From Clostridia bacterium (lineage in GTDB: Bacteria; Bacillota; Clostridia; UBA1381): a stretch of 64,000 nucleotides of DNA. Where the stretch lies: assembly GCA_017443895.1 (NCBI GenBank), contig JAFSXU010000055.1, positions 1 to 64,000 on the forward strand, given 5' to 3'. A program made the position numbers and the translations under genes. The notes beneath the pieces were generated by a model that did not search any database, was not told where the DNA came from, and worked only from the letters and a program-made list of their open reading frames with translations. Below are positions 1 to 64,000 of this stretch, piece after piece; within the stretch, counting starts at the first letter, position 1; each line of letters opens with the position of its first letter.

Positions 1-75
1 AACGAACGGAGAATAAAAGAAAAACTTGGGTGGATGAGTCCGGTACAATATCGGCTCAACGCCTTGGCTGCATAA
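1..75 (+). CDS. IS3-family transposase, C-terminal end only (cut by window edge)
   Basis: The first 24 codons, ending at TAA 73-75, read as the extreme C-terminus of an OrfB-type DDE transposase. The segment KEKLGWMSPVQYRL matches the familiar IS3/IS150-group ending, where a lysine-rich stretch is followed by a S-P-V-Q-Y-R motif. The protein would cut and join insertion-sequence ends. The rest of the gene lies left of the window, so intactness cannot be judged. Confidence 0.85.
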   Translation, partial: NERRIKEKLGWMSPVQYRLNALAA

Positions 76-135
76 AAATAGCGTAGCAGTCATCATAACT
101 ACTACGCTATATAAAGTCTAACTTTTGGGGGTCAC
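1..135 (+). mobile_element. Right end of an IS3-family insertion sequence
   Basis: After the transposase stop there is a short hairpin (AGCGTAG 80-86 with CTACGCT 102-108) and then GTCTAACTTTTGGGGGTCA at 116-134. That last segment resembles the terminal inverted repeat of IS150-group elements, which commonly end in a CCCCAAAAGTTAGAC-like sequence. The element boundary is therefore put near 134-136. The left end and target duplication are outside the window. Confidence 0.75.
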
Positions 136-178
136 ATCAAATTTTGGCTCTCCTTTTGAATAATTCGGGTGTATGTAC

Positions 179-242
179 GGTAAATTTGATTAAATGAATG
201 ATGAATAATGAATAATTATGGTGGAAAAATCTCCGATTTTTC
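179..242 (-). repeat. Hairpin plus TTATTCA-repeat unit (family B), reverse copy
   Basis: A run of ATGAATAATGAATAAT-type repeats (about 191-219) leads into the perfect hairpin GAAAAATC-tcc-GATTTTTC at 224-242. Similar units occur at 6657, 7614, 35055, 43655 and 54437. No coding potential. Together with the next element it fills the gap between the IS end and the nitroreductase gene. Confidence 0.7.
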
Positions 243-263
243 TTTGATAATATAGCGGTAGGT

Positions 264-435
264 GGTAAATTTGGGTTTAGCGATGTATTACGAAATCGTT
301 GTTTGGTATGGTCGTAGGGACAGGTCTCTGTGCCTGTCCGTATCCCCGATAACGCATATTGGGAACGGGAGGGCGTGGAAACTCTGCCCTACAAATTGTG
401 ATACCCATTTACGCACATAAACCAAAATTTATACC
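264..435 (+). repeat. Interspersed inverted-end element (family A), copy 1
   Basis: A ~172-bp non-coding element bounded by GGTAAATTTGGGTTTA and the near-complement TAAACCAAAATTTATACC. It holds two internal hairpins, GGACAGG..CCTGTCC and GGGAGGGC..CTGCCC. Five more copies occur in the window. The right end overlaps the stop codon of the nitroreductase gene, which is read from the other strand. Confidence 0.8.
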
Positions 436-995
436 AAAATCTCGTTCATACTGCGCTTTGGGACATGGATTTTTCCGTTTTCATCCTCGTAGTATTTGAC
501 ATTGCCATCAACCATATCGCAAGCTTCACTTTCCTGCTTGGGATAGCCAACCGCAAGCAGGTACACAACCTTTAAATCATCGCCAAGCCCTAAAATACCA
601 TGGATATTCTCCCTGTTTATTGCGCCGAGCCAGCAGGTTGCAAGTCCCATATCAACAGCATATAACATCATTGATGTAACGGCTGCGCCTGCGTCACATT
701 CAAACTGTGCGCTTGCCTTGATTTTTGTGTCCCCCAAAACGGCGATATATGCCATGGGCTTTTCGCCGTCCTTTGGCGCACCGTCAGGCAAATATCCTGC
801 CCACTTGATGTTTTCAAAAAGCTCACTACACCTTTTTGCATCGTCAATAATCCCAAACTTTAACGGCTGCAAATTTGCTCCGTATGCAGATAACCTCGCA
901 CAGTCTACCATATCGAGCAATAGGCCTTTATCCACTGCCCTTTGCTCAAACTTGCGGATTGTTCTTCTTTTTTCAATAGCTTCTTTTACATTCAT
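429..995 (-). CDS. Nitroreductase family protein
   Basis: A 188-residue FMN-dependent oxidoreductase of the nitroreductase superfamily, expected to use NAD(P)H to reduce nitro-aromatics, quinones or another small substrate; the true substrate is unknown. R10-R11-T-I-R14 near the N-terminus is the usual FMN-phosphate contact, and the GLATCWLG segment around residue 117 is typical of the family. Length is normal for the short single-domain group. The start has a GGAGGAAA ribosome site (about 1001-1009 on the complement). The final codons and TAA lie inside the end of a repeat element. It is divergent from the decarboxylase gene. Confidence 0.88.
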   Translation of the reverse strand: MNVKEAIEKRRTIRKFEQRAVDKGLLLDMVDCARLSAYGANLQPLKFGIIDDAKRCSELFENIKWAGYLPDGAPKDGEKPMAYIAVLGDTKIKASAQFECDAGAAVTSMMLYAVDMGLATCWLGAINRENIHGILGLGDDLKVVYLLAVGYPKQESEACDMVDGNVKYYEDENGKIHVPKRSMNEILV

Positions 996-1027
996 TTTCG
1001 TTTCCTCCGACCTATGTTATTGAAACC

Positions 1028-1056
1028 ATTTTACTACATTGTAAAATTCTTTGCAA
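1028..1056 (-). promoter_or_regulatory. Promoter for the nitroreductase gene
   Basis: On the complement, TTGCAA (1051-1056) and TAAAAT (1028-1033) are separated by 17 bp, a sigma-A-type arrangement about 35 bp upstream of the start codon. Confidence 0.55.
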
Positions 1057-1067
1057 CACAAAAATAC

Positions 1068-1096
1068 TTTACAAGGCTATATATTTTCTGTATAAT
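1068..1096 (+). promoter_or_regulatory. Promoter for the decarboxylase-recD2-HAD operon
   Basis: TTTACA (1068-1073), 17 bp, TATAAT (1091-1096), ending about 30 bp before the decarboxylase start. It is back to back with the nitroreductase promoter. Confidence 0.65.
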
Positions 1097-1127
1097 GTAT
1101 AATAGGAAAATTTGAGGTAATTTTAGT

Positions 1128-2474
1128 ATGAACACACCGTTATATAACAAGCTTATCGACTATTCGGCAAAAAACAGAATATCGTTTGCAATGCCCGGAC
1201 ACAAGGGGAATGTAATTCCAAACCTGCTGAGGCTTGATGTTACCGAGCTTCCCCAAACTGCGGACCTGCACGATGAAACAGATGCGGTTAAAGCGGCAAA
1301 TGACGAGCTTTCAAGGCTGTACGGCACACAAAAAAGCTATATTTTGACCTCCGGCTCAACCACCGCTATACTTGCCATGCTCTTATCATGCACAAGGCCC
1401 GGCGATACCGTGCTTGTAAGCGAGGATTGCCATATGAGCGTAATAAATGCCTGCGTGTTATCAGGGGCAAGCATTGCGGTTATGGAAAAAGGCTTTGACG
1501 ATATATTTCTTATTCCCACATGGACTTTAGAATTTGAGGAATACTTTAAAAAATACACTAACATAAAGGCGGTTATAATTACCTCGCCAAGCTACTACGG
1601 AATTTGTGAGGATGTGGAAAAAATTTATGAGGTTTGCAAAAAGCATAACGCCCTCTTACTTGTTGACGAAGCGCACGGCGCACATTTTATTTCAAACCCG
1701 AAATTCCCCAAAAGTGCGGTTAATTTTGCGGATATGGTCTGCCACAGTGCGCATAAAACACTAAAAGCGCTTACAGGTGCGGCATATCTTCATATCTGCT
1801 CCGACAGGGTAGATCCCCAAAAGGTAAGGCGTGCAATAAATATGGTTGAGACCTCTTCCCCGTCATATCCCATTGCGGTGTCTGCCGACATTGCAAGGGA
1901 AATGCTCTGTCACCAAAACCGTGAGGCTTGTATAAAAAAGTGTCGGGAACTATCGCAAAAATTATCGGATTTGGGAATACAGGTGCTTTCAAACGACGAC
2001 CCGACAAGGCTTGTTATAAACTTCAAAAATTTCAATATGACAGGCTTTTATGTAAGCGATATGCTGTCGCTCCATTACGGAATTGATGTTGAAATGGCGG
2101 ATATGCTAAATATCGTGCTGATTGTAACTCCGTACAATATTGATACGGACTTTGATGAGCTTTATAATTCGCTTTTGAAAATCATAAAAACAGGGGACAT
2201 AAAAATTACAGTCCCAAAAATTGATAAGGTTAAGCATAACACACTTATAAATCCAAGAGACGCATATTTTAGTGACAGCTTTGATATTGATTTTAAAAAT
2301 TCCAAGGGACACATAAGCCGTGCAACGGTTGTTGCATATCCGCCCGGAACACCAATAATAATCATAGGTGAGCGGATAGGACAACAACAGATTGATTTAA
2401 CAGAAAAGCTTAAATTATACGGTGCAAAAATTCAAGGACTAAACGATAACAAAATAGAGGTAGTAAAAGAGTAA
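1128..2474 (+). CDS. Orn/Lys/Arg decarboxylase family protein (PLP fold I)
   Basis: A 448-residue PLP-dependent amino-acid decarboxylase of the family that includes Bacillus arginine decarboxylase (SpeA/YaaO type). It probably turns arginine, lysine or ornithine into a polyamine precursor; the substrate cannot be fixed from sequence. MPGHK (22-26) is the N-terminal signature, and S-A-H-K210-T carries the lysine expected to bind PLP. The length fits the short Gram-positive form without the N-terminal wing domain. The ribosome site is GAGGTAA. The recD2 start codon directly abuts the stop, so the genes form an operon. Confidence 0.88.
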   Translation: MNTPLYNKLIDYSAKNRISFAMPGHKGNVIPNLLRLDVTELPQTADLHDETDAVKAANDELSRLYGTQKSYILTSGSTTAILAMLLSCTRPGDTVLVSEDCHMSVINACVLSGASIAVMEKGFDDIFLIPTWTLEFEEYFKKYTNIKAVIITSPSYYGICEDVEKIYEVCKKHNALLLVDEAHGAHFISNPKFPKSAVNFADMVCHSAHKTLKALTGAAYLHICSDRVDPQKVRRAINMVETSSPSYPIAVSADIAREMLCHQNREACIKKCRELSQKLSDLGIQVLSNDDPTRLVINFKNFNMTGFYVSDMLSLHYGIDVEMADMLNIVLIVTPYNIDTDFDELYNSLLKIIKTGDIKITVPKIDKVKHNTLINPRDAYFSDSFDIDFKNSKGHISRATVVAYPPGTPIIIIGERIGQQQIDLTEKLKLYGAKIQGLNDNKIEVVKE

Positions 2475-4730
2475 ATGGAAGAGATAACAATTTCGGGGAC
2501 AGTTGAAGATATAATATACTCAAATCCCGAAAACGGGTACACGGTTTGCGATGTTGCCGAAACTCATGGACGGCTTGTAACGGCAACAGGGTATATGCCA
2601 TACATCACCGAGGGCGAAAAGGTGGTAATGAGCGGTACCTGGACAAACCACCCCGATTACGGCGAGCAGTTTAAGGTTACCTTCTGCGAGAATGTACTGC
2701 CGAGTGATGAGGACTCGATCCTTACATACTTATCATCGGGAGTTGTAGCAGGAGTACGGGCGGCAACGGCTAAAAAGCTGGTTGCTCATTTTGGTACGGA
2801 GGTTTTTGATATAATGCTCACCGATCCAGTAAGGCTTTCTGAAATAAAAGGTATAAGTGAGGACAGGGCAAGAGCAATAGGCGCATCATATGCGGAGCTT
2901 CAGTCAATGCGCAGCATTGTAATGTTCCTGCAAAAATACCATATCAGCTCAAATACCGCCGTTAAGGTGCATAACGCCTTAGGCTCAAATGCCGTTGATG
3001 TAATAAAGCAAAATCCGTATATTTTAGCCGACAGGGTTGACGGTATCTCGTTTAATACCTCCGATAACATTGCATATAATATGGGTATACCAAAAAACAG
3101 TATGACAAGGATAAGGGCAGGCATAAAATACCTTATGAACAAGGCGGCATACTCCGACGGAAACACATACCTTCCAAAGCATATTTTAATCGACCACGCC
3201 GCATACACCCTTACGGTATCGGAAAACGAGATCGAGGACGCCCTATCGGCGCTTGTGCTTGACAGGGAGCTGTATCTTGACAGCGTGAATAACGAGGACG
3301 CGTATTATCTTTACAACTTTTTCGAGGCGGAATACTACATTGCACGAAGGCTTTTATCTATAGCACAGAGTGAGCAAAAATTTACCATGAGTGAGGATCA
3401 GGCGGAGCGTGCCATATCGGGCTATGAAAAAAGCCATAATATTGAGCTTGCATCGGAGCAAAAAAATGCGGTAATAAGTGCCTTGTCATCGGGCTGTATG
3501 ATTTTAACAGGCGGACCGGGGACAGGAAAAACCACCGTTATATGCGCCATGCTTGAGCTGTTTCGTGAGCTAAGGCTGTCCGTTTCACTTGCCGCACCGA
3601 CAGGCAGAGCGGCAAAGCGAATGGCGCAGGTTACGGGGCATGAGGCAAAGACCATACACAGGCTTTTAGGGACACAGCAAGGCTCTGACGGAAACTTTCA
3701 CGGCTTTGCGCATAACGAAACACACCCATTATCATCAGATGTTATTATTGTTGATGAGGTATCAATGATTGATGTAAGCCTGATGTCGTCATTTTTAAGA
3801 GCGGTTAAGCGTGGTGCAAGGATTATCTTCTCAGGCGATGCGGATCAGCTTCCGTCTGTAGGCCCGGGGAATGTTTTACACGATATAATAGCAAGCAATA
3901 CCATACCCGTTATAAAGCTAAACAAGATTTTCAGACAGGCAGAGGAGAGCCTTATAATTGTAAATGCTCATAAGGTAAACCGTGGCGAATTACCCGATAT
4001 TTCGACACATTCAAGCGATTTCTTCTTCCTGCACCGTAACACGCACGAGCAGGCAGGCGATACGGTTATGAGCCTGTTTATTCACAGACTCCCATCAAGC
4101 TACGGCGTTTCGCCGCTTAGCTCAATACAGGTTTTATCACCGCAGAAAAAGGGCTATACGGGGACAGAAAACCTAAATAAGCTCCTGCAAAATGCCATAA
4201 ACCCAAAATCAGCCGATAAAGCGGAGCATACCTACGGTAAAACCGTATTCCGTGAGGGCGACAAGGTTATGCAAACACGGAACAACTATGATATGGAATA
4301 TACGGTTATAGACGGTGAGCGTGGCATGGGAATATATAATGGGGATATGGGAATTATAGGCTCCATTGACGAGGAGAATAAAATTATTGAGATTACATTT
4401 GACGAGGATAAGCAGGTCAAATACCCATTTACATTTCTTGACGATTTGGAGCTTGCATATGCAATAACGGTGCATAAGAGCCAGGGCAGTGAGTTCCCCA
4501 TGGTTATAATGCCCGTCTGTGCATTCACGCCACAGCTTACATCAAGAAATCTGTTCTACACAGCCATTACCCGTGCAAGGGACAGGGTTATACTTGTAGG
4601 CAGCGAGAGGGTTATATACAATATGGTCAATAATAACCGCCAGAATGATAGATACACAGGTCTTGGTCAAAGGCTTATGATGATGAAGGAAATTTTTAAT
4701 TCTAAATTTGAGGGAGAGTTTATGCTATGA
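2475..4730 (+). CDS. recD2: ATP-dependent DNA helicase, RecD2 type
   Basis: A 751-residue SF1B 5'-3' helicase of the RecD2 group, which works without RecBC in DNA repair and replication-fork maintenance. An N-terminal OB-like and helix-hairpin-helix region (about 95-150) precedes the motor. Walker A is GGPGTGKT 346-353, the Walker B acid pair is D427-E428 in VDEVSMID, and the late motifs include HKSQGSEF and FYTAITRARDRV. Length is normal for RecD2 (about 740-800). The start ATG follows the decarboxylase stop with no gap, and a GAGGT site lies in the end of that gene. The 3' end overlaps the HAD gene by 4 bp. Confidence 0.95.
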   Translation: MEEITISGTVEDIIYSNPENGYTVCDVAETHGRLVTATGYMPYITEGEKVVMSGTWTNHPDYGEQFKVTFCENVLPSDEDSILTYLSSGVVAGVRAATAKKLVAHFGTEVFDIMLTDPVRLSEIKGISEDRARAIGASYAELQSMRSIVMFLQKYHISSNTAVKVHNALGSNAVDVIKQNPYILADRVDGISFNTSDNIAYNMGIPKNSMTRIRAGIKYLMNKAAYSDGNTYLPKHILIDHAAYTLTVSENEIEDALSALVLDRELYLDSVNNEDAYYLYNFFEAEYYIARRLLSIAQSEQKFTMSEDQAERAISGYEKSHNIELASEQKNAVISALSSGCMILTGGPGTGKTTVICAMLELFRELRLSVSLAAPTGRAAKRMAQVTGHEAKTIHRLLGTQQGSDGNFHGFAHNETHPLSSDVIIVDEVSMIDVSLMSSFLRAVKRGARIIFSGDADQLPSVGPGNVLHDIIASNTIPVIKLNKIFRQAEESLIIVNAHKVNRGELPDISTHSSDFFFLHRNTHEQAGDTVMSLFIHRLPSSYGVSPLSSIQVLSPQKKGYTGTENLNKLLQNAINPKSADKAEHTYGKTVFREGDKVMQTRNNYDMEYTVIDGERGMGIYNGDMGIIGSIDEENKIIEITFDEDKQVKYPFTFLDDLELAYAITVHKSQGSEFPMVIMPVCAFTPQLTSRNLFYTAITRARDRVILVGSERVIYNMVNNNRQNDRYTGLGQRLMMMKEIFNSKFEGEFML

Positions 4731-5359
4731 GGGGTGCAATTTTTGATGTTGACGGAACGCTTTTGTGTTCAATGAACGCCTGGTATAACGCCGTGGCGAA
4801 TTTCTTTAGAGTCAGGAATATCGACTATGATAAATCGCAAATGGAAAGCTTTAAGGATATGCCCTTAGAGGAATCTCTGCCGATTATAAAGCGTGATTAT
4901 AACCTTGATATGTCAATGCACGATATTTTAAAGGAGCTTATGGAGCTTGTCAGGATTGAATATGAACAGAATATCCCTGCAAAAGCGGGCGCATATGAAT
5001 ATTTTAAAAAGCTCCATAATGACGGAGTTAAAATCGCCATTGCAACCTCGGGCTATAAGGAGCTTTGCGAGGGCGCATTCCGTCGGCTCGGTATGTGGGA
5101 ATATATAGATGCGTGCGCATTCTCGACAGAGGTTATGAAGAATAAATCCCACCCCGATGTGTATTTGCTTGCGGCAGAGCGTATAGGCGTAGATCCTCAC
5201 GATTGCACTGTTTTTGAGGATATAACCATAGGTATCGGTGGTGCAAAAAAGGGCGGTTTTTATACCGTTGCTGTAGCCGATGAGTCAAATACAGCCGAGC
5301 AAGACGAGCTAAAACAAGTCGCAGACAGGTTTATTAACGATTTTACGGAATTGTTATAG
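4727..5359 (+). CDS. HAD-family phosphatase, beta-phosphoglucomutase-like
   Basis: A 210-residue HAD hydrolase, subfamily IA with an alpha-helical cap. Motif I is D7-V-D9-G-T, with the nucleophile and the general acid. Motif II is T107-S108 in IATSGY. Motif III is a lysine at 138 or 140, and motif IV is E164-D165. Such proteins remove or transfer phosphate on small sugars or nucleotides; the substrate is not evident. The ATG overlaps the recD2 stop (ATGA), which implies translational coupling. A family A repeat starts 5 bp after the stop. Confidence 0.9.
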   Translation: MRGAIFDVDGTLLCSMNAWYNAVANFFRVRNIDYDKSQMESFKDMPLEESLPIIKRDYNLDMSMHDILKELMELVRIEYEQNIPAKAGAYEYFKKLHNDGVKIAIATSGYKELCEGAFRRLGMWEYIDACAFSTEVMKNKSHPDVYLLAAERIGVDPHDCTVFEDITIGIGGAKKGGFYTVAVADESNTAEQDELKQVADRFINDFTELL

Positions 5360-5363
5360 GAGC

Positions 5364-5562
5364 GGTAAATTTTGGTTTATGTGCATACCATTGGATTTAT
5401 TGTTAATGGGTATGGTGTAGGGTTGGGGCTTGCTCCAACCGCATCCCCGATACCGTATACAACGGCAGGAGCAAGCCCCTGCCCTACAAATTGTGATACC
5501 AATAATCGTTATTTGTAGGGACAAGCGTCTTCGGCTGTTTGTAATATAAACCCAAATTTACC
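5364..5562 (+). repeat. Interspersed inverted-end element (family A), copy 2
   Basis: Bounded by GGTAAATTTTGGTTTA and TATAAACCCAAATTTACC. The internal hairpins are GGTTGGGGCTTGCTCCAACC and GGCAGGAGCAAGCCCCTGCC. The copy carries an extra ~40 bp (TTTGTAGGGACAAG segment) before its right end. It fills the space between two convergent genes and lies over the stop codon of the ACT gene. Confidence 0.8.
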
Positions 5563-5923
5563 CTACATTATATCCGCTATCTGATAACACCCGCATTGCA
5601 AGGTCAAAATTTTCCTCTTTTACAAGGAAATAATCGGTATTAAATGTGGAAACGGCAAAGATGCCTATTTTATTTTTTGCCAAAATCTCGGTTATGGGCG
5701 CCATAATGCCTATAAGCGAAAAATCAAGCACGCCCCCGATCCTGAACGCTCTAAAGCCGTCCTCTCTTTCGATACAGTTATCGGGCGCATGATCGGTTAT
5801 ACACGCCAATGACAATTCCTCGTCTGTTTTACCCACAAAGCAAAACTCATCGTTTAAAAGCCCTGCGTCAAGCTCCTTTACCTTACACACTGTTAGTTTG
5901 CAGTTAAGTTTTTTCAGTTCCAT
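5558..5923 (-). CDS. ACT domain-containing protein
   Basis: A 121-residue protein that looks like the CASTOR/POLLUX-related ACT group (ACT_7, formerly DUF2241). These bind amino acids through a beta-alpha-beta-beta-alpha-beta fold. The C-terminal half, with the GIFAVSTFNTDYFLV segment followed by a helix, is the recognisable part. It probably senses an amino acid, but the partner is unknown. The ATG lies 20 bp inside the 3' end of pnuC, with a GGAGG site there, so the two are co-translated. The TAA stop lies in the inverted end of the neighbouring repeat. Confidence 0.8.
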   Translation of the reverse strand: MELKKLNCKLTVCKVKELDAGLLNDEFCFVGKTDEELSLACITDHAPDNCIEREDGFRAFRIGGVLDFSLIGIMAPITEILAKNKIGIFAVSTFNTDYFLVKEENFDLAMRVLSDSGYNVG

Positions 5924-6608
5924 TTTGTTTTACCTCCATTTTCTTCCAGTTTACAAATCCATACAGATCGCTTGCAAAAAATGCTATAAAGCATACCAAC
6001 ACGGAAATATACGAAATATCCTCAATTGTGGCAAGTGTCCATAAAATTATAAGCACAATATCGTTTGCGGCATAGCCCAAGGCGTAGTTGGGGCTTCGTC
6101 TGAATGTAAGATACACGGCGACAAAGCTTGTGGTAACGGACACGGTGCTCGGGGCAAGGTTATTCGTGCCGATATTTTTAAGTATTACATAAAATATCGC
6201 TGTTATTATAGCACTTAAAACAGCTAAAAAGCAATACTCGGATTTTTTTAATCTGTTTACCTCAACCTCAGCCCTATTGCCCTGATATGGGTGTCTTAGC
6301 CATGAAACAAGTGCAAAAACAGCCATTGGCATAGTCATACCCACATATGTTATCATTTCGCCGTAGTATTTGCACTCATACGAGATTATGCCGTATATAA
6401 TGCTAAAGACTATTGTCAAAAATTGACCTATCGGGTTGCCCTTTGCTATAAATATAAGCGCCGTAACGCCGATAAGCGATGCTGTGAGCTTTAAGTAGTT
6501 TTGGCGGTCAAACACCAAAAATGTGCCTAAAATTAAGAGCACCGATAAAATCCACAGTATTTTTTCGGTTTTTGAAAAGTAGTTGATTTTAAGTACAATA
6601 TTTTTCAT
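5904..6608 (-). CDS. pnuC: PnuC-family nicotinamide riboside/mononucleotide transporter
   Basis: A membrane protein of about 234 residues with seven or so hydrophobic segments. Family landmarks are the AKGNPIGQ-FSIIYGIISYECKYYGE stretch and the C-terminal SDLYGFVNWKKM. PnuC proteins bring in nicotinamide riboside (some thiamin or riboflavin relatives) for NAD synthesis by facilitated diffusion. I chose the ATG at 6606-6608 because GGAGGA (6621-6626, complement) lies 12 nt upstream; a longer reading frame to 6704 lacks a ribosome site, and an ATG four codons upstream sits too close to GGAGG. It overlaps the ACT gene. Confidence 0.85.
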   Translation of the reverse strand: MKNIVLKINYFSKTEKILWILSVLLILGTFLVFDRQNYLKLTASLIGVTALIFIAKGNPIGQFLTIVFSIIYGIISYECKYYGEMITYVGMTMPMAVFALVSWLRHPYQGNRAEVEVNRLKKSEYCFLAVLSAIITAIFYVILKNIGTNNLAPSTVSVTTSFVAVYLTFRRSPNYALGYAANDIVLIILWTLATIEDISYISVLVCFIAFFASDLYGFVNWKKMEVKQNGTEKT

Positions 6609-6656
6609 TATTATAACCATTCCTCCATCTTTCTTCAAGGTGCAAAACAGATTTTT

Positions 6657-6705
6657 CAAAATGCGACGCATTTTGTACCTTACTTCTTCACTATTACTTC
6701 TCACC
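6657..6705 (+). repeat. Hairpin plus TTCACTATTACTT repeat (family B-like)
   Basis: The perfect hairpin CAAAATGC-gac-GCATTTTG (6657-6675) is followed by a TACCTTA box and TTCTTCACTATTACTT repeats. A close relative lies at 7614. It sits in the 5' untranslated region of pnuC. Confidence 0.6.
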
Positions 6706-6708
6706 TAA

Positions 6709-6773
6709 TAAAAAGCATCCATCCACACATCTTCTAAGACCTAACGATGTGCAGGTGAATGCTTCAAACATTC
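6709..6773 (-). terminator. Terminator after the ABC transporter operon, with a competing hairpin
   Basis: On the complement an outer stem (AAGCAT 6759-6764 with ATGCTT 6713-6718) and an inner stem (CACATC/GATGTG, 6726-6751) are followed by TTTTTATT, a rho-independent terminator beginning about 25 nt after the ATPase stop. An upstream 5-bp stem GAATG/CATTC (6757-6773) would use part of the same arm, so an antiterminator controlling readthrough into pnuC is possible. Confidence 0.6.
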
Positions 6774-6789
6774 CTACCCGGTGGCAGTA

Positions 6790-7575
6790 TTATTTTCGGT
6801 CAACAAGGCTTAAAAATTCCTTGGTACGCGCATTTTTCGGATTGTCGATAACCTCCTCGGGTGTGCCCTCCTCGGCAACAACGCCCTTATCCATAAAAAT
6901 GATACGGTCGGACACATTTTTTGCAAAGCCTATCTCATGTGTAACAATAACCATGGTTATATGCTTTTGTGCAAGGTCCTTTATAACCTTTAAAATCTCA
7001 CCCGTAAGCTCGGGATCAAGCGCGGAGGTCGGCTCGTCAAAGAACAGTATCTTTGGCCCTAACACAAGTGCCCTTGCAATGGACACTCTTTGTTGCTGAC
7101 CGCCCGATAATTCGCAAGGATAATTTAAAAGCTTTTGAGTAAGCCCTACCTTGTCAATTACATCCCTTGCCTTTTCCTCAATCTCTCCTAATATCTGCCT
7201 TTTATTCTGCTTGTAGTCGGGGCGTTCCTTTGCAAGGAGCTTGGGCGCAAGCATAACATTTTCAAGCACATTATACTGCGGAAACAGATTAAACTGCTGG
7301 AACACCATTCCGAAATTTAGCTGTGCCTCACGGATTTTTGCAGGTGTTTTTTTCGTCTTATCCGTCGCGTCAAATATTACATTTCCGTCTACCATAATAC
7401 GCCCGCTATCGGCAGTTTCAAGGAAGTTAATACACCGTAGGAGTGTTGTTTTTCCGCTTCCCGACGAGCCTAAGATTGAGATTACCTCGCCCTTTTCCAT
7501 AGAAAATCCGACGCCCTTTAAAACCTCGGTTTTTCCGAAGCTCTTATGCATATCCTGAATTTCCAATATACTCAT
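6790..7575 (-). CDS. Polar amino-acid ABC transporter ATP-binding protein (GlnQ type)
   Basis: A 261-residue ABC ATPase that powers uptake of a polar amino acid. Walker A is GSSGSGKT 36-43, the Q-loop lies in VFQQFNLF (91-98), the signature is LSGGQQQR 156-163, and Walker B ends in D180-E181. These sequences place it in the GlnQ/HisP group. It is the third gene of the binding protein-permease-ATPase operon and ends before a terminator. A GGAA site precedes the ATG. Confidence 0.95.
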
Positions 7576-7613
7576 ATTTATAAATCATTCCTTTCAAGGC
7601 ACACATAATATCT

Positions 7614-7675
7614 CAAAATGCCTTGCATTTTGTACCTTAATTATTCATTATTCATTGTTTGAATTTTATTCAAAC
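7614..7675 (+). repeat. Hairpin plus TTATTCATTATTCATT repeat (family B-like)
   Basis: CAAAATGC-ctt-GCATTTTG (7614-7632), the same TACCTTA box as at 6657, then TTATTCATTATTCATT and a second hairpin GTTTGAA/TTCAAAC. It lies between the permease and ATPase genes and might tune their relative expression. Confidence 0.6.
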
Positions 7676-7676
7676 C

Positions 7677-8312
7677 CTATCCCTTGTAATAATCCATTTT
7701 CTTTTCAACCCATGACATAAGCACGGACAAAATTCCCGTAAACAACAGGAAATACAGCGCCGATGTAAACAGCGGCCATATAACGCCCGATGCGGCAAAG
7801 CGCTGTGCGTTCATCAGAATTTCCGCCACGCCTATAACCCTTGCTAAAGCCGTATCCTTAACAAGTGTTATTATTTCATTACCCATGGGCGGTGTTATAC
7901 GCTTTATTACCTGGAACAGCACAATCTTAAAGAAGGTCTGAGACTTTGTAAGTCCTAAAACCTGACCTGCCTCGTACTGACCGACGGGTATACTCTCTAT
8001 ACCGCCTCGGTAAATCTCGGAAAAATATGCGGCATAGTTAATTACAAACGCAATCAATGCCGCCGTCATTCTGTTTGACATAGGTATTCCCAAAAGCAGA
8101 CCGGGCGCATATAAAACCACGAACAGCTGAAGCATCAGAGGCGTACCTCGGATTATCCATACAAAGGTTTTCATTACCCACTTTAAAGGCTTGAACCTTG
8201 ACATTGTGCCAAATGTTATGACCAGTCCCAACGGCACTGCCATAACAAGTGTAAGCACAAACAGCAGGCAGTTTGTGCCAAAGCCGTGTAACAGTTGAAT
8301 TAAGGCATTCAT
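7677..8312 (-). CDS. Polar amino-acid ABC transporter permease (HisM/GlnP type)
   Basis: A 211-residue membrane permease with about five transmembrane segments. The EAA loop (about 114-133, starting EAGQVLGLTKSQ) is the ATPase docking helix, and the WIIRGTPLMLQLF segment is typical of the HisMQ family. Only one permease gene is present, so the channel is probably a homodimer. It is translated from a GGGGGAAA site. A hairpin separates it from the binding-protein gene upstream. Confidence 0.93.
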   Translation of the reverse strand: MNALIQLLHGFGTNCLLFVLTLVMAVPLGLVITFGTMSRFKPLKWVMKTFVWIIRGTPLMLQLFVVLYAPGLLLGIPMSNRMTAALIAFVINYAAYFSEIYRGGIESIPVGQYEAGQVLGLTKSQTFFKIVLFQVIKRITPPMGNEIITLVKDTALARVIGVAEILMNAQRFAASGVIWPLFTSALYFLLFTGILSVLMSWVEKKMDYYKG

Positions 8313-8350
8313 TTTATGTAGTTTCCCCCTCGAAAAAATGCAGTAAACGA

Positions 8351-8370
8351 CACCACAGACATCTGTGGTG
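8351..8370 (-). promoter_or_regulatory. Intercistronic hairpin between binding protein and permease
   Basis: CACCACAGA and TCTGTGGTG form a perfect inverted repeat in the 89-bp gap. It is followed, on the transcribed complement, by TTTACTGCATTTTTT. Such hairpins often protect or partly terminate the message so that the binding protein is made in excess. Confidence 0.6.
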
Positions 8371-8401
8371 CCGTACCTATTAACCGTATTTTACAGTCTG
8401 A

Positions 8402-9298
8402 TTACTGTGCCAATGCTTTCATTATTGCATCAGCCTTATCAGCCTTCATAACCATTGCCTGAGTATTGTACATATATGGTGTTGAAACCTCCCACATATC
8501 CTTTCTCTCCTCGGTTATGCACATACCGTTCCATAAACAGTCGATATTCTTTGATGCAAGCTCTGTTTCCTTAGCCTCCCAGCTAATCTCTACAAACTCT
8601 ACATCAATACCCAAAATTTCGCCTACTGCCTGAGCAAACTCTGTATCAAAGCCTGTCCAGGTTACGCCGTCGTCTGCAAGGTAGTTCATCGGCGGATAGT
8701 TTGTAACGCCGATTGTTAAAACGCCCTTTGACTTAACATACTCTAAATCGCTATCAGCAGCAGGGATCGTCTCATTTTCTGTACCCTCCTGATCCTTTGC
8801 TGCCTCAACACTCTGCTCCAAGCCGTATTTTTTAGCAATCTCGTCAAGTTTGCCGTTTTCTCTTAAAGTCTTAATCGCATCGTTTACAGCAGGGCAAATA
8901 TCACTGCCCTTTCTGAATGCTATACCGAAATACTGATCGCCGAACTTATTATCCATATTTATTACAAGGTCTGAAAAGCTTGAGCCCTCGCCCTCAATCA
9001 TGCCCTGCGCAATTACAGAGTCAACAACCGCAACATCCGCAACACCGTTTTCAACATCCATAAGAGCTGTTGCCATTGAGTCAACCGCCGAATACTTTGA
9101 CCTTGCAAAATAATCCTTTGCGATTACCTCTACAGTGTCGTCATTTGCATCGTCCATAACGCCTGTAACCTTTTCCTCACCTGTTGAGCCTGCCTCTGAT
9201 ATTACCTTTATTGTCTCTGCCGTAAGCTCGGTGTTTCCACAGCCTGTCAAAGACACAAGCATCATTGCCGCCATAATTAAACCAAAAATTTTTTTCAT
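8402..9298 (-). CDS. Amino-acid ABC transporter substrate-binding lipoprotein with permuted lobes
   Basis: A 298-residue lipoprotein with a signal peptide and lipobox LTGC (C20). It belongs to SBP family 3, but the two halves are swapped. Residues about 27-163 (VISEAGSTGEE to LDEIAKKYGLEQS) correspond to the second lobe, which normally comes last. Residues about 184-290 (GVLTIGVTNYPPMNY, GFDTEFAQAVGEILGIDVEF, WNGMCITEERK) are the first lobe. A 20-residue acidic linker joins them. The last residues (KADAIMKALAQ) would connect naturally to the first lobe-2 residues, as expected for a circular permutation. Both lobes look complete. The ribosome site is GAGGAAA. First gene of the operon. Confidence 0.85.
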   Translation of the reverse strand: MKKIFGLIMAAMMLVSLTGCGNTELTAETIKVISEAGSTGEEKVTGVMDDANDDTVEVIAKDYFARSKYSAVDSMATALMDVENGVADVAVVDSVIAQGMIEGEGSSFSDLVINMDNKFGDQYFGIAFRKGSDICPAVNDAIKTLRENGKLDEIAKKYGLEQSVEAAKDQEGTENETIPAADSDLEYVKSKGVLTIGVTNYPPMNYLADDGVTWTGFDTEFAQAVGEILGIDVEFVEISWEAKETELASKNIDCLWNGMCITEERKDMWEVSTPYMYNTQAMVMKADKADAIMKALAQ

Positions 9299-9341
9299 TA
9301 CAATTTCCTCACTTTTTCATGCATAAAATTTTTACTTTGCT

Positions 9342-9370
9342 ATTTTACTATGATAAAGCGTTAAAGTCAA
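9342..9370 (-). promoter_or_regulatory. Promoter of the amino-acid ABC transporter operon
   Basis: On the complement TTGACT (9365-9370), 17 bp, TAAAAT (9342-9347), 43 bp before the binding-protein start. Confidence 0.65.
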
Positions 9371-9391
9371 GTACTTTTTTTAAAAATTTTT

Positions 9392-9426
9392 AAAAAAAAG
9401 AAACAGTCCATCTTACGATGAACTGT
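9392..9426 (-). terminator. Terminator of rpmB
   Basis: On the complement, ACAGT(t)CATC-gtaa-GATG(g)ACTGT forms a hairpin with one mismatch, followed by TTCTTTTTTTT, starting 19 bp after the rpmB stop. Confidence 0.75.
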
Positions 9427-9444
9427 CCGCAATCAAAAACTAAA

Positions 9445-9633
9445 TTAAACGGCACGCTGTACCTTTCCTGAGCGAAGGCAGCGAGTACAAACATTAACTG
9501 ACTTTACTGAACCGTTTACAAGTGCTCTTACCTTTCTTACATTTGGCTTCCAAGCACGGTTTGATCTTCTATGTGAGTGACTGACCTTTATACCGAAAGT
9601 TACGCCCTTACCACATACATCACACTTTGCCAT
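9445..9633 (-). CDS. rpmB: 50S ribosomal protein L28
   Basis: A 62-residue ribosomal protein of the large subunit. MAKCDVCGK at the start and C-T-R-C near the end form the four-cysteine zinc-binding version of L28, and the SHSHRRSNRAWKPN segment is diagnostic. Single-gene transcription unit with a GGAGGTG ribosome site, its own promoter and its own terminator. Confidence 0.97.
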   Translation of the reverse strand: MAKCDVCGKGVTFGIKVSHSHRRSNRAWKPNVRKVRALVNGSVKSVNVCTRCLRSGKVQRAV

Positions 9634-9675
9634 AATTACACCTCCTAAACATAGCGTTATAAAACATCAATCAGT

Positions 9676-9704
9676 ATTGTAACACAAGAGTTTTTATTTT
9701 GCAA
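9676..9704 (-). promoter_or_regulatory. Promoter of rpmB
   Basis: On the complement TTGCAA (9699-9704), 17 bp, TACAAT (9676-9681), 42 bp upstream of the rpmB start. Confidence 0.65.
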
Positions 9705-9806
9705 GCATTTTATTAAGTTTTTTCAAAAAAAGTGTTATTTTTTACAATTTGCAGATTTTTTTGTACCTTTATTTGTTTAATTTATGGCGAAAGTTACATA
9801 TTTTTA

Positions 9807-9835
9807 TTGAAAAATCCGCTTGTTTAATATATAAT
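9807..9835 (+). promoter_or_regulatory. Promoter of the hprK-whiA cluster
   Basis: TTGAAA (9807-9812), 17 bp, TATAAT (9830-9835), leaving a 5' untranslated region of about 75 nt before hprK. No other gene lies between rpmB and hprK. Confidence 0.75.
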
Positions 9836-9917
9836 ATAGGTTAGTATATTATGAAGTAGTGTGAGCTGATGCTAAACCTTGCGTTAATCACAACTTTTTT
9901 GAAAGGCGGATACAATA

Positions 9918-10862
9918 ATGGGCGAAAACGGATTTACAATACCATTATCAAAGGTAATAAGGGAGTTTGACCTTGAAATTATACATGAAACAGAGGATTT
10001 GGACAATATTTTAATTTCCCATGCAGATATTAACCGTCCGGGACTGCAAATGGCGGGCTTTTACGATTTCTTTGATTCGGAGCGTTTGCAGATTATGGGT
10101 AAGGTTGAGTTTTCATACCTTGAAAACTACAGCGTTGAGGAGCGAACAGCGAGATTGGAGCGGTTTTTTGAGCACAAGTTCCCTGCTCTTATTATTACAC
10201 GGGGTATTCAGGTTTTGCCCGAGATTTTGGAGCTTGCGGAAAAATACAATATACCTGTTTTAAGAACGGAGCGCGGAACATCGTCGTTTATGAGCGCTAT
10301 CATAAGGTATCTTAGCATTGAAATTGCGCCCTGCCGTACAAGGCACGGTGTTTTGGTTGAGGTATACGGCGAGGGTATACTCATTATGGGCGAGAGCGGT
10401 GTCGGAAAGAGCGAGTGTGCAATTGAGCTTGTAAAGAGAGGTCACAGACTGGTTGCAGACGATGCGGTTGAGATAAAGAGGGTGTCTGACGATACGCTTA
10501 TCGGTTCATCCCCCGATATTATCCGCCATTTTGTTGAGGTACGCGGTATCGGCATAATAGATGTAAAAGAGATATTCGGTATGGGTGCGGTTAAGGACTC
10601 ACAGCAGATTGATATGATTATACATTTAGAAACCTGGGAAGAGGGCAAGCAATACGACCGCCTCGGCATGGTTGACGAATACACAAATGTAATGGGCGTT
10701 AATGTCCCGTCACTTACCATACCTGTAAAGCTTGGCAGAAACCTTGCAGTTATTGTTGAGGTTGCGGCTATGAACAACCGTCAAAAGGGCATGGGCTATA
10801 ACGCAGCCGTTGAGCTTAACAACAGACTTATGGCGCAAATGGAACAGAGCATGGGCGTCTGA
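9918..10862 (+). CDS. hprK: HPr kinase/phosphorylase
   Basis: A 314-residue bifunctional enzyme that phosphorylates or dephosphorylates Ser46 of HPr and so drives carbon catabolite control in Firmicutes. The P-loop is GESGVGKSE 158-166, an acid pair DD lies at 181-182, and the HprK signature EVRGIGIIDVKEIFG spans about 207-221. Length is normal. It heads a run of six closely spaced genes with a conserved order in Clostridia. An AAAGGCGG site precedes the ATG. Confidence 0.96.
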   Translation: MGENGFTIPLSKVIREFDLEIIHETEDLDNILISHADINRPGLQMAGFYDFFDSERLQIMGKVEFSYLENYSVEERTARLERFFEHKFPALIITRGIQVLPEILELAEKYNIPVLRTERGTSSFMSAIIRYLSIEIAPCRTRHGVLVEVYGEGILIMGESGVGKSECAIELVKRGHRLVADDAVEIKRVSDDTLIGSSPDIIRHFVEVRGIGIIDVKEIFGMGAVKDSQQIDMIIHLETWEEGKQYDRLGMVDEYTNVMGVNVPSLTIPVKLGRNLAVIVEVAAMNNRQKGMGYNAAVELNNRLMAQMEQSMGV

Positions 10863-10889
10863 AATTTTTAGAAAGAACGAGCTTTAATA

Positions 10890-11624
10890 ATGAACATATT
10901 ATTTGATACACATACGCATACCATTGCAAGCGCACACGCATATTCTACCGTAGCCGAGAATGCCCGCTATGCAGGTGAAATAGGCATGGAGGCGATTGCA
11001 ATAACCGACCACTGCATTGGTATGGAGGACGCACCGCATATATGGCATTTCCAGAACCTTAAAAACATACCGAGGGATTTATTCGGTGTTAAGATACTGT
11101 ACGGCGTAGAGTTAAATATTCTAAACTCCAACGGCGATATTGATATGGAAGATTGGCTTATGGAAAAGCTCGATGTTGTAAATGCCAGCATACATACACC
11201 ATGCTATGATGATTTGGGGGTATCTGATTGCACAAAGGCATATGAGCGGATTGTAACAAATCCGCTTATTGATGTAATATGCCACAGCGGAAACCCAAAG
11301 TATAAATACGACTATGCAAGAATAATTGACCTTGCAAAGAAATATCATAAACTGATAGAGATAAACAACCATTCATTTTTTGTAAGAAAATCAAGCATAG
11401 AAAATTGCAGGGAGATTGCAAGACTGTGTAAGGAAAAAGAGGTCGGGATTGTCGTATCGTCTGATGCGCATTTCTATACCGATATAGGTAACTATGACAT
11501 GGCTTTTGGAATGTTAAAGGAAATATCATTCCCCGAAAAGCTGATAATGAATAGAAATCTTAAAAGCTATCAAGACTATGTACGCCCAAGGAAAGAGCTT
11601 TTTAGCTGGAAATTGGGCGAGTAA
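10890..11624 (+). CDS. PHP-domain phosphatase (YcdX-like)
   Basis: A 244-residue metal-dependent hydrolase of the polymerase-and-histidinol-phosphatase superfamily. Metal ligands visible are H8/H10 in DTHTH, H16, D40-H41 in ITDHC, the HSGNP motif and S-S-D-A-H near the end. This matches the stand-alone YcdX group, thought to be phosphatases with an unknown natural substrate. It sits between hprK and murB, a placement seen in related Clostridia. The ribosome site is weak. Confidence 0.85.
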   Translation: MNILFDTHTHTIASAHAYSTVAENARYAGEIGMEAIAITDHCIGMEDAPHIWHFQNLKNIPRDLFGVKILYGVELNILNSNGDIDMEDWLMEKLDVVNASIHTPCYDDLGVSDCTKAYERIVTNPLIDVICHSGNPKYKYDYARIIDLAKKYHKLIEINNHSFFVRKSSIENCREIARLCKEKEVGIVVSSDAHFYTDIGNYDMAFGMLKEISFPEKLIMNRNLKSYQDYVRPRKELFSWKLGE

Positions 11625-11642
11625 ACCGAGGAAGGTAAGTTA

Positions 11643-12539
11643 ATGAATTTTGATAAATTAAACACAGTATCTAAAAACTTAAAATTCAATGAGCCGATGA
11701 AAAACCATACCACATTCCGCATAGGCGGAAATGCAGATGTGTTTGTAAGCCCCAAATCAATTGATGAGCTTGCAAGGGTTATTTCAGTTTGCAAAAGCGA
11801 AAATTATCCCTGCCTTGTAGTCGGTAACGGCTCGAATATGCTTGTATCGGATAAGGGCATACGGGGCGTTGTTATTCATATAGGCAAGGATTTGTCGGAT
11901 TGCAGAGTTGATGGCGATACGGTGTATGCGCAGTCGGGAATTTTGATGTCCGCCCTGTCTGCAAAGCTCTTGGAACATTCATTATCGGGCTTTGAGAGGC
12001 TTTCGGGTATACCGGGCACGCTTGGCGGCGGAATTTTTATGAACGCAGGCGCATACGGAGGCGAGCTTAGCGAGTTTATAAAATCGGTTGAGTACCTTGA
12101 CGGTATGGGTGAGATTAAATCTGCCGATGCCGATAAATTATGCTTTGGCTACAGAACAAGCATTTTTCAAAAAGAAGGCTGGATAATATTATCTGCAACC
12201 ATGCAATTTAAAAAGGGAAATGCTGATGATATAAAGAAAGAAATTTCAGAATACAGAAACAGGCGAAACGAAAAACAGCCCATAGAATTACCGTCTGCCG
12301 GCTCTGTTTTTAAAAGACCCGAGGGGCATTTTGCAGGTAAGCTGATACAGGATGCAAACCTTATGGGTTATACAATCGGCGGTGCGCAGGTTTCAACAAA
12401 GCACGCAGGCTTTATCGTAAACACAGGCAATGCAACGGCACAGGATGTGCTTGATTTGATAGAGTATATAAAAAAGACGGTACTTGATAAATTCGGCGTG
12501 GAATTAGAGCCTGAAATACGGCTTATAGGCGAAAGGTAA
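11643..12539 (+). CDS. murB: UDP-N-acetylenolpyruvoylglucosamine reductase
   Basis: A 298-residue FAD enzyme that uses NADPH to make UDP-MurNAc, the second committed step of peptidoglycan synthesis, in the cytoplasm. FAD-binding motifs are GNGSN 61-65 and GIPGTLGGG 122-130. Y160-R161, catalytic S221 in the GSVFKRP motif, and a C-terminal glutamate in LEPEIR complete the active site. Sequence and length fit type II MurB. The ribosome site is GAGGAAGG. Confidence 0.96.
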   Translation: MNFDKLNTVSKNLKFNEPMKNHTTFRIGGNADVFVSPKSIDELARVISVCKSENYPCLVVGNGSNMLVSDKGIRGVVIHIGKDLSDCRVDGDTVYAQSGILMSALSAKLLEHSLSGFERLSGIPGTLGGGIFMNAGAYGGELSEFIKSVEYLDGMGEIKSADADKLCFGYRTSIFQKEGWIILSATMQFKKGNADDIKKEISEYRNRRNEKQPIELPSAGSVFKRPEGHFAGKLIQDANLMGYTIGGAQVSTKHAGFIVNTGNATAQDVLDLIEYIKKTVLDKFGVELEPEIRLIGER

Positions 12540-12546
12540 AAAGATT

Positions 12547-13404
12547 ATGCAATATACGATTATAACGGGAATGTCAGGCTCGGGAAAGACGGCAGTTTTA
12601 AGGTATCTTGAGGATATGGGATATTTCTGCATTGATAATATGCCACCAGCGCTTATCCCGAAGTTTGCGGATATGCTATCCACCACAAACGGTAGCTTTA
12701 ATAAGGTAGTCCTTGTTGCAGACAGCCGTTTGGGTGAGATGATAAACGAGCTTATTTCCCAGGTTAAGATTTTAAGGGACAGAGGCTATGACTGTAATGT
12801 TATGTTCCTTGACTGTGACGATGCAACGCTTGTAAGGCGGTATAAGGAGTCAAGACGGGCGCATCCTTTAAACAACCCCGACGGACTTATCGCATCAATC
12901 ACGCAGGAAAGACAAATGCTTAAAAAGCTCTACACCTTTGCGGATATGATTATTGACACTTCAAATTTGAGTTCACAGGATTTGCTAAACTCAATAAAGA
13001 GCATATACGGCAAGGAAAATGAGGAATATGAATTAAAAATCACGGTAATGGCATTCGGCTTTAAGTACGGAGTACCTGCAGATGCGGATTTGGTTTTTGA
13101 TGTAAGGTGCTTCCCCAACCCGTTCTATGTTGACGAATTAAAGCATAAAACAGGTAACGACAAAGAGGTACAGGACTATGTTATGAGCTCGTCCTCGGCG
13201 GTAAAGTTCATGGACAAGATTTATGACCTTATGGACTTTTTAATTCCGCTCTACATCGAGGAGGGAAAATCGTCATTGACGGTGGCAATAGGCTGTACGG
13301 GCGGAAAGCACAGGAGTGTTACAATGACGAATAAGCTATCGGAGCATTTGACAAACAATCATTATCATGTGCATACTGTATGCCGAGATTTAGGTAAAGA
13401 ATGA
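12547..13404 (+). CDS. rapZ: RNase adapter / nucleotide-binding protein RapZ (YvcJ)
   Basis: A 285-residue P-loop protein with Walker A GMSGSGKT 8-15 and the conserved C-terminal GCTGGKHRSV. In enterobacteria RapZ guides RNase E to the GlmZ small RNA; in Firmicutes the ortholog YvcJ binds and hydrolyses nucleotides and its targets are unclear. It lies 7 bp after murB and upstream of yvcK and whiA, the usual order. Confidence 0.95.
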   Translation: MQYTIITGMSGSGKTAVLRYLEDMGYFCIDNMPPALIPKFADMLSTTNGSFNKVVLVADSRLGEMINELISQVKILRDRGYDCNVMFLDCDDATLVRRYKESRRAHPLNNPDGLIASITQERQMLKKLYTFADMIIDTSNLSSQDLLNSIKSIYGKENEEYELKITVMAFGFKYGVPADADLVFDVRCFPNPFYVDELKHKTGNDKEVQDYVMSSSSAVKFMDKIYDLMDFLIPLYIEEGKSSLTVAIGCTGGKHRSVTMTNKLSEHLTNNHYHVHTVCRDLGKE

Positions 13405-13622
13405 TCATTGGAAATAAGCGTCGCATCTCACAAGTTTTTCGTTCGGGGCGGTATCTTAACATTCAGCAACTTTTGGCAAAGCCAAAAGTCAGCCTAATGG
13501 CTGCCGCACATCTTTGCGGTGCTAACAGCACCCTCACTCAAAACTGCGACCTGCTCGCTTCTTTCCAACGATATGACAGTGCTACGCTGTTGTAGCAGAT
13601 ATAGGAATGGAGAACACAAACA
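13405..13622 (+). repeat. Hairpin-rich intergenic segment between rapZ and yvcK
   Basis: A 218-bp segment with at least five consecutive perfect stems: ACTTTTGGC/GCCAAAAGT (13469-13489), CAGCC/GGCTG (13490-13503), CCGCA/TGCGG (13504-13519), GGTGCT/AGCACC (13518-13532) and TGCTAC/GTAGCA (13582-13599). It interrupts an otherwise tight operon and looks richer in G+C than its surroundings. A 64-codon frame starting at 13401 crosses the stems and is not convincing as a gene. It may be an inserted repeat or a structured RNA inside the message. Confidence 0.6.
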
Positions 13623-14603
13623 ATGGCAGGACTAAAAGTTGTTGCTATAGGCGGAGGAACGGGGCTTTCAACCATGCTAAAGGGGTTGAGGCTCTATACC
13701 GATAATATAACGGCAGTGGTTACCGTTGCCGACGACGGCGGTTCATCGGGGCTTTTACGGCACGATTTTGGAATGTTACCGCCGGGCGATGTACGAAATT
13801 GCCTTAGCGCATTGACGGATGTAAATCCGGAGCTTGGCGAGCTTTTAAATTTCAGGTTCTCCGACGGTACTCTAAAAGGGCACAGTCTGGGAAATATAAT
13901 CCTTGCGGCGCTTAACGAAACCTCGGACACCTTTGACGGCGCGGTAAAGAAAATGTCGGCACTGCTCGGAATTGTAGGCAGGGTCTACCCTGTTACAAAC
14001 GATGATGTAACCCTCCGCGCAATACTCACAAACGGAAGCACAATAGACGGCGAATCAAAGATAAGTCAATACAAGGGTATAATGTGGAACAGGATAAAAA
14101 GAATTGAGCTTGTTCCCGACAGCGCAAAGGCGCTAAAGGGCGTAATATCGGCAATAGAGGAGGCGGATATTATCGTTTTCGGGCCGGGAAGCCTTTATAC
14201 AAGCATAATTCCAAACTTGCTTGTTGACGGAGTTTTGGAGGCTATACAAGCATCAGTTGCTCTAAAAATTTATGTGTGCAATATAATGACGCAAAAGGGC
14301 GAAACGGAGGGCTACAGCGCATCAGAGCATTTAGATGCGCTTGAGGCGCACTCGTATAAGGGGATTGCCGATATTATGATTGTAAATAATGCGACCATTC
14401 CCGACGATATGGCAAAGGCATATTCGCTGGAGAACGCACAGCTTGTACATATAGACAGCGATAAGATAATACCCCGTGTAAAGCTTATGCAGGGAAATCT
14501 CGTACTTATCCAGGACGGCAAGGTACGCCATAATTTCAGCCGTCTTGCAAGGGCAATAATGAATATCGGCAGGGACTATATTGAACTTCAATACGCAAAA
14601 TGA
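13623..14603 (+). CDS. yvcK: Gluconeogenesis factor YvcK (CofD family)
   Basis: A 326-residue CofD-like protein. GGGTG 10-14 and TVADDGGSSGLLR mark the nucleotide-sugar binding fold, and the conserved PPGDVRNCL follows. YvcK binds UDP-GlcNAc and is needed for growth on gluconeogenic carbon sources, linking carbon state to cell-wall synthesis, which fits its neighbours murB, rapZ and hprK. A GGAG site precedes the ATG. Confidence 0.95.
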   Translation: MAGLKVVAIGGGTGLSTMLKGLRLYTDNITAVVTVADDGGSSGLLRHDFGMLPPGDVRNCLSALTDVNPELGELLNFRFSDGTLKGHSLGNIILAALNETSDTFDGAVKKMSALLGIVGRVYPVTNDDVTLRAILTNGSTIDGESKISQYKGIMWNRIKRIELVPDSAKALKGVISAIEEADIIVFGPGSLYTSIIPNLLVDGVLEAIQASVALKIYVCNIMTQKGETEGYSASEHLDALEAHSYKGIADIMIVNNATIPDDMAKAYSLENAQLVHIDSDKIIPRVKLMQGNLVLIQDGKVRHNFSRLARAIMNIGRDYIELQYAK

Positions 14604-14622
14604 TATAAACAGGGGAAGAATT

Positions 14623-15468
14623 ATGTCTTTTTCATCGGATATAAAGGAACAGCTTTGTTCCGTAAAATTCAAGTGCAAAAATTGCTGCTTTGCTGAGCTT
14701 AGCGGCATTTTTGAGTATGCGGGCAAATACGAGGGACAGGGCGCGCGGTTTATAACCGAAAATACAGCAGTTGCAAGGCGTGTTGTAAAAACCATACATT
14801 CAAGCTTCGGCGACCAGACCGAGTACCGTGAAAACAGCCGTTCAATGCAGTTTTTTCTCGATAACGAGCGTGTAATTGACAAGATTGTGCGCTGGGAGGA
14901 AAAAGCAAAGCCCTGCTGTAAAAATTCGTATCTGCGAGGGGCGTTTTTGGGCAGCGGCTCGGTAACGGATCCCCGAAAAAACTACCATATAGAATTTGAC
15001 ACACGGTATGAGGAGCAGGCAAAAAAGCTTGTTCAAATCCTTGGCGATAATGATATTCGTGCAAGGTATACTCTTAGAAAGGATATGAATATTGTCTATG
15101 TTAAGGAATATGAAAAAATAGCGGAAATCCTGAGCCTTATGGGTGCCATGGGCGGTGCAATGGAGCTTTTTACGGTGTCGATTGAGCGAGATGTGAGAAA
15201 CAAGGTAAACAGGCGTGTAAACTGTGAAACGGCAAATGCGGACAAGAGCGCAATTGCATCATCAAAGCACATAAACGCAATAAAAAAAATTAAGGCTCAA
15301 AAAAAATGGACCTCCCTCCCCCAAAGCCTCATAGAAATCGGCGAGGCAAGGTTAAAATACCCCGATGTCGGGCTAAAGGAACTCGGGGAAACATTTACAC
15401 CGCCGATTAGCAAAAGCGGTGTAAACCACAGACTGAACAGGATAATTAAATTTGCCGACGAGCTATAA
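14623..15468 (+). CDS. whiA: Cell-division/sporulation regulator WhiA
   Basis: A 281-residue DNA-binding protein with an N-terminal LAGLIDADG-like fold (the RGAFLGSGSVTDP stretch) and a C-terminal helix-turn-helix (LKELGETFTPPISKSGVNHRL). In Firmicutes WhiA affects division and nucleoid segregation. I use the ATG at 14623 because AGGGGAAG lies just upstream; an in-frame TTG at 14581 is inside yvcK and lacks a site. Confidence 0.95.
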   Translation: MSFSSDIKEQLCSVKFKCKNCCFAELSGIFEYAGKYEGQGARFITENTAVARRVVKTIHSSFGDQTEYRENSRSMQFFLDNERVIDKIVRWEEKAKPCCKNSYLRGAFLGSGSVTDPRKNYHIEFDTRYEEQAKKLVQILGDNDIRARYTLRKDMNIVYVKEYEKIAEILSLMGAMGGAMELFTVSIERDVRNKVNRRVNCETANADKSAIASSKHINAIKKIKAQKKWTSLPQSLIEIGEARLKYPDVGLKELGETFTPPISKSGVNHRLNRIIKFADEL

Positions 15469-15491
15469 AAATAATTATAAGGAGAAATTTT

Positions 15492-15980
15492 ATGCCAAAG
15501 AAAATATTTTCTGTTTTATCTATTCTTATCCTATGCACTGTTTTTTGCGCCTGCCAAAAATCGGGCGAAATAGGCCTTACCATGGACGAGCTTAGTGCGC
15601 GGTTTAACGAGGTCGCAAAAAACACAGAGTACCGACTCGGAAAAAGCGAGAAAAACACCGACAACACCTATTCCATTGCAACAAAGGACGAAACGGCAAG
15701 GGTTATATGTGATATTGAAAATAACAGGATAGTCGAAATAAATGTAAACGGAACGGGCTATTACAGTCCGGGGCTTGCGTCATTTGACTATATGGAGTAT
15801 GTGCTTATGTGCGTTGATAAATCGTTTGATGAAACGACGGCAGGTGATTTTATAGCCGACCTTTATTATGAGGCGTCAAACGGCGGTGATACTGTAAAAA
15901 CGGAATACAACGGCTTGCAGTACGAATATAAAAAGGTAGAAAACGATTATTGGCTGACGGTTAAGAACCGACAAAAATAG
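15492..15980 (+). CDS. Small lipoprotein of unknown function
   Basis: A 162-residue protein with a signal peptide and lipobox FCAC (C21), so it is anchored outside the membrane. The mature part has no motif I recognise. It alternates beta-like strands (ARVICDIENNRIVEINVNG) and ends in KNRQK. Excellent AAGGAG ribosome site, 23 bp after whiA. Confidence 0.8.
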   Translation: MPKKIFSVLSILILCTVFCACQKSGEIGLTMDELSARFNEVAKNTEYRLGKSEKNTDNTYSIATKDETARVICDIENNRIVEINVNGTGYYSPGLASFDYMEYVLMCVDKSFDETTAGDFIADLYYEASNGGDTVKTEYNGLQYEYKKVENDYWLTVKNRQK

Positions 15981-15982
15981 GC

Positions 15983-16011
15983 TTGTAATATATTGTAAAT
16001 TATGATAAAAT
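15983..16011 (+). promoter_or_regulatory. Possible promoter of the nucleotidyltransferase gene
   Basis: TTGTAA (15983-15988), 17 bp, TAAAAT (16006-16011), just after the lipoprotein stop and 27 bp before the next start. Confidence 0.45.
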
Positions 16012-16038
16012 CAAAGAATAAGTCAGGAGGATTTTTTT

Positions 16039-16929
16039 ATGGACACTACTTTAGTTATTATGGCAGCCGGCATCGGCTCAAGATTTGGCGGCGGAATTAA
16101 ACAGCTTGAAAAGTTCGGACCAAACGGTGAAATTATTATGGATTATTCAATCCATGACGCACTGAAGGCAGGCTTTAACAAGGTTGTATTCATCATAAGG
16201 AAGGACATAGAAAAGGATTTTAGAGAGATTATCGGAAACAGGATAGAAAAGATATGCAAGGTTGACTATGCATATCAGGAGCTTGACGATTTACCCGCAG
16301 GCTTTAAAAAGCCCGAGGGCAGAACAAAGCCTTGGGGAACAGGTCAGGCGGTTTTATCGTGCAAGGGTAAGGTAAATGAGCCGTTTATTATTATCAACGC
16401 CGACGATTACTACGGCAAGGAAGCATTCAAAAAGGTTCATGATTTCTTGGTTAGTGCAGAGCCTAAGAAGTACTGCGGTGCAGGCTTTATCTTAAAGAAC
16501 ACGCTAAGCGATAACGGCGGTGTTACAAGGGGCGTTTGCAAGGTTGATGAGGATATGATGCTTATTGACATTGTTGAAACCTCGGATATTGTAAAAACAC
16601 CGACAGGCGCTGTGGCAGGCGATAAGGAAATAGATGCAAATTCTTATGTGTCAATGAATATGTGGGGTGTGACACCCGAATATATTGATTTGCTTGAAAA
16701 GGGATTTATAAAGTTCTTATCAGAGCTAAAAGACGGAGATATAAAATCGGAGTTCTTGGTACCTATCTATATGGACGAGCTTATAAAGTCGGGCGAGGTG
16801 TCTGTAAAGATGCTTGAAACCAACGATAAGTGGTTCGGTGTTACCTATAAAGAGGATACACAGGCAGTTAAGGATGCATTTAAAGAGCTTTATGATAAGG
16901 GAGTATATAACACGAATTTATACGAATAA
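16039..16929 (+). CDS. Sugar-phosphate nucleotidyltransferase-like protein
   Basis: A 296-residue protein with an N-terminal NTP-transferase signature, MAAGIGSRFGGGIKQ, followed by FGPNGEIIMDYSIHDA and the metal-binding acid pair in INADDYY. This fold couples NTP to sugar phosphates. The sequence lacks the C-terminal left-handed beta helix of GlmU-type enzymes and is closest to the small stand-alone group in Clostridia. The sugar is unknown. The ribosome site is AGGAGG. Confidence 0.85.
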   Translation: MDTTLVIMAAGIGSRFGGGIKQLEKFGPNGEIIMDYSIHDALKAGFNKVVFIIRKDIEKDFREIIGNRIEKICKVDYAYQELDDLPAGFKKPEGRTKPWGTGQAVLSCKGKVNEPFIIINADDYYGKEAFKKVHDFLVSAEPKKYCGAGFILKNTLSDNGGVTRGVCKVDEDMMLIDIVETSDIVKTPTGAVAGDKEIDANSYVSMNMWGVTPEYIDLLEKGFIKFLSELKDGDIKSEFLVPIYMDELIKSGEVSVKMLETNDKWFGVTYKEDTQAVKDAFKELYDKGVYNTNLYE

Positions 16930-16934
16930 CCTTT

Positions 16935-16966
16935 GTTAAAAATCAGCGCCATTGCTGATTTTTAAC
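16935..16966. terminator. Perfect inverted repeat after the nucleotidyltransferase gene
   Basis: GTTAAAAATCAGC and GCTGATTTTTAAC are perfectly complementary with a 6-nt loop, 6 bp after the stop. The U-rich part is inside the stem, so it may act as a terminator in either direction or as mRNA protection. Confidence 0.6.
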
Positions 16967-17006
16967 GCTGACGGTAAATGATAATGTGTTTTTTGGGGGT
17001 TACATC

Positions 17007-18881
17007 TTGAAAAGAATTGGTTTTTGCGGAGTTATCGTTTCGGTTATATTTGCGCTTTCACTTTGCGTAAGCGCAATGGCGGCAGAGTATGAGGGCAGGG
17101 TTTTTGGTAACGATACCGTGCATACTCTTGATATACAAATCTCGGACAGGAAATGGGACAAAACAACGGAAAATGCAAAGGATCAGCTTTGTAAAAAGTG
17201 CGATATTGTCTATGACGGCGAGGTACTTCAAAAGTGCGGAATAACACCGCAATATGACCTTGCCTTAACAACGGTAAACGAGGCAGACGAGGATTATTAC
17301 AGCTTTTTAATTACATTTGACGAATTTAGTGAGGAGCAAACGCTTTTCGGTCTTGACTCAATGCTGCTTGATAATATGTGTACTGACAAAACCTGTATGA
17401 AAAGCTACCTTGCCTATAACTTAATGCGTGGCGCAGGTGCCAAAGCTCCGCTTTGTACCTATGTTTATGTTACGGTAAACGGCGAGGCTTTGGGACTGTA
17501 CTTAGCAGTCGAGGGCATCGACGACTCGTTTATGGAGAGGTGTCTGAACTATAACAAAGCCGATGAGGGCAGTATTCGGGGCAATGTTTATAAGCCTGAA
17601 ATGATGTCGGTCATGGAATGGGACACAGGCAATAAGCGTGATAAGCTAAACTCGGTAATTGAGATTTTAAGCGCACAGAAATATCAAAGCTACACAAAGG
17701 GCGACAGAGTATGTATAATCCCCGATGCGCTTGAGATCTTTATTGACCGTAAAAACAATATCGCCGAGGCTGCAAAGCTTAAATATGTCGGCAAGAGCGC
17801 AAGTAAGTATAAAGCGTTTTTTGATACATCTACCGAAAATGTAAGCCGTAAAGCAAAGGCGAGATTTGTAAAGGCTCTCAATAACATTAACTCTGAGGAG
17901 AGCTCGGAGGATTATGTATATGTTGAGCCGCAGCTACGGTACTTTGTAGGCGATACATTTATGGTGAACTCCGACGGCTATGCAGGCGCATTTTGCCATA
18001 ACTATTATATGTATGAAAGCTGGGGTAAGTTATTGATGCTCCCCGGTAATTACAGCAGGGCTTTCGGTGCTGAGAACTATAACTCAATCGTGCGGTCACT
18101 CTTTGGCGATAAGGCGCCGTATCTTATCCCCGATACGAAAAATGCAATGGATATGGGTACGGCTATGGTAAATACTCCTATAGATACGCCTGTATTCGGC
18201 TTGCCTATGGAGGATAGACCTCTTATAAATAAACTGCTTTCAAATCCGCAGTATTTAAACTCATATCATACATATTTTGATGAGTTTTTAAAAACACAGT
18301 TTGAGTCGGGCGAGTTTGAAAAGCTCTATAACGGCGCATATAATAATATAAAGCCGTATGTAACAGAGGGCAAGGCGTTCTGTGACGGAACGGATTTTGA
18401 GGCGTCGGCAAAGGCGTTGCATGATTTTTGTAACCTTCGTGCAAGGAGCGTGCGCTATCAGCTAAACGGAACAATCCCTGCAACTCTTGAAGGTCAGAAA
18501 AACGATCCGTCAAAGCTTGTTGACGGAAGTAAGGTAAGCCTTGATACAATCAATATAACCGATATGACAACAGGATACGGATTTACACAGGAGGTTATTG
18601 AGGATTTAATCGGCGCTGTTACAGACGATAACACCGCTAAAAATTCTGAGGGCTTTTTGGAGGCTGTTTCGGGAATAAAGTATCACCCCGTAAAGCTTTA
18701 CAGAGCCTGTAAAGTGCTTATGGGCGTTGATACGGTGCGGTATCTGGTGTTTACAACCGTTGCGCCTGTAACAATAGTTCTTATCCTGATAATTATCGGG
18801 GTTTTGATAATTAGACACAGAATAAAAAAATCAAAAGCTCAACAGGAAAAAGAAGAAAACGAAGCTAAAACAGAAGAATAA
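17007..18881 (+). CDS. CotH-family protein, membrane-anchored, catalytic motif altered
   Basis: About 624 residues. A signal peptide (1 to about 25), a CotH kinase-like domain, and a C-terminal membrane helix (VTIVLILIIIGVLII) with a charged tail suggest an extracytoplasmic domain tied to the membrane. Family features are YVTVNGEALGLYLAVEGIDD, GNVYKPE and H331-NYYMYE. Where active CotH kinases usually read PWDY(D/N)LAFG, this protein has P-G347-N348-Y-S-R-AFG, so the expected metal-binding aspartate is missing. It may be a pseudokinase. I chose TTG 17007 because GGGGGT lies 6 nt upstream; a GTG at 16986 lacks a site. Confidence 0.75.
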   Translation: MKRIGFCGVIVSVIFALSLCVSAMAAEYEGRVFGNDTVHTLDIQISDRKWDKTTENAKDQLCKKCDIVYDGEVLQKCGITPQYDLALTTVNEADEDYYSFLITFDEFSEEQTLFGLDSMLLDNMCTDKTCMKSYLAYNLMRGAGAKAPLCTYVYVTVNGEALGLYLAVEGIDDSFMERCLNYNKADEGSIRGNVYKPEMMSVMEWDTGNKRDKLNSVIEILSAQKYQSYTKGDRVCIIPDALEIFIDRKNNIAEAAKLKYVGKSASKYKAFFDTSTENVSRKAKARFVKALNNINSEESSEDYVYVEPQLRYFVGDTFMVNSDGYAGAFCHNYYMYESWGKLLMLPGNYSRAFGAENYNSIVRSLFGDKAPYLIPDTKNAMDMGTAMVNTPIDTPVFGLPMEDRPLINKLLSNPQYLNSYHTYFDEFLKTQFESGEFEKLYNGAYNNIKPYVTEGKAFCDGTDFEASAKALHDFCNLRARSVRYQLNGTIPATLEGQKNDPSKLVDGSKVSLDTINITDMTTGYGFTQEVIEDLIGAVTDDNTAKNSEGFLEAVSGIKYHPVKLYRACKVLMGVDTVRYLVFTTVAPVTIVLILIIIGVLIIRHRIKKSKAQQEKEENEAKTEE

Positions 18882-18895
18882 AATATACCGAGAAA

Positions 18896-18930
18896 AAAAT
18901 CCTCCCTGCAAAAACGCAGGGAGGATTTTT
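18896..18930. terminator. Bidirectional terminator between cotH-like and MFS genes
   Basis: AAAATCCTCCCTGC and GCAGGGAGGATTTT are perfectly complementary around a 6-nt loop, flanked by A-run and T-run, and placed between two convergent genes. Confidence 0.9.
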
Positions 18931-18935
18931 ATATG

Positions 18936-20108
18936 CTATTTCGTATTTTCCTTTGACAGGTACAGACAACAAATTATCAGTATTATCGGGAAAACAACCG
19001 CACAAAGTAAACCTGCGCTCAAATTATCGCCCATAATTCCTGCCAATTCGCCGACCAAGGTCGGACCGCTCATACACCCCACATCGCCTGCAAGAGCCAA
19101 CAGCGCAAAAAGCGCCGTTCCGCCTTTGGGAAATCGCTTGCTTGCAAGACTAAACGCTCCGGGCCATAACACACCTACGGAAAAACCGCATATTCCACAT
19201 CCTGTCAGCGCCGGTATGGGATTTTTGATAAGTCCTGCCATAAGGTATGAAAAAACGCAAAGGCAACCGCTAACCGGCATAATATTGAGTATATCCACCG
19301 ATTTTGTGAGCTTTGATGTAATCACTCTTGATACTCCCATAAAGAGCGAGAACATACACGGCCCCATAATATCGCCTACCGCTTTTGACACGCCAAGTCC
19401 GCTCTCGGCAAACGCCGATGCCCACTGGCTCATCGCCTGCTCCGATGCTCCCGATGCCACCATTAAGATTACAAATATCCAAAACAGTCCGCTTTTTGTA
19501 AGCGCTCCTGTGCTCATTCCCTCACCCTCGTCTGTAAGGGTGTTGATAGGTACTTTTAAAAATACAAAGGCGTTTATAACGGGTATAACCGCCCAAAATA
19601 TGGGCAGTAACCGCCAATTACCGATTATATGTAAAAGTACCGTAGATATTGCCACAACCGCTACCGTGCCCCAGCAGTAAAAGGAATGAAGCAAGCTCAT
19701 TGCCGATGCCTTGTTTTCGGTCGGACACGCCTCGACTATGGGACTTATAAGTACCTCAATTATACCTCCGCCCACTGCATATAAAATAACGGAAATGATA
19801 AGCCCCAAAAACGGATTTGACATAACCGACGGCAAAACCGACATCGAAATCAGCCCTGCAAAGGCAAGAATATGCGCCGCCACTATGGATTTTCGATAGC
19901 CTATTTTGTCAATAAAGCGTGAGGACAGACAATCCACCGTTAGCTGAATAAGAAAGTTTACGGTTATAAGTAATGTAATTTTTGATAACGGCAAGCCAAA
20001 AGTGTCCTTAAATACCAAAAATAAAAGAGGCGCTAAATTATTGACAATCGCCTGAGTAATGTACCCGACATAGCTTGCATAAATTGTATGTTTAAAGCTT
20101 AACTTCAT
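18936..20108 (-). CDS. MFS transporter
   Basis: A 390-residue carrier with about twelve hydrophobic segments. The DCLSSRFIDKIGYRKS stretch after helix 2 is the usual loop motif of the major facilitator superfamily. Overall it resembles the FucP/FGHGT-type sugar carriers, but the substrate cannot be named. The gene is convergent with the CotH-like gene across a shared terminator. Confidence 0.85.
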   Translation of the reverse strand: MKLSFKHTIYASYVGYITQAIVNNLAPLLFLVFKDTFGLPLSKITLLITVNFLIQLTVDCLSSRFIDKIGYRKSIVAAHILAFAGLISMSVLPSVMSNPFLGLIISVILYAVGGGIIEVLISPIVEACPTENKASAMSLLHSFYCWGTVAVVAISTVLLHIIGNWRLLPIFWAVIPVINAFVFLKVPINTLTDEGEGMSTGALTKSGLFWIFVILMVASGASEQAMSQWASAFAESGLGVSKAVGDIMGPCMFSLFMGVSRVITSKLTKSVDILNIMPVSGCLCVFSYLMAGLIKNPIPALTGCGICGFSVGVLWPGAFSLASKRFPKGGTALFALLALAGDVGCMSGPTLVGELAGIMGDNLSAGLLCAVVFPIILIICCLYLSKENTK

Positions 20109-20131
20109 AATGCTGTTTCACCATTCTGTGC

Positions 20132-20458
20132 TTAATATCCGTCCTTTGCCCGTTTCTTCGGCATAGGCAGTTCTTTATACATTTGTTCAAATAAATCCTT
20201 TAAAAAAACCTTGTCCTCGATATTTTCTACAAGTAACATTTCCTTTGCACCCTCATACGGAAGTTCCATAACTGCGTTACTCATCAGATTTATTGCGGAT
20301 TTTGTGGGCTTTACTAAAAATCGGTTGTCGTAAATTCCGCCTATTACCTTGCCACGGTAGTAGATTATGTACTCCCCCATCATAGCCCTGTACGCTATAT
20401 CACCTAAATCCGATAACTGCTCCAAAATAAACTCCAAATATCCTTTACTTGATGCCAT
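20132..20458 (-). CDS. TfoX N-terminal domain protein, copy 1
   Basis: A 108-residue protein made of a single TfoX N-terminal domain (YRAMMGEYIIYYRGKVIGGIYDN). The Proteobacterial name-giver regulates competence, but stand-alone domains in Firmicutes have no settled role. It is nearly identical to the gene at 21263-21577 through its middle 50 residues. It carries a slightly longer, basic tail (KKRAKDGY). The ribosome site is GAGGGGAT. Confidence 0.85.
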   Translation of the reverse strand: MASSKGYLEFILEQLSDLGDIAYRAMMGEYIIYYRGKVIGGIYDNRFLVKPTKSAINLMSNAVMELPYEGAKEMLLVENIEDKVFLKDLFEQMYKELPMPKKRAKDGY

Positions 20459-20474
20459 GATTCTATCCCCTCTA

Positions 20475-21221
20475 TTACTTCGATACCAACTTCAAAAACT
20501 TAGTGCCATTCATCTGCTCATTGGTAACATATTCTCCCTCATAAAACAACGCATATGTCGTAATCGGTGTGGGAGCATTCTGCGCCTGTTCCTTACTCTC
20601 AATATGGATTGCCTTGAACGGTATGCCGTTTTCTTTTGCTGTTTGCTCTACAATTGGAACATACTTTGCATTGAACGGACACTGGCTGGTATAGAACAGA
20701 ACATAGCCTGCTTCATAAACATGAGGATGCTTAGAACAGTCCTTGAACTTAGGCCGGTGAGCGTCAGCAGAGAATGGCAAATACCACAATTGAATACCAT
20801 TATCAGCCTCGTCACTTACGGTAAACCCTTTGTATTTCAAGAACTTCGGATCGGCAAGGAAAGGCTTTTTCTTAGCTGATGAAAGAATGCAAAGGCCCTG
20901 TTTTCCTTTGCTCTTGCTTTCCTCAATGCAAACACCGAGCAGATCATTGGAGTATCCGTGTCCCTTAAAAGAGCCGGATACCCAAAGGCAGTTTATGTAC
21001 ATATACCCGTCGGCATCAATCGGATTCCATGCGTTCTCTGCCGGCAAATACTCAATAAAGCATTTTCCACGCTCTGCGCTCTTCAAAAATACAAGCCCAT
21101 CGTCAAAACGGTCGGCAAGCCAGTCCTTCTTTGAAGATACCTGCACATCATTGTTGTTGGAGATTGCACAGCAAATGTGCTCCTGTGTAAGATTTTCCTT
21201 TGTTACTCTTATGTATTCCAT
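20475..21221 (-). CDS. GNAT acetyltransferase with YoaP-like C-terminal domain
   Basis: About 248 residues. The first ~140 form a GNAT acetyltransferase fold (INCLWVSGSFKGHGYSNDLL is the acetyl-CoA-binding region). The rest resembles the YoaP domain, a thioredoxin-like segment with C-P near SQCPFNAKYVP. The substrate is unknown. I use the ATG at 21219-21221, which has GGAGGG upstream. The gene lies between two TfoX-like copies with short gaps, so all three are probably one transcript. Confidence 0.8.
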   Translation of the reverse strand: MEYIRVTKENLTQEHICCAISNNNDVQVSSKKDWLADRFDDGLVFLKSAERGKCFIEYLPAENAWNPIDADGYMYINCLWVSGSFKGHGYSNDLLGVCIEESKSKGKQGLCILSSAKKKPFLADPKFLKYKGFTVSDEADNGIQLWYLPFSADAHRPKFKDCSKHPHVYEAGYVLFYTSQCPFNAKYVPIVEQTAKENGIPFKAIHIESKEQAQNAPTPITTYALFYEGEYVTNEQMNGTKFLKLVSK

Positions 21222-21262
21222 ATTGTCATTCCCTCCTGCGGTATGAGCTTTATGCTGATATA

Positions 21263-21577
21263 TCACTTATTTTTCTTTGGTACGGAAAGCTCCTGATACA
21301 TTTTCTCAAGCAGTTCCTTTAAAAATACCTTGTCCTCGATATCTTCTACAAGTAACATTTCCTTTGCACCCTCATACGGAAGCTCCATAACAGCATCACT
21401 CATCAGATTTATGGCGGATTTTGTGGGCTTTACTAAAAATCGGTTGTCGTAAATTCCGCCTATTACCTTGCCACGGTAGTAGATTATATACTCCCCCATC
21501 ATAGCCCTGTATGTTATATTATCTAACTTTGATAACTGTTCCAGCACAAACCCTAAATACTCTTTACTTGTCGCCAT
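21263..21577 (-). CDS. TfoX N-terminal domain protein, copy 2
   Basis: A 104-residue paralog of the 20132-20458 gene. Residues about 23-76 (from YRAMMGEYII to GAKEMLLVE) differ by only one residue, while the ends have diverged. A strong GGGAGG ribosome site lies upstream. The DNA of the shared core is also nearly identical, pointing to recent duplication or gene conversion. Confidence 0.85.
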   Translation of the reverse strand: MATSKEYLGFVLEQLSKLDNITYRAMMGEYIIYYRGKVIGGIYDNRFLVKPTKSAINLMSDAVMELPYEGAKEMLLVEDIEDKVFLKELLEKMYQELSVPKKNK

Positions 21578-21669
21578 ACATACCTCCCGGAGATGTTTTA
21601 CCGTAGTTTACACATTGGCCGACACAAATCAAGGTTGGGTATTTAACTACCCCTCTCCCATAAGATTTT

Positions 21670-22530
21670 TTATTTATCTTTTAAATCTTCAATCAATTTT
21701 GTTACAACACCGTTTAATTCCGATGCTTTTTTTGAGGTTATAACAGGCTTACCGGTATTACTTTCAATTTCTTTTCGTGCGTTGCCGGCAATTTTTCCGC
21801 CTTGCTTGGCAATTTTCTTGTTTTCTGACAAACCGTTTGGATTATGAGTTTTTGACAGCTCCGTTGTCGTTGCTTCTGCAAGCATATTCAAAACAAGCTC
21901 AAGCGTTGACATATTATCACGAAGATTTTCTTTTTTCAAGCCTTTGAGGTTTTTGTACTGTCTTGTTGACATTCCCGACCACGCTTTTGTAATCTCATCG
22001 GTTAAAATTGCATACTCGATGCCTTCTTTGACTCCTCGGTTTTGCCATTCATCGGTCAATTCTTTGCGAACCTGAATAGCCTGCAACCGCTGATTTATCC
22101 ATTCCCTTGAATATCCTTTTTTAAGATATGTAGTAAGCGCACGGTCAATTATAAGTTCAGGATCAATCGTTTCTTCTATTCGTTCTCTGCCGACCTCGGC
22201 AAGCCACATCTTAAACGGCTCAGCTTTCTTTGACGGAATAGATTGTATAATTCTTAAAAGCTGCTCGGTTGTCGCAACATCGGTAAGACGATTTTTCCCA
22301 TCTGCAGCTTTCATTTTCAACTGGTGACAATTTGTCACCGTTTCATTTCCTTCATCATTCAAGCGTTGTTTTAGCTTGTTCCAATATTTTCTTGCCTTTT
22401 GATAATCTGTTTGCTCAGTAAGCACAGAAACAACATCTATAATCGAAAAATACCATTCTTCTTCATCTTCATTCCATGCAGTGCGAATCGGTTGATCCTC
22501 ATAAATTTCTATTTTTTCATCCTTTGACAT
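21670..22530 (-). CDS. Bro-N domain / DinD-like protein
   Basis: A 286-residue protein. The N-terminal part (IRTAWNEDEEEWYFSIIDVV to about residue 110) is a Bro-N domain, found in phage antirepressors and in DinD-type DNA-damage-inducible proteins. The rest (GYSREWINQRLQAIQVRKEL onward) follows the DinD-like layout. It is probably phage-derived. No other phage gene is nearby. The ribosome site is AGGAGGA. It ends the accessory block between the MFS gene and rlmD. Confidence 0.75.
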   Translation of the reverse strand: MSKDEKIEIYEDQPIRTAWNEDEEEWYFSIIDVVSVLTEQTDYQKARKYWNKLKQRLNDEGNETVTNCHQLKMKAADGKNRLTDVATTEQLLRIIQSIPSKKAEPFKMWLAEVGRERIEETIDPELIIDRALTTYLKKGYSREWINQRLQAIQVRKELTDEWQNRGVKEGIEYAILTDEITKAWSGMSTRQYKNLKGLKKENLRDNMSTLELVLNMLAEATTTELSKTHNPNGLSENKKIAKQGGKIAGNARKEIESNTGKPVITSKKASELNGVVTKLIEDLKDK

Positions 22531-22591
22531 ATAACGATCCTCCTATCTTTGACATACTAATTTTAATATAGCCCTTTTTCCAAATACCCCT

Positions 22592-23932
22592 TTACTTTTC
22601 CTTTCTTACTAACCCTACCACAGTTTCTACATGCATTGTTTGGGGGAACATATCCACGCCGATGGCGGTGGATATGGCATAGCCATTATTTATAAACTGT
22701 TTTAAGTCCCGTGCAAGGGTTGACGGGTTACATGAAACATAGACCACACGCTTTGGCTTTGCTCTTAAAATTGCGGAAATTGTTACCGTATCCGAGCCTG
22801 CACGGGGTGGGTCCATAATGACAATATCGGGTGCGCTCCCCTCGTCTATCAGCTTTGGCACGATATCTTCTGCTTTATCGGCAAAAAATTCGGCATTTTC
22901 TATTCCGTTCTCTTTTGCGTTCTCCCTTGCATCGTCAATCGCTCTTTTTACCGCCTCAACACCGACAACCGATTTTGCCTGCTTTGCAACTGAGAGCGAA
23001 ATTGTGCCAATTCCGCAGTATAAATCCATAACGGTATCGTCTTTTCCCACATCTGCAAGCCCAATTGCTTTTTGATACAATTTTTTTGTCTGCTCGTAAT
23101 TTATCTGAAAAAACGACTCGGGCGAAATTTTAAACCTTATCCCAAAAATTTCCTCATTTAAATATCTGTCCCCATACGCAAGCTTATTTTCATAGCTCAT
23201 AGCCCCTGAATTTTTACGCTTATCAATATTTAGATACACCGATTTTACATTAAGCTTTGAAAGATTATTAAACAATGTATCGGCATTGGGAACAGTATCG
23301 GCATTTACCGACAGCACGACCATAAATTCGCCCCTGCTGTTATTCCTGACAAAAATCCGCCTTAAAATTCCTGTATGATTTTTTGTGTTATAGTATGGAA
23401 CACCGCACTCCTTTGCATAGTCCAAAACCGCACCTAAAATAGCCTCTACACCCTCATATGCGAGCATACAGCCGTCAAGCTCAACGATATTATGTGTCCC
23501 TCTTTCATACATACCGACGCCGTTATCACAGAAAAATATAACCTTATTCCGATAATGAAACGGCTTATCACATTCTATAAACTCATCAAGCGAGAAATCC
23601 CTTATACCGCCAATTCTTCTGAGAGCGTTTTCAATGATTTCGGCTTTTCCCTTAACCTGCGCCTTATAGTCCATATTCTGTATCTGACAGCCGCCACACC
23701 TATCATAATACCTGCAAGGCGGTTTAATTCTATCGGGCGATTTTTCAAGGATTTTAACTATCTCACCGATTGCGTATCGGGATTTTACCTTATTTATTTT
23801 TACCTCTACCCTATCGCCTATAACGCCCATTGGCACAAAAACGGCAAATGATGCAATACGCCCTACGCCGTTTCCGTCCGATGAAACAGACTCTATTTCA
23901 ATGTTATACTTTTCGCCTTCTATCGGTATCAT
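22592..23932 (-). CDS. rlmD: 23S rRNA (uracil-C5)-methyltransferase, RlmD/RumA family
   Basis: A 446-residue SAM-dependent enzyme that methylates a uridine C5 in 23S rRNA or tRNA. A TRAM domain (about 1-60) is followed by the [4Fe-4S] cysteines C73, C79 and C82 plus a later Cys in LDGCM. The SAM-binding motif is DLYCGIGT, and the catalytic cysteine is in SCNPSTLARDL. Firmicutes relatives include RlmCD, so the exact position methylated is uncertain. The ribosome site is AGGAGA. Confidence 0.92.
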   Translation of the reverse strand: MIPIEGEKYNIEIESVSSDGNGVGRIASFAVFVPMGVIGDRVEVKINKVKSRYAIGEIVKILEKSPDRIKPPCRYYDRCGGCQIQNMDYKAQVKGKAEIIENALRRIGGIRDFSLDEFIECDKPFHYRNKVIFFCDNGVGMYERGTHNIVELDGCMLAYEGVEAILGAVLDYAKECGVPYYNTKNHTGILRRIFVRNNSRGEFMVVLSVNADTVPNADTLFNNLSKLNVKSVYLNIDKRKNSGAMSYENKLAYGDRYLNEEIFGIRFKISPESFFQINYEQTKKLYQKAIGLADVGKDDTVMDLYCGIGTISLSVAKQAKSVVGVEAVKRAIDDARENAKENGIENAEFFADKAEDIVPKLIDEGSAPDIVIMDPPRAGSDTVTISAILRAKPKRVVYVSCNPSTLARDLKQFINNGYAISTAIGVDMFPQTMHVETVVGLVRKEK

Positions 23933-23942
23933 TGCTTATCTC

Positions 23943-24854
23943 CTATGCTTTTTGACCGAATTTATTTACTATCACGATACCCATACACACAAGCGCCAAG
24001 GAAATGACATACCGAATATCCCGAATATCCTCGCCCAAAAATATTGCAGATAATATCGTACCCGAAACAGGGATAATAAAATTATAAATACTTATCTTAC
24101 TTACAGGGTTATATGTAAGGAGCATTGTCCAAATGGTAAATGCCGCCGCCGATAAAAATGCAAGGTATAAGATATTTAAAGCTCCGCTCACACCTGCGTC
24201 TTGGAGCGCACCGCCGCCACATATTCCCACAACAACCAAAATAATACCGCCAAAGAGCAGGTTATACCCCGTTACGCTCATGGGAAGGTCGTTTTGTGTA
24301 GCTTTTTTGCTTATCACAGAGCCCAAAACAAAGCAAGCTGCGGCAATTAAGATAAAGCCCTCGCCATGCACGGAAAAATGTGCGTTTCCGCCCGATGCGG
24401 TAACGGTTAAAACACCCATAAACCCGATAATCGAGCCTATGACCTTATAGACATTTAATTTATCGTCTTTATAGATAAAATGCGCTAAAATTACCGCTAA
24501 AAAGGTCTGTGTTGAATTTACGATTGAGCCGTTTGTGCCTGTTGTGTTTGAGAGTCCGACATAGAAAAATACATACTGCAATGCCGTATACAGTATTGCC
24601 ATTGCGCCCACATACGGAACGGTCTCTTTTTTCAGCACGGGCGGTTTTTTATACACAAAAATTGATACTATAAGCACCATAAGTCCTGCAAGCACGAACC
24701 TTACACCTGCAAACAGGAGCTTATCAAAAACATTATCCGTTATATTAAACAGTGCATACCCTATCTTTATTGCAGGGTATGCACTCCCCCATAATGCGTT
24801 ACACAAAATTGCAAACAGTATAACCATAACGGGGTTTGTAAAAATCTTTTTCAC
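23943..24854 (-). CDS. EamA/DMT-family transporter
   Basis: About 303 residues with ten hydrophobic segments and the two-repeat EamA layout (ALWGSAYPAIKIG early, second repeat from about residue 160). The cargo is unknown; relatives export or import small metabolites. I prefer GTG 24852-24854 because AGGAGC lies 8 nt upstream. An ATG at 24872 overlaps the stop of the preceding gene and is the alternative if translation is coupled. Confidence 0.85.
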   Translation of the reverse strand: MKKIFTNPVMVILFAILCNALWGSAYPAIKIGYALFNITDNVFDKLLFAGVRFVLAGLMVLIVSIFVYKKPPVLKKETVPYVGAMAILYTALQYVFFYVGLSNTTGTNGSIVNSTQTFLAVILAHFIYKDDKLNVYKVIGSIIGFMGVLTVTASGGNAHFSVHGEGFILIAAACFVLGSVISKKATQNDLPMSVTGYNLLFGGIILVVVGICGGGALQDAGVSGALNILYLAFLSAAAFTIWTMLLTYNPVSKISIYNFIIPVSGTILSAIFLGEDIRDIRYVISLALVCMGIVIVNKFGQKA

Positions 24855-24868
24855 TCTTGTTGCTCCTA

Positions 24869-25324
24869 TCATTCATCAAACGGGAATATATCTCCCAAAA
24901 TTTCCTTTGCCTTGCTTTTAGCGACAGAGGTTTTTGGTTTCTCGCCTGCGGACTGCTTTTTTGTGTGGATTTTTCTCTGTGTCGGGCGCTCGGATATTTT
25001 CGGCTCCTCGTCACGCTCAATCTCGATATTCCACTTTTTTGCAATTTCCTCAATATCATCGGTTACAGGCTCTTCCTTATGCACAAAACCGCCGTCTTTG
25101 GAATAGTTTTTATTCTCGTTTACAACCGTTAAGGACGGCTCTTTTACAGCCTTGATATTGCCCGTAAACTTCTCGTCAATATCACGCCTCAGGGCGCGGA
25201 TTTCATTTTGAAGGTGCGAGTCCTTCCTTGACAGCTTATAAAATCTGTGTGAAATTGCAAAGCTTATAACTGCGTTTATTAAAATAACAATAAATATAAT
25301 TAAAAATATCATTCCTGTTGACAT
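24869..25324 (-). CDS. Small membrane protein with charged cytoplasmic tail
   Basis: A 151-residue protein of unknown function. An N-terminal transmembrane helix (about 5-25) is followed by a short helical, charged stretch and then a long tail rich in Glu, Lys and Ser that looks disordered, ending EILGDIFPFDE. It is 12 bp downstream of the GAP1-like gene with an AGGAGA site, so the two are probably co-expressed and may act together. Confidence 0.75.
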   Translation of the reverse strand: MSTGMIFLIIFIVILINAVISFAISHRFYKLSRKDSHLQNEIRALRRDIDEKFTGNIKAVKEPSLTVVNENKNYSKDGGFVHKEEPVTDDIEEIAKKWNIEIERDEEPKISERPTQRKIHTKKQSAGEKPKTSVAKSKAKEILGDIFPFDE

Positions 25325-25336
25325 ATTCTTTTCTCC

Positions 25337-27472
25337 TTATATAACAAATCTGAATGCCCGGCTTATATTCTTGCCCTCCGAGGTCTTTAAAAGCTCGTTC
25401 TTGTGCGTCAGATATATACGGTTATAATTTAGTAATTTATTATCGTCGGGTCTGCACCGCATATACCCAATCACAAACCAGCTCCAAAAGGTGTCGGGCA
25501 TGGTTTTGGGGGTTATAATTTTATCGTGATAATGCCCCGGTGATTCGATAATCTCAATGGCGAGCTTTGGGATAACAAAATTATATATATCTCTTTGCTC
25601 ATCTCTTAACCGAAGGAGCATCTCCTTTAGAATTTGGGCTTTTTTCTGCGCCCGTGTCTGATGCCCTGCCGAGGAGCGCCAGTTATAATACGCATTTAAT
25701 ACCTTTGACAGGAGCAATGGATTTAGCCTGTCGCTCATATCCGACCGTACCGTACCCCGAAGATGGTCATACCTTGCACGCTCAAACGGCAGATACCCGA
25801 CCGTTTTTAACATCTTACGGACAAGCGCCAAATCCTCCGCCTTTTCCTTATCGGATTTTTCCTTTTTCCTAATGCTTATACCGTAGCTTATCCAGTCCTC
25901 CTCGGGATAGGATAGAATATACTTTAAGCACCCGTATTTTACAACCTCGTCATCGGTTGATGAATGGATATATGCAACCAACTCCGCAAGGTCGGAATTT
26001 GTCCAAAACTCAGGGGTTTTAAACATATTAACGCCCTTACCTACCACCGCCTGATTATAGCTCATACTCACAAAGGTCTTTAGCATTGTTTCGTCATTTA
26101 AAAACAGTCCGTGCCATGTCTGTTTATTGGAGCTATGCTTTAGTATTGCAAAGAATTCCGTCAATGCTTTTTGGTTATACAGCGATATTTTATCATACGC
26201 CCTGTCAATATCCATCATATATTCACGGATATTGCCTGCGATATACTTGCCCTGCGTATCACTCATATTTGCACATATCTCGGATATTGGATAGTCCTTA
26301 CCGTCACACATCTTCTTTATGCACTGCCGTATAAAATCAAGGGTTATCTCCGACTCCTTTGACGGCAGCTTTTCGCTGTTTTCATACATGATGCGGGAAA
26401 GCTCAAAGCTGACATCGGCATATTTTGCCTCGTTTATATGCGGATAAAGTGCGTTAAGTCGCTCGATAAGTGCCTTATCGCCTGCATTTTTCTGAAGCTT
26501 TATAAGCCTTGCGCCAATGCCTGTTTCCTTATCATGCTCTATTACATCGCACCAGTCTAAAAATCCTAACACGGATGTAATATCAGCCATTGCATACATT
26601 TTCCTTAAAGTCTTGATATCAATATCAAATATCGGATAATTACGCTCGGTTAAAAACTTGGTATTATCCATATCAATATACAGACAGCTCTGCCTTGCTT
26701 TTACAGTTTCTGGCGTTATATTGTTATTTCCCTTTACGGTACCGTGTATCACGATATTATACTGCTTATCCGTGGGGATATATGCATTATATGTTGAAAT
26801 TCCCGTATACCTTGAAATATCCCTTGGCATAAGGTATTTAAGCGCAATAATATACTTGTCCGTTAAATCCGCATTATCGGTTGCAATGCAGATATTTCTT
26901 ATATCGTTGCTTATAAAAAGGTCAAGCGCCTTTTCTAAAAGATACCTAAGCTCCGTTTTATGCGATTTTATAAACTCGCCTATATCTTCTGTAACGGTAT
27001 CGTTATCGGCAGGTGAAAGCTCGTCAAGATACGGAACGATTTGCGCCTCCTGCTCGGACTTATCAAGGTATGTTCTGAACAGGCTTGATTTATAATACTG
27101 CTCGGGTAAAAAATCATCGTCCACATCGTCAAACACGAGAGCGTGAGCAAAAAAGTTACCCCTGTCTCCGTTAAAATCAACACCCGAATATACAATCTGT
27201 GCCGCCACATACCGCCCGTCGGATAGTTTGAAGGTCCTGAAAATCTTTGGAAATTTATCGGGTATGCTTGGGTCAAACACAATATTGCTGTGCCCTGTGC
27301 TATCGCTTTTTGGCACTTTATATGTTAAAAACTTGGTTATCTCGTTTATGTTTTCCCTTGTAAGTGCCTCACTGCACGAAAACACACGCCTGCCTGCCTG
27401 GTTTGTAAGCCCTTTTTGGCTGTCGGACAAGCTATGCTTTACGGATGTATAAATAAGCTGATATATTTTCAT
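25337..27472 (-). CDS. GAP1-N-like protein (GTPase-associated conflict-system family), orphan
   Basis: About 711 residues. The first ~150 (YQLIYTSVKHSLSDSQKG, then the FKLSDGRYVAAQIVYSG stretch and RGNFFAHALVFD) resemble the GAP1 N-terminal domain described in GTPase-centred bacterial conflict systems. The rest is mostly helical, with no motif I can name and no nucleotide-binding site. No GTPase gene is near. I chose the ATG at 27470-27472 because AGGAG lies about 12 nt upstream; the ATG four codons earlier is too close to it. It is followed by the small membrane protein. Confidence 0.6.
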   Translation of the reverse strand: MKIYQLIYTSVKHSLSDSQKGLTNQAGRRVFSCSEALTRENINEITKFLTYKVPKSDSTGHSNIVFDPSIPDKFPKIFRTFKLSDGRYVAAQIVYSGVDFNGDRGNFFAHALVFDDVDDDFLPEQYYKSSLFRTYLDKSEQEAQIVPYLDELSPADNDTVTEDIGEFIKSHKTELRYLLEKALDLFISNDIRNICIATDNADLTDKYIIALKYLMPRDISRYTGISTYNAYIPTDKQYNIVIHGTVKGNNNITPETVKARQSCLYIDMDNTKFLTERNYPIFDIDIKTLRKMYAMADITSVLGFLDWCDVIEHDKETGIGARLIKLQKNAGDKALIERLNALYPHINEAKYADVSFELSRIMYENSEKLPSKESEITLDFIRQCIKKMCDGKDYPISEICANMSDTQGKYIAGNIREYMMDIDRAYDKISLYNQKALTEFFAILKHSSNKQTWHGLFLNDETMLKTFVSMSYNQAVVGKGVNMFKTPEFWTNSDLAELVAYIHSSTDDEVVKYGCLKYILSYPEEDWISYGISIRKKEKSDKEKAEDLALVRKMLKTVGYLPFERARYDHLRGTVRSDMSDRLNPLLLSKVLNAYYNWRSSAGHQTRAQKKAQILKEMLLRLRDEQRDIYNFVIPKLAIEIIESPGHYHDKIITPKTMPDTFWSWFVIGYMRCRPDDNKLLNYNRIYLTHKNELLKTSEGKNISRAFRFVI

Positions 27473-27507
27473 TCTTATAATCATTACTCCTTTCCAAAGA
27501 CTAATAG

Positions 27508-27537
27508 AAAATTGTTCACAGTGCTGTGGACAATTTT
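27508..27537 (-). terminator. Hairpin after the ABC exporter operon
   Basis: On the complement AAAATTGTCCACAG and CTGTGAACAATTTT pair over 14 bp with one G-U, followed by CTATTAG. It lies 10 bp after the exporter stop, upstream of the GAP1-like gene. The U-tract is mostly inside the stem, so termination may be partial. Confidence 0.65.
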
Positions 27538-27546
27538 ATCCCGTCG

Positions 27547-29382
27547 CTATGATAGTTCTTTTATTCCTGTATATAACTCGTAGTATCTGCCCTTTAATTT
27601 TAGCAATTCATCATGCGTACCGCGCTCGATTATCTCTCCGCCCTCAAGTACCATAATTGCATTGGCATTCTTTATGGTGGATAATCTGTGCGCAATAACA
27701 AATGTTGTTCTGTTCTCCATTAAAGCGTCCATACCACGGTTTATTTCCTGCTCCGTTCTTGTATCGACTGACGAGGTTGCCTCGTCAAGTATTAGGATAG
27801 GTGCTTTTGAAAGCGATGCTCTTGCAATGTTTAAAAGCTGTCTTTGCCCCTGTGATAAATTTGAGCCGTCGCCTGTAAGCATAGTATCATATCCTGCGGG
27901 CAAATTCATTATGAAATTATGCGCGCTTGCGGTTTTTGCCGCTCTTATTACCTCGCTGTCGGTTGCATCGGGACGGCTGTAGCGGATATTCTCCATAACC
28001 GTACCTGTGAACAAATGCGTATCCTGTAATACCATTGCTATATTTTCCCTTAAAGAGTTCTTTGTAACCGTCTTTATATCTATACCGTCAATTGTGATTT
28101 TTCCCTTATCAACATCATAAAATCGGGTTATAAGGTTCATAATTGTGGTCTTGCCTGCGCCTGTTGATCCTACAAGCGCAATTTTCTGTCCGGGATGAGC
28201 ATAAATGGAAACATCCTTTAATATTACCTTATCGGGGGTATAGCCGAATGTGATATTATCAACCACCACATCGCCCGATACATTTTTAAGCTCAATATCG
28301 CCCTCGTTATCCTCGTATTCGTTCTTTGTGTCCATAACCGCAAACACACGCTCTGCGCCTGCAAGTGCGGACATTATAACATTCATCTGGTTTGACATCT
28401 CGTTTATCGGTCTTGCAAACTGCCTTGAATAGTTTACAAATACCGCAAGACCGCCTATATCAAGTGCGGCAAAGCCCGAGACTCTGCTTAATCTTGTCAT
28501 AAGCGCAAGCGTTGCGCCGACAAACGCCGTTACGGTATAGCTTATCTGCGACATTGCGTTCATTACAGGTCCCATGATACCGCCTAAGAAATTTGCCTTT
28601 ACCTGGATATTTCTAAGCTTCTCGTTATGACCTTTAAAGTCCTTTTTAGCCTCTTTCTCATGGTTAAATACCTTAACCACCTTCTGACCTGTTATGGTTT
28701 CCTCGATATATCCGTTTACCGCACCCAATGCGGACTGTTGCATTCCAAAATATGTGCGTGTTTTTTTGGTAATCTTACCTGCGACAAACGCAATTAACGG
28801 TGTCATTATAACCGTTACAAGCGTAAGCACAGGATTTGTCATAAACATAAGCATCAGGGTTCCCACAAGCGTTAAAATGCCCGAGAACATCTGTAAAATT
28901 GTAGAGTCAAACATCTGCCCGATATTATCGACATCGTTTGTAAAACGGCTCATAATATCGCCGGCACTGTTTGTGTCATAATACTTTACGCTTAAATCCT
29001 GGAGCTTTGAAAAAAGCTCGTCTCTTATGCGCTTTAGCGTGTTTTGCGAAACCTTTATAATCGTCCGTTGCTGGATAAAGCTTGCAACAACACCGATAAG
29101 GTATATAAACGCCATAAATAAAAGCGACATTGCAAGTGATTTTATTTTTGTCTGGGCGTCGGTATCCTCGGCACCGAGCAGGTTTATAATAGGTCTTAGC
29201 ATATATGTACCTGCAAGGTTTGTAAGAGTGCTTATGATAACGCAAAAGATTGCAATAAATACCTTGCCCTTATCATCGCCTATATATTTTAAAAGCCTTA
29301 TGATTGAGCCTTTTATGTTTTGGGGTTTGGACTTTTTGCCAAACCTGTCCATTCGGTTTCCTCGTCCTATCTGCGGAGGCAT
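27547..29382 (-). CDS. ABC exporter subunit 2 (membrane domain plus canonical ATPase)
   Basis: About 611 residues: six transmembrane helices (about 30-330) then an ABC domain with Walker A GSTGAGKT, signature LSQGQRQ and Walker B LILDEATSSVD with the catalytic glutamate intact. It pairs with the gene just upstream to form a heterodimeric exporter for peptides, lipids or drugs. I chose the ATG at 29380-29382: AGGAGG lies upstream and overlaps the previous gene's end, so the two are translationally coupled. Confidence 0.92.
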   Translation of the reverse strand: MPPQIGRGNRMDRFGKKSKPQNIKGSIIRLLKYIGDDKGKVFIAIFCVIISTLTNLAGTYMLRPIINLLGAEDTDAQTKIKSLAMSLLFMAFIYLIGVVASFIQQRTIIKVSQNTLKRIRDELFSKLQDLSVKYYDTNSAGDIMSRFTNDVDNIGQMFDSTILQMFSGILTLVGTLMLMFMTNPVLTLVTVIMTPLIAFVAGKITKKTRTYFGMQQSALGAVNGYIEETITGQKVVKVFNHEKEAKKDFKGHNEKLRNIQVKANFLGGIMGPVMNAMSQISYTVTAFVGATLALMTRLSRVSGFAALDIGGLAVFVNYSRQFARPINEMSNQMNVIMSALAGAERVFAVMDTKNEYEDNEGDIELKNVSGDVVVDNITFGYTPDKVILKDVSIYAHPGQKIALVGSTGAGKTTIMNLITRFYDVDKGKITIDGIDIKTVTKNSLRENIAMVLQDTHLFTGTVMENIRYSRPDATDSEVIRAAKTASAHNFIMNLPAGYDTMLTGDGSNLSQGQRQLLNIARASLSKAPILILDEATSSVDTRTEQEINRGMDALMENRTTFVIAHRLSTIKNANAIMVLEGGEIIERGTHDELLKLKGRYYELYTGIKELS

Positions 29383-29383
29383 A

Positions 29384-31123
29384 TCACGACACCTCCTTTT
29401 CTCTGTCCATCTGCGAATAGTAAATCTCTTGGTACTCACTGTTAGCCTTTAAAAGCTCGGAGTGTGTACCCTCGCCTACAATCTTGCCGTCTTTTAAGAC
29501 AAGTATCTTATCCGCATCTATGATAGAGGATATTCGCTGTGCGATTATGATTTTTGTTGTGTCCTTTAGAGTAGTAGCAAAGGTTTTTCTTATCTGCGCC
29601 TCGGTTGCCGTGTCAACAGCGGAGGTTGAGTCATCAAGTATAAGGATTTTCGGCTTTTTAAGTAATGCCCTTGCGATACAAAGCCTTTGCTTCTGTCCGC
29701 CCGAAACATTTACACCGCCCTGGCCAAGCTCCATATTATAGCCGTCTGTAAAGTTTGATATAAATCCGTCTGCCTGGGCATAGCCTGCGTTTTGACGGAT
29801 TTCATCCATTGTGGCATCCTTATCGCCCCAGCGGAGGTTATCCTCTATAGTGCCTGAAAAGAGCACATTTTTTTGAAGTACCATACCAACGCCCTCACGG
29901 AGGTTATAAAGGCTATAGTCACGGACATTTACGCCGTCTATTAAAATTTCGCCCTCGTCGGCATCGTAAAGCCTTGGGATAAGCTGAACAAGCGAGGATT
30001 TTCCCGAGCCTGTAGAGCCGACAATACCTAAAGTTTTTCCGCCCTCAATCTTAAACGATATATTTTCCAATATATAAGTTTTGAGCTTTTTATAGTATTT
30101 AAAATATACATTCCTAAATTCTATATCGCCGTTTGTAACGGTTTTATCCTTTGCCCCTGCCCTATCGTCTGTAAGGTCAACCTCGGTATTTAATACCTCG
30201 CTTATTCGTCTTATTGAGGCAATGGCACGGGTTGATGATATAATCATCATTGAAACCATCATAAGCGAGCTTAAAATCTGGGTGGTATACTGAACGATTG
30301 CAGACAGTGAGCCTACAAGCATTTCGTTTCCGACTACCAAATTTCCGCCACGCCATAAAACGACGATTGTGGTTATATTCATTGCAAGCGTCATAACGGG
30401 CATTGTGCATACGACCAATTTCATAGCCGACAATGTTCTGTCCCTTAGCTGTGCGCTTGCCTCGTTAAATTTGTCTATCTCAAAATTACGGCGCACAAAT
30501 GACTTTATAACCCTGACATTGGTTATATTCTCCTGCGTTTTTGAGTTCAGGTTATCAATGCTCTTTTGCATATGGTCAAAGCGAGGCAGAGCCATTCGCA
30601 TAATGATGAAAATTGAAAGACCTAAAAGGGGTATCATAATAAGCATAACCGATGCAAGCCGTGCATTTATTGAAAATGCCATAATTACACCGCCTATTAG
30701 CATTGCAGGTGAACGGACTGCCATAATAAGTCCCATTCTTGTAATGTTCATAACCTGGGTTACATCGTTTGTAAGCCGTGTTACCAATGAGCCTGTTGAA
30801 AACTCGTCAATATTCTTGAATGAAAATGTCTGGATTTTGTTAAACAGCTCTTCCCTTATATCACTGCTGAAATTAACTGCAGCCCTTACCGAGAAATAAT
30901 GACCGCCTATACCGCCCGATACCTGGATAAGTATACATAAGAGCATAGTCAACGCCTGATGCACGATAAAATCCATATTGTGCGCGGTTAATATTCCCTC
31001 GTCTATCATGCCTGCCATTAGCTTTGGCAAAACTATCTCACCGCCGACCTCGGTCAGCATTAGCAGTGGACCTAAGATGAAAAACAGCTTGTATTTTTTT
31101 ATAAATTTTCCGTAGGTTTTCAT
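29384..31123 (-). CDS. ABC exporter subunit 1 (membrane domain plus degenerate ATPase site)
   Basis: A 579-residue partner subunit with six membrane helices and an ABC domain: Walker A GSTGSGKS, signature VSGGQKQ, and Walker B LILDDSTSAVD. The usual catalytic glutamate after the Walker B aspartate is an aspartate here. That is the known hallmark of the degenerate site in heterodimeric exporters such as BmrCD and TM287/288. The cargo is unknown. The ribosome site is not clear. Confidence 0.92.
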   Translation of the reverse strand: MKTYGKFIKKYKLFFILGPLLMLTEVGGEIVLPKLMAGMIDEGILTAHNMDFIVHQALTMLLCILIQVSGGIGGHYFSVRAAVNFSSDIREELFNKIQTFSFKNIDEFSTGSLVTRLTNDVTQVMNITRMGLIMAVRSPAMLIGGVIMAFSINARLASVMLIMIPLLGLSIFIIMRMALPRFDHMQKSIDNLNSKTQENITNVRVIKSFVRRNFEIDKFNEASAQLRDRTLSAMKLVVCTMPVMTLAMNITTIVVLWRGGNLVVGNEMLVGSLSAIVQYTTQILSSLMMVSMMIISSTRAIASIRRISEVLNTEVDLTDDRAGAKDKTVTNGDIEFRNVYFKYYKKLKTYILENISFKIEGGKTLGIVGSTGSGKSSLVQLIPRLYDADEGEILIDGVNVRDYSLYNLREGVGMVLQKNVLFSGTIEDNLRWGDKDATMDEIRQNAGYAQADGFISNFTDGYNMELGQGGVNVSGGQKQRLCIARALLKKPKILILDDSTSAVDTATEAQIRKTFATTLKDTTKIIIAQRISSIIDADKILVLKDGKIVGEGTHSELLKANSEYQEIYYSQMDREKEVS

Positions 31124-31186
31124 TCCTAAAACCGTCCTGTTCTTAGAATTTTAATTCTGTATGCCAAGACTGATTGATTTTTGATG

Positions 31187-31276
31187 AAGAACGGACGAAA
31201 GTCAGGAAAATGCAGTTTCACTGTATTTTCCCTTGCCCGACGGCGTATGTGTATACGCCGAGCGGTGAGTTTCGTT
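31187..31276. repeat. Three-way-junction-like inverted-repeat segment
   Basis: A 90-bp unit between the exporter and pyrG terminator. An outer stem (ACGAAAGTC 31195-31203 with GAGTTTCGT 31267-31275, one mismatch) encloses two hairpins: GAAAATGCAGT/ACTGTATTTTC (31206-31230) and CGGCGTAT/ATACGCCG (31241-31260). It has no coding potential. It may be a mobile repeat or a structured leader for the exporter operon. Confidence 0.55.
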
Positions 31277-31302
31277 CGTAGTTTAAAAGTCTAAAATAGA
31301 GA

Positions 31303-31325
31303 GAAATCCGCCTTTTGCGGATTTC
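31303..31325 (-). terminator. Terminator of pyrG
   Basis: GAAATCCGC and GCGGATTTC form a perfect 9-bp stem with a 5-nt loop, followed on the complement by TCTCTATTTT, about 65 bp after the pyrG stop. Confidence 0.65.
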
Positions 31326-31391
31326 TACATATGCTTTTTACAGTAACTACCTATACTTTTAAACGGTCTTCGCAAAAAGCAACAGTCTAAT

Positions 31392-33056
<1,665 letters not shown>

Positions 33057-34232
33057 TTATTTTCTGTGATTATTTACAAATTTTTCTATACGCTCTAAAG
33101 CTTTTGTTATCTGCTCCACCGAATATGCATATGAGCAACGGATAAAGCCCTCTCCGCACTCGCCAAACGCAGTGCCCGGAACAACCGCCACATGCTCCTC
33201 TTCAATGAGCTTTGTGCAAAACTCATCAGAGGTCATACCCAAAGACTTTATACACGGGAACACATAAAACGCGCCGTACGGCTCAAAGCACGAAAGCCCC
33301 ATATTACGAAATCCGTCAACTATTACTCTTCGCCTGTAATTATATTCGGTGCGCATTTGACGCACATCATCGTCACAGCTCTTTAGCGCTTCAATCGCCG
33401 CATACTGGCTCGTTGTAGGTGCTGACATTATGCCAAACTGATGAAGCTTTAGCATTTGCTTTATGATAGGCTCGGGACCTAATGCGTACCCCAAACGCCA
33501 GCCCGTCATTGCAAAGGTCTTTGAAAAGCCGTTTACAATAACTGTTCTGTCCCTCATTCCGTCAATCTTTGAAAACGGAGTGTGTCCCTCGTCATTATAT
33601 ATAAGCTCGCCGTAAATCTCATCGGACAATACCAAAATGTTTGTATCCTTTAACACCTTAGCTATTGCCTCCAAATCCGATCTTGACATAACACCGCCTG
33701 TCGGGTTATTTGGATACGGCAGGATTAAGAGCTTTGTTTTATCGGTTATCTTCTCCTTTAACTGCTCGGGCAGGAGGCGGAAGCTGTCCTCCTCCTTTGT
33801 TTCTATCGTTACGGGCACACCGCCTGCCATAAGCGTACACGGCTTATAGCATACAAAGCACGGTTCGGGGATAAGCACCTCATCCCCCGGATTTACCACG
33901 CACCGTATCATAAGGTCTATTGCCTCCGATCCGCCGACCGTTACCATTATTTCCTTTAGCGGATCGTATTCCATATCAAACTTACGCTTGTTGTAGTTTG
34001 AAATTTCTTCTCTTAATGCAGGCAAGCCTGCATTTGATGTATAGTATGTTCTGCCCCTCTCAAGCGAGTATATACCTGCCTCCCGTATTGCCCAGGGAGT
34101 TATAAAGTCAGGCTCGCCGACGCCTAAGGATATGGCATCGTCAAGCTCGTTTACAACATCAAAGTATTTTCGTATTCCCGACGGCTTGATACTCTGAACA
34201 GAAGAAGTCAATACCTTTTCATAATCTATCAT
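33057..34232 (-). CDS. Aminotransferase, class I/II (PLP)
   Basis: A 391-residue fold-type I aminotransferase. NNPTGG 175-180, S-D-E-I-Y 203-207 and S237-K238 in GFSKTFAMTGWRLGY, where K238 binds PLP, are the standard signatures. It belongs to the aspartate/alanine/aromatic group common in Firmicutes; the exact amino acid is not evident. Its ATG overlaps the stop of the Lrp-type gene (ATGA), so the regulator and enzyme are translated together. Confidence 0.92.
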   Translation of the reverse strand: MIDYEKVLTSSVQSIKPSGIRKYFDVVNELDDAISLGVGEPDFITPWAIREAGIYSLERGRTYYTSNAGLPALREEISNYNKRKFDMEYDPLKEIMVTVGGSEAIDLMIRCVVNPGDEVLIPEPCFVCYKPCTLMAGGVPVTIETKEEDSFRLLPEQLKEKITDKTKLLILPYPNNPTGGVMSRSDLEAIAKVLKDTNILVLSDEIYGELIYNDEGHTPFSKIDGMRDRTVIVNGFSKTFAMTGWRLGYALGPEPIIKQMLKLHQFGIMSAPTTSQYAAIEALKSCDDDVRQMRTEYNYRRRVIVDGFRNMGLSCFEPYGAFYVFPCIKSLGMTSDEFCTKLIEEEHVAVVPGTAFGECGEGFIRCSYAYSVEQITKALERIEKFVNNHRK

Positions 34233-34711
34233 AATGTTATTACCTCTCTTGTGTCCTTTTCGTTATCCTCGTAGATAATGCCCTCGTCCTTGTATTTTCT
34301 AAGCACAAAATGCGTTGCTGTGGAAATTACAGAGTCCATGGGCGCAAGCTTCTCGGCAACGAAAAGCGCAACCTCTTTCATGGTCTTTCCCTCAATGGTT
34401 ATTGCAAGGTCGTACGCTCCCGACATAAGATAGAGCGATTTAACCTGCGGATATTTATAGATACGCTCGGCAACCTTGTCAAAGCCCTCGCCACGCTGCG
34501 GCGTGATACGAAGCTCGATAAGCGCGGTTACATATTCACGGTCGGTTTTGTCCCAGTTTATAATTGCCTTGTACCCGACAATGACATGGCTTTTCTCCAT
34601 ATCCCTTATTTTCTTGGCGACAGCGTCCTCCTCAATGCCTAACATATGCGCAATTTTGGAATATGAAATTTCACTGTGTTCCTTGTCTAAGATATTGAGA
34701 ATTTCGTTCAT
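34229..34711 (-). CDS. Lrp/AsnC-family transcriptional regulator
   Basis: A 160-residue regulator with an N-terminal winged helix-turn-helix (ISYSKIAHMLGIEEDAVAKKI) and a C-terminal RAM/ligand-binding domain (VKSLYLMSGAYDLAITIEG). Such proteins sense amino acids. Coupling to the downstream aminotransferase suggests that it controls that gene in response to its substrate or product. Clear GGAGG ribosome site. Confidence 0.92.
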   Translation of the reverse strand: MNEILNILDKEHSEISYSKIAHMLGIEEDAVAKKIRDMEKSHVIVGYKAIINWDKTDREYVTALIELRITPQRGEGFDKVAERIYKYPQVKSLYLMSGAYDLAITIEGKTMKEVALFVAEKLAPMDSVISTATHFVLRKYKDEGIIYEDNEKDTREVITL

Positions 34712-34870
34712 AAAAGCTGTCCTCCATACTTGATTTTACATATTTTTTGGGAACTAAACATAATAACCCATTCTAATTTATTCATTATATAATAAAATCA
34801 TCAATATTTCCACTGTTTTTTTTAATTTTTTTATTTTTTTGTAAAAAGGTGCGAATTTACGGTGTTACAT

Positions 34871-35036
34871 TAAATTTTGGTTTAGCGTACCAATGAAAAA
34901 ATCGTAAATTGGTATGGTCGTAGGGTTGGGGCTTGCTCCAACCGTTCCAAATATGCGTTATCGGGGACACGGCAGGAGCAAGCCCCTGCCCTACAATAAC
35001 AATACCCATTTACACCGCTAAACCAAAATTTATCCC
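34871..35036 (+). repeat. Interspersed inverted-end element (family A), copy 3
   Basis: Ends TAAATTTTGGTTTA and TAAACCAAAATTTATCCC. The internal arm pairs are ACCAAT../ATTGGT, GGTTGGGGCTTGCTCCAACC and GGCAGGAGCAAGCCCCTGCC. With the family B unit after it, it fills the 476-bp gap between the Lrp gene and the secreted-protein operon. I see no gene in that gap. Confidence 0.8.
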
Positions 35037-35054
35037 AAACCGCCATATTATTAA

Positions 35055-35120
35055 AGAAAAATCGAAGATTTTTCCACCATAATTATTCATCATTCATTAT
35101 TCATTTAATCAAAATTTACC
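35055..35120 (+). repeat. Hairpin plus TTATTCA-repeat unit (family B)
   Basis: GAAAAATC-gaa-GATTTTTC, then CCACCATAATTATTCATCATTCATTATTCA repeats and an AAAATTTACC end. It is the mirror of the unit at 179-242 and, like it, lies beside a family A copy. Confidence 0.7.
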
Positions 35121-35122
35121 GC

Positions 35123-35157
35123 AAAAAAGGGGCTGCCGCATTTGTAGCAGTCCCCCC
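35123..35157 (-). terminator. Terminator of the secreted-protein operon
   Basis: On the complement GGGG(a)CTGC and GCAG-CCCC form a stem followed by TTTTTT, about 30 bp after the small peptide gene. Confidence 0.85.
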
Positions 35158-35187
35158 ATATAGTTTTCCCCAACTGTATTTAGCCTT

Positions 35188-35352
35188 TTAGTTATAAAAA
35201 TTAAATCCGTCGGCTTTAATATATCCGTCGCTGTCTACCGAAACGCCACCCTCGGCATCATTTAACGAAATAACCTTTACATAGCTTGCGGTTATAATAT
35301 CGGCATCGACGGTTATTGCCTCAACCGCAGGCTTTTTATAATTCTTTTTCAT
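35188..35352 (-). CDS. Small peptide (54 aa) downstream of secreted protein
   Basis: The ATG at 35350-35352, with AAGGAA upstream, gives 54 residues beginning MKKNYKKPAVEAITVDADII and ending ADGFNFYN. The basic start and acidic remainder resemble short peptides (MKKxYxKPxVExIxxDxDII pattern) that are common and uncharacterised in gut Clostridia and Bacteroidetes. It lies 33 bp after the giant secreted protein and shares its terminator, so the two are co-transcribed. A longer frame to 35388 overlaps the previous stop and lacks a site. Confidence 0.65.
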   Translation of the reverse strand: MKKNYKKPAVEAITVDADIITASYVKVISLNDAEGGVSVDSDGYIKADGFNFYN

Positions 35353-35384
35353 AATCTGTAAACATTCCTTTCCAAAATTATAAA

Positions 35385-38300
35385 TCAATTTCCCCAGTCT
35401 GCAAGGCTTGTAAACGGGTTGCCCCAGATATTGTTCATATACGGAATTGCATAAAAGCCCATGCCCTTTGCTTTGTCCGCACCGGTAATTTTAAGCTCAA
35501 AGGTGCTTCCGTTTAAAAGTGCCTCACCTGTATCAACCGCAATGTCCTTACCGCTTATTGAATTTATCGGCATATCGCCGTCATCCTTAGTAGCAGGATC
35601 ACTAAAGTTTACAAGGATAAATCCGTAATGACTGTATAGCTCCGTATCGTCCTCGGGAATATTTGCCTTTGCAGATAATGTAAGTGTTCCCTCCTGATAC
35701 TCTGCCGCCTCGTCAGTTATCTCGGCTGTTTTTGAAAGAGTAAGCGTAAGGGTTGACAAATTATCCGCTGATAACGGATAGTCATAGCCTGAGCCGTTCC
35801 AGCCGCCTCTGTAGCTATAGTAATCAACACCGTTACCGCCATCACTTGTTATTGTAAGTGTGTTTATGCCGTCATTTATAACCGTTCCAGTACCTATAAC
35901 ACTGCCGTCTGACATTGCATATTCCTCGCCGTTCATGGCTGCGCTCATAGTGTATGAGGAATTATAGTTTGCTCTTACAGGAACACTTACTGTCGGATTT
36001 ACATATTTATAACCCTTTGGTGCTGCAGGAACGGTAAATGAAACATTGATATTGTTATCGTTCTTTACATAGTAGCTGTCATGAACACCTATAACCATCA
36101 CCTTATCGGTATTGTTTACAAGGCATGATACCGATACATCCTTATCGGGCATTGTAAATGAATACTGAGTGTCGGACACCTTTTTAAATGTGCTTGGGTT
36201 TACACCGCTTACTACAAGTGAGTTTGCCACATACTTATCAGGCACCGTTACAACAACCGTTTCGCCCTTTGATGCGATATTCTGTACCGATACATTTGTA
36301 GCTGTAATTTTATGCGGTGCAACAGATGTGAGTTTTAGCTCCTGACCGTCAATGTATGTATACCACGGTGTTCCGTCATTCGGTGCTATAGTAAAGTCCA
36401 TAGTGCTTGGAGTTACACTGTCTGCATATTTTGCAACCGTTGTACCCTCGGCATATGCTGACGGAATGATATTTGCATGAGCACCGCTTACAGTAAACGG
36501 AGCGACTACATTTATAACCCTTCCGTTTAAATATACCTCGCCTGCGCTTGCACTGCCCGACATTTTGAAGTTATTGTTATTTACATAAACATCATAGCCT
36601 GTGTTTCCGAAAATCTTACCGCCCGACATATTGAATGTGCCGTTTTCCATAACCGAAACTCCGCCGCCAAAGCTAAGCTGTGAGGTATTTTGGGTTATTG
36701 TACCGCCCGACATATTAAATGTACCCCAGCCTACAACGGAAACTCCGCCGCCGCCAAGGTTATTGGCGTCTGTTACAGAGCCGTCCTTTATGATACCGCC
36801 GTACATATTGAGCACACTTCCCGTCTTTACATCAAAACCTGCGCCTCTTGACTCTTTTCCGCCCGTTACGATTATTCCGTGATACAGGTTTGTTGTGCCC
36901 TTGTTAAGCTCGGCAAATCTCTTTTTGCCGTTTGCGTTAAAGGTAAGCGCACTGTCCTTATCTGTCGATGTAAGCGTGCTGTTACCTAAGTTAAATACAG
37001 GAGCTGTTGCACCGCCCGTTATTAAGAACATCATATTACTTGATGTTTGTGTAACGGTTTTGCCAAATTCTCCGCCGACAACCGTTAAATTCTGTGATGC
37101 GTTAATGTCATGGCGCTTTGATGTATTACTGTCTGAATATACCTCTACAGTGTGTGCATTGTTATCAGAAATTGCACTCGTTATTGCACTGTCGTAATTA
37201 TCCTGTGCAATGTTGTCAAGGTATACACCGCTCTTTGTTTCCTTATCGGTTATGTAGAACTTTGTCTGAGCGGTTGCGCCATGTACATTCTCCCATTTAC
37301 CCAAGTTTGACGCAACAACCGATACCTCGATAGGATATGTTGCATCCACAGGGATCTCGTTCTTTAAAATTTCAACAGTCCATGAATATGAGCCGTCTGT
37401 GCTGTCAACTTTTCTTACTGCCTTTGCAGGACCGTATTCAACAAACACATCTGTGTATTTTTGAAGATCGCTGTCCTTAGATGTGTATGAAACATCAAGA
37501 GTAAGGTCGGCATTTGCGTCCTTTATATTGACATTCGGAATATTGTTTATTGTAAGGTTCTGGTCTGTTCCCTTTTTAACATACGGAACATTCATCTGAA
37601 TACCTGTATTTTTAAATACCGATACAAGCTCATTGCCGTTCCATACCTCAGGCGAATAAATCATTGCAAAGGAGTCCTGCCCTCTTACTACATCGCCTGC
37701 GGTTGCGTCATTTCCGCTGTTATAATAAACTCTGTTATTGTGGAAGCGCAGGGTACTTCTTGTAACTGCGCCTACATTCTCGGCTAATTCCGTACCGTCC
37801 GTTGTCATGCCCGACATATCTATAATTTCAGATGCGATAAGCTCATAGGGAGCTATAAGCGGTATAACCTCGGCTTTTGTGTTCTCGGGAACAACCGCCG
37901 TATCACCGACATTATCATATGCCTGATATGTTTGTCCGTCCTTTGAAACCTCGATTGACGGCACATTATTCATATAATATGTGTCCGCCGTTACGGTGTC
38001 ATAGCCCTGCAAATTTGCAGTGTTTGACGCATTTCCCGACGGATTTGACATACGCTCATAGTTTACAAACCTGTTTGAGCCGTATCTTGACATTCCGCCG
38101 TTAAAGCTTGCATACGGCGCTATCAGATTTAACTCGCTCTTGGGAGTATCTGCATAGGTTGAATCGGCAGGGTTCTTTATAAGCATATACGGCTCATAAT
38201 CGCTGTGGGTTTTGCCTGTAACCTTTGTATCGTTTGTGCCCGGGGATTCGGGGATTGCATACCTTGTAAAATCGCTTACCTCGTCTGCAAATTCCTTGTC

Positions 38301-39455
38301 AAAATACCAGAATGATGCTTGCTTGTCTGCAGGAGTTGCACCTGCATTATTCTGTCCCGATGATAACCAGCCGTTAGCCTGATAATAGCCCTTATCACGC
38401 TCTGTGTTTCCGTTCTTTTCAAACGGCTTCATAAGATAACCTGTGCTTGTAAGGTCGTTTAATGTGTAGCTGTCATTACCGCCCTTAAATGATGACGGCA
38501 ATCTGCAATCAATAGCCTTTTCGATATATTTTATCATCATAGCTGTGGCACCCGGCGACCAGTCATAGTGTCCGCTGCCCCATTCTATGATATGTGATAC
38601 AAGCTGGTTTGTATCAACCTTTCTCTGACGGTCAATATGGTATCTTGCATCACACACCGATCTGTCACGGCTTGCACCCAAAGCATGCTCGGTATACTGC
38701 GCCGCATACTGCAATGACGGGATATTCGGTACCATTCCGCTTTGCTCCGCACCTGCTGCGGCTTTCGCATCGCCCCACATACCGTTTTTCATCTGCACCT
38801 GTGCGATAACCCTGTCATAGTCCCAGTTACCGCTTCTGTAACCAAACGGATTTGCCGCACTGTGTCCTATTGTGATAACGGGCGTATTATCGGCAATCGC
38901 AGTATATCCCGATGCGCTTGCAATACCCTGCATTATATCGTTCATAATATCGGCTGCGTCCTTACCGTCCCATGTCTGATACTTTGCATCGGTAAAGAGC
39001 GGATCTCCCTTATAGTCCTCTCTTGTATACATACCCTGGAGTATGTTCTTATACGATTGACCTGTACCTGTGTATGTGTCGGGTACTTTGTCGTTCTTGT
39101 CAACAATAAATAAAATTCCGAAATTCTTTGTTGCAAGCATATCCTTTAAATCCCTTGAATATGCAAGCGGTACTTCGATAAGGTTTGTCTTTATTGCAAC
39201 AAGACCCTTGATGTTGTCCTTTGTGGTTGCCTTGTCAACCCACAAATACGCATCGTATTTTTCTCCGCTCTCCACAGCACCGCTCATATATGCGTCAGTA
39301 CCGCCTGAAAAATGGTACTGGAACACATCATCGGTGTTCAGCGGATCAATTACCGCGCCCGTATGTACTTTAGGCGTGTATGATGCCAACGCTGTTACAG
39401 TTCCTGCAAGCATTGACATTGCAGTTAAAGCTGCAAATATTTTTTTCTTTAACAT
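35385..39455 (-). CDS. Giant secreted protein: hydrolase-like N-terminus, beta-helix middle
   Basis: A 1,356-residue protein with a signal peptide (to about residue 25). Residues about 30-320 look like an alpha/beta-hydrolase: GHSAA at 197-201 resembles a nucleophile elbow, and a histidine in WGSGHYDWSPG (about 295) could complete a triad. Residues about 815-965 carry right-handed beta-helix repeats (GGTITQNTS, GTFNMSGGKIFGNTG). Beta-sandwich-like segments follow. No LPxTG or SLH motif is seen, so it may be released. The function, possibly on a plant or host ester or glycan, is inferred. AGGGG site; divergent from an AraC regulator. Confidence 0.75.
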   Translation of the reverse strand: MLKKKIFAALTAMSMLAGTVTALASYTPKVHTGAVIDPLNTDDVFQYHFSGGTDAYMSGAVESGEKYDAYLWVDKATTKDNIKGLVAIKTNLIEVPLAYSRDLKDMLATKNFGILFIVDKNDKVPDTYTGTGQSYKNILQGMYTREDYKGDPLFTDAKYQTWDGKDAADIMNDIMQGIASASGYTAIADNTPVITIGHSAANPFGYRSGNWDYDRVIAQVQMKNGMWGDAKAAAGAEQSGMVPNIPSLQYAAQYTEHALGASRDRSVCDARYHIDRQRKVDTNQLVSHIIEWGSGHYDWSPGATAMMIKYIEKAIDCRLPSSFKGGNDSYTLNDLTSTGYLMKPFEKNGNTERDKGYYQANGWLSSGQNNAGATPADKQASFWYFDKEFADEVSDFTRYAIPESPGTNDTKVTGKTHSDYEPYMLIKNPADSTYADTPKSELNLIAPYASFNGGMSRYGSNRFVNYERMSNPSGNASNTANLQGYDTVTADTYYMNNVPSIEVSKDGQTYQAYDNVGDTAVVPENTKAEVIPLIAPYELIASEIIDMSGMTTDGTELAENVGAVTRSTLRFHNNRVYYNSGNDATAGDVVRGQDSFAMIYSPEVWNGNELVSVFKNTGIQMNVPYVKKGTDQNLTINNIPNVNIKDANADLTLDVSYTSKDSDLQKYTDVFVEYGPAKAVRKVDSTDGSYSWTVEILKNEIPVDATYPIEVSVVASNLGKWENVHGATAQTKFYITDKETKSGVYLDNIAQDNYDSAITSAISDNNAHTVEVYSDSNTSKRHDINASQNLTVVGGEFGKTVTQTSSNMMFLITGGATAPVFNLGNSTLTSTDKDSALTFNANGKKRFAELNKGTTNLYHGIIVTGGKESRGAGFDVKTGSVLNMYGGIIKDGSVTDANNLGGGGVSVVGWGTFNMSGGTITQNTSQLSFGGGVSVMENGTFNMSGGKIFGNTGYDVYVNNNNFKMSGSASAGEVYLNGRVINVVAPFTVSGAHANIIPSAYAEGTTVAKYADSVTPSTMDFTIAPNDGTPWYTYIDGQELKLTSVAPHKITATNVSVQNIASKGETVVVTVPDKYVANSLVVSGVNPSTFKKVSDTQYSFTMPDKDVSVSCLVNNTDKVMVIGVHDSYYVKNDNNINVSFTVPAAPKGYKYVNPTVSVPVRANYNSSYTMSAAMNGEEYAMSDGSVIGTGTVINDGINTLTITSDGGNGVDYYSYRGGWNGSGYDYPLSADNLSTLTLTLSKTAEITDEAAEYQEGTLTLSAKANIPEDDTELYSHYGFILVNFSDPATKDDGDMPINSISGKDIAVDTGEALLNGSTFELKITGADKAKGMGFYAIPYMNNIWGNPFTSLADWGN

Positions 39456-39557
39456 TGCTATACCCCTTTCACTTGTTTTCTCTCCATATTATATATTACC
39501 ACCTCATAAATCGGCGTTCAATATGTCGAAAGCATTTTGAATTTTTAAATCACATTG

Positions 39558-39586
39558 TTGACAATTTAAAACACTTTTGGTATATT
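39558..39586 (+). promoter_or_regulatory. Promoter of the AraC-type regulator gene
   Basis: TTGACA (39558-39563), 17 bp, TATATT (39581-39586), about 20 bp before the start codon, which implies a very short 5' untranslated region. It lies in the 151-bp gap shared with the divergent secreted-protein gene. Confidence 0.75.
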
Positions 39587-39606
39587 GATTTTGGGGAGTG
39601 ATTTTT

Positions 39607-40383
39607 ATGTATGCAAAAAAGGATGCATATTTTTATAACAAGCTTGAAAATAAGCCGAAAACCGAGTATAAGGACGGCTGGCACAAGTGGTATTTTGAGT
39701 ATTTCATAGAGCCTGTGCATGTGCTTGACGGCGACGGAAACGACATTGTTGCGCATCCGGGCGAATTTTACCTTGTGCCGCCGTATAACAGAATGTATTT
39801 TAATTACGATACACCCTTTTTCACGCATACAAGCTGTATTTTTGATGCAGACGAGGAGTTTATGGCAAGGCTTTCCATTCCCTATATGATGCCTATAGAA
39901 ATAAAGAACAAAAGCGGTTTTGAGATGCTTTTGCACCTTCTTGAAGAGGCGCAGAGGAGTAATTCGGATATGAGTAAGACAGAGCAGGATATGTATTTGT
40001 CGCTTGTTTTGATGTTTGTCCACGACCAGGTTACGGATAAGGGCATGGTGTATCGGTTTAACAGCGCCGATGTTCTCCACAGCACGCATAACACCGTTAT
40101 GAACTCGCTTGCCATTGACTGGAGCGTGGAAATGATGGCGCACACTGCAAAAATGAGCGTAAGCACCTTTATTCGCCAGTATAAACGGCTTTACGGCAAA
40201 ACGCCCATGGCGGATTTATACGATGCGCGGTTTAAACACGCAAAACGGCTTTTGGATACGGGGTATTCGATTTCGTGGGTGCTAAATTCGTGCTGTTTTA
40301 AGTCAAACCAGCACTTTTCGCATTTCTTTAAAAACCGCACGGGTATTAGCCCCAGTGAATATTTGAAATTAAAAAAGAAGTGA
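39607..40383 (+). CDS. AraC-family transcriptional regulator
   Basis: A 258-residue regulator. The N-terminal half is a cupin-like sensor (DGWHKWYFEYFIEPVHVL, HPGEFYLVPPYNRMYF). The last ~100 residues form the double helix-turn-helix (DWSVEMMAHTAKMSVSTFIRQYKRLYG and HFSHFFKNRTGISPSEYLK). It is divergent from the giant secreted-protein gene and likely controls it in response to a sugar or breakdown product. I use the ATG at 39607 because GGGGAG lies 8 nt upstream; a GTG three codons earlier is too close to that site. Confidence 0.88.
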   Translation: MYAKKDAYFYNKLENKPKTEYKDGWHKWYFEYFIEPVHVLDGDGNDIVAHPGEFYLVPPYNRMYFNYDTPFFTHTSCIFDADEEFMARLSIPYMMPIEIKNKSGFEMLLHLLEEAQRSNSDMSKTEQDMYLSLVLMFVHDQVTDKGMVYRFNSADVLHSTHNTVMNSLAIDWSVEMMAHTAKMSVSTFIRQYKRLYGKTPMADLYDARFKHAKRLLDTGYSISWVLNSCCFKSNQHFSHFFKNRTGISPSEYLKLKKK

Positions 40384-40384
40384 T

Positions 40385-40570
40385 TTATTTTTTGTATTGA
40401 GGAAAGCACAGCAGAAAATAATCACATTCATCACAGCATATTTCGTAATATCTTCCGTATTCGTCTTTATGCACCCCGTTTCCCTTGCAGTATTTATATA
40501 TAGAAGGAGTAAGCTCTGTGCCTGTTTCATCAACAGGCTTTTTTAGTTTCTTTTTAGATAGCTTTTTCAT
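40385..40570 (-). CDS. Small Cys-rich protein (61 aa) behind a structured leader
   Basis: A basic N-terminus (KKLSKKKLKK) is followed by a cysteine-bearing part: one Cys at Y-C-K, then C-C-D-E-C and a last C in FLLCFPQY. This arrangement could bind zinc or another metal. I do not recognise a family. GAGGTC gives a ribosome site directly after the U-tract of an upstream terminator (40583-40590). Its stop is 1 bp from the convergent AraC stop. Confidence 0.6.
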   Translation of the reverse strand: MKKLSKKKLKKPVDETGTELTPSIYKYCKGNGVHKDEYGRYYEICCDECDYFLLCFPQYKK

Positions 40571-40582
40571 AAAATTGACCTC

Positions 40583-40782
40583 AAAAAAAAGTGTGTTACC
40601 CAAAGAGCAACACACATAAAATGCATAGCTCTTGAAAGTTACCACACAATCATAACCTTTAAGCAAACTGAATAATCATAAAACCGTCCAAGTCACATAA
40701 AAGACAGAGCCCGCATTTTTAACAAGGTTAAAAATAGAGACCCAAACGGTTTTTGCTATTTAATTGTTATGATTATGTGGTG
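40583..40782 (-). ncRNA. Structured ~200-nt leader RNA ending in a terminator
   Basis: The predicted RNA opens with ACCACATAATCATAAC (40766-40781), which pairs over 16 bp (one G-U) with 40641-40656. Inside are AGCAAA/UUUGCU, AAACCGU/ACGGUUU and the hairpin AUUUUUAAC-cuu-GUUAAAAAU. After the long helix comes a terminator: GUGUGUU/AACACAC with U8. The terminator loop GCUCUU can also pair with the upstream AAGAGC (near 40628), an antiterminator-like alternative. It has its own consensus promoter. It could be a riboswitch or attenuator for the Cys-rich gene, or an independent small RNA. Confidence 0.7.
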
Positions 40783-40787
40783 CTTAT

Positions 40788-40816
40788 ATTATACCACCAA
40801 TTTTTTTATTTATCAA
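40788..40816 (-). promoter_or_regulatory. Promoter of the structured leader RNA
   Basis: On the complement TTGATA (40811-40816), 17 bp, TATAAT (40788-40793). Transcription would begin at about 40781, the first base of the long helix. Confidence 0.75.
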
Positions 40817-40880
40817 CCCATTTGGTTAAACTTTGCAATGAATATGTAAAAGCAAACGCAAGCACATAGGCTTAAATATA

Positions 40881-40909
40881 TTGACTGTAATTTAGTTTTT
40901 TGATATAAT
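40881..40909 (+). promoter_or_regulatory. Promoter of toxin-like mRNA 1
   Basis: TTGACT (40881-40886), 17 bp, TATAAT (40904-40909). The expected start is about 40916, so the untranslated leader would be about 85 nt. Confidence 0.8.
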
Positions 40910-40914
40910 GACAA

Positions 40915-40995
40915 AAGGTAAAAGAGAAATCTTTATCACCTTGATAACAGAATAAAGGGACGGCGGTTTGTTCCGACACTCCGTAAGGGGGTGTA
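40915..40995 (+). promoter_or_regulatory. Structured 5' leader of toxin-like mRNA 1
   Basis: Three hairpins in order. First, AAGGT/ACCTT (40915-40942) encloses AAAGA-gaaa-TCTTT. Second, GGGAC/GTTCC (40957-40974) has the 8-nt loop GGCGGTTT. Third, ACACTCC/GGGGTGT (40976-40994) buries the AAGGGGGTG ribosome site. The last would keep the message silent until opened, as in known type I toxin mRNAs. Confidence 0.65.
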
Positions 40996-41000
40996 TAATT

Positions 41001-41081
41001 ATGGTTTCTACAGATTGGTCTTGCTTTATAATACAAGTCATCGTAATTGCTATGATTATTAAATGGATAAAAAAGATTTAA
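41001..41081 (+). CDS. Toxin-like hydrophobic peptide 1 (26 aa)
   Basis: The frame encodes M-V-S-T-D-W-S-C then a hydrophobic stretch (FIIQVIVIAMII) and a basic end (KWIKKI). One membrane span with a positive tail is the usual layout of type I toxin peptides that insert in the inner membrane. Support for a real gene: strong AAGGGGGTG site 7 nt upstream, consensus promoter, its own terminator, and a facing small RNA with matching loop sequence. It is shorter than most known Firmicute examples. Confidence 0.65.
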   Translation: MVSTDWSCFIIQVIVIAMIIKWIKKI

Positions 41082-41136
41082 AAATATCAACCCCCTAGCC
41101 CCCAATCTTGGGGGCAAAAAGGAAATCTTTTTTGTT
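41068..41136 (+). terminator. Terminator of toxin-like mRNA 1, with an anti-ribosome-site segment
   Basis: AAAAAAGATTT (41068-41078) pairs with AAATCTTTTTT (about 41124-41134) around an inner stem GCCCCC/GGGGGC. Between them ACCCCCT (41090-41096) is complementary to the AGGGGGT of the ribosome site at 40986-40992, so the 3' end could also fold back on the leader. Confidence 0.6.
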
Positions 41137-41175
41137 ATTTCGTCATTACTGCAAAGCAGTAATTTCCTACATAAT

Positions 41176-41277
41176 AAAAAAATAACCGCCCATTCCCACA
41201 AATAGGCGGTTAGGGTAGAGCGGTTTTCGTTCTACATAACACTTATGTCGGAACGGGCTTTCCCGTCCTTTCTGTTA
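41176..41277 (-). ncRNA. Small RNA 1, candidate antitoxin for peptide 1
   Basis: About 100 nt. The 5' part repeats motifs of the toxin-1 leader in the same order (GATAACAGAA, GGACGG, TTCCGACA). A hairpin (41215-41235) presents the loop ACGAAAACCGC, whose AAACCGC is complementary to the exposed loop of the toxin-1 leader (GCGGTTT, 40963-40969), with GAAC/GTTC extending the match past a 2-nt bulge. It ends in AACCGCC/GGCGGTT with U7. Its 3' end does not reach the toxin mRNA, so pairing would be loop-to-loop. Confidence 0.65.
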
Positions 41278-41282
41278 TCTAA

Positions 41283-41311
41283 AGTATAACATACGGTTAA
41301 TATATTGTCAA
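41283..41311 (-). promoter_or_regulatory. Promoter of small RNA 1
   Basis: On the complement TTGACA (41306-41311), 17 bp, TATACT (41283-41288). It is back to back with the small RNA 2 promoter. Confidence 0.8.
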
Positions 41312-41364
41312 TATTAAATATAATATAGATTTTAATCCAATTAAAAAAGAGAAATAAATTATTC

Positions 41365-41393
41365 TTGACAGATGTATTTGATTATGCTATTAT
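41365..41393 (+). promoter_or_regulatory. Promoter of small RNA 2
   Basis: TTGACA (41365-41370), 17 bp, TATTAT (41388-41393); expected start about 41400. Confidence 0.8.
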
Positions 41394-41399
41394 TTAGAT

Positions 41400-41504
41400 A
41401 GAAGAAGCGGTAAACAGCTGTTTCTATATATATATAGTCCAATTTGTAGATAGAAATTACATCTACCGATAACCGTCCTACTGCTATAGGGCGGTTATTT
41501 CTTT
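41400..41504 (+). ncRNA. Small RNA 2, candidate antitoxin for peptide 2
   Basis: About 105 nt. It opens with GAAGAAGCGGTAAACAGCTG, similar to the toxin-2 leader. ATATATAGTCC (41430-41440) is a perfect 11-nt complement of GGACUAUAUAU in the toxin-2 mRNA, covering its ribosome site. A hairpin GTAGAT/ATCTAC follows. It ends in AACCGTCCTA/TAGGGCGGTT with ATTTCTTT. Its terminator overlaps the end of the toxin-2 gene on the other strand. Confidence 0.7.
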
Positions 41505-41557
41505 ATCACTAATACAAGCAACAAAACAATTACTAAAAAAGATATTGTTTCTTGCAT
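41495..41557 (-). CDS. Toxin-like hydrophobic peptide 2 (20 aa)
   Basis: The frame encodes M-Q-E-T-I-S then FLVIVLLLVLVI and K-K, an almost pure membrane span with a basic end, much like the 18-19 residue Ibs peptides of enterobacteria. An AAAGGAC site lies upstream. The mRNA leader carries AAGGTA/TACCTT (41598-41614), like the first hairpin of toxin 1. The stop codon lies in the shared terminator hairpin with small RNA 2. Too short for ordinary gene finders. Confidence 0.6.
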   Translation of the reverse strand: MQETISFLVIVLLLVLVIKK

Positions 41558-41641
41558 ATATAGTCCTTTCCGAAACAGCCGCCACCGCTTCGCTATCAAG
41601 GTAATATATACCTTAACAGCCAATTTCTTGACTGTCCGATA

Positions 41642-41670
41642 ATTATATCATCAATCTTTTTATTTTTCAA
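41642..41670 (-). promoter_or_regulatory. Promoter of toxin-like mRNA 2
   Basis: On the complement TTGAAA (41665-41670), 17 bp, TATAAT (41642-41647); expected start about 41635, giving a leader of roughly 78 nt. Confidence 0.8.
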
Positions 41671-41717
41671 CAATTCCTTGTTTACAGATTATTCACATTT
41701 TTTATACAGTTTCTTAA

Positions 41718-41745
41718 TTGACATTTTCCAAATTGCGAGTATAAT
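41718..41745 (+). promoter_or_regulatory. Promoter of the ctsR operon
   Basis: TTGACA (41718-41723), 16 bp, TATAAT (41740-41745), immediately upstream of the CtsR operator. Confidence 0.85.
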
Positions 41746-41756
41746 AACTTATGAAA

Positions 41757-41773
41757 GGTCAAAGAAAGTCAAA
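41757..41773 (+). promoter_or_regulatory. CtsR operator
   Basis: GGTCAAA-GAA-AGTCAAA matches the CtsR heptamer direct repeat exactly, and a third partial heptamer (GTCAAAG) follows. Located at the expected transcription start, so CtsR binding would block the operon, giving autoregulation relieved by heat. Confidence 0.92.
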
Positions 41774-41794
41774 GTCAAAGAAGGTGATTACAAA

Positions 41795-42250
41795 ATGGGT
41801 ATAAGCGACAAAATTGAGTCCTTTATTTATGAGCTTGTTAAAAGCGAGGCGCCCGATTGTTGGGTGGAGCTTAAGAGAAACGAGCTTGCAAGCGTTTTTA
41901 ACTGTGTTCCCTCGCAGATAAATTATGTAATATCCACACGGTTTAATCCCGAGCATGGCTACATTGTAGAGTCAAGGCGTGGCGGCGGCGGATATTTAAG
42001 AATAAAAAGGCTTGTGGCAAGCGACGAGGACTCGATATTAAAGGCGGTGCAGTCCATAGGAAATTCGATAGATTATCAGTCGGCAAAAAATCATCTTTCT
42101 ACACTGCTAAATCTTGGGGCGATAGATAAAATTTCGGCGGAGCTTATAAACAAAGCCGTGTGCGACACAACTCTTACCCTGCCCCAACCGCAAAAGGATA
42201 CGATAAGAGCACAGATTTTAAAGAACACTTTGGCTACATTAGTAAAATGA
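41795..42250 (+). CDS. ctsR: Transcriptional repressor CtsR
   Basis: A 151-residue heat-shock repressor of class III genes. The N-terminal winged helix (LASVFNCVPSQINYVISTRF) and the glycine-rich wing (ESRRGGGGYLRI) are the diagnostic DNA-binding parts. Heat inactivates it and McsB-ClpCP removes it. I chose the ATG at 41795, which has GAAGGTG upstream; a longer frame from 41678 would run across the promoter and operator. Confidence 0.96.
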   Translation: MGISDKIESFIYELVKSEAPDCWVELKRNELASVFNCVPSQINYVISTRFNPEHGYIVESRRGGGGYLRIKRLVASDEDSILKAVQSIGNSIDYQSAKNHLSTLLNLGAIDKISAELINKAVCDTTLTLPQPQKDTIRAQILKNTLATLVK

Positions 42251-42266
42251 AACGGAGGTAATTACT

Positions 42267-42638
42267 ATGTTATTCGATGAATTATTCAATGATTTTTTTG
42301 ATGACTTTAATTTCTTCACAGAGCCATCATATACAAAAACGGTTACAAAATGCCCGACCTGTGGCAGGAGCTGGGCGGATTTTCAGCATAACGGACGGCT
42401 TGGCTGTTCAGATTGTTACAAGACATTCAAACCGCAGATAACCCAAGTTATTGCACAAATCCATTCAAACTCACAGCATACGGGAAAGATACCGTCAAAA
42501 TCGGGCGAGAGCCTAAAAAAGAAAAGGCTGTATCAGGATTTAAAACAGCAGTTATCGGACGCTGTAAAAGCGGAGGACTATGAAAAGGCCGCAAAGCTTC
42601 ATAAGCAGATACGGGAACTTGAAAGCGAGGTGAAATAA
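42267..42638 (+). CDS. mcsA: Protein-arginine kinase activator McsA
   Basis: A 123-residue partner of McsB. One zinc-finger set is present (C29, C32, C47, C50), followed by a C-terminal UVR helix pair (QLSDAVKAEDYEKAAKLHKQIRELE). Bacillus subtilis McsA is longer with two zinc modules, so this is a reduced form. The ribosome site is GGAGGT, and it lies between ctsR and mcsB. Confidence 0.9.
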   Translation: MLFDELFNDFFDDFNFFTEPSYTKTVTKCPTCGRSWADFQHNGRLGCSDCYKTFKPQITQVIAQIHSNSQHTGKIPSKSGESLKKKRLYQDLKQQLSDAVKAEDYEKAAKLHKQIRELESEVK

Positions 42639-42640
42639 TC

Positions 42641-43639
42641 ATGATTTGGTATAAGGACAATAACAGCGACATAGTTATTTCAACACGGATACGGCTTGCA
42701 AGAAACCTTGACAAGGTACCGTTTCCAAACGCATTGACGGATAAGAAAAAGGTCTTAAAGGATATTAAATCAGCGATTGTAAACAGTAATTCAACTCTGT
42801 CTCGGGAGCTTGAATACACCGACCTTGATAAGGCAGGGCAAAAAAAGCGTGAACAGTTAGCAGAGGAGCATTTAATAAGTCCGCAGATGCTTCAAGGAAA
42901 TGATAAGGGCGTATTTATAAGCAAGGATAGAACCATGAGCATAATGCTTATGGAGGAGGACCATATAAGATTACAGGTTATTATGAGCGGAAACAAATTG
43001 CACGAGGCATACGATACCGCATCAAAAATTGACGATGTAATGGAGGAAAATCTCACCTACGCATTTGATGAGAACTTAGGCTACTTAACCGCCTGTCCGA
43101 CAAATGCAGGAACGGGACTTCGGGCGTCGCTTATGATGCACCTGCCTGCGCTTACCATAACCAAGAACATAAACAGAGTTATAAACAATGCATCGTCATT
43201 GGGCATTGCGGTAAGAGGCTTATACGGCGAGGGCACAAGAGCAGACGGAAACCTGTATCAGATTTCAAACCAGGTAACCATGGGCATAAGCGAGGCGCAG
43301 ATAATCGAGAAGATTGAAAATATCGCAAAGCAGATTATCGAGATGGAGCAAAAGGCGCGTGAGCTTTTAAACGAAAAGAGCAATGCCGAGCTTTCAGATA
43401 AGCTGTGGCGCTCTTACGGAACATTAAAATATGCGCAAAAAATCAGCACAAGCGAGGCAATGGCACTCTTATCCGATGTTTTACTTGCCCAAAATATGGG
43501 AATAATCAAAGAAAAAGGCAAAAAGAGCATACCCGAATGTATGGTTTTAATATCGCCTGCATTTATAAGTAATGACAAGGATTTATCCGCTGATGAGCGT
43601 GATATTGAAAGAGCAAAATTTTTAAGAGCGAATATATAA
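42641..43639 (+). CDS. mcsB: Protein-arginine kinase McsB
   Basis: A 332-residue kinase of the guanidino-kinase fold that phosphorylates arginines, marking proteins for ClpCP. STRIRLARNL (14-23) is the nucleotide-phosphate binding motif, and the YLTACPTNAGTGLRAS segment is the guanidino-kinase signature. The gene starts 2 bp after the mcsA stop with GAGGTGA in the end of that gene. Confidence 0.95.
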   Translation: MIWYKDNNSDIVISTRIRLARNLDKVPFPNALTDKKKVLKDIKSAIVNSNSTLSRELEYTDLDKAGQKKREQLAEEHLISPQMLQGNDKGVFISKDRTMSIMLMEEDHIRLQVIMSGNKLHEAYDTASKIDDVMEENLTYAFDENLGYLTACPTNAGTGLRASLMMHLPALTITKNINRVINNASSLGIAVRGLYGEGTRADGNLYQISNQVTMGISEAQIIEKIENIAKQIIEMEQKARELLNEKSNAELSDKLWRSYGTLKYAQKISTSEAMALLSDVLLAQNMGIIKEKGKKSIPECMVLISPAFISNDKDLSADERDIERAKFLRANI

Positions 43640-43654
43640 TATGAGTGAATAAGA

Positions 43655-43720
43655 GAAAAATCGAAGATTTTTCCTCATTACCTATTCACTATTCACTATT
43701 ACTTATTACTTATTACTTAA
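43655..43720 (+). repeat. Hairpin plus TTCACTATT repeat (family B) inside the clpC operon
   Basis: GAAAAATC-gaa-GATTTTTC (43655-43673) followed by CTATTCACTATTCACTATTA and TTATTACTTATTACTT repeats, between mcsB and clpC. The clpC ribosome site lies just beyond it. Confidence 0.7.
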
Positions 43721-43740
43721 ATTACAAGGAGGGGATTATT

Positions 43741-46191
43741 ATGTTATTCTCAAACTTTACTGAAAAAGCAAGAATTGCAATAAATGAAGCGCATGACAGC
43801 GCCGCAGAGCTTGGCCACAACTACATAGGCTCGGAGCATTTATTGCTTGGACTTATAAGAGAGGGCAGCGGAGTTGCCGCAAAGGTGCTTGAACAATCCG
43901 ACATCACAGCCGAAAAGGTTATTGACAAGATCAGCGAATACATCGGCACAGGCACCGCAGAGCCAAAAACCATTGAATTACCGCTTACACCTCGTTCAAA
44001 GCGTATACTTGAAATAAGTGCGCTTGAGGCAAGGAGATTAGGACACAGCTATGTGGGAACGGAGCATTTGTTAATGGCAATTATCCGTGACGGTGACGGC
44101 GTAGGCGCAAAGATACTTACAAGCCTTGGACTTAACCTGCCTGCTTTCTATTCACAGACGGTAAACTCAATCGAGGGCGGTCAGGAAAGCACTGCAACAC
44201 CGTATCATCAGACAGCCACAGGCAAAACCAACACACCAACCCTTGACAAGCACGGCAGGGACTTTACCGCGCTTGCAAAGGAGAACAAGTTTGACCCTGT
44301 TATCGGCAGGGATAACGAAATAGACAGAATTATCCAAATCCTGTCAAGGCGAACAAAGAACAATCCGTGCCTTATCGGTGAGCCGGGCGTTGGTAAAACG
44401 GCGGTAATAGAGGGGTTGGCACAGCGTATAGCATCGGGCAATGTTCCCGAGCCTTTAAAGGACAAACGGCTTGTTGCGGTTGATTTGTCGGGCATGGTTG
44501 CAGGCGCAAAATACCGTGGCGAATTTGAGGAGCGCCTTAAAAAGGTCATTGATGAGGTACTTGAAGCAAAGAATGTTATCCTCTTTATTGACGAGATGCA
44601 CACAATCGTAGGCGCAGGCTCGGCAGAGGGTTCAATGGACGCATCAAATATCTTAAAGCCGTTTTTGGCAAGGGGCGAATTACAGCTTATCGGCGCAACA
44701 ACTCTCAAAGAATACAAGAAATATGTCGAGGCTGACGCCGCCTTAGAGCGTCGTTTCCAGCCTGTAACGGTAGGCGAGCCGACGGTCGAGGAAACGGTTG
44801 AAATTCTAAAGGGTATCCGTGATAAATACGAGGTACACCACAGTGTAAGAATTACAGACGATGCGCTTTTGGCGGCGGCAAAGCTATCCTACAGATACAT
44901 CACCGACAGATTTTTACCCGACAAGGCGATTGACCTTGTTGACGAGGCGGCATCTAAGAAAAGACTCGGCTCACAGACAGAGCCTACAAACTTAAAGGAT
45001 AAGGAAAAGGAGCTTACACGCCTTGCAAATGAGAAGCAAGAGGCAATCACCGCCCAGGACTTTGAAAAGGCGGCAAAAATCCGTGATGAGGAAAGCACAT
45101 TAAAAGACGAGATTGAAAAGCTTAAATCCGAATGGAAAGGCACAGGCACATCAAAGGAGCTTGTCGTAACAGACGACGATATTGCAGAGATTTTGGCTGA
45201 CTGGACACATATTCCTGCAATGAAATTAAAGGAGGAGGAAACTCAAAGACTTAAAAATCTTGAGGCTATACTCCATGAGAGGGTTGTAGGCCAAAACGAG
45301 GCTGTAACTGCCGTATCAAAGGCAATAAAACGAGGCAGAGCAGGCTTAAAAGACCCAAAACGACCTATCGGCTCGTTTTTGTTCTTAGGACCTACGGGTG
45401 TAGGTAAAACGGAGCTTTCAAAGGCATTATCAGAGGCAATGTTCGGGTCGGAGGATGCGCTTATAAGAGTTGATATGTCAGAGTACATGGAGAAACACTC
45501 GGTATCTAAGTTTATCGGATCACCTCCGGGATATGTCGGCTTTGAGGACGGCGGACAGCTTACCGAAAAGATAAGAAAGCATCCATACTCTGTTGTACTC
45601 TTTGACGAGATTGAAAAGGCACACCCCGATGTTTTCAATATCCTGTTACAGGTGCTTGAAGACGGAATTTTAACCGATGCCCAAGGCAGACGCATTGATT
45701 TTAAGAACACCATTCTTATTATGACATCAAACCTTGGCGCAAAGGAGATTTTGGGTAATAATTCTTCACATCTTGGCTTTAAGAAAGAGGAAAACGATGC
45801 AAAAGGTGAGCATGACGCAATAAAGTCAAAGGTTATGGACGAGGTAAAGCGTGCATTTAAGCCTGAGTTCTTAAACAGAATTGATGAGATAATTGTATTT
45901 GACAGACTCACCGAGGACGATATTAAAAACATCGCAAAAATTATGCTTAAAAGCCTTGCAGACAGGCTAAAAGCAAACGATATAACAGTAGAATTTAGCG
46001 ACGAGGCTGTTACAAAGATTGCAAAGGCAGGCTATGACCCTGTATACGGGGCAAGACCGTTAAGGCGCGCGATACAAACGGAGCTTGAAGATTTGTTATC
46101 CGAAATGATAATTGACGGCGATATAAAGCCAAACAGCTCTATTACCGTTACCGTTTCAGATGATAAATTCAAGGTTGAAACCACAGCTTAA
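43741..46191 (+). CDS. clpC: ATP-dependent Clp protease ATP-binding subunit ClpC
   Basis: An 816-residue Hsp100 unfoldase that feeds ClpP. A double Clp N-domain (1-150) is followed by AAA-1 with Walker A GEPGVGKT (213-220), a middle UVR-type coiled region (QDFEKAAKIRDEE), and AAA-2 with GPTGVGKT (550-557 region). The middle domain binds McsA/McsB or MecA adaptors. The start is the ATG at 43741, with AAGGAGGGG upstream; a frame beginning at 43645 would translate the repeat. Confidence 0.97.
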   Translation: MLFSNFTEKARIAINEAHDSAAELGHNYIGSEHLLLGLIREGSGVAAKVLEQSDITAEKVIDKISEYIGTGTAEPKTIELPLTPRSKRILEISALEARRLGHSYVGTEHLLMAIIRDGDGVGAKILTSLGLNLPAFYSQTVNSIEGGQESTATPYHQTATGKTNTPTLDKHGRDFTALAKENKFDPVIGRDNEIDRIIQILSRRTKNNPCLIGEPGVGKTAVIEGLAQRIASGNVPEPLKDKRLVAVDLSGMVAGAKYRGEFEERLKKVIDEVLEAKNVILFIDEMHTIVGAGSAEGSMDASNILKPFLARGELQLIGATTLKEYKKYVEADAALERRFQPVTVGEPTVEETVEILKGIRDKYEVHHSVRITDDALLAAAKLSYRYITDRFLPDKAIDLVDEAASKKRLGSQTEPTNLKDKEKELTRLANEKQEAITAQDFEKAAKIRDEESTLKDEIEKLKSEWKGTGTSKELVVTDDDIAEILADWTHIPAMKLKEEETQRLKNLEAILHERVVGQNEAVTAVSKAIKRGRAGLKDPKRPIGSFLFLGPTGVGKTELSKALSEAMFGSEDALIRVDMSEYMEKHSVSKFIGSPPGYVGFEDGGQLTEKIRKHPYSVVLFDEIEKAHPDVFNILLQVLEDGILTDAQGRRIDFKNTILIMTSNLGAKEILGNNSSHLGFKKEENDAKGEHDAIKSKVMDEVKRAFKPEFLNRIDEIIVFDRLTEDDIKNIAKIMLKSLADRLKANDITVEFSDEAVTKIAKAGYDPVYGARPLRRAIQTELEDLLSEMIIDGDIKPNSSITVTVSDDKFKVETTA

Positions 46192-46197
46192 AAGATT

Positions 46198-46240
46198 GGG
46201 TTGTACAAAAGATAAACAAATCTTTTGTACAACCCTTTTT
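46198..46240 (+). terminator. Terminator of the ctsR-clpC operon
   Basis: GGGTTGTACAAAAGAT and ATCTTTTGTACAACCC form a perfect 16-bp stem followed by TTTTT, 6 bp after the clpC stop. Confidence 0.95.
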
Positions 46241-46356
46241 CTATACCAAAAATTGGACGATAACCAAAAATCAACCACTTTATTTGTTAGAAATACACAA
46301 CTTTTTTAAAGATTATTATAAGTATTAACCAAAAAATAAATATTATTAAGAAAGTG

Positions 46357-46385
46357 TAGAAATTTAAAGTTTTTTATGATATAAT
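46357..46385 (+). promoter_or_regulatory. Likely promoter of the hydrogenase operon
   Basis: TAGAAA (46357-46362), 17 bp, TATAAT (46380-46385), about 50 bp before hydC. The -35 box is a weak match. The 195-bp gap before hydC is AT-rich and holds no gene. Confidence 0.5.
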
Positions 46386-46435
46386 TTAGTGATTGAAAAT
46401 GATAAATTTTTAACAAGGACTTATGGAGGTTAGTA

Positions 46436-46933
46436 ATGGCTCAAAAGAAACAAAAAGTTCCTTTTTCAGGAACAAAGGAACAGGAAGAAAAGCTCATGAG
46501 TGTTATTTCCGAGTTAAAAGGTCATAAGGATGCAACCATGACTCTTTTACAGGAGGCTCAGGATATTTACGGCTATCTTCCCGAGGAGGTTTTGAGAAAA
46601 ATTTCCGACGAAACGCAAATACCGCTTGAAAAGCTCTACGGTGTTGCGACATTTTACTCACAATTTTCATTAAATCCTAAGGGTAAATATCGCATAAGCG
46701 TATGTCTTGGTACCGCCTGCTATGTTAAGGGGAGCGGCGATATTTACAATGCGCTTATGGAAAAGCTCGGGATTGTAGGCGGAGAGTGTACGCCTGACGG
46801 CAAATTCTCTCTTGATGCGTGCCGTTGCGTAGGCGCTTGCGGTCTGGCTCCGGTAATGCTTATAAACGATGAGGTATACGGCAGACTTACCGTTGATGAT
46901 CTTGACGATATTCTTGCCAAGTATCAGGACTGA
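46436..46933 (+). CDS. hydC: NADH-dependent [FeFe] hydrogenase, HydC (NuoE-like) subunit
   Basis: A 165-residue thioredoxin-like protein with one [2Fe-2S] cluster, ligated by Cys in CLGTAC and CRCVGAC. It is the small subunit of the flavin-based electron-bifurcating hydrogenase and passes electrons beside HydB. TLLQEAQDIYGYLPEEVL at the start is typical of NuoE. GGAGG ribosome site; first gene of hydCBA. Confidence 0.93.
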   Translation: MAQKKQKVPFSGTKEQEEKLMSVISELKGHKDATMTLLQEAQDIYGYLPEEVLRKISDETQIPLEKLYGVATFYSQFSLNPKGKYRISVCLGTACYVKGSGDIYNALMEKLGIVGGECTPDGKFSLDACRCVGACGLAPVMLINDEVYGRLTVDDLDDILAKYQD

Positions 46934-46944
46934 GGAGGTGCCCT

Positions 46945-48783
46945 ATGATAACACTTGAAGAATTAAAGAAAATAAGGGACAATACCAAGAACAAGGTTTT
47001 AGCGCGCCGTGTGCATGTGTGCGGTGGTACAGGCTGTACATCATCAGGCAGTCCTAAGCTTGTTGAGGTATTGGAAAGAGAAATAAAGAAAAACGGACTT
47101 GAGGATCAGGTCGAGATTGTAAAGACAGGTTGTTTCGGACTTTGCGCTTTAGGTCCTATTGTAATAGTACATCCGGAAAATTCCTTCTATTCAAAGGTAA
47201 AGGAAGAGGATATTCCAAGAATTGTTGAGGAGCATTTAAAGAACGGTAACCCTGTTCGTGAGCTTCTTTACGATGAAACAACAAAGGCGGATCATATTCT
47301 TCCGCTTGAGGAAACGAATTTCTATAAGAAACAGCACAGAGTTGCATTGCGTAACTGCGGTGAGATAAGTCCTGAGCATATCGAGCACTACATAGCAAAG
47401 GACGGCTATATGGCTCTTGGTAAGGTGCTTACCGAAATGAAGCCCGAGGAGGTTATCCAGACTGTTCTTGACAGTGGTTTAAGAGGTCGAGGCGGTGCAG
47501 GCTTCCCCACAGGTCTTAAATGGAAGTTTGCCGCAGGAAACCAGGCGGATCAGAAATATGTATGCTGTAACGCCGACGAGGGCGACCCGGGTGCATTTAT
47601 GGACAGATCTGTGCTTGAGGGCGATCCCCATGTAGTTCTTGAGGCTATGGCAATAGCCGGCTATGCAATCGGCGCAACACAGGGATATATCTATGTCCGT
47701 GCAGAGTACCCCATAGCAGTTGAAAGACTTGAAATTGCAATAAAGCAAGCAAGAGAGCTTGGAGTTTTAGGCAAGAATATTTTTGGCACAGGCTTTGATT
47801 TTGATATTGAGCTTCGTCTTGGCGCAGGCGCATTCGTCTGCGGTGAGGAAACGGCGCTTATGACATCAATCGAGGGTAACCGTGGCGAGCCTCGCCCAAG
47901 ACCTCCGTTCCCTGCTCTTAAAGGCTTGTTCCAAAAGCCTACAATTTTAAATAATGTTGAAACATACGCAAATATTCCGCAGATTATCCTAAACGGCGCA
48001 GAGTGGTTTGCATCAATGGGTACTGAGGGGTCAAAGGGTACAAAGGTATTTGCTCTTGGCGGTAAGGTGCATAACACAGGCCTTGTTGAGGTACCTATGG
48101 GTACAACGCTCCGTGATATAGTTGAGGAGATTGGTGGCGGTGTTCCAAACGGAAAGAGATTTAAAGCCGCTCAGACAGGCGGACCGTCAGGCGGATGTAT
48201 ACCTGAACAACATCTTGATGTACCGATTGACTTTGACAACCTTAAAGAAATCGGCTCAATGATGGGCTCGGGCGGACTTATCGTTATGGACGAGGACAAC
48301 TGTATGGTTGATATTGCAAAATTCTTCCTTGAGTTCACAGTTGACGAGAGTTGCGGTAAGTGTACACCGTGCCGTATCGGTACAAAGCGTATGCTTGAAA
48401 TACTTACAAAGATTACCGAGGGTAAAGCAGATATGTCAGACCTTGAAAAGCTTGAAGAGCTTTGCGAGCATCTTCCGCAGAGCGCTCTGTGTGCTTTGGG
48501 TCAGACTGCACCAAACCCTGTTATTTCAACGCTTAAATATTTCCGTGACGAGTATATCGCACATATCGTTGAAAAGCGTTGTCCGGCAGGCGTATGTAAG
48601 AGCTTATTGCAGTATAAGATTGACCCTGATAAATGTAAGGGCTGTACATTATGTGCAAGAGCATGTCCGGCAGGCGCAATTACAGGCTCTGTTAAGGAAC
48701 CACACAAGATTGACCCTGCAAAGTGCGTAAAGTGCGGTGCATGCTTTGAGAAGTGCCGTTTCGGTGCAGTATATAAAGAATAG
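46945..48783 (+). CDS. hydB: [FeFe] hydrogenase, HydB (NuoF-like) subunit
   Basis: A 612-residue flavoprotein. The N-terminal thioredoxin-like [2Fe-2S] domain (VCGGTGCTSSGSP, KTGCFGLCALGP) is fused to a NuoF core with FMN and NAD sites (GRGGAGFPTGLKW, CNADEGDPGAFMDRS, GEETALMTSIEGNRG), a [4Fe-4S] site in ESCGKCTPCRIGT, and a C-terminal two-cluster ferredoxin domain (CKGCTLCARACP, CVKCGACFEKC). It binds NADH and is the proposed bifurcating centre in the cytoplasm. AGGAGGTG site. Confidence 0.95.
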   Translation: MITLEELKKIRDNTKNKVLARRVHVCGGTGCTSSGSPKLVEVLEREIKKNGLEDQVEIVKTGCFGLCALGPIVIVHPENSFYSKVKEEDIPRIVEEHLKNGNPVRELLYDETTKADHILPLEETNFYKKQHRVALRNCGEISPEHIEHYIAKDGYMALGKVLTEMKPEEVIQTVLDSGLRGRGGAGFPTGLKWKFAAGNQADQKYVCCNADEGDPGAFMDRSVLEGDPHVVLEAMAIAGYAIGATQGYIYVRAEYPIAVERLEIAIKQARELGVLGKNIFGTGFDFDIELRLGAGAFVCGEETALMTSIEGNRGEPRPRPPFPALKGLFQKPTILNNVETYANIPQIILNGAEWFASMGTEGSKGTKVFALGGKVHNTGLVEVPMGTTLRDIVEEIGGGVPNGKRFKAAQTGGPSGGCIPEQHLDVPIDFDNLKEIGSMMGSGGLIVMDEDNCMVDIAKFFLEFTVDESCGKCTPCRIGTKRMLEILTKITEGKADMSDLEKLEELCEHLPQSALCALGQTAPNPVISTLKYFRDEYIAHIVEKRCPAGVCKSLLQYKIDPDKCKGCTLCARACPAGAITGSVKEPHKIDPAKCVKCGACFEKCRFGAVYKE

Positions 48784-48824
48784 TTGGGAGCTTTAGTCCT
48801 AATATTTTTAAGGAAGGTAATAAA

Positions 48825-50567
48825 ATGAGTAATATAAATCTTAAAATAAACAATATGCCCGTAAGTGCTCCCGAAGGTTCAACAGTCTTGGAGGCGGCAC
48901 GAATTGCGGGATTTAAAATTCCTACTCTTTGTTATTTAAAGGATATAAACGAGATTGGCGCATGCCGTATGTGCGTCGTTGAGGTAAAGGGCGCAAGAAG
49001 CCTTGTTGCCTCATGTATATACCCTGTTTCTGAGGGTATGGAGGTATTTACAAATACCCCGAAGATAAGAAATTCAAGAAGAAGAACACTGAAACTTCTC
49101 TTGTCAGACCATGACAAGAAATGTCTTTCATGCGTAAGAAGCGGTAACTGTGAGTTACAGGCTCTTTGCCGTGAGTACGGAGTAAAAGACGAGCATTATT
49201 TCCAGGGCGAGGAACTGCATTTTGACCTTGATACATCAGCTCCGCACCTTGTAAGGGATAACAATAAGTGTATCCTTTGCCGTCGTTGCAGTGCGGTATG
49301 TGAGCATGTTCAGGATGTATCGGTAATCGGTCCGAATAACAGAGGTTTCCAGACCTCAATCGGTTGTGCGTTTGAGATGGGACTTGGCGAAACGGCTTGT
49401 GTAAACTGCGGTCAGTGTATCTCGGTTTGTCCTACAGGTGCGCTTTATGAAAAGGACTTTACAGACGATGTTTTAGCGGCAATTCATGACCCTGAAAAGT
49501 TTGTTGTTGTTCAGACTGCGCCCGCTGTCCGTGCGGCATTGGGCGAGGAGTTCGGGTTCCCCATGGGTACGGATGTTGAGGGTAAAATGGTTGCAGCCCT
49601 TAGGAGAATTGGTTTTGACAAGGTATTTGACACCAACTTCAGCGCCGACCTTACCATTATGGAGGAGGCAAACGAGCTTATCGAGCGTATTCAAAACGGT
49701 GGCGTTTTACCGATGATTACATCATGCTCACCTGGCTGGGTAAAATATTGCGAGCATTTCTATCCCGACCAGATTGAGCATTTATCAAGCTGTAAATCAC
49801 CTCAGCAGATGTTCGGCGCAATCACAAAAACATACTATGCCGAGAAGTTCGGTATCGATCCTAAAAAGATTGTATGCGTAAGCGTTATGCCATGTACCGC
49901 AAAGAAGTTTGAGCTTACAAGAGATGATGAGGATGCGGCAGGCGTTCCCGATGTTGATATTTCAATCACCACAAGAGAGCTTGCAGTTCTTATAAGAAAA
50001 TGCGGTATTCATTTTGAAATTTTACCTGATGAGCCCTTTGATGATCCATTGGGCGAGAGTTCGGGCGCAGGCGTAATCTTTGGCGCAACAGGCGGAGTTA
50101 TGGAGGCGGCTTTAAGAACTGCGGTTGAAAAGATTACAGGCGAGGAGCTTAAAAATCTTGACTTTGTTGAGGTTCGCGGTACAAAGGGCATAAAAGAAGC
50201 AACCTATTCCGTTGGCGGAATGGATGTAAAGGTTGCCGTTGCATCGGGACTTAAAAACGCAAAAGAGATTATGGATAAAGTTCGCGCAGGCGAGGCAGAC
50301 TATCAGTTTATAGAGATAATGTGCTGTGAGGGCGGCTGTGTAAACGGCGGCGGACAGCCCCGTGTTTCGGGTCAAATCCGTAACCTTGAAGATGTAAAGG
50401 CTCTAAGAGCAAAGGCACTTTATGAGAACGACTCAAAGAAGGAGCATAGAAAATCACACGAAAATCCTTCCATAAAAGAGGTATATGCTAATTACTTAGG
50501 CGAGCCTGGCAGTGAAAAGGCACACCATATTCTCCATACATCATATGTAAAAAGAACCATAAACTAA
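48825..50567 (+). CDS. hydA: [FeFe] hydrogenase catalytic subunit HydA
   Basis: A 580-residue hydrogenase. N-terminal [2Fe-2S] (GACRMC), His-Cys [4Fe-4S] (HDKKCLSC, then GNCELQALC), and two [4Fe-4S] clusters (CILCRRCSAVC, CVNCGQCISVC) lead to the H-cluster. Motif L1 is TSC301SPGW, L2 is MPC357TAKK and L3 is E-I-M-C-C501-E-G-G-C505, which together carry the active-site cysteines. It makes or takes up H2 using NADH and reduced ferredoxin with HydB and HydC. Normal modular length for group A3. GGAAGGT site. Confidence 0.96.
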   Translation: MSNINLKINNMPVSAPEGSTVLEAARIAGFKIPTLCYLKDINEIGACRMCVVEVKGARSLVASCIYPVSEGMEVFTNTPKIRNSRRRTLKLLLSDHDKKCLSCVRSGNCELQALCREYGVKDEHYFQGEELHFDLDTSAPHLVRDNNKCILCRRCSAVCEHVQDVSVIGPNNRGFQTSIGCAFEMGLGETACVNCGQCISVCPTGALYEKDFTDDVLAAIHDPEKFVVVQTAPAVRAALGEEFGFPMGTDVEGKMVAALRRIGFDKVFDTNFSADLTIMEEANELIERIQNGGVLPMITSCSPGWVKYCEHFYPDQIEHLSSCKSPQQMFGAITKTYYAEKFGIDPKKIVCVSVMPCTAKKFELTRDDEDAAGVPDVDISITTRELAVLIRKCGIHFEILPDEPFDDPLGESSGAGVIFGATGGVMEAALRTAVEKITGEELKNLDFVEVRGTKGIKEATYSVGGMDVKVAVASGLKNAKEIMDKVRAGEADYQFIEIMCCEGGCVNGGGQPRVSGQIRNLEDVKALRAKALYENDSKKEHRKSHENPSIKEVYANYLGEPGSEKAHHILHTSYVKRTIN

Positions 50568-50589
50568 ATTAGTGGCTGTTGCCATAAAT

Positions 50590-50710
50590 TTTGGTTTTGG
50601 CGTACGAAATGTCTATTGGTATCGCTAATTTGTAGGGGAGGGTCTCTGTGCCCTCCCTTGCCCAATATACGGTATCAGATGCGCATGACCCAAAATTTAT
50701 TCAATAGCCA
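50590..50710 (-). repeat. Interspersed inverted-end element (family A), copy 4, truncated
   Basis: Ends ATAAATTTTGGTTTTGG and CCCAAAATTTATTC enclose GGGAGGGTCTCTGTGCCCTCCC; the second internal hairpin is missing. It fills most of the 189-bp gap between hydA and mreB and creates a false 47-codon extension of the mreB frame. Confidence 0.6.
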
Positions 50711-50756
50711 TACAAACGCTCTTAAACCCAAAAATCTCAACCATAGAGGAAATGTA

Positions 50757-51782
50757 ATGTTCAGTAATGATATTAGTATAGACTTAGGCACAGCAACGGT
50801 GCTTGTGTATGTAAAAAACAAAGGCATAGTCTTAAACGAGCCGTCTGTTATTGCGGTGAACACCGAAACGGAAAAGGTGTTGGCAGTGGGTAGCGACGCG
50901 GTTAAAATGCTTGGCAAAACCCCACCGCATATAAAAGCTGTACGGCCGTTAGAGGACGGCGTTATATCATCGCTCACACTTACACAGGAGATGATACGCC
51001 TGTTTTTGGCAAAGGTCCTTACCTATCACATAGGCCACCCACGCATTATGATGTGCGTGCCAAGCGGTATAACAGATGTTGAGCAAAGAGCTGTTATTGA
51101 GGCGGCAAGAGATGTGGGGGCAAAGGATATTTATGTTATAGAAGAGCCTGTTGCCGCAGCATTGGGCGCGGGCTTTGACATATCCATGCCACACGGAACA
51201 ATGGTTGTGGATATTGGCGGCGGTACGACGGATATTGCAGTACTGTCGCTTGGCGGAGTAGTTGTAAGCCGTTCACTTAAAATTGCCGGCGATGAGTTTA
51301 GTGAGGAAATTATACGCTATATAAAGCGTGAGCATGGCATAATAGTCGGTCCGCAAACGGCGGAGCGTATAAAGATAGAGGCAGGCTGTGTTATTCCACG
51401 GCAAAAGGAATGTCTTGTCGAGGCAAAGGGCATAAGTCTTTTAGAGGGCCTGCCACGGCAGGTAACAATATCGTCGGATATGCTCTATGACGCATTTGAC
51501 GATTTGGTATATAACATCATTGAACGGGTTTTAGAGGTGCTTGAAGTAACTCCGCCCGAACTTCACGCAGATATTATAAAAGACGGAATTATTATGACAG
51601 GCTCGGGAGCGTTGATTTACGGGCTTGACCAGAAAATAAGCGAGGCAACAGGCGTAAAGGTAACGCTTGCCGATGATATTTGCCAATGTGTTGTAAAGGG
51701 TGCAGGTATTGCACTTGATAATATTGATACGGCAACCGACCCGACACATGTATTCCATAAAAAAGCGTATATAAGAGATTAG
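50757..51782 (+). CDS. mreB: MreB/Mbl-type actin-like protein
   Basis: A 341-residue bacterial actin. DLGTATVLVYVK is phosphate loop 1, VVDIGGGTTDIAVLS is phosphate loop 2, and IMTGSGALIYGLD is the adenosine motif. It directs side-wall peptidoglycan synthesis. No mreC or mreD follows, so it is likely a second paralog (Mbl- or MreBH-like). The start is the ATG at 50757, with AGAGGAA upstream; the longer frame to 50616 is repeat sequence. Confidence 0.92.
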   Translation: MFSNDISIDLGTATVLVYVKNKGIVLNEPSVIAVNTETEKVLAVGSDAVKMLGKTPPHIKAVRPLEDGVISSLTLTQEMIRLFLAKVLTYHIGHPRIMMCVPSGITDVEQRAVIEAARDVGAKDIYVIEEPVAAALGAGFDISMPHGTMVVDIGGGTTDIAVLSLGGVVVSRSLKIAGDEFSEEIIRYIKREHGIIVGPQTAERIKIEAGCVIPRQKECLVEAKGISLLEGLPRQVTISSDMLYDAFDDLVYNIIERVLEVLEVTPPELHADIIKDGIIMTGSGALIYGLDQKISEATGVKVTLADDICQCVVKGAGIALDNIDTATDPTHVFHKKAYIRD

Positions 51783-51793
51783 GAGGTTAAACA

Positions 51794-52234
51794 ATGCTTA
51801 CAAATATTGATATTCAGAAAATTCTACCCCACCGCTATCCGTTTTTGTTAGTGGATAAGGTAGTGGAAATGGAAGAGGGAAAAAGCATAACAGGCATTAA
51901 AAATGTTACAATAAACGAGCCGTTTTTCCAGGGGCATTTCCCCGGAAACCCGATTATGCCGGGTGTTTTAATAACAGAGGCGCTTGCGCAGGTCGGCGCG
52001 GTATTGCTTTTATCAATGCCTGAGAATAAGGGCAAGCTTGGCGTGTTTACGGGAATTAACAATTTCAAATTCCGCCGTCAGGTAGTGCCGGGCGACACGC
52101 TTACACTCCATGCCGAGCTTTTACTTTACCGCCACGGTATGGGTAAGGCGAATGTCCGCGCAACAGTAGGTGACGAGGTTGCGGCAATGGGCGAAATAAG
52201 CTTTGCGGTAATAGACAATAAAGCAAATGAGTAA
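51794..52234 (+). CDS. fabZ: 3-hydroxyacyl-ACP dehydratase FabZ
   Basis: A 146-residue hot-dog-fold dehydratase of type II fatty-acid synthesis. H48 in GHFPGNPIMPG and E62 in ITEALAQ are the catalytic pair. AGGAGG ribosome site. No other fab gene is near. The stop overlaps the next gene by 8 bp. Confidence 0.95.
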   Translation: MLTNIDIQKILPHRYPFLLVDKVVEMEEGKSITGIKNVTINEPFFQGHFPGNPIMPGVLITEALAQVGAVLLLSMPENKGKLGVFTGINNFKFRRQVVPGDTLTLHAELLLYRHGMGKANVRATVGDEVAAMGEISFAVIDNKANE

Positions 52235-52964
52235 TATTTATTCTGATGAACAGCTTTGCGACCTGCAAACGGGCGGACTTTTCATAATACAGAAAAACAA
52301 GGGCTTTAAGTTTGGTATTGATGCGGTGTTGCTCTCAGACTTTGCAAAATCGCAAAAATCAAAATGCACACTTGATTTATGTACAGGGACAGGTATTGTC
52401 CCTTTGCTTTTAAGCGATAAAACAAACACGCCGAAAATTTACGGTATTGAGATACAAAAAGATATTTGCGATATGGCAAAACGCTCTGTTACATATAATA
52501 ACCTTGATGAGAGAATAACCATAACAGAGGGCGATGTAAAAGACGCTGTTTCAATGTTTGGCAAGGGTACATTTGATAAGATTACCTGTAACCCTCCTTA
52601 TACGGAGGTCGGTCGGGGCATTAAAAACAGTGCCGATACCCTGCTTATATCAAGGCATGAGATTTTAGTAACCTTAGAGGATATTATTCGCATAACATCA
52701 GAGTTACTTGTCCCCCAGGGCGGATTTTTTATGGTACACCGCCCATCAAGAATTGCCGATATTATGTGCCTTATGAGGCAGTACGGTATAGAGCCGAAAA
52801 CCATTCGTTTTGTGTCCCCAGATGCTAATAAAGCGCCGAATTTAGTGCTTGTTCACGGAGTTAAAAACGGAGGCAAGGAGCTTAAATTTTTGCCCAATAT
52901 CTTTGTATATGATACAAACGGCGAGTATTCGAGTGAGATAAACAAAATATATAATCGGAGATAA
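52227..52964 (+). CDS. tRNA1(Val)-type adenine-N6 methyltransferase (YfiC/TrmN6 family)
   Basis: A 245-residue SAM-dependent methyltransferase. The SAM motif is DLCTGTGIVPLLL, and N122-P-P-Y125 is the amino-methyltransferase signature. Relatives methylate A37 of tRNA-Val in E. coli, and the Firmicute orthologs (YabB) sit before rsmI as here. It overlaps fabZ by 8 bp and has only a weak ribosome site, consistent with coupling. Confidence 0.88.
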   Translation: MSNIYSDEQLCDLQTGGLFIIQKNKGFKFGIDAVLLSDFAKSQKSKCTLDLCTGTGIVPLLLSDKTNTPKIYGIEIQKDICDMAKRSVTYNNLDERITITEGDVKDAVSMFGKGTFDKITCNPPYTEVGRGIKNSADTLLISRHEILVTLEDIIRITSELLVPQGGFFMVHRPSRIADIMCLMRQYGIEPKTIRFVSPDANKAPNLVLVHGVKNGGKELKFLPNIFVYDTNGEYSSEINKIYNRR

Positions 52965-52967
52965 ACT

Positions 52968-53804
52968 ATGTCAGGAACACTTTATTTATGTGCAACGCCC
53001 ATAGGCAATTTAGACGATATAAGTATGCGTTGTCTGAACACCTTAAAGGCTGTGGATATGATAGCGGCGGAGGATACAAGGCGGACGCTTACTCTGCTAA
53101 ATCATTTTGAGATTTCAAAACCGCTTACATCGTATCATGAGCATAACAAGGCGCAAAAAGGTAAATATTTAATAAGTCTTTTACAAGACGGCAAGGATAT
53201 TGCGCTTGTATCGGACGCAGGTACGGTTGCAATTTCAGACCCGGGCGAGGATTTAGTGTCCCTGTGCATTGATGAGGGTATACAAATTGTGCCTATCCCC
53301 GGTGCGGTTGCGCTTATAAATGCGCTTATAGTATCGGGACTCTCAACAAGACGGTTTGCATTTGAGGGATTTTTGTCGGTCAATAAGCGTCATCGCCACG
53401 AGCATTTAGAGCTTTTAAAAAACGATACGCACACCCTCATATTTTACGAAGCACCGCATAAGTTAAAAACCACGCTTGATGATATGCTTTCTGTTTTTGG
53501 GGACAGGAAAATTGCATTGGTGCGTGAGCTTACAAAGATACACGAAGAGGCATTTAGAACCACCCTATCGGGTGCTGTCGAGTATTACAAAACCCAAAAC
53601 CCAAGGGGCGAATATGTGCTTGTAATAGAGGGCGCAAAAGAAGCAAAAGAGGATGCGGAAAATCCGTTAAATGAGTTACCCCTAATTGAGCATATAGAGC
53701 ATTATATAAAATCGGGTATGACATCAAAGGAAGCAATAAAACAGGTGTCGCTTGATAGAAAAATTCCAAAACGGGAAGTTTATAACGAGTACCATAAGGA
53801 CTGA
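52968..53804 (+). CDS. rsmI: 16S rRNA (cytidine-1402-2'-O)-methyltransferase
   Basis: A 278-residue SAM methyltransferase of the tetrapyrrole-methylase fold. ATPIGNLDDIS, AEDTRRT, SDAGTVAISDPGE and IPGAVA are the expected motifs. It modifies C1402 in the decoding centre. GGAGAT site 3 bp after the previous gene. Confidence 0.95.
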   Translation: MSGTLYLCATPIGNLDDISMRCLNTLKAVDMIAAEDTRRTLTLLNHFEISKPLTSYHEHNKAQKGKYLISLLQDGKDIALVSDAGTVAISDPGEDLVSLCIDEGIQIVPIPGAVALINALIVSGLSTRRFAFEGFLSVNKRHRHEHLELLKNDTHTLIFYEAPHKLKTTLDDMLSVFGDRKIALVRELTKIHEEAFRTTLSGAVEYYKTQNPRGEYVLVIEGAKEAKEDAENPLNELPLIEHIEHYIKSGMTSKEAIKQVSLDRKIPKREVYNEYHKD

Positions 53805-53820
53805 ACAGAGGTAATTTAAT

Positions 53821-54132
53821 ATGAAAAAGAAAACCATGCTGTATCTTGCCTCGGCCGCAGCTGTAGGAATTTACAGTGCAATAGAGGGCAAAGGACCTTT
53901 TAATAAATTAAAGTTTAAGGACCAGCACGAGGCTGTGCTAAAATATATGCAAACGCATTATCCAAAGTCACTATACTCGCCCATTACCGAAACCCAAAAC
54001 GGCTGGATGACGATTATACGCAGATTATCCGCACCGAATATAATTTTATATATAACCCGTACTCCCGACGGGCATTTTGTGTTCAGGGAGGAGTCGCTGC
54101 CGCCCGATCAGAAAAAAAGCGTTTTCTTTTAA
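53821..54132 (+). CDS. Conserved small protein of unknown function
   Basis: A 103-residue protein with a basic, weakly hydrophobic N-terminus (KKKTMLYLASAAAVGIY) that could be a membrane anchor or signal, then a small soluble part (NGWMTIIRRLSAPNIILYITRTPDGHFVFREE). No family recognised. AGAGGT site; co-transcribed with rsmI. Confidence 0.65.
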   Translation: MKKKTMLYLASAAAVGIYSAIEGKGPFNKLKFKDQHEAVLKYMQTHYPKSLYSPITETQNGWMTIIRRLSAPNIILYITRTPDGHFVFREESLPPDQKKSVFF

Positions 54133-54137
54133 GATTA

Positions 54138-54165
54138 ACAAAAACCCCCTTAAATTCATACTATA
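54138..54165 (+). promoter_or_regulatory. Possible sigma-K-type sporulation promoter
   Basis: AC (54138-54139), 17 bp, CATACTATA (54157-54165) matches the Bacillus sigma-K consensus AC-N17-CATAnnnTA. No good sigma-A promoter is seen here. It lies about 30 bp before the Cys-rich membrane peptide gene. Confidence 0.4.
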
Positions 54166-54195
54166 CAATAGTTTTAATTTGAGGAGGTTATTTTT

Positions 54196-54381
54196 ATGAA
54201 CTTGTTTGGAAACGGATGCAATAACAATAACGGCGGTGAATGGCTGTGGATAATTATAATTGTGGTATTGATTTTGTGTATTTTCAGTGACGGGAATGTT
54301 TTGGGCACAAACACAAATAATTGCTGTGATAATAACTGCTGTTCATCTTGTGATCCATGCGATTGTAATTCCTGCTGTTAA
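54196..54381 (+). CDS. Small Cys- and Asn-rich membrane protein (61 aa)
   Basis: The N-terminus is rich in Asn and Gly (NGCNNNNGGEW), then comes one membrane helix (LWIIIIVVLILCIF), then a tail in which 10 of the last 20 or so residues are Cys (NNCCDNNCCSSC...). The layout recalls small spore-coat or YjcZ-type proteins, but I cannot assign a family. Strong AGGAGG site; followed by a terminator; possible sigma-K promoter upstream. Confidence 0.75.
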   Translation: MNLFGNGCNNNNGGEWLWIIIIVVLILCIFSDGNVLGTNTNNCCDNNCCSSCDPCDCNSCC

Positions 54382-54386
54382 GCATA

Positions 54387-54412
54387 AAAGAGGCGGAAAA
54401 CCGCCTCTTTTT
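54387..54412 (+). terminator. Terminator after the Cys-rich membrane protein gene
   Basis: AAAGAGGCGG-aaaa-CCGCCTCTTT followed by TT, 5 bp after the stop. Confidence 0.9.
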
Positions 54413-54436
54413 GTGTTGTAAATTTGGGGTTAGCGG

Positions 54437-54507
54437 GGTAAATTTGATTAAATGAATAATGAATGATGAATAATGAATAATTATGGTGGAAAAATCTCCG
54501 ATTTTTC
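54437..54507 (-). repeat. Hairpin plus TTATTCA-repeat unit (family B), reverse copy
   Basis: GGTAAATTTGATTAAATGA, several GAATAAT/GAATGAT repeats, then GAAAAATC-tcc-GATTTTTC. Very close to the unit at 179-242, and again directly beside a family A copy. Confidence 0.75.
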
Positions 54508-54525
54508 TATAATATGGCGGTTGGG

Positions 54526-54696
54526 GGTAAATTTTGATTTAGCATACCAATTGAAAAATCGTAAATTGGTATGGTCGTAGGGGCAGGTCTCCGTGCCTGC
54601 CCGTATCCCCGATAATGCATACTGGAAACGGGAGGGCATGGAAACCCTCCCCTACAAATTGTGATACCCATTCACCCATATAAACCAAAATTTACC
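54526..54696 (+). repeat. Interspersed inverted-end element (family A), copy 5
   Basis: Ends GGTAAATTTTGATTTA and TAAACCAAAATTTACC; internal hairpins GGGCAGG..CCTGCCC and GGGAGGGC..CCCTCCC. The right end contains the stop codon of the DNA-alkylation-repair gene on the other strand. With the family B unit it fills the 54413-54691 gap; no gene is seen there. Confidence 0.8.
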
Positions 54697-55399
54697 GTTT
54701 ATACCGTAAAATATAATCCTTATCCGATTTTGAAACTCTTAAAGAGTCTCTTATTTTTTGTATCGCCATATTCTGTGTTACATCGCTTAGTTTATTACAC
54801 CCCAAATACTCCATTGTCCTATCGTGGCATTTACAAAATGCGGTTGCGACAAGCCATGCCTGCATCATATTAACATAATAAAAATCGGAGTCTACAGAGT
54901 TTACCAATTCAAAAACACGGTCTATGTATTCATCGTCAAGATAGAATTTCATAAGGCACAAAAGCCCCAGCCGTATCGCCCAAGGGTTTTGGTTTTTTAT
55001 AAACCACAAAGCATCGCCCATAAACTCATCACGGTATTTTTTTATGCCCGAAAATGTAAGGCTGTCGCATATCGCCCAGTTATAAATCCGTGAGGACATA
55101 TATTTAAGGTCGGCTAACAGCTCGCCATAGCCACATTTTTTGCTTGATAAAACTATCCCCTCAATCACCCGTTCCTCGTGGTAGTCGCCGATGGGGCATG
55201 CCAAAAATTCACGGTAGTTGCCCTTTGTAATTGCCCTTGCAATCTTCCGTACCTCGCCCATGCGTATACCGAAAAAATGCGGAGTGTCGGGGATAATTTT
55301 TGAATTGAAATTTTTATAATCAAAATCAGTCAGTGATGACAAATACTCCAAAAACAGAGCATAATCATCCCTTGTCCATGTATCTCTTGTAAGTATCAT
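54692..55399 (-). CDS. DNA alkylation repair protein (AlkD-like, HEAT repeats)
   Basis: A 235-residue all-helical protein. FFGIRMGEVRKIAR, NWAICDSLTF and NPWAIRLGLLCLMKFYL are typical of the AlkD family of HEAT-like DNA glycosylases, which remove N3- and N7-alkylated bases. Its ATG overlaps the trmB stop (ATGA), with GAGGCAAGG upstream. Last gene of the his-trmB operon; its TAA is inside the repeat end. Confidence 0.88.
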   Translation of the reverse strand: MILTRDTWTRDDYALFLEYLSSLTDFDYKNFNSKIIPDTPHFFGIRMGEVRKIARAITKGNYREFLACPIGDYHEERVIEGIVLSSKKCGYGELLADLKYMSSRIYNWAICDSLTFSGIKKYRDEFMGDALWFIKNQNPWAIRLGLLCLMKFYLDDEYIDRVFELVNSVDSDFYYVNMMQAWLVATAFCKCHDRTMEYLGCNKLSDVTQNMAIQKIRDSLRVSKSDKDYILRYKR

Positions 55400-56034
55400 A
55401 CATACCTTGCCTCAAGCCTGAAAATAGGCTGACCAAGCTCGACAAATCTCTTTTCGTATTCAGTCATAACATTTCCCTCAAAGCCCGAATTATGAAGGTC
55501 AAGGGTTATATTTTGGAGCTTAAAGTCCTCGGCGCAAAACGAGTTTAGCGAGAACTCAAAGAGCTTTTGATTATCCGTCTTAAACCAGATATACTCGCCT
55601 TTTTTTAGCACCTGCTTATACCTGTCAAGGAAATTCTTATGTGTCAAACGGCGTTTTGCCTGCTTGTTCTTCTTCCACGGGTCGGAAAAGTTAAGATAAA
55701 TCCTGTCAACCTCATCAGGGGCAAAAATATCGGGTAAAATCTCCGCACTTACCGCACAAAAAAGAACATTGTCACATTCCCTTTCCACTGCCTTTTCCAT
55801 TGCCATTACGATAACATCCTCAACAAGCTCTATTGCGACAAAGTTTATATCGGGATACATTTTTGACATTCCCGTTATGAAATCGCCCTTACCGCAGCCT
55901 ATTTCAATATGTATGGGGTTAGAGTTGCCAAAAAGCTCCTGCCATTTGCCCTTTTGCTTTTCGGGTTCCTTTATCCAAAGACTTTCACAGGCCTCCATTC
56001 GCTTCTGACAGTTCTTCTTTTTCCTTACTCGCAT
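55396..56034 (-). CDS. trmB: tRNA (guanine-N7)-methyltransferase
   Basis: A 212-residue SAM enzyme that forms m7G46 in tRNA. HIEIGCGKGDFI is the SAM motif, LNFSDPWKKNKQAKRRL is the catalytic and tRNA-binding stretch, and TDNQKLFEFS the later conserved motif. The start overlaps the end of hisA by 10 bp, with GAGAGAGGC upstream. Confidence 0.95.
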   Translation of the reverse strand: MRVRKKKNCQKRMEACESLWIKEPEKQKGKWQELFGNSNPIHIEIGCGKGDFITGMSKMYPDINFVAIELVEDVIVMAMEKAVERECDNVLFCAVSAEILPDIFAPDEVDRIYLNFSDPWKKNKQAKRRLTHKNFLDRYKQVLKKGEYIWFKTDNQKLFEFSLNSFCAEDFKLQNITLDLHNSGFEGNVMTEYEKRFVELGQPIFRLEARYV

Positions 56035-56738
56035 GCCTTAATTGCCTCTCTCAGGTCTACATTATCCGTGTATAGCGCTTTTCCGATAATTACACCGTCA
56101 ACACCTGTATTTTTAAGCTCTTTTATATGTGATATATCGCCTACACCGCCCGATGCAATTACCTTGAGGTTTGTTTTTTGAACCATCTCACGCATTGCGC
56201 CGATATTGGGGCCGTTTAGAGTTCCGTCTGTTGAAACATCGGTATACACTATCGTCTGCACGCCAAGGCCTTCCATAAGCTGTGCAAACTCAACGGCGTC
56301 GTATTCGCTCAGCTTTTCCCAGCCCTCGATAACAACCTTGCCGTCCTTTGCGTCAACTCCGATAACGATTTTATCGCCGTACTTTCTTACCGCCTCGGAC
56401 ACGAAAATTCTGTCCGATACCGCTTTTGTGCCGATTATAACACGGCTTATGCCAAGGCTCAGCTTTCTTTCAATATCCTCCATGCTCCGTATTCCGCCGC
56501 CGCACTGAACCGGTACGGATACGGCTCTGCAAATTTCCTTTATTGAGTTCTCGTTTACACCTCTGCCTCGCAGGGCGCCGTCAAGGTCAACCACATGAAT
56601 GTACTCTGCGCCCAGCTCCTGCCATTTTAGCGCCATTTCCTCGGGCGAGTTGCCGTAAATTGTAACATCTGAAAATCTGCCCTTGTAGAGCCTCACGCAG
56701 TTTCCGCCCTTAATGTCAATAGCCGGATAAATTCTCAT
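56025..56738 (-). CDS. hisA: ProFAR isomerase HisA
   Basis: A 237-residue TIM-barrel isomerase of histidine synthesis (ProFAR to PRFAR). D8 in [14 protein letters not shown] and the aspartate in [10 protein letters not shown] are the catalytic acids; CGGGIR and GGVGD are phosphate sites. The ATG at 56736-56738 has GGAGGT upstream; six extra codons to 56756 are unlikely. Confidence 0.95.
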
Positions 56739-57382
56739 TTTTCTACCTCCTTGCATATTCTTTGGAACTTGTCCACTATATTCATAATCCTATCCCGTTC
56801 CATTTTCATACTTACCTTGTTGACAACAAGGCGCGCAGATAAATCACAAACGGTTTCAAGTACATCAAGACCGTTTTCCTTTAAGGTCTTGCCTGTTTCT
56901 ACAATATCCACAATCACATCCGACAGTCCCACCAAAGGCGCAAGCTCAACGGAGCCGTGGAGCTTTATCATATCCACCGTCTGACCTTTTTCGTCTCTAA
57001 AATACCTGCTTGCAATCCCTGTGTACTTTGATGCGACCTTTAATTCCTTAATCTTATCAAGTCTGCCCTTTAAAGCGGTCGGTCCGCATACGCACATACG
57101 ACATTTGCCAAAACCAAGATCCACCATTTCGTAGAGGTTTCTGCCCTCCTCCAAGAGCGTATCCTTGCCGACAATACCAATATCGGCGGCACCGTGTTCA
57201 ACATATGTGGGAACATCGGACGCCTTTACCAGTATGAACTTCATTTTATTCTTTTCGTCCGTAAATATGAGCTTTCTCGTTTTTTCTTTCATCTGCTCGC
57301 AGTCCATACCGATTGATGAAAAAATATCCATTGCAAGCTCCGCCAAACGCCCCTTTGCAAGGGCGACAGTTAAATACCGCAT
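56735..57382 (-). CDS. hisG: ATP phosphoribosyltransferase catalytic subunit, short form
   Basis: A 215-residue HisG of the short type, which lacks the C-terminal regulatory domain and therefore needs HisZ. It joins ATP and PRPP in the first step of histidine synthesis. [18 protein letters not shown] and the PRPP-binding stretch [12 protein letters not shown] with [10 protein letters not shown] are the recognisable parts. AAGGAGG site, 9 bp after hisZ. Confidence 0.95.
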
Positions 57383-57391
57383 TTTGCCTCC

Positions 57392-58642
57392 TTAAAAATC
57401 AAATTCATCTTCAAATTCGGACATATCCGTTTTTGTGGTTTCGCCCGTCAATAAATCAGAAATTTCAAATTCGCCGTTTTTCATTACCCTTACAATGGCT
57501 GTGATGTTCTTTCGCTTGCAAAGCTCAACGGCGTCTTTAAATGTGCCGTTTTCTATGTAGTTTTCAACTGTATACTCGTGCTCGCAAAACAGCCTTGCAG
57601 CCTCAATCGCCCTTTTATTATCCTCTGCATAGAGCATAATCACATCATTTTCCCTGCCGTATGAGGTATCTATGGCGCTCATAACCCTGTTTACACCTAT
57701 CGCCGCGCCGACAGCGCCCATCTGTGCGCCGAAATTACTCATAAGATTATCGTATCGTCCGCCTGCACAGATCGGGAAGCCTACGCCGTGGGTATAGCCC
57801 TTAAAGATAACGCCTGTGTAATAGTCAATATCCTGTAACATTCCCAAATCAAGCGACACATAATCCGAAAATCCGTAATCGCAGAGGATATTGTATATCT
57901 CCCTTAAATTGTTAAGCGCAGATTTTGAGGTTTCGTTAAGGCCGTCTAAATTCGCCTTATCAAGGATTTCCACACCGCCAAACAGATACGGAAGCTCGAC
58001 TATAAGGCTCTTAATATCCTTATCCATATCAATATCCGCTAAAATCTCACGGATACCCACAACATCCTTTGAGTCAATCCTCTCCCTTAGCCTCTCGGCA
58101 TTTTGTGTATCAAGACCTGTTTGTAAAACCAGTCCGTTAAAAAATCCGACCTGACCTATCTCAATGCTCATTTCCTCTATTCCGCATGAAATAAGCGCCT
58201 CTATTGTGAGGGCGATAACCTCCGCATCCGCCTTTGCAGAATATGAGCCGATAAGCTCAATTCCGCTTTGCGTAAACTCTCTTCTTCTTGCGCCCTCGGT
58301 CTGCTCGGTTCTGAACACGCTTCCGTTATACATATACCGTAAGGGCAGTGGCTTATCATACTCCTTTGTTGCCGCCATTCTTGCTATTGAGGTCGTAAAG
58401 TCGGGGCGAAGTGACAGCACCCTGCCCTGCTCGTCAAAGAATTTGTATAAATTCTCCTGCGAAATCTGTCCGTCACGGCCTAAATAGCAATCGTAATACT
58501 CAAACATCGGCGTTTCCACCTCGCAATATGCAGATGCCCTAAATACCTCGCCTATGGTTTGCTCTATCTCTTTCTTTACCACTCTTTCATCGGGCAGTAT
58601 ATCGTTTACACCGTTTGGTGTGTGTAATTTGTAATTTGACAT
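57392..58642 (-). CDS. hisZ: ATP phosphoribosyltransferase regulatory subunit HisZ
   Basis: A 416-residue paralog of histidyl-tRNA synthetase. Motif 2-like (YMYNGSVFRTEQTEGARRREFTQSGIELIG) and YTGVIFKGYTHGVGFPICAGGRYDNL are kept, but it lacks the full tRNA-binding region and serves as the allosteric partner of short HisG. First gene of the operon, behind a strong promoter. AGGAAA site. Confidence 0.93.
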   Translation of the reverse strand: MSNYKLHTPNGVNDILPDERVVKKEIEQTIGEVFRASAYCEVETPMFEYYDCYLGRDGQISQENLYKFFDEQGRVLSLRPDFTTSIARMAATKEYDKPLPLRYMYNGSVFRTEQTEGARRREFTQSGIELIGSYSAKADAEVIALTIEALISCGIEEMSIEIGQVGFFNGLVLQTGLDTQNAERLRERIDSKDVVGIREILADIDMDKDIKSLIVELPYLFGGVEILDKANLDGLNETSKSALNNLREIYNILCDYGFSDYVSLDLGMLQDIDYYTGVIFKGYTHGVGFPICAGGRYDNLMSNFGAQMGAVGAAIGVNRVMSAIDTSYGRENDVIMLYAEDNKRAIEAARLFCEHEYTVENYIENGTFKDAVELCKRKNITAIVRVMKNGEFEISDLLTGETTKTDMSEFEDEFDF

Positions 58643-58689
58643 TTATATTTCCTCTTACTTTATCATTGTAAAGCGTTAAAGCCTGCTTT

Positions 58690-58718
58690 ATTATAACTCT
58701 ATCCCAAGCATTTGTCAA
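58690..58718 (-). promoter_or_regulatory. Promoter of the hisZ operon
   Basis: On the complement TTGACA (58713-58718), 17 bp, TATAAT (58690-58695), full consensus, about 48 bp before hisZ. I see no T-box or histidine leader peptide in the short 5' region. Confidence 0.88.
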
Positions 58719-58730
58719 TGGGGTCAGAAA

Positions 58731-59600
58731 TTATGAAATATCCCTCGGATTTACATGCACCATACAGTGCTTGACATTGGGGAATGTATTTTCAATGGCG
58801 TCATGCACCGAATGTGCAATCTTATGCGCTTCAAAAAGCGTCATAGAGCCGTCTGCTCCTATTTCCACATCTACATACATTTTTGAACCGAACAGCCTTG
58901 TTTTTAGCTCGTCAACAGAGATTACTCCGTCCTGTGCGCTTACAGTATCTAAAATTTTGTGTTCCGTTTCATCGTCACAGGAGCGATCAACAAGCTGGTT
59001 TGTTGCGTCCATAAAAATATCCCACGCCGCTTTTATGATGAACAGGCTTATAAGTATACTTACAAGCGAATCGCATATGGGGTAGCCGACCATTGCGCCC
59101 ATAATACCTAAAAATGCGCCGACTGATGATAATGCATCAGTTCTATGATGCCACGCATCGGCTCGAAGCGCCAGGGAATTGGCTTTCTTTGCCGCCACTA
59201 TTGTATAGCGATACATTATTTCCTTTACAATAATCGACACCGCCGCCGCAACAAGTGCAAGCGCACCGGGCGTTGTATATGATTGATTTATTATGCTTTT
59301 GACACCCGAATACCCGATTGAAACGGCGGTTAAAAACAGCATAAGCGACAAAAGCTGTGAGAAAATACTCTCAAGCCTTTCATGACCGTAAGGATGCTCA
59401 TGGTCGCCCTTCTTCTCGGCAAGGTTCACGCCTGCAATTACCGCAAATGTGCTTAAAACATCGGATAATGAATGAACTGCGTCGGATACCATTGCGCTTG
59501 AATGTGCCAAAACTCCGGCGGCGAATTTGAACGCTGAAAGCAAAGTGTTTATAACAATGCTTGTTATAGATATTTTGTTTGTAACACGAACTCTATCCAT
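58731..59600 (-). CDS. Cation diffusion facilitator (CDF) metal exporter
   Basis: A 289-residue exporter, probably for Zn, Mn, Fe or Co. Metal-site residues are D40, H43 and D47 (SDAVHSLSD) in helix 2 and HHRTDALSS in helix 5. The HEHPYGHERLE loop follows helix 2, and the C-terminal ~80 residues form the cytoplasmic dimer domain (KMYVDVEIGADGSMTLFEAH). Sequence alone does not fix the metal. Confidence 0.9.
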   Translation of the reverse strand: MDRVRVTNKISITSIVINTLLSAFKFAAGVLAHSSAMVSDAVHSLSDVLSTFAVIAGVNLAEKKGDHEHPYGHERLESIFSQLLSLMLFLTAVSIGYSGVKSIINQSYTTPGALALVAAAVSIIVKEIMYRYTIVAAKKANSLALRADAWHHRTDALSSVGAFLGIMGAMVGYPICDSLVSILISLFIIKAAWDIFMDATNQLVDRSCDDETEHKILDTVSAQDGVISVDELKTRLFGSKMYVDVEIGADGSMTLFEAHKIAHSVHDAIENTFPNVKHCMVHVNPRDIS

Positions 59601-59683
59601 AATATAAGACCTCTTTTCACATAATATGTAATATATGATATATGTATGGATTATTCTACTTTTGTAATTTTTGTTACTATATA

Positions 59684-59712
59684 AGTATATCCAAATAGGG
59701 CAAAAAAGTCAA
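59684..59712 (-). promoter_or_regulatory. Promoter of the CDF gene
   Basis: On the complement TTGACT (59707-59712), 17 bp, TATACT (59684-59689), about 84 bp upstream of the start. Confidence 0.7.
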
Positions 59713-59760
59713 GATTTTAGGACGGCGGATAAAAATTTTCCGTTAAATAATTAACTTTTA

Positions 59761-59789
59761 TTGTATATAAAAAATTTTTATGATACAAT
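59761..59789 (+). promoter_or_regulatory. Promoter of the GltD-like gene
   Basis: TTGTAT (59761-59766), 17 bp, TACAAT (59784-59789), 45 bp before the start. Confidence 0.65.
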
Positions 59790-59834
59790 TAAGATGTATA
59801 AGGCTTAGACCAAACAGAGAGGGAGAGAGAAAAA

Positions 59835-61058
59835 ATGGCGTTTAACATTATCCACGAGGCAAAGAGGTGCTTAAACTGTAAGAAGCCTATGTGCAGAACA
59901 GGCTGTCCGATAAACACGCCCATTCCTGATATGATACAGACATTTTTGGGCGGGAACATAAACAAAGCGGGAGAAATGTTGTTTGAAAACAACCCTTTGA
60001 GTGTTATATGCTCGCTTATATGCAACCATGAAAACCAGTGTGAGGGGCATTGTGTGCTTAACCATAAGAATATGCCCGTACATATAAGCACGATTGAGAA
60101 CTATATAAGCGACAACTATTTTGACAAGCTCCACTTTGACGATATAAAAAAGAACGGTATGCGCGCAGGAATTATCGGCGGAGGTCCGGCAGGACTTACA
60201 ATTGCAATAATTCTTGCAAGGCGTGGCTATGACATAACGATATTTGAATCAAGGGAAAAGATTGGCGGAGTCTTGCGCTACGGTATACCCGAGTTCAGAC
60301 TGCCAAAGACGATAATTGAACGGTATAAAAAACTGCTCCTTTCAATGGGCATAAAGATAAGACCAAACACTGCAATCGGAACAACCATAACGGTTGATGA
60401 TATGTTCCGTGACGGATACAGTGCAATATTTATAGGCACGGGAGTCTGGAAACCAAACACCCTGCATATTAAGGGTGAAACGCTTGGAAATGTGCATTTT
60501 GCGATAAACTATCTTACAAACCCCGATGTGTATACCTTGGGCGAGAGCTTAAATATCATAGGCGCAGGCAACAGCGCCATGGATGTTGCAAGAACGGCGC
60601 TCCGTCACGGCTGTAAGGAGGTAAATGTGTTCTCACGCTCGGATCATTTGGCAGCAAGTGAGGTTGAGGTTGAGTATGCAAAGATAGACGGCGTTAATTT
60701 CTATGTACATGTTGAGCCTGTCGAGATAACGGACGAGGGCACAGTATTTGTGGAGCTTGAATGTGACGGACACGGAAACCTGTCGCCTATAAAGGGTACG
60801 GAAAAGCTCTACCCTGCCACATCTACAATTATTGCAATATCCCAAGGCCCCAAGGACAGAATAGTGTCTACAACCTCAGGTCTTGATGTAAACGATAAGG
60901 GTTTATTGGTAACAAATACCTACGGCGAAACAACAAGGGACGGAATTTTTGCCTCGGGCGATGTTGTAAGAGGCGCAAGAACGGTTGTTGAGGCGGTAAA
61001 CTATTCAAAGCAGGTTGCAGATGCCATGGATAAGTATATGCAGAGCACAAATAAATAA
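59835..61058 (+). CDS. NAD(P)-dependent oxidoreductase, GltD/NfnB-like
   Basis: A 407-residue flavoprotein related to the small subunit of glutamate synthase. N-terminal cysteines (CLNCKKPMCRTGCP and CSLICNHENQCEGHC) bind two [4Fe-4S] clusters. FAD site IIGGGPAGLTIAI, NAD(P) site IIGAGNSAMDVAR, and a second FAD contact GIFASGDVVRGARTVVEA. No glutamate synthase large subunit is near, so it may serve as a ferredoxin-NAD(P) or other oxidoreductase. GGGAG site. Confidence 0.88.
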   Translation: MAFNIIHEAKRCLNCKKPMCRTGCPINTPIPDMIQTFLGGNINKAGEMLFENNPLSVICSLICNHENQCEGHCVLNHKNMPVHISTIENYISDNYFDKLHFDDIKKNGMRAGIIGGGPAGLTIAIILARRGYDITIFESREKIGGVLRYGIPEFRLPKTIIERYKKLLLSMGIKIRPNTAIGTTITVDDMFRDGYSAIFIGTGVWKPNTLHIKGETLGNVHFAINYLTNPDVYTLGESLNIIGAGNSAMDVARTALRHGCKEVNVFSRSDHLAASEVEVEYAKIDGVNFYVHVEPVEITDEGTVFVELECDGHGNLSPIKGTEKLYPATSTIIAISQGPKDRIVSTTSGLDVNDKGLLVTNTYGETTRDGIFASGDVVRGARTVVEAVNYSKQVADAMDKYMQSTNK

Positions 61059-61064
61059 TACGGA

Positions 61065-61235
61065 AATAATTTTTGGTTTATGTGCGTAAATGGGTATTGA
61101 AATTTGTAGGGGAGGGTTTCCATGCCCTCCCGTTCCCAATATGCGCTATCGGGGATACGGGCAGGCACGGAGACCTGCCCCTACGACCATACCAATTTAC
61201 GGTTTTTCAATTGGTACGCTAAACCCAAATTTAAC
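61065..61235 (-). repeat. Interspersed inverted-end element (family A), copy 6
   Basis: Ends TAATTTTTGGTTTA and TAAACCCAAATTTAAC; hairpins GGGAGGGT..GCCCTCCC and GGGCAGG..CCTGCCC. Opposite orientation to copy 5. It begins 7 bp after the GltD-like stop and ends just before the stop of the convergent permease-like gene. Confidence 0.8.
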
Positions 61236-61238
61236 ACA

Positions 61239-61622
61239 TCAACCAAAGAAACGCTGTTCCATTTTATTGTGCAATAAAAATGCCACGGCGGATAGCAAAA
61301 ACCAAAAACCCATATACAAAGGGCAAATCTGACCAAGCACATTAAACGGCATACCACTATAGCTCCAAATCCCAAGTCCAAGCCACAAATTTAAAATACA
61401 GCCTGCAATAAATTCAAGCGCCGTTATAATAACGGTTGATAATATAAGCCTTATTATAATCGGCAAAAACCGAAAACGGTTATTTATCACCGCAATCAAG
61501 ACAAAGCACGCACCGCCCAGCGCCATCATTGCAGGGTGGGATATGCCACGATAGATAATTTCAATAAGATAATAGGCAATACCGCCTACGAAAAACAGAA
61601 AAAAATATTTAAAACCGGACAT
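61239..61622 (-). CDS. Small membrane protein, putative ABC transporter permease (CmpB-like)
   Basis: A 127-residue protein with four hydrophobic segments. The YLIEIIYRGISHPAMMALGG start and LGLGIWSYSGMPFNVLGQICPLY end match the clostridial family named putative ABC-transporter permease (CmpB type). It is a single short module; some relatives are longer. The function is not established. AGGAGG site, which is partly buried in a leader stem. Confidence 0.7.
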   Translation of the reverse strand: MSGFKYFFLFFVGGIAYYLIEIIYRGISHPAMMALGGACFVLIAVINNRFRFLPIIIRLILSTVIITALEFIAGCILNLWLGLGIWSYSGMPFNVLGQICPLYMGFWFLLSAVAFLLHNKMEQRFFG

Positions 61623-61713
61623 AAATAAAACCTCCTCGCTATTGCCACCAACCTAACCCACGCTTACGGTAACTCGGCTGACGCCACTTATGGCAGCTGA
61701 CGAGGCTTTATTT
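61623..61713 (-). promoter_or_regulatory. Structured leader that could hide the ribosome site
   Basis: On the complement AAATAAA-g-CCTCG at the 5' side pairs with CGAGG-aggt-TTTATTT at the 3' side, so part of the AGGAGG site and the bases before the ATG are in a stem. Inside are GCCA/TGGC and other GC-rich bits. It looks like a translational switch, class unknown. Confidence 0.5.
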
Positions 61714-61720
61714 GCTCAAC

Positions 61721-61778
61721 AAAAAAACCTCCGCTCACACTAATGTTATTATCAGTATGTGAAAAACGGAGGTTTTTT
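61721..61778 (-). terminator. Terminator of gyrB
   Basis: AAAAACCTCCG and CGGAGGTTTTT with inner CACA(C/T)AC/GTATGTG pairing; U-run on the complement. It starts 18 bp after the gyrB stop. Confidence 0.85.
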
Positions 61779-61795
61779 AGTCTTAAATTCCAAAT

Positions 61796-63730
61796 TTAAA
61801 CATCAAGATTTGATACATATTTTGCATTCGCCTCAATAAACTCACGACGCGGTTCAACCTTATCGCCCATAAGCAGGGTAAAGGTCTGGTCTGCCTCAAT
61901 AGCGTCCGATAAGTCAACTCTTAACATTGTACGGCGCTCAGGGTCCATGGTGGTTTCCTTTAACTCCTCAGGGTCCATCTCTCCAAGACCTTTATAGCGC
62001 TGTACCTTTGCGCCCTGTCCCATTTCGGCAATAAGCACATCACGCTCATCATCGGAGAATGCGTATCTCTCGACAAGGTTCTTGTTCTTGCCTGTCCATA
62101 CCTTATAAAGCGGTGGCTGGGCAATATAGATATTACCGTTATCAATAAGCGGCCTCATATAACGGAAGAAGAATGTAAGGAGCAATGTTCTTATATGCGC
62201 GCCGTCAACATCGGCATCCGCCATAATAACTATCTTTCCGTAGTTTAGCTTTGTAATGTCAAATTCCTCGCCGATACCTGTTCCCAAAGCCTTTATAACA
62301 GGCAGGAACTTATCGTTTCCGTAAACCTTATCCGCGCGTGATTTCTCAACATTCAACATCTTGCCCCAAAGCGGAAGGACTGCCTGAAAGCGTCTGTTTC
62401 TGCCCTGCTTTGCGCTTCCGCCTGCACTATCGCCCTCAACGATGAACAGCTCTGCATAGTCCTCACCCTCGTCGGTACATCTTGCAAGCTTACCCAAAAG
62501 TGCGCTGTCTGACGGGCCCGAATTTTTACGGGTTGCCTCTCTTGCACGCTTTGCCGCCTCTCTTGCACGGGACGCTGTAAGGGTTTTATCAATAATCGTT
62601 CTTGCAACCCTTGGGTTTTCCTCCAAAAATGCCGCAAGCTTGTCCTGCAATGCCTTTTCAACAAGCGTTCTTGCACCGCTGTTACCAAGCTTTGCCTTGG
62701 TCTGTCCCTCAAACTGCGCTTCCTCAACCTTAACCGAGATTATGGCTGTAAGTCCCTCTCTTGTGTCCTCGCCCGATAAAGACGGATCCTTTTCCTTTAA
62801 GAGATTATACTTTCTTGCATAATCGTTTAATACCTTTGTAAGACCTGCCTTAAAGCCTGTTTCGTGCGTTCCGCCGTCAACGGTATGGATATTGTTTGCA
62901 AAGCTCAACAGGGTTTCTGTATATGAGGTGGTATACTGCATTGCAACCTCAACCTCCATACCTGTACGCTTTGCCTCAAAGTATACAACCTCGTCATGAA
63001 TCGGGTCTTTGTGGATATTTAAGTAGTCAACAAACTCCTTTATACCGCCCTCGGCATAAAGAGTTACAGTCTGTGGCTCTTCAACTCGTAAATCGGTAAA
63101 GAGTATCTTTACGCCCTTGTTTAAAAATGCCTGCTCTCTTAACCGCTTTAATAATGTATCGTAATCAAATTCAAGCACCTCAAAAATTTCAGGGTCGGGC
63201 TTGAAGGTAATTTTTGTACCTGTCTTATCCGTATCGCCTATAACCTTTAACTTACAGGTCGGAACACCGCGCTGATAGCTCTGATAATGGATATGCTCGC
63301 CGTCTGATACCTCAACCTCCAAATGCTCTGATAAGGCATTTACAACAGATGATCCAACACCGTGCAAACCGCCCGATACCTTGTATCCGCCGCCGCCGAA
63401 CTTACCGCCGGCATGGAGTATGGTAAGAACAACCTCAACAGTCGGTATACCCTGCTGTGGGTGGATACCTACAGGTATGCCTCGTCCGTTATCCTCTACG
63501 GTTACGGAGTTATCGGGGTTAATCTGAACCTTAATCTCGGAACAGTAGCCTGCCAAAGCCTCGTCTATGGAGTTATCAACAATCTCATAAACCAGGTGGT
63601 GCAAACCTGCCGAATGTGTAGAGCCGATATACATACCGGGTCTTTTGCGCACCGCCTCAAGTCCCTCAAGAACCTGGATCTGGTTTTCGTCGTATTTTAC
63701 TTCGTCTACCTTGTTTTCTAAATCACTCAT
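61796..63730 (-). CDS. gyrB: DNA gyrase subunit B
   Basis: A 644-residue ATPase subunit of gyrase. GHKL ATP site ([24 protein letters not shown]), transducer, TOPRIM domain with [13 protein letters not shown] and [14 protein letters not shown], and the C-terminal tail [12 protein letters not shown]. Typical length of the short Gram-positive form. GAGGAGA site. It follows remB. Confidence 0.98.
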
Positions 63731-63763
63731 TCTAAATCTCCTCTTAATATGTTTTCCTTTTAT

Positions 63764-64000
63764 TTACTGATTTTTTGTGTGTTTTTCAAGCGCCTGCGTG
63801 GTATATGATGAAATATATACCGCTTTTTTGCCCTTGTGCGACACAACAACATACGATCTTGGCAAATCGTCTGTTGCGTTTATTATTATACCATCTTTTT
63901 GGGCATGGGGCAGAAAGCTCTTCCCCTGCCGTGATACGGTAGTGTTATCCATATCAAAAATACCGATAATGTCTTTGGTATTTACAACAATGTCGTTGCC
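63764..64000 (-). CDS. remB: Extracellular-matrix regulator RemB (DUF370), 5' end beyond window
   Basis: The last 78 codons of a RemB-type protein, open to the right edge. NDIVVNTKDIIGIFDMDNTT and LPRSYVVVSHKGKKAVYISS are family hallmarks. RemA/RemB proteins are small DNA-binding regulators; RemB usually lies between recF and gyrB near the origin. An internal ATG at 63952 gives a shorter frame, but the conserved N-terminal residues continue upstream of it, so it is not the start. Confidence 0.9.
   Translation of the reverse strand, partial: GNDIVVNTKDIIGIFDMDNTTVSRQGKSFLPHAQKDGIIINATDDLPRSYVVVSHKGKKAVYISSYTTQALEKHTKNQ

Follow-up and report, generated by a model that had tools for sequence, protein, structure and literature searches.

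Six repeats in a gut clostridial contig: probable miniature inverted-repeat elements carrying REPINs that match resident RAYT genes

The six repeats identified within the analyzed window, the whole 64,000-nucleotide stretch of a Clostridia bacterium contig (JAFSXU010000055.1, positions 1 to 64,000), are probably small mobile DNA elements. Judged from sequence and from the behaviour of better known systems, each copy is likely a lineage-specific miniature inverted-repeat element carrying a REPIN, whose hairpins would be the recognition sites of the resident RAYTs, i.e. Y1 HUH enzymes related to IS200/IS605. Since the REPs of the elements match hairpins within the genome's own RAYT genes, a known enzyme-and-hairpin system, here arranged in an unusual way, accounts for their complementary arms. 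The feature is real and of a known kind, a REPIN with partners resembling RAYT group 4/subclass 2.4, in an unusual composite form.

The window copies are members of a larger family. The initial annotation had recommended that all genome copies be collected, and 57 end-paired elements were extracted from the 2.72-Mb, 77-contig gut clostridial genome. They are about 160 bp long and largely constant in their order: an inverted end (TAAATTTTGGTTTA), left scaffold, REP, spacer of about 23-29 nt, inverse REP, right scaffold and the opposite inverted end. The outer part consists of the terminal inverted repeat (TIR) and about 35-55 bp of scaffold per side, and the left scaffold of most copies holds a small AT-rich hairpin of its own. 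Each REP unit is composed of GTAG, stem, loop and stem, with the GTAG placed directly 5′ of the stem-loop. What had been described as internal hairpins are two GTAG-tagged REP units, inverted to each other and dispersed in many copies, i.e. a REPIN (a single unit in the window copy at 50590). With the copy at 54526 as a query, 42 genome matches were obtained, and another copy gave 78, overlapping matches on both strands included; a TIR-like pattern matched the genome 142+116 times, compared with 33+43 for the reversed control. Contigs C8, C22, C63, C76 and others of this genome (G000) terminate inside an element; the repeats thus interrupt the assembly, and the true copy number is probably higher.

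All six copies initially placed at 264, 5364, 34871, 50590, 54526 and 61065 (copies A to F, respectively) were found, in both orientations and with inverted ends; copy D has one internal hairpin instead of two. Class I comprises the TIR-bounded copies A (266..431, plus strand; REP1 314-339 and an inverse, decayed REP2 367-392), E (54528..54694, plus strand) and F (61067..61233, minus strand; REP units 61106-61131 and 61158-61183), while the short copy D (50585..50699, minus strand) carries one REP unit of class I type (50632-50657). Copies B (5366..5560, plus strand; REP1 5417-5440, REP2 5464-5487) and C (34871..35032, plus strand; REP1 34920-34943, REP2 34971-34994) are also TIR-bounded and belong to class II. 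REP1 of copy C (34920..34943, plus strand) reads GTAGGGTTGGGGCTTGCTCCAACC and is identical to the in-gene REP of RAYT L034. REP1 of copy E (54577..54602, plus strand) consists of a GTAG tag, a 7-bp stem (GGGCAGG/CCTGCCC) and an 8-nt loop; its loop is the same as that of the forward in-gene REP of RAYT L035, and its stem is different. REP2 of copy E (54629..54654, minus strand) reads GTAGGGGAGGGTTTCCATGCCCTCCC, identical to the inverse in-gene REP of L035. The TAA of the TIR end is, according to the ORF listing, the stop codon of the neighbouring ORF at 429-431 (429..995, minus strand) and at 54692-54694 (54692..55399, minus strand). Copy B includes a third, degenerate REP of another type than class II (about 5515-5540). 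This extra unit and one in the C9:8350 element are of the GACAGGC..GACTGTCC type, which is a RAYT type of the sister species; the genome studied here showed no RAYT of that type.

Among the 57 elements, which have a common TIR and scaffold, 32 carry class II and 25 class I REPs. In class I, GGGCAGG or GGACAGG stems occupy one side and GGGAGGG stems the other; class II stems are GGTTGGGG/CTCCAACC and GGCAGGGG/CTCCTGCC, with a constant G·T wobble. The arms quoted in the initial annotation were recovered, i.e. GGACAGG/CCTGTCC (copy A), GGGCAGG/CCTGCCC (E and F) and GGTTGGGG/CTCCAACC (B and C) for one hairpin, and GGGAGGG/CCCTCCC (E and F) and GGCAGGAG/CCCCTGCC (B and C) for the other. The class II REP pattern has 86 matches in this genome; 11 other RAYT genomes have 0-4 matches each.

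The statement that the arms stay complementary holds for 107 of the 115 GTAGGG units of the 57 elements (the constant G·T of class II counted as canonical). It fails for the second hairpin of copy A (GGGAGGG...CTCTGCC, two uncompensated mismatches), for single-mismatch units in three other copies, and for two insertion-invaded and two foreign-type units. The REP units are nearly invariant, compared with differences of about 13-27% in the element flanks. When folded as single-stranded DNA, copy E gave z = -7.1 (0/200 shuffles as good), and copy A a weaker z = -2.2 (6/200). A separate set of units with 100% pairing had been picked for a perfect 6-bp stem, so that its pairing arose by construction, and it was set aside as evidence. 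At the apex of the class II REP hairpin, an insertion starting with CTATC[AT]ACGGCGTTGTTGC occupies the same point in three REPs of two species (G000 C6:80281-80541 and C9:8350-8590; G012 L235, about 1279-1410), as if something targeted the hairpin tip.

Six Y1_Tnp matches were identified in the genome, three of which are RAYT-like (L032, L034 and L035). In comparison with the NCBIfam model REP_Tyr_transpos (NF047646, cut-off 80 bits), L032 passes with 92.5 bits, and L034 (66.1) and L035 (64.4) fall below. A sequence search of L034 against solved structures returned nothing at 0.001, while a fold search with its AlphaFold model (mean pLDDT 82.6) matched PDB 4er8, a RAYT bound to a REP hairpin (E 5e-7), as well as IS200/IS605 transposases. 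The closest named matches of the RAYT genes, among the matches listed, come mostly from gut Oscillospiraceae/Clostridia assemblies. The L034 coding sequence contains GTAGGGTTGGGGCTTGCTCCAACC in inverse orientation, and that of L035 contains GTAGGGGAGGGTCTCCGTGCCCTCCC forward and GTAGGGGAGGGTTTCCATGCCCTCCC inverse. These in-gene REPs are the class II (L034) and class I (L035) element units letter for letter, except for the class I left stem, and the dispersed REPINs thereby share their REP types with two RAYT genes of the same genome.

In-gene REPs were then surveyed in 83 RAYT genes, i.e. the best 80 of at least 546 relatives confirmed on genome contigs, plus L032, L034 and L035; with the best 80 kept, the sample leans to close relatives, and this applies to all counts given here. 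An inverse in-frame REP-like hairpin was found in 68/83 genes, nearly always directly past the HUH codons, and a forward one in 67/83, mostly at nt 108-138; 61 genes contain both. Synonymous-codon shuffles of the same genes left 1.7 genes with an inverse and 1.3 with a forward REP. The forward REP is located near the N-terminus in 59 of the 61 two-REP genes (L118 and L172 are exceptions in position), and the 8-nt arms of both REPs are identical in 44/61 genes compared with 3.7% between genes, a value reached in 0/2000 permutations. In the L034 model, a by-eye reading of the alignment places one in-gene REP site in the loop joining strands 36-40 and 47-51 and the other in the loop that leads from strand 83-90 to helix 103-120. 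A gene's own REP type recurs in its flanks at 18 of 71 loci (absent from 53), compared with 103/4706 foreign pairings, a supportive result.

G012, a sister species of the same genus with an 81% complete genome, contains six copies of the scaffold found via the TIR. Four of these carry ATT- or ATC-loop REPs, including exact copies of the REP of RAYT L214, which holds its REP type twice in frame; the other two carry GACAGGC..GACTGTCC REPs, the in-frame type of RAYT L220. The same scaffold is found with differing REP types both within the genome studied and in G012. A seventh, decayed copy without a recognisable TIR has class II REPs, one of which an insertion has entered; a class II RAYT was not found in the 81% complete G012 genome. 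When the exact TIR pattern was extended by one fixed base, it had four matches in G012 and none in nine other relatives, so the scaffold seems young and, at that sensitivity, confined to these species. Copy D is missing from the matching intergenic gap in G012 (83 bp vs 180 bp), the flanks of which are too diverged for a target duplication to be read; copies E and F correspond to positions at or near contig ends. Upstream of the L220 RAYT gene (about 958-1080; G012 C244) there are four tandem REP units of type GACCGGCGTCCYCGACGGTCC, a pair-for-pair relative of L220's own in-gene REP.

The initial annotation regarded compensatory changes in the arms as proof of selection on structure, a claim which we judged by structure-pair counts and shuffles. 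The near-invariant REPs, the overall pairing and the G012 units speak for it. The window itself offers a few REP haplotypes rather than many independent events, because distinct stems are few within one genome. The cleanest pair-for-pair change is seen in eight G012 REP units of one loop class (five distinct), in which 4/8 pairs are changed on both sides and none is broken; in this small sample of our own choosing the covariation score was 0.45, compared with 0.17 in shuffles, and 0/500 shuffles reached it. Because the two REP types match the resident RAYT genes and the G012 types match G012 RAYTs, the arm changes are mostly differences of REP type, with a few true pair-for-pair changes. The argument points the right way but claims too much for the window, and the property concerned has already been described for REPINs (PMC3116915). 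There is good support for selection on the hairpin fold, which RAYTs most likely read as single-stranded DNA. In other RAYTs, stem swaps are moderately tolerated, and GTAG and the loop bases matter (PMC8266576); such tolerance would give the observed pairing pattern.

The REP types are combined with the flanks in a mosaic fashion. The left scaffold is common to both REP classes, with zero difference in two cases (C18:54931 with C30:64062, and C46:109326 with C33:2245). The left flank has no clear tie to REP class (nearest neighbour 29.9/49; shuffles mean 24.6, max 35.2) and the right flank a weak one (34.4/49; shuffle max 37.1), while the spacer is strongly tied and travels with the REP pair (47.5/49; shuffle max 34.2). 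In inverted orientation, some class II spacers are almost the same as spacers of class I. The link between left and right flanks is not significant (Mantel r 0.07, 393/2000), so general recombination among copies suffices for the mosaic and no role of RAYTs is needed. The movement of REPIN blocks between intact scaffolds, also considered, was withdrawn, since the Mantel tests give intact scaffolds no support.

The outer scaffold, with TIRs and no coding capacity, looks like a MITE, which qualifies the earlier contrast with a dead MITE; that contrast is valid for the hairpin cargo, which has been kept. The length of about 160 bp, short TIRs and TA...TA ends resemble bacterial MITEs, e.g. those of IS630 type, which use a TA target. 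The elements differ from these in their REPIN cargo and in that neither an autonomous partner nor a target duplication was found: no TIR pair 0.7-3 kb apart was visible by eye among the first 100 of 258 pattern matches in the 77-contig genome, and over 57 copies nothing clear was detected beyond TA (the highest z among 81 offset/length combinations was 3.4, with exact matches no more frequent than in shuffles). No transposase for the element TIR was found.

Could these be plain MITEs, with arms kept complementary by a mutational process, in which template switching within the palindrome copies one arm, and with no protein reader? Such correction is known generally, and the class II spacer occurs between the REPs in both orientations (15 same, 13 inverted), a sign of palindrome-linked rearrangement. 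However, conservation extends to the loop and to the GTAG tag outside the stem, the units match hairpins of cognate RAYT genes exactly, and they resemble one another far more closely than the adjoining spacers and flanks do, which makes this explanation very improbable. A role as transcribed RNA structures (terminators or mRNA stabilisers), with mobility belonging to the past, would agree with the gene context: by ORF listing, about three of the six window copies (B, E and F) lie between convergent genes, two lie between co-directional genes, copy A is downstream of a gene (its other side being the window edge), and at two copies the TIR supplies a stop codon. Yet the same positional bias has been reported for REPs generally (PMC3733652), none of 4227 Rfam families matched at gathering score, and GTAG tags, identity to in-gene hairpins in RAYTs and a switch of REP type with the resident RAYT would not be expected from an RNA function; we consider it unlikely.

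A slightly better, though still doubtful, candidate is that RAYTs themselves move the TIR element ("TIRtron"-like), with no separate transposase. RAYT-like enzymes associated with TIRs have been described (PMC3733652), and of the 86 class II REPs, end-paired elements contain 62 and decayed scaffold another 15 (9 are elsewhere, 3 of them at the RAYT gene). On the other hand, no TIR was found in the 1.5-kb flanks of L032, L034 and L035, the REPIN at L034 has none around it, and the TA...TA ends suggest DDE-type TA insertion. The REPIN-bearing miniature element read by resident RAYTs has points against it too, namely the scores of L034 and L035 below the NCBIfam cut-off, the degenerate class II copy in G012 without a class II RAYT found there, the fact that neither a TIR transposase nor a target duplication beyond TA was found, and the flank mosaic that general recombination can account for.

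Under this preferred explanation, a RAYT would bind the REP in its folded, single-stranded form and recognise it by GTAG and loop more than by the letters of the stem, so that stems could drift by paired changes; by analogy with studied RAYTs, it would cut next to the REP and then rejoin the DNA, presumably in this organism as well. A REPIN may have been taken up as cargo by a TIR-bounded miniature element, or have turned into one of its parts, and the element would have spread into intergenic sites, often gene ends, probably moved by a TA-target transposase. Whole REP types would swap between elements through recombination or gene conversion among copies, the hairpins being kept intact by selection or enzyme-driven copying while scaffolds decay, and a change of resident RAYT may be followed by a change of REP cargo. 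More tentatively, the RAYT gene in this clostridial group may have its own address label, a matched in-frame REP pair in two loops flanking the HUH segment, with enzyme, in-gene and dispersed REPs changing type together and the TIR elements acting as an interchangeable chassis on which the lineage's RAYT overwrites the REP cargo.

The elements share with REPINs/BIMEs (GTAG REP doublets; Bertels and Rainey 2011; Di Nocera 2013) the GTAG tag, short stem-loop, two inverted units, dispersal, association with RAYTs and paired changes across the hairpin. They differ in that most sit in a longer element with its own TIRs and that one scaffold hosts different REP types. In-frame REPs within the transposase gene, generally between the HUH and Y motifs, are the unique feature described for RAYT subclass 2.4/group 4 (Quentin 2018; PMC6006769), and an in-frame REP between HUH and Y was likewise found here, as judged from gene positions; the clostridial genes differ in the second in-frame REP near the N-terminus, usually of the same type and in opposite orientation. 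REPINs, cognate RAYTs, compensatory changes and in-frame REPs in RAYT genes are already published. Two features appear to be new: one is a REPIN inside a lineage-specific TIR element, with REP cargo that varies according to the resident RAYT; the other is the presence of two in-frame REPs in a single gene, usually both of one type. The available text of PMC6006769, PMC3733652, PMC2817692, PMC3116915 and PMC8266576, supplements aside, and literature searches yielded no description of an N-terminal in-gene REP or matched pair. These features bear on the question of how REP types change yet stay readable by their transposase. A scaffold with flanks kept but REP type differing between sister species provides a testable case, and with recognition hairpins encoded twice in frame, REP/RAYT co-evolution can be read from single genes in many genomes.

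Two further repeats were observed in the window. A module of about 90-110 bp with CATTATTCATTATTCATT-like and GAAAAATCTTCGATTTTTC-like sequence (180-266, 35033-35116 and 54420-54528) adjoins several elements and bears a further TIR-like end, giving three-TIR composites. A 300-bp direct repeat (20153-20452 and 21272-21571; 87% identical, 1.1 kb apart) is unrelated to the elements.

Follow-up and report, generated by a model that had tools for sequence, protein, structure and literature searches.

The 298-residue lipoprotein encoded at positions 8402-9298 of the minus strand is a complete circular permutant of a family-3 polar amino-acid-binding protein (SBP_bac_3, PF00497), in which the signal peptide still leads the chain and almost no sequence has been lost. 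The gene lies in the window, meaning here the whole 64,000-nucleotide stretch analysed (Clostridia bacterium, GCA_017443895.1, contig JAFSXU010000055.1). It is very probable that the product is a working lipid-anchored importer protein and a natural type II SBP_bac_3 permutant created via duplication, and that the same swap has taken place at least five times in related Clostridia.

The open reading frame begins with ATG, and its N-terminus (MKKIFGLIMAAMMLVSLTGC) is a lipoprotein signal. SBP_bac_3 was the sole Pfam family detected (104.9 bits, against a gathering cut-off of 26.4) and was found in two stretches, the best of which placed profile positions 1-95 at residues 194-289 (E 3.5e-30). 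Comparison with the solved structure 3hv1 gave the same exchanged order, chain residues 16-117 aligning with residues 186-288 of the lipoprotein and 147-254 with 58-165. On a reference profile of 270 columns built from 45 unpermuted relatives, residues 1-25 fell on columns 2-26, residues 29-165 on columns 148-269 and residues 176-297 on columns 27-147; the two exchanged segments are homologous to one native protein and jointly cover the native chain, and the normal SBP_bac_3 order (lobe 1a, hinge 1, lobe 2, hinge 2, lobe 1b) is absent. An earlier note on this DNA had read the gene as a signal peptide followed by swapped parts and had suggested aligning the halves to PF00497. That reading is borne out, with the native signal peptide at residues 1-25, what is normally the second part at 29-165 and what is normally the first at 176-297, and the PF00497 halves aligned in swapped rather than normal order. 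The smooth join that it proposed between the C-terminus and the first lobe-2 strand corresponds to the unbroken passage from profile column 147 to 148. By homology, the permutant is expected to share the two-lobed fold of its relatives. Its parts were mapped as follows.

8402..9298, minus strand: permuted amino-acid-binding lipoprotein, whole gene (open reading frame; PF00497 in two swapped stretches; profile mapping)
9239..9298, minus strand: signal peptide with lipobox cysteine, residues 1-20 (...LVSLTGC), N-terminal as in native proteins (residues 1-25 match columns 2-26; sequence)
8942..9214, minus strand: main part of lobe 2 (residues 29-119), natively after hinge 1, with Asp93 equivalent to GlnBP Asp157 (native columns 148-223; GlnBP mapping)
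8915..8941, minus strand: hinge 2 equivalent (residues 120-128; GlnBP 181-189) (GlnBP mapping; GlnBP hinge residues from PMC13229503)
8819..8914, minus strand: C-terminal helices of lobe 1 (residues 129-160), with which the native chain ends (native columns up to 269)
8789..8818, minus strand: old C-terminal tail EQSVEAAKDQ (residues 161-170), matching native ...TDSVAAAANAQ-stop (compared with L010, L013, L014 and L015)
8729..8788, minus strand: old N-terminal linker from behind the cysteine, EGTENETIPAADSDLEYVKS and the next K (residues 171-190), now internal (compared with native CGSQNASETSTESDWAYVQ and similar)
8477..8728, minus strand: N-terminal part of lobe 1 (residues 191-274), natively first, with Arg265 equivalent to GlnBP Arg75 (native columns up to 124; GlnBP mapping)
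8462..8476, minus strand: hinge 1 equivalent (residues 275-279; GlnBP 85-89) (GlnBP mapping)
8405..8461, minus strand: new C-terminus, formed by the first ~19 lobe-2 residues and ending KADKADAIMKALAQ, with last codons GCACAGTAA that match the native 3' end of L015 (GlnBP mapping; 3' end comparison)

In Escherichia coli GlnBP, residues 5-84 together with 186-224 form the large domain, residues 90-180 make up the small one, and the hinges span 85-89 and about 181-189 (PMC13229503). The new termini of the lipoprotein fall between the equivalents of GlnBP residues 108 and 109, inside lobe 2 (the small domain) and about 19 residues past hinge 1. The swap of lobe order claimed in the earlier note stands, but the break that it had placed between the lobes is actually within lobe 2. 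The block at the N-terminus is made up of most of lobe 2 and the C-terminal helices of lobe 1; the rest of lobe 1, along with hinge 1 and the opening ~19 residues of lobe 2, forms the C-terminal block. Neither hinge segment is broken. The lipid anchor, natively ahead of lobe 1, stands ahead of lobe 2 in the permutant. The amino-acid clamp, used here as a membership test, is kept, GlnBP Arg75 corresponding to Arg265 (after the lobe-1 TIT motif) and Asp157 to Asp93 in lobe 2; we take these residues to hold the alpha-carboxyl and amino groups of the ligand.

The same permuted gene, at 86% identity, was found in a second congeneric MAG (G002; CACZPW010000283, 'uncultured Ruminococcus sp.' RUG12844), which rules out chance and also the assembly error that had been raised earlier as a concern; the permuted order is fixed in both species. 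On a closer profile of 289 columns, the congener's protein covered columns 1-27, 146-289 and 19-146. The search for an unpermuted ancestor in related genomes recovered normal-order orthologues of about 70-77% identity in two other congeneric genomes (G001 and G003) and in further close relatives, and the permutation consequently arose within the genus. In a tree of the adjoining permease and ATPase, the two permuted genomes are sister to the normal-order L013/L014 (support 98/96) and nested within further normal-order branches (96/89, 97/91 and 99/95).

The lipoprotein gene is the only close copy in its genome and the first gene of a permease/ATPase operon, in which the following further features were recorded.

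7677..8312, minus strand: ABC permease of the same operon (PF00528)
6790..7575, minus strand: ABC ATPase of the same operon, GlnQ/TcyN-like (PF00005; NCBIfam)
8347..8374, minus strand: 12-bp RNA hairpin directly past the stop codon, separating the binding-protein gene from that of the permease (fold z -3.35 for 8300-8410)
9342..9370, minus strand: promoter-like TTGACT-17-TAAAAT upstream of the gene (consensus scan only)

PF00528 and PF00005 directly downstream, with TIGR01726 (HEQRo_perm_3TM) above its cut-off, identify a polar amino-acid operon, and the permease and ATPase are intact, in keeping with the earlier description of the rest of the operon as ordinary. Rfam gave no riboswitch and no T-box near the operon, so the substrate is narrowed no further than a polar amino acid. 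Between the two permuted binding proteins dN/dS was 0.08 at a dS of 1.04, which is near saturation (Nei-Gojobori), compared with 0.04 for the partner permease and 0.06 for the ATPase of the same two species and 0.13 for an unpermuted binding-protein pair; the permuted gene is under purifying selection. This constraint, the retained clamp, both hinges and the intact operon are why we regard the permutant as functional, as had been thought probable, and most likely it would bind a polar amino acid and pass it to its own transporter. A terminator-like hairpin lies upstream of the promoter-like sequence of the binding-protein gene. Hairpin-like repeats occur at the same 3' place in the genes of unpermuted relatives as the hairpin at 8347-8374, which probably makes the downstream genes less strongly expressed than the binding protein.

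Both junctions retain pieces of the native gene. The internal linker reads KKYGLEQSVEAAKDQ-EGTENETIPAADSDLEYVKSKG, and normal-order relatives end in KYGLTDSVAAAANAQ-stop and start after the lipid cysteine with GSQNASETSTESDWAYVQNKG; because its halves match these native sequences, in both permuted species the linker consists of the old C-tail plus the old N-linker, and this is the 'acidic linker' previously noticed between the swapped parts. The new C-terminus ends GCACAGTAA in both species, nine bases that are identical to the native 3' end of L015 and on which we base the reading that it appears to retain the last codons of the old gene. Retained junction pieces are what is predicted by the published 'permutation by duplication' route (PMC3320104). 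By that route, an ordinary binding-protein gene would have been duplicated head to tail and in frame, fusing the old C-tail into the N-linker immediately past the lipid-anchor cysteine; the first copy would then have shed its N-linker and the start of lobe 1, and the second copy most of lobe 2, up to the final codons ahead of the stop. Neither the promoter and signal peptide nor the 3' end would have moved, and the outcome would be a typical two-lobed clam that retains both hinge strands unbroken but carries its lipid anchor and new termini on lobe 2 rather than on lobe 1. The junctions thus fit the tandem duplication and partial deletion proposed in the earlier note; the route itself is one that we infer, and no fused two-copy intermediate was present among the junction matches listed (no open frame above 369 residues).

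A conserved gene of ~355 residues belonging to the Fe-ADH family (PF00465) lies between the binding-protein and permease genes of the normal-order L010, L011, L013, L014 and L015. Its orthologue is missing from the operon in both permuted species, which have only a paralogue of 36-38% identity elsewhere; the deletion that trimmed the second copy may have taken this gene too.

Further permutants were sought in relatives with a junction profile composed of the old C-terminus, the linker and the old N-terminus. Full-span matches, clearly separate from half-span matches, were obtained in 14 of 391 genomes sampled from the class; they were also found in 9 of the 16 genomes of one family, and in 2 more genomes in the phylum. 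Together with earlier finds, the junction-profile matches amount to 22 permuted proteins in 21 genomes. In type A the cut lies ahead of the first lobe-2 strand, and in type B elsewhere in lobe 2.

A1: the window pair, cut at columns 147/148
A2: L049, L050, L051, L090 and L093, cut at about columns 135/136
A3: L099, L129 and L130, type A cut
B (seven proteins) and B2 (five proteins): another lobe-2 loop, at about columns 206-208, equivalent to GlnBP 165-169

A tree of 65 binding proteins was built with permuted sequences rearranged to normal order; L129 and L130, found later, were left out. This tree requires five order changes, all five forced by well-supported branches. Approximately unbiased (AU) tests rejected a single origin for A1 and A2 (p 2e-85), A2 and A3 (9e-45), all type A (3e-42), B and B2 (5e-7) and all permuted proteins together (1e-8), these p-values being indicative since the groups were named after the tree had been seen. 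On the binding protein's own tree, therefore, swaps of this kind have at least five independent origins, at least four of them beyond that of the window. The permease and ATPase tree needs 8-9 label changes as against these five, from which it follows that some permuted binding proteins have moved between transporters and that the histories are partly different.

Four other explanations were weighed. That a misjoin in assembly or binning created an artificial order might be entertained for a draft genome of 77 contigs; with the same order in an independently assembled congener at 86% identity and a dS of about 1, and with 20 further permuted copies, other cut points included, across 19 further genomes, its probability is negligible. 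The gene could instead be a degenerating relic that has ceased to bind or deliver its substrate, given its altered order and its restriction to just two species in the A1 clade. A relic is hard to square with a dN/dS of 0.08, the preserved clamp residues and hinges, and a sole close copy that still heads its operon, and we consider it very improbable.

As to how the order changed, fission of a gene into halves that later fused in opposite order is a general published route to permutation (PMC3320104), but no separate half-genes were seen, and a linker made of old C-tail and old N-linker, with the old 5' and 3' ends both kept, is a direct prediction of duplication; fission and fusion are accordingly the less likely course, though a more serious contender than any of the other three. 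What look like repeated events could also be a single old permuted lineage that was dispersed by gene transfer and in places reverted to normal order, as the clades A2, A3 and B each extend across several families, and the incongruence of the transporter and binding-protein trees indicates that transfer occurs. The five origins forced on the binding-protein tree, the rejection of all mergers tested and the different cut positions among the groups leave a single lineage with very little probability. A hybrid of two different paralogues was rejected since separate trees of the halves put both in the same close clade, without supported conflict.

Natural permutation of binding proteins has precedents. 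TpMglB-2 (Tp0684) of Treponema pallidum and its Gram-positive relatives ('Type Ic / Cluster Bc') is likewise a lipid-anchored ABC-importer binding protein, which binds glucose and changes shape upon binding (PMC4990184). It has a type I sugar-binding fold, a first-lobe cut and a fourth hinge crossing, and is an old protein that has diverged to 13% identity across its permuted part (PMC4990184), whereas the window lipoprotein has the type II amino-acid-binding fold, a lobe-2 cut, two hinges, a recent origin and unpermuted sister species. The type Ic definition (type I three-hinge sugar fold, permuted first lobe) does not describe it, as it is a PF00497 protein with two hinges. The glycine betaine binders OpuAC (2B4L) and ProX (1R9L/1SW1) are also related by natural permutation between bilobed binding proteins, but were recognised by structure only, at <24% identity, in a different family and without sister-species pairs (PMC2395249). 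A rearranged type I binding protein made in the laboratory shows that folds of this kind tolerate an altered order. The closest known proteins are the unpermuted SBP_bac_3 orthologues L010, L013, L014 and L015 and the solved 3hv1 and GlnBP, which are homologous along the whole chain (at 70-77% identity and with a like operon type within the genus); they differ in having the normal order, and several carry the Fe-ADH-like gene that the permuted species lack. Within open-licence papers, every naturally permuted binding protein that a literature search turned up belonged to the type I sugar group or the glycine-betaine group, and the search gave no report of permuted family-3 amino-acid binders, sister-species pairs or repeated origins.

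The great age of many known natural permutations leaves their ancestor and mechanism to guesswork. The window permutation lies within a genus, its sisters at 70-77% identity survive, both junction scars are legible, and relatives supply at least four parallel events that have other cut points. Such matched natural pairs make it testable how permutations arise, what they cost and whether an anchor on the other lobe alters transport, and they offer before-and-after cases of protein rewiring in gut-type Clostridia. Permuted binding proteins are ready-made scaffolds for biosensors, and annotation that depends on order catches just one half of them. In each of the five events lobe 2 is opened and the lipid tether is transferred to it from lobe 1; permutation might conceivably have been selected as an adaptive rewiring instead of being a neutral accident, a suggestion that we hold to be doubtful. 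If it is true, the tether shift would alter how the anchored protein meets the permease, or its opening and closing.

Several individual loci merit mention. L040, suggested as a permutant by a loose span rule, proved on profile mapping to have the normal order. The A3 permutants L129 and L130 (G518 and G782) lie outside the class of the window, occur with a permease and an ATPase and are close in sequence to the in-class G444, and transfer of a permuted cassette is possible. In G110, L096 (contig C30) is a permuted lipoprotein for which no permease or ATPase was recognised within 4 kb downstream. The same genome encodes a B2 permuted domain (L128:99-1085, minus strand; also L097) with an N-terminal membrane anchor and a long acidic linker that replace the lipobox; these genes have no adjoining transporter genes, and the permuted domain has apparently been put to another use.

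Follow-up and report, generated by a model that had tools for sequence, protein, structure and literature searches.

The window, that is, the whole 64,000-nt stretch of a Clostridia bacterium contig analyzed here, carries on its minus strand a leader RNA situated between a promoter and the gene of a 61-aa Cys-rich protein (Table 1). An AraC-type regulator gene occupies positions 39598-40383, and directly beyond it, at 35385-39455 on the minus strand, lies the gene of a 1356-aa secreted protein with repeats. Small hydrophobic ORFs (MVSTDWSCFIIQVIVIAMIIKWIKKI, MDLEYIITFMILVIIIIISIKK), with inverted repeats near them, were seen at 41002-41082 (plus strand) and at about 1258-1326 of L002, another locus of the same genome; they adjoin two leaders and have a type I toxin-antitoxin-like look.

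Table 1. Parts of the leader and of its first gene in the window
Feature	Positions	Strand	Basis
Sigma-70-type promoter, TTGATA-17-TATAAT, extended -10 (TGGTATAAT)	40788..40816	-	sequence
Whole leader RNA (switch)	about 40583..40782	-	cmsearch match and fold
P1 5' strand, ACCACAUAAUCAUAAC	40766..40781	-	fold; P1 covariation in relatives
A*, GGGUCUCUAUUUUUAACCUUGUU region, sequestering A within the apical hairpin	40721..40744	-	MFE; shuffle comparison
Segment A, AAAAAUGCGGGCUC, partner of B (anti-antiterminator)	40707..40720	-	pairing and covariation
P1 3' strand, GUUAUGAUUGUGUGGU	40641..40656	-	fold; covariation
Segment B, AAGAGCUAUGCAUUUU, partner of A or of the terminator 5' half	40618..40633	-	pairing and covariation
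Intrinsic terminator hairpin, GUGUGUUGCUC-UUU-GGGUAACACAC	40591..40615	-	sequence; covariation in relatives
Antiterminator contact, GCUCUU of the terminator, able to pair with AAGAGC in B	40603..40608	-	pairing, covariation
U8 tract of the terminator	40583..40590	-	sequence
Shine-Dalgarno GAGG	40579..40582	-	sequence
Cys-rich protein ORF (61 codons and stop)	40385..40570	-	homologues often with the same leader

The promoter had been described as a consensus one, and it matches the consensus at 11 of 12 positions. The leader model matched by cmsearch at 40782-40585 (104 bits, E = 1e-18), and the 211-nt leader fold reached -66.2 kcal/mol versus -39.5 for shuffles (z = -7.3), with 0 of 200 shuffles as good. 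As the original prediction had it, a 16-bp helix (P1) closes the base of this fold at the start of the RNA, and the MFE structure contains additional helices within it. The terminator that had been placed just before the ribosome site is also there; the 6-nt gap assigned to the interval between them is not, since the U-tract immediately abuts the Shine-Dalgarno sequence. The pairing noticed between the loop motif GCUCUU and the upstream AAGAGC (40633-40628, in segment B) is longer in relatives, where it covaries. A second rival pairing, absent from the original prediction, joins the apical AAAAAUGCGGGCUC to GAGCUAUGCAUUUU (A:B).

Rfam 15 gave no match for the window leader at the gathering threshold, and 20 related loci yielded tRNA and RNase P only; neither the window nor these loci had an Rfam T-box match. 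Permissive scans of three members returned at best a microRNA family far below threshold (E = 0.02), clearly by chance. The leader had been given the form of a riboswitch or attenuator of no recognized class, which agrees with the lack of any strong Rfam match to a known class and with the covariation among homologues that supports every helix tested. Fremin and Bhatt (2021; PMC8040213) reported 3161 mostly unnamed structured-RNA candidates from human microbiomes, among which this RNA class could be present without a name. No account of the class was found in the literature search, which covered PMC8040213 by main-text passages only, and these passages hold no description of this architecture. 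The leader is a member of an RNA class uncatalogued in Rfam 15.

Searching the same genome at the DNA level revealed four further leaders, each before a different gene, and related genomes supplied two additional ones. Furthermore, using only the Cys-rich protein as a protein query led to two other Clostridia, both of them deer-gut MAGs with the same leader in altered sequence. A covariance model (R1) built from nine leaders, comprising same-genome paralogues and relatives, matched in 53 of the 70 genomes of the family. A full-length model (R2), built from 29 full leaders, matched in 76 of the order's 95 genomes, a single genome holding up to 26 copies, and in 96 of the 391 genomes of class Clostridia (56 of 222 genera, at least 20 families). 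In a phylum-wide draw of 398 genomes, which includes some class members without a match, R2 matched in the window's own genome and in no other; the initial screen scored few candidates in each genome, and at that depth the sampled genomes outside the class gave none. As to origins, the two related MAGs come from deer gut, and two partial matches come from human faeces.

Four features recur in the family: an extended -10 promoter in fixed register, P1, segment A in the apical part, and segment B with the terminator behind it. Relative to P1 base 1, the -35 element lies at -34 to -29 and TGnTATAAT ends at -6, a register that is the same in most of the 149 copies. Because the promoter is locked to P1, the spacing indicates that transcription most likely starts at the P1 base. 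A conserved unpaired AAUA comes just after the P1 5' strand; the apical hairpin holds A, made of AAAAAYGC plus AAAUUCC (long subtype) or AUGCUC (short subtype); and CAAUC, B and the terminator follow in this order 3' of P1. Segment A is partly sequestered by the strand 5' of it, with a hairpin of -9.4 kcal/mol versus -5.2 after a mononucleotide shuffle of the upstream sequence. About ten unpaired bases are conserved (AAUA, UUUG of the apical loop and CAA after P1), and these are the likeliest contact sites of a putative effector. At L002 of the same genome (1501-1569), B and the terminator are kept before a Cu-amine-oxidase-N protein, and a recognizable P1 5' strand and A are lost.

For P1 and the terminator, a plain MAFFT alignment of 29 leaders had 95.4% of cells paired, double changes in 17 of 22 pairs and a covariation of 0.559, versus 0.255 in shuffled and at most 0.123 in slid alignments. 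The 72 leaders aligned with the model, and so biased towards it, gave 97.5%, 19 of 22 pairs and 0.581 versus 0.222. The 15-bp A:B pairing, which is not part of the covariance model, had 96.2% of cells paired and 8 pairs with double changes, with a covariation of 0.288 versus 0.195 shuffled and at most 0.093 slid. The pairing of B with the terminator 5' half (B:T) is the weakest among the supported helices, at 75.7% of cells paired and 0.225 versus 0.179. It is important to consider that all these pair counts refer to sequences and not to events. Additionally, when partners were swapped between copies, the own pair was better for both A:B and B:T (0 of 20,000 permutations). The energy test on 144 copies also favored own partners over swapped ones, and the median energies were -13.0 kcal/mol for the terminator, -14.6 for the antiterminator and -19.8 for A:B, the last being that of a bare duplex with the pseudoknot cost excluded. 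Since A:B and B:T both need B, they are mutually exclusive, and B:T uses up the terminator 5' half. The promoter register, P1, A:B, B:T, the terminator and the exclusion between the two pairings of B are conserved across the family.

We interpret the element, with a probability of about 0.8, as a transcription-attenuation leader: a module of about 200 nt composed of a promoter, a folded sensor domain and a conditional terminator. An intrinsic terminator lies between promoter and start codon, and a conserved antiterminator excludes it. RNA polymerase would start at the P1 base, and P1 would close a long hairpin whose apical part holds A. With B paired to A, the terminator behind B would form and transcription would stop just before the ribosome site. 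With A kept in its own apical hairpin, B would instead pair with the first half of the terminator, allowing readthrough into the gene. The rival pairings would most likely determine readthrough. The choice between them would be regulated and not fixed, presumably through a small molecule or some factor sensed by the P1/apical domain. We lean somewhat towards a signal that stabilizes A:B, so that the genes would be turned off. What sets A may be a small molecule, a protein or another RNA copy acting in trans.

Downstream genes were scored with heuristic gene calls as ATG ORFs with a Shine-Dalgarno sequence within 150 nt, and a clear ORF was found behind 95 of 146 scored copies. The distances from terminator to ATG form two clusters, 13-35 and 65-100 nt, and the shorter spacing leaves no space for another promoter. 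For the far-spaced copies, a search of the 65-100-nt stretch before the gene for a known second RNA gave no Rfam match, and the stretch did not align cleanly. Several of these copies (L041, L090, L031, L022, L067, L073, L078, L075 and L152) seemingly have a common second motif between terminator and ATG (GGAG..., then a GUGCGCAAA-like sequence). Most first genes code either for tiny proteins or for secreted ones, such as BspA-type LRR and Cu-amine-oxidase-N proteins. Among 93 first products scanned with Pfam, 19 were BspA-type LRR_5 and 7 Cu_amine_oxidN1 proteins. Signal-like N-termini, called by a simple heuristic, occurred in 51 of the 68 first products of at least 100 aa versus 53 of 239 neighbours (odds ratio 10.5). 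The tiny first products include the Cys-rich, 'YKEMYF' and '...HDF' families and AbrB-like proteins; a glycosyltransferase and SLOG proteins are further leader-linked products.

This diversity bears on the ligand. A metal or thiol had been thought to suit the Cys-rich protein, a suggestion that is not supported, because the same leader precedes many unrelated protein types. As the Cys-rich protein is one of several recurrent partners, such a ligand is not indicated, and with partners this diverse the protein tells nothing specific about the signal. When the Cys-rich family was searched irrespective of leaders, the element stood directly upstream at 23 of 40 homologue loci; the 17 homologues without a detected leader, together with the diverse partners, led us to reject the protein as a guide to the ligand. 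Some leader-less homologues lie in a different, divergent-promoter setting. Those at L168, L190, L193, L195 and L197 have in common a promoter region containing a palindrome similar to GGACTAATATTAGTCC, next to a divergently oriented neighbour, a context that suggests control by another regulator, which may belong to a mobile element.

Two points are less suited to a pure cis-leader, namely, that some copies lack a clear gene and that tandem copies have promoters of their own. In the sample, 51 of 146 copies, or about a third, fail the gene test, some of them owing to contig ends or non-ATG starts. The gene-less copies are mainly of the short subtype, and some keep promoter, A, B and terminator intact, followed by the terminator of a convergent gene or by nothing. 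Tandem pairs number 17, each copy having its own promoter where read; at L113 (1513-2516), the leader and a small gene (MIDFYKFPPKTPKTIDRL...) are tandemly duplicated as one unit. A post-terminator complement of the P1 3' strand and B was seen at L125 (1996 on), L097 (1763 on), L114 (1719 and 8829 on), L129 and L153. Among the 45 gene-less copies, 7 have it and look as though a third strand might substitute for A; at this frequency, the complement was rejected as a general feature.

The intact gene-less copies (within the limits of contig ends and non-ATG starts), the tandem copies and an RNA 5' end fixed at P1 would all suit a small-RNA gene, whose terminated RNA of about 200 nt acts in trans while the downstream gene is incidental or fed by readthrough. 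However, the tight bimodal spacing to the ATG, the strong excess of secreted and tiny products among first genes, and a conserved antiterminator, needless for a plain small RNA, make this distinctly unlikely. Also doubtful is a portable promoter-switch module with two roles, in which copies before genes would be attenuators and gene-less copies would be small RNAs that bind the leaders in trans through their A and B segments. A mobile, MITE-like repeat with accidental promoter and terminator could explain many copies per genome, tandem copies and diverse neighbours, but identity between copies is 75.0% within one genome versus 74.5% between genomes. Within-genome copies being as divergent as between-genome ones, the element is an old multi-member family and not a recent mobile repeat, and recent amplification is not supported. 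Moreover, covariation reflects selection on the RNA, and searches gave nothing in plasmids and two partial matches in phage records, while viral contigs had no exact match to the core. We regard a mobile repeat as very improbable.

The transcription-attenuation leader that we favor leaves room for different sensors. Its three-way pairing logic is that of trp-type attenuators, in which a ribosome on a short leader ORF would set the switch. Yet only 40 of 149 elements have a Shine-Dalgarno-preceded ORF of at least 5 codons, and the AUG inside A is not conserved, being often ACG, GUG or AUA, so a leader peptide is highly improbable. A strict riboswitch, as a sub-case of the attenuator, would have the P1/apical domain bind a small molecule, perhaps a second messenger, and govern surface proteins. 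One compact conserved domain, many copies before functionally related secreted products and the conserved unpaired AAUA, UUUG and CAA speak for it. On the contrary, a metabolite aptamer would be expected to conserve more than about ten unpaired bases, the genes suggest no ligand, and a protein or RNA effector would look identical; we consider the strict riboswitch a tentative reading, at somewhat less than even odds.

Present in many sampled Clostridia, at up to 26 copies in a genome, and lacking an Rfam entry, the element would rank among the more abundant unexplained RNA classes of this bacterial class. The secreted LRR and stalk-type proteins that it precedes probably make contact with the host and with neighbours. 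If gene-less copies did act in trans on the leaders, surface-protein expression in each genome would be apportioned by a network of cross-pairing RNAs. Because the rival helices make direct predictions for mutants, mechanism and signal can be tested together.

The transcription-attenuating riboswitches and leaders of Firmicutes have the same promoter-proximal sensor domain, rival helices and terminator just before the ribosome site. Unlike them, the element described here has no Rfam class, keeps its promoter in a fixed register with P1, stands ahead of unrelated genes, reaches up to 26 copies in a genome and has many gene-less copies. Trp-type leader-peptide attenuators likewise have three mutually exclusive helices but, in contrast to this element, a conserved leader ORF. 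Type III toxin-antitoxin operons (ToxIN) consist of a promoter, an RNA, an attenuating terminator and a small gene, a layout that is the same as ours, and some proteins downstream of the element are also tiny. However, ToxI repeats are lacking here, the downstream proteins are diverse and mostly secreted, and no ToxN-like ribonuclease is among the first 25 Pfam families listed in the census. Rli51 of Listeria is reported to be both a 5' UTR attenuator and an sRNA (PMC11394854). It occupies a single Listeria locus, in contrast to the multi-copy element of the Clostridia, and offers a precedent for a terminated leader form with a possible role of its own, such as the gene-less copies might, conjecturally, have.
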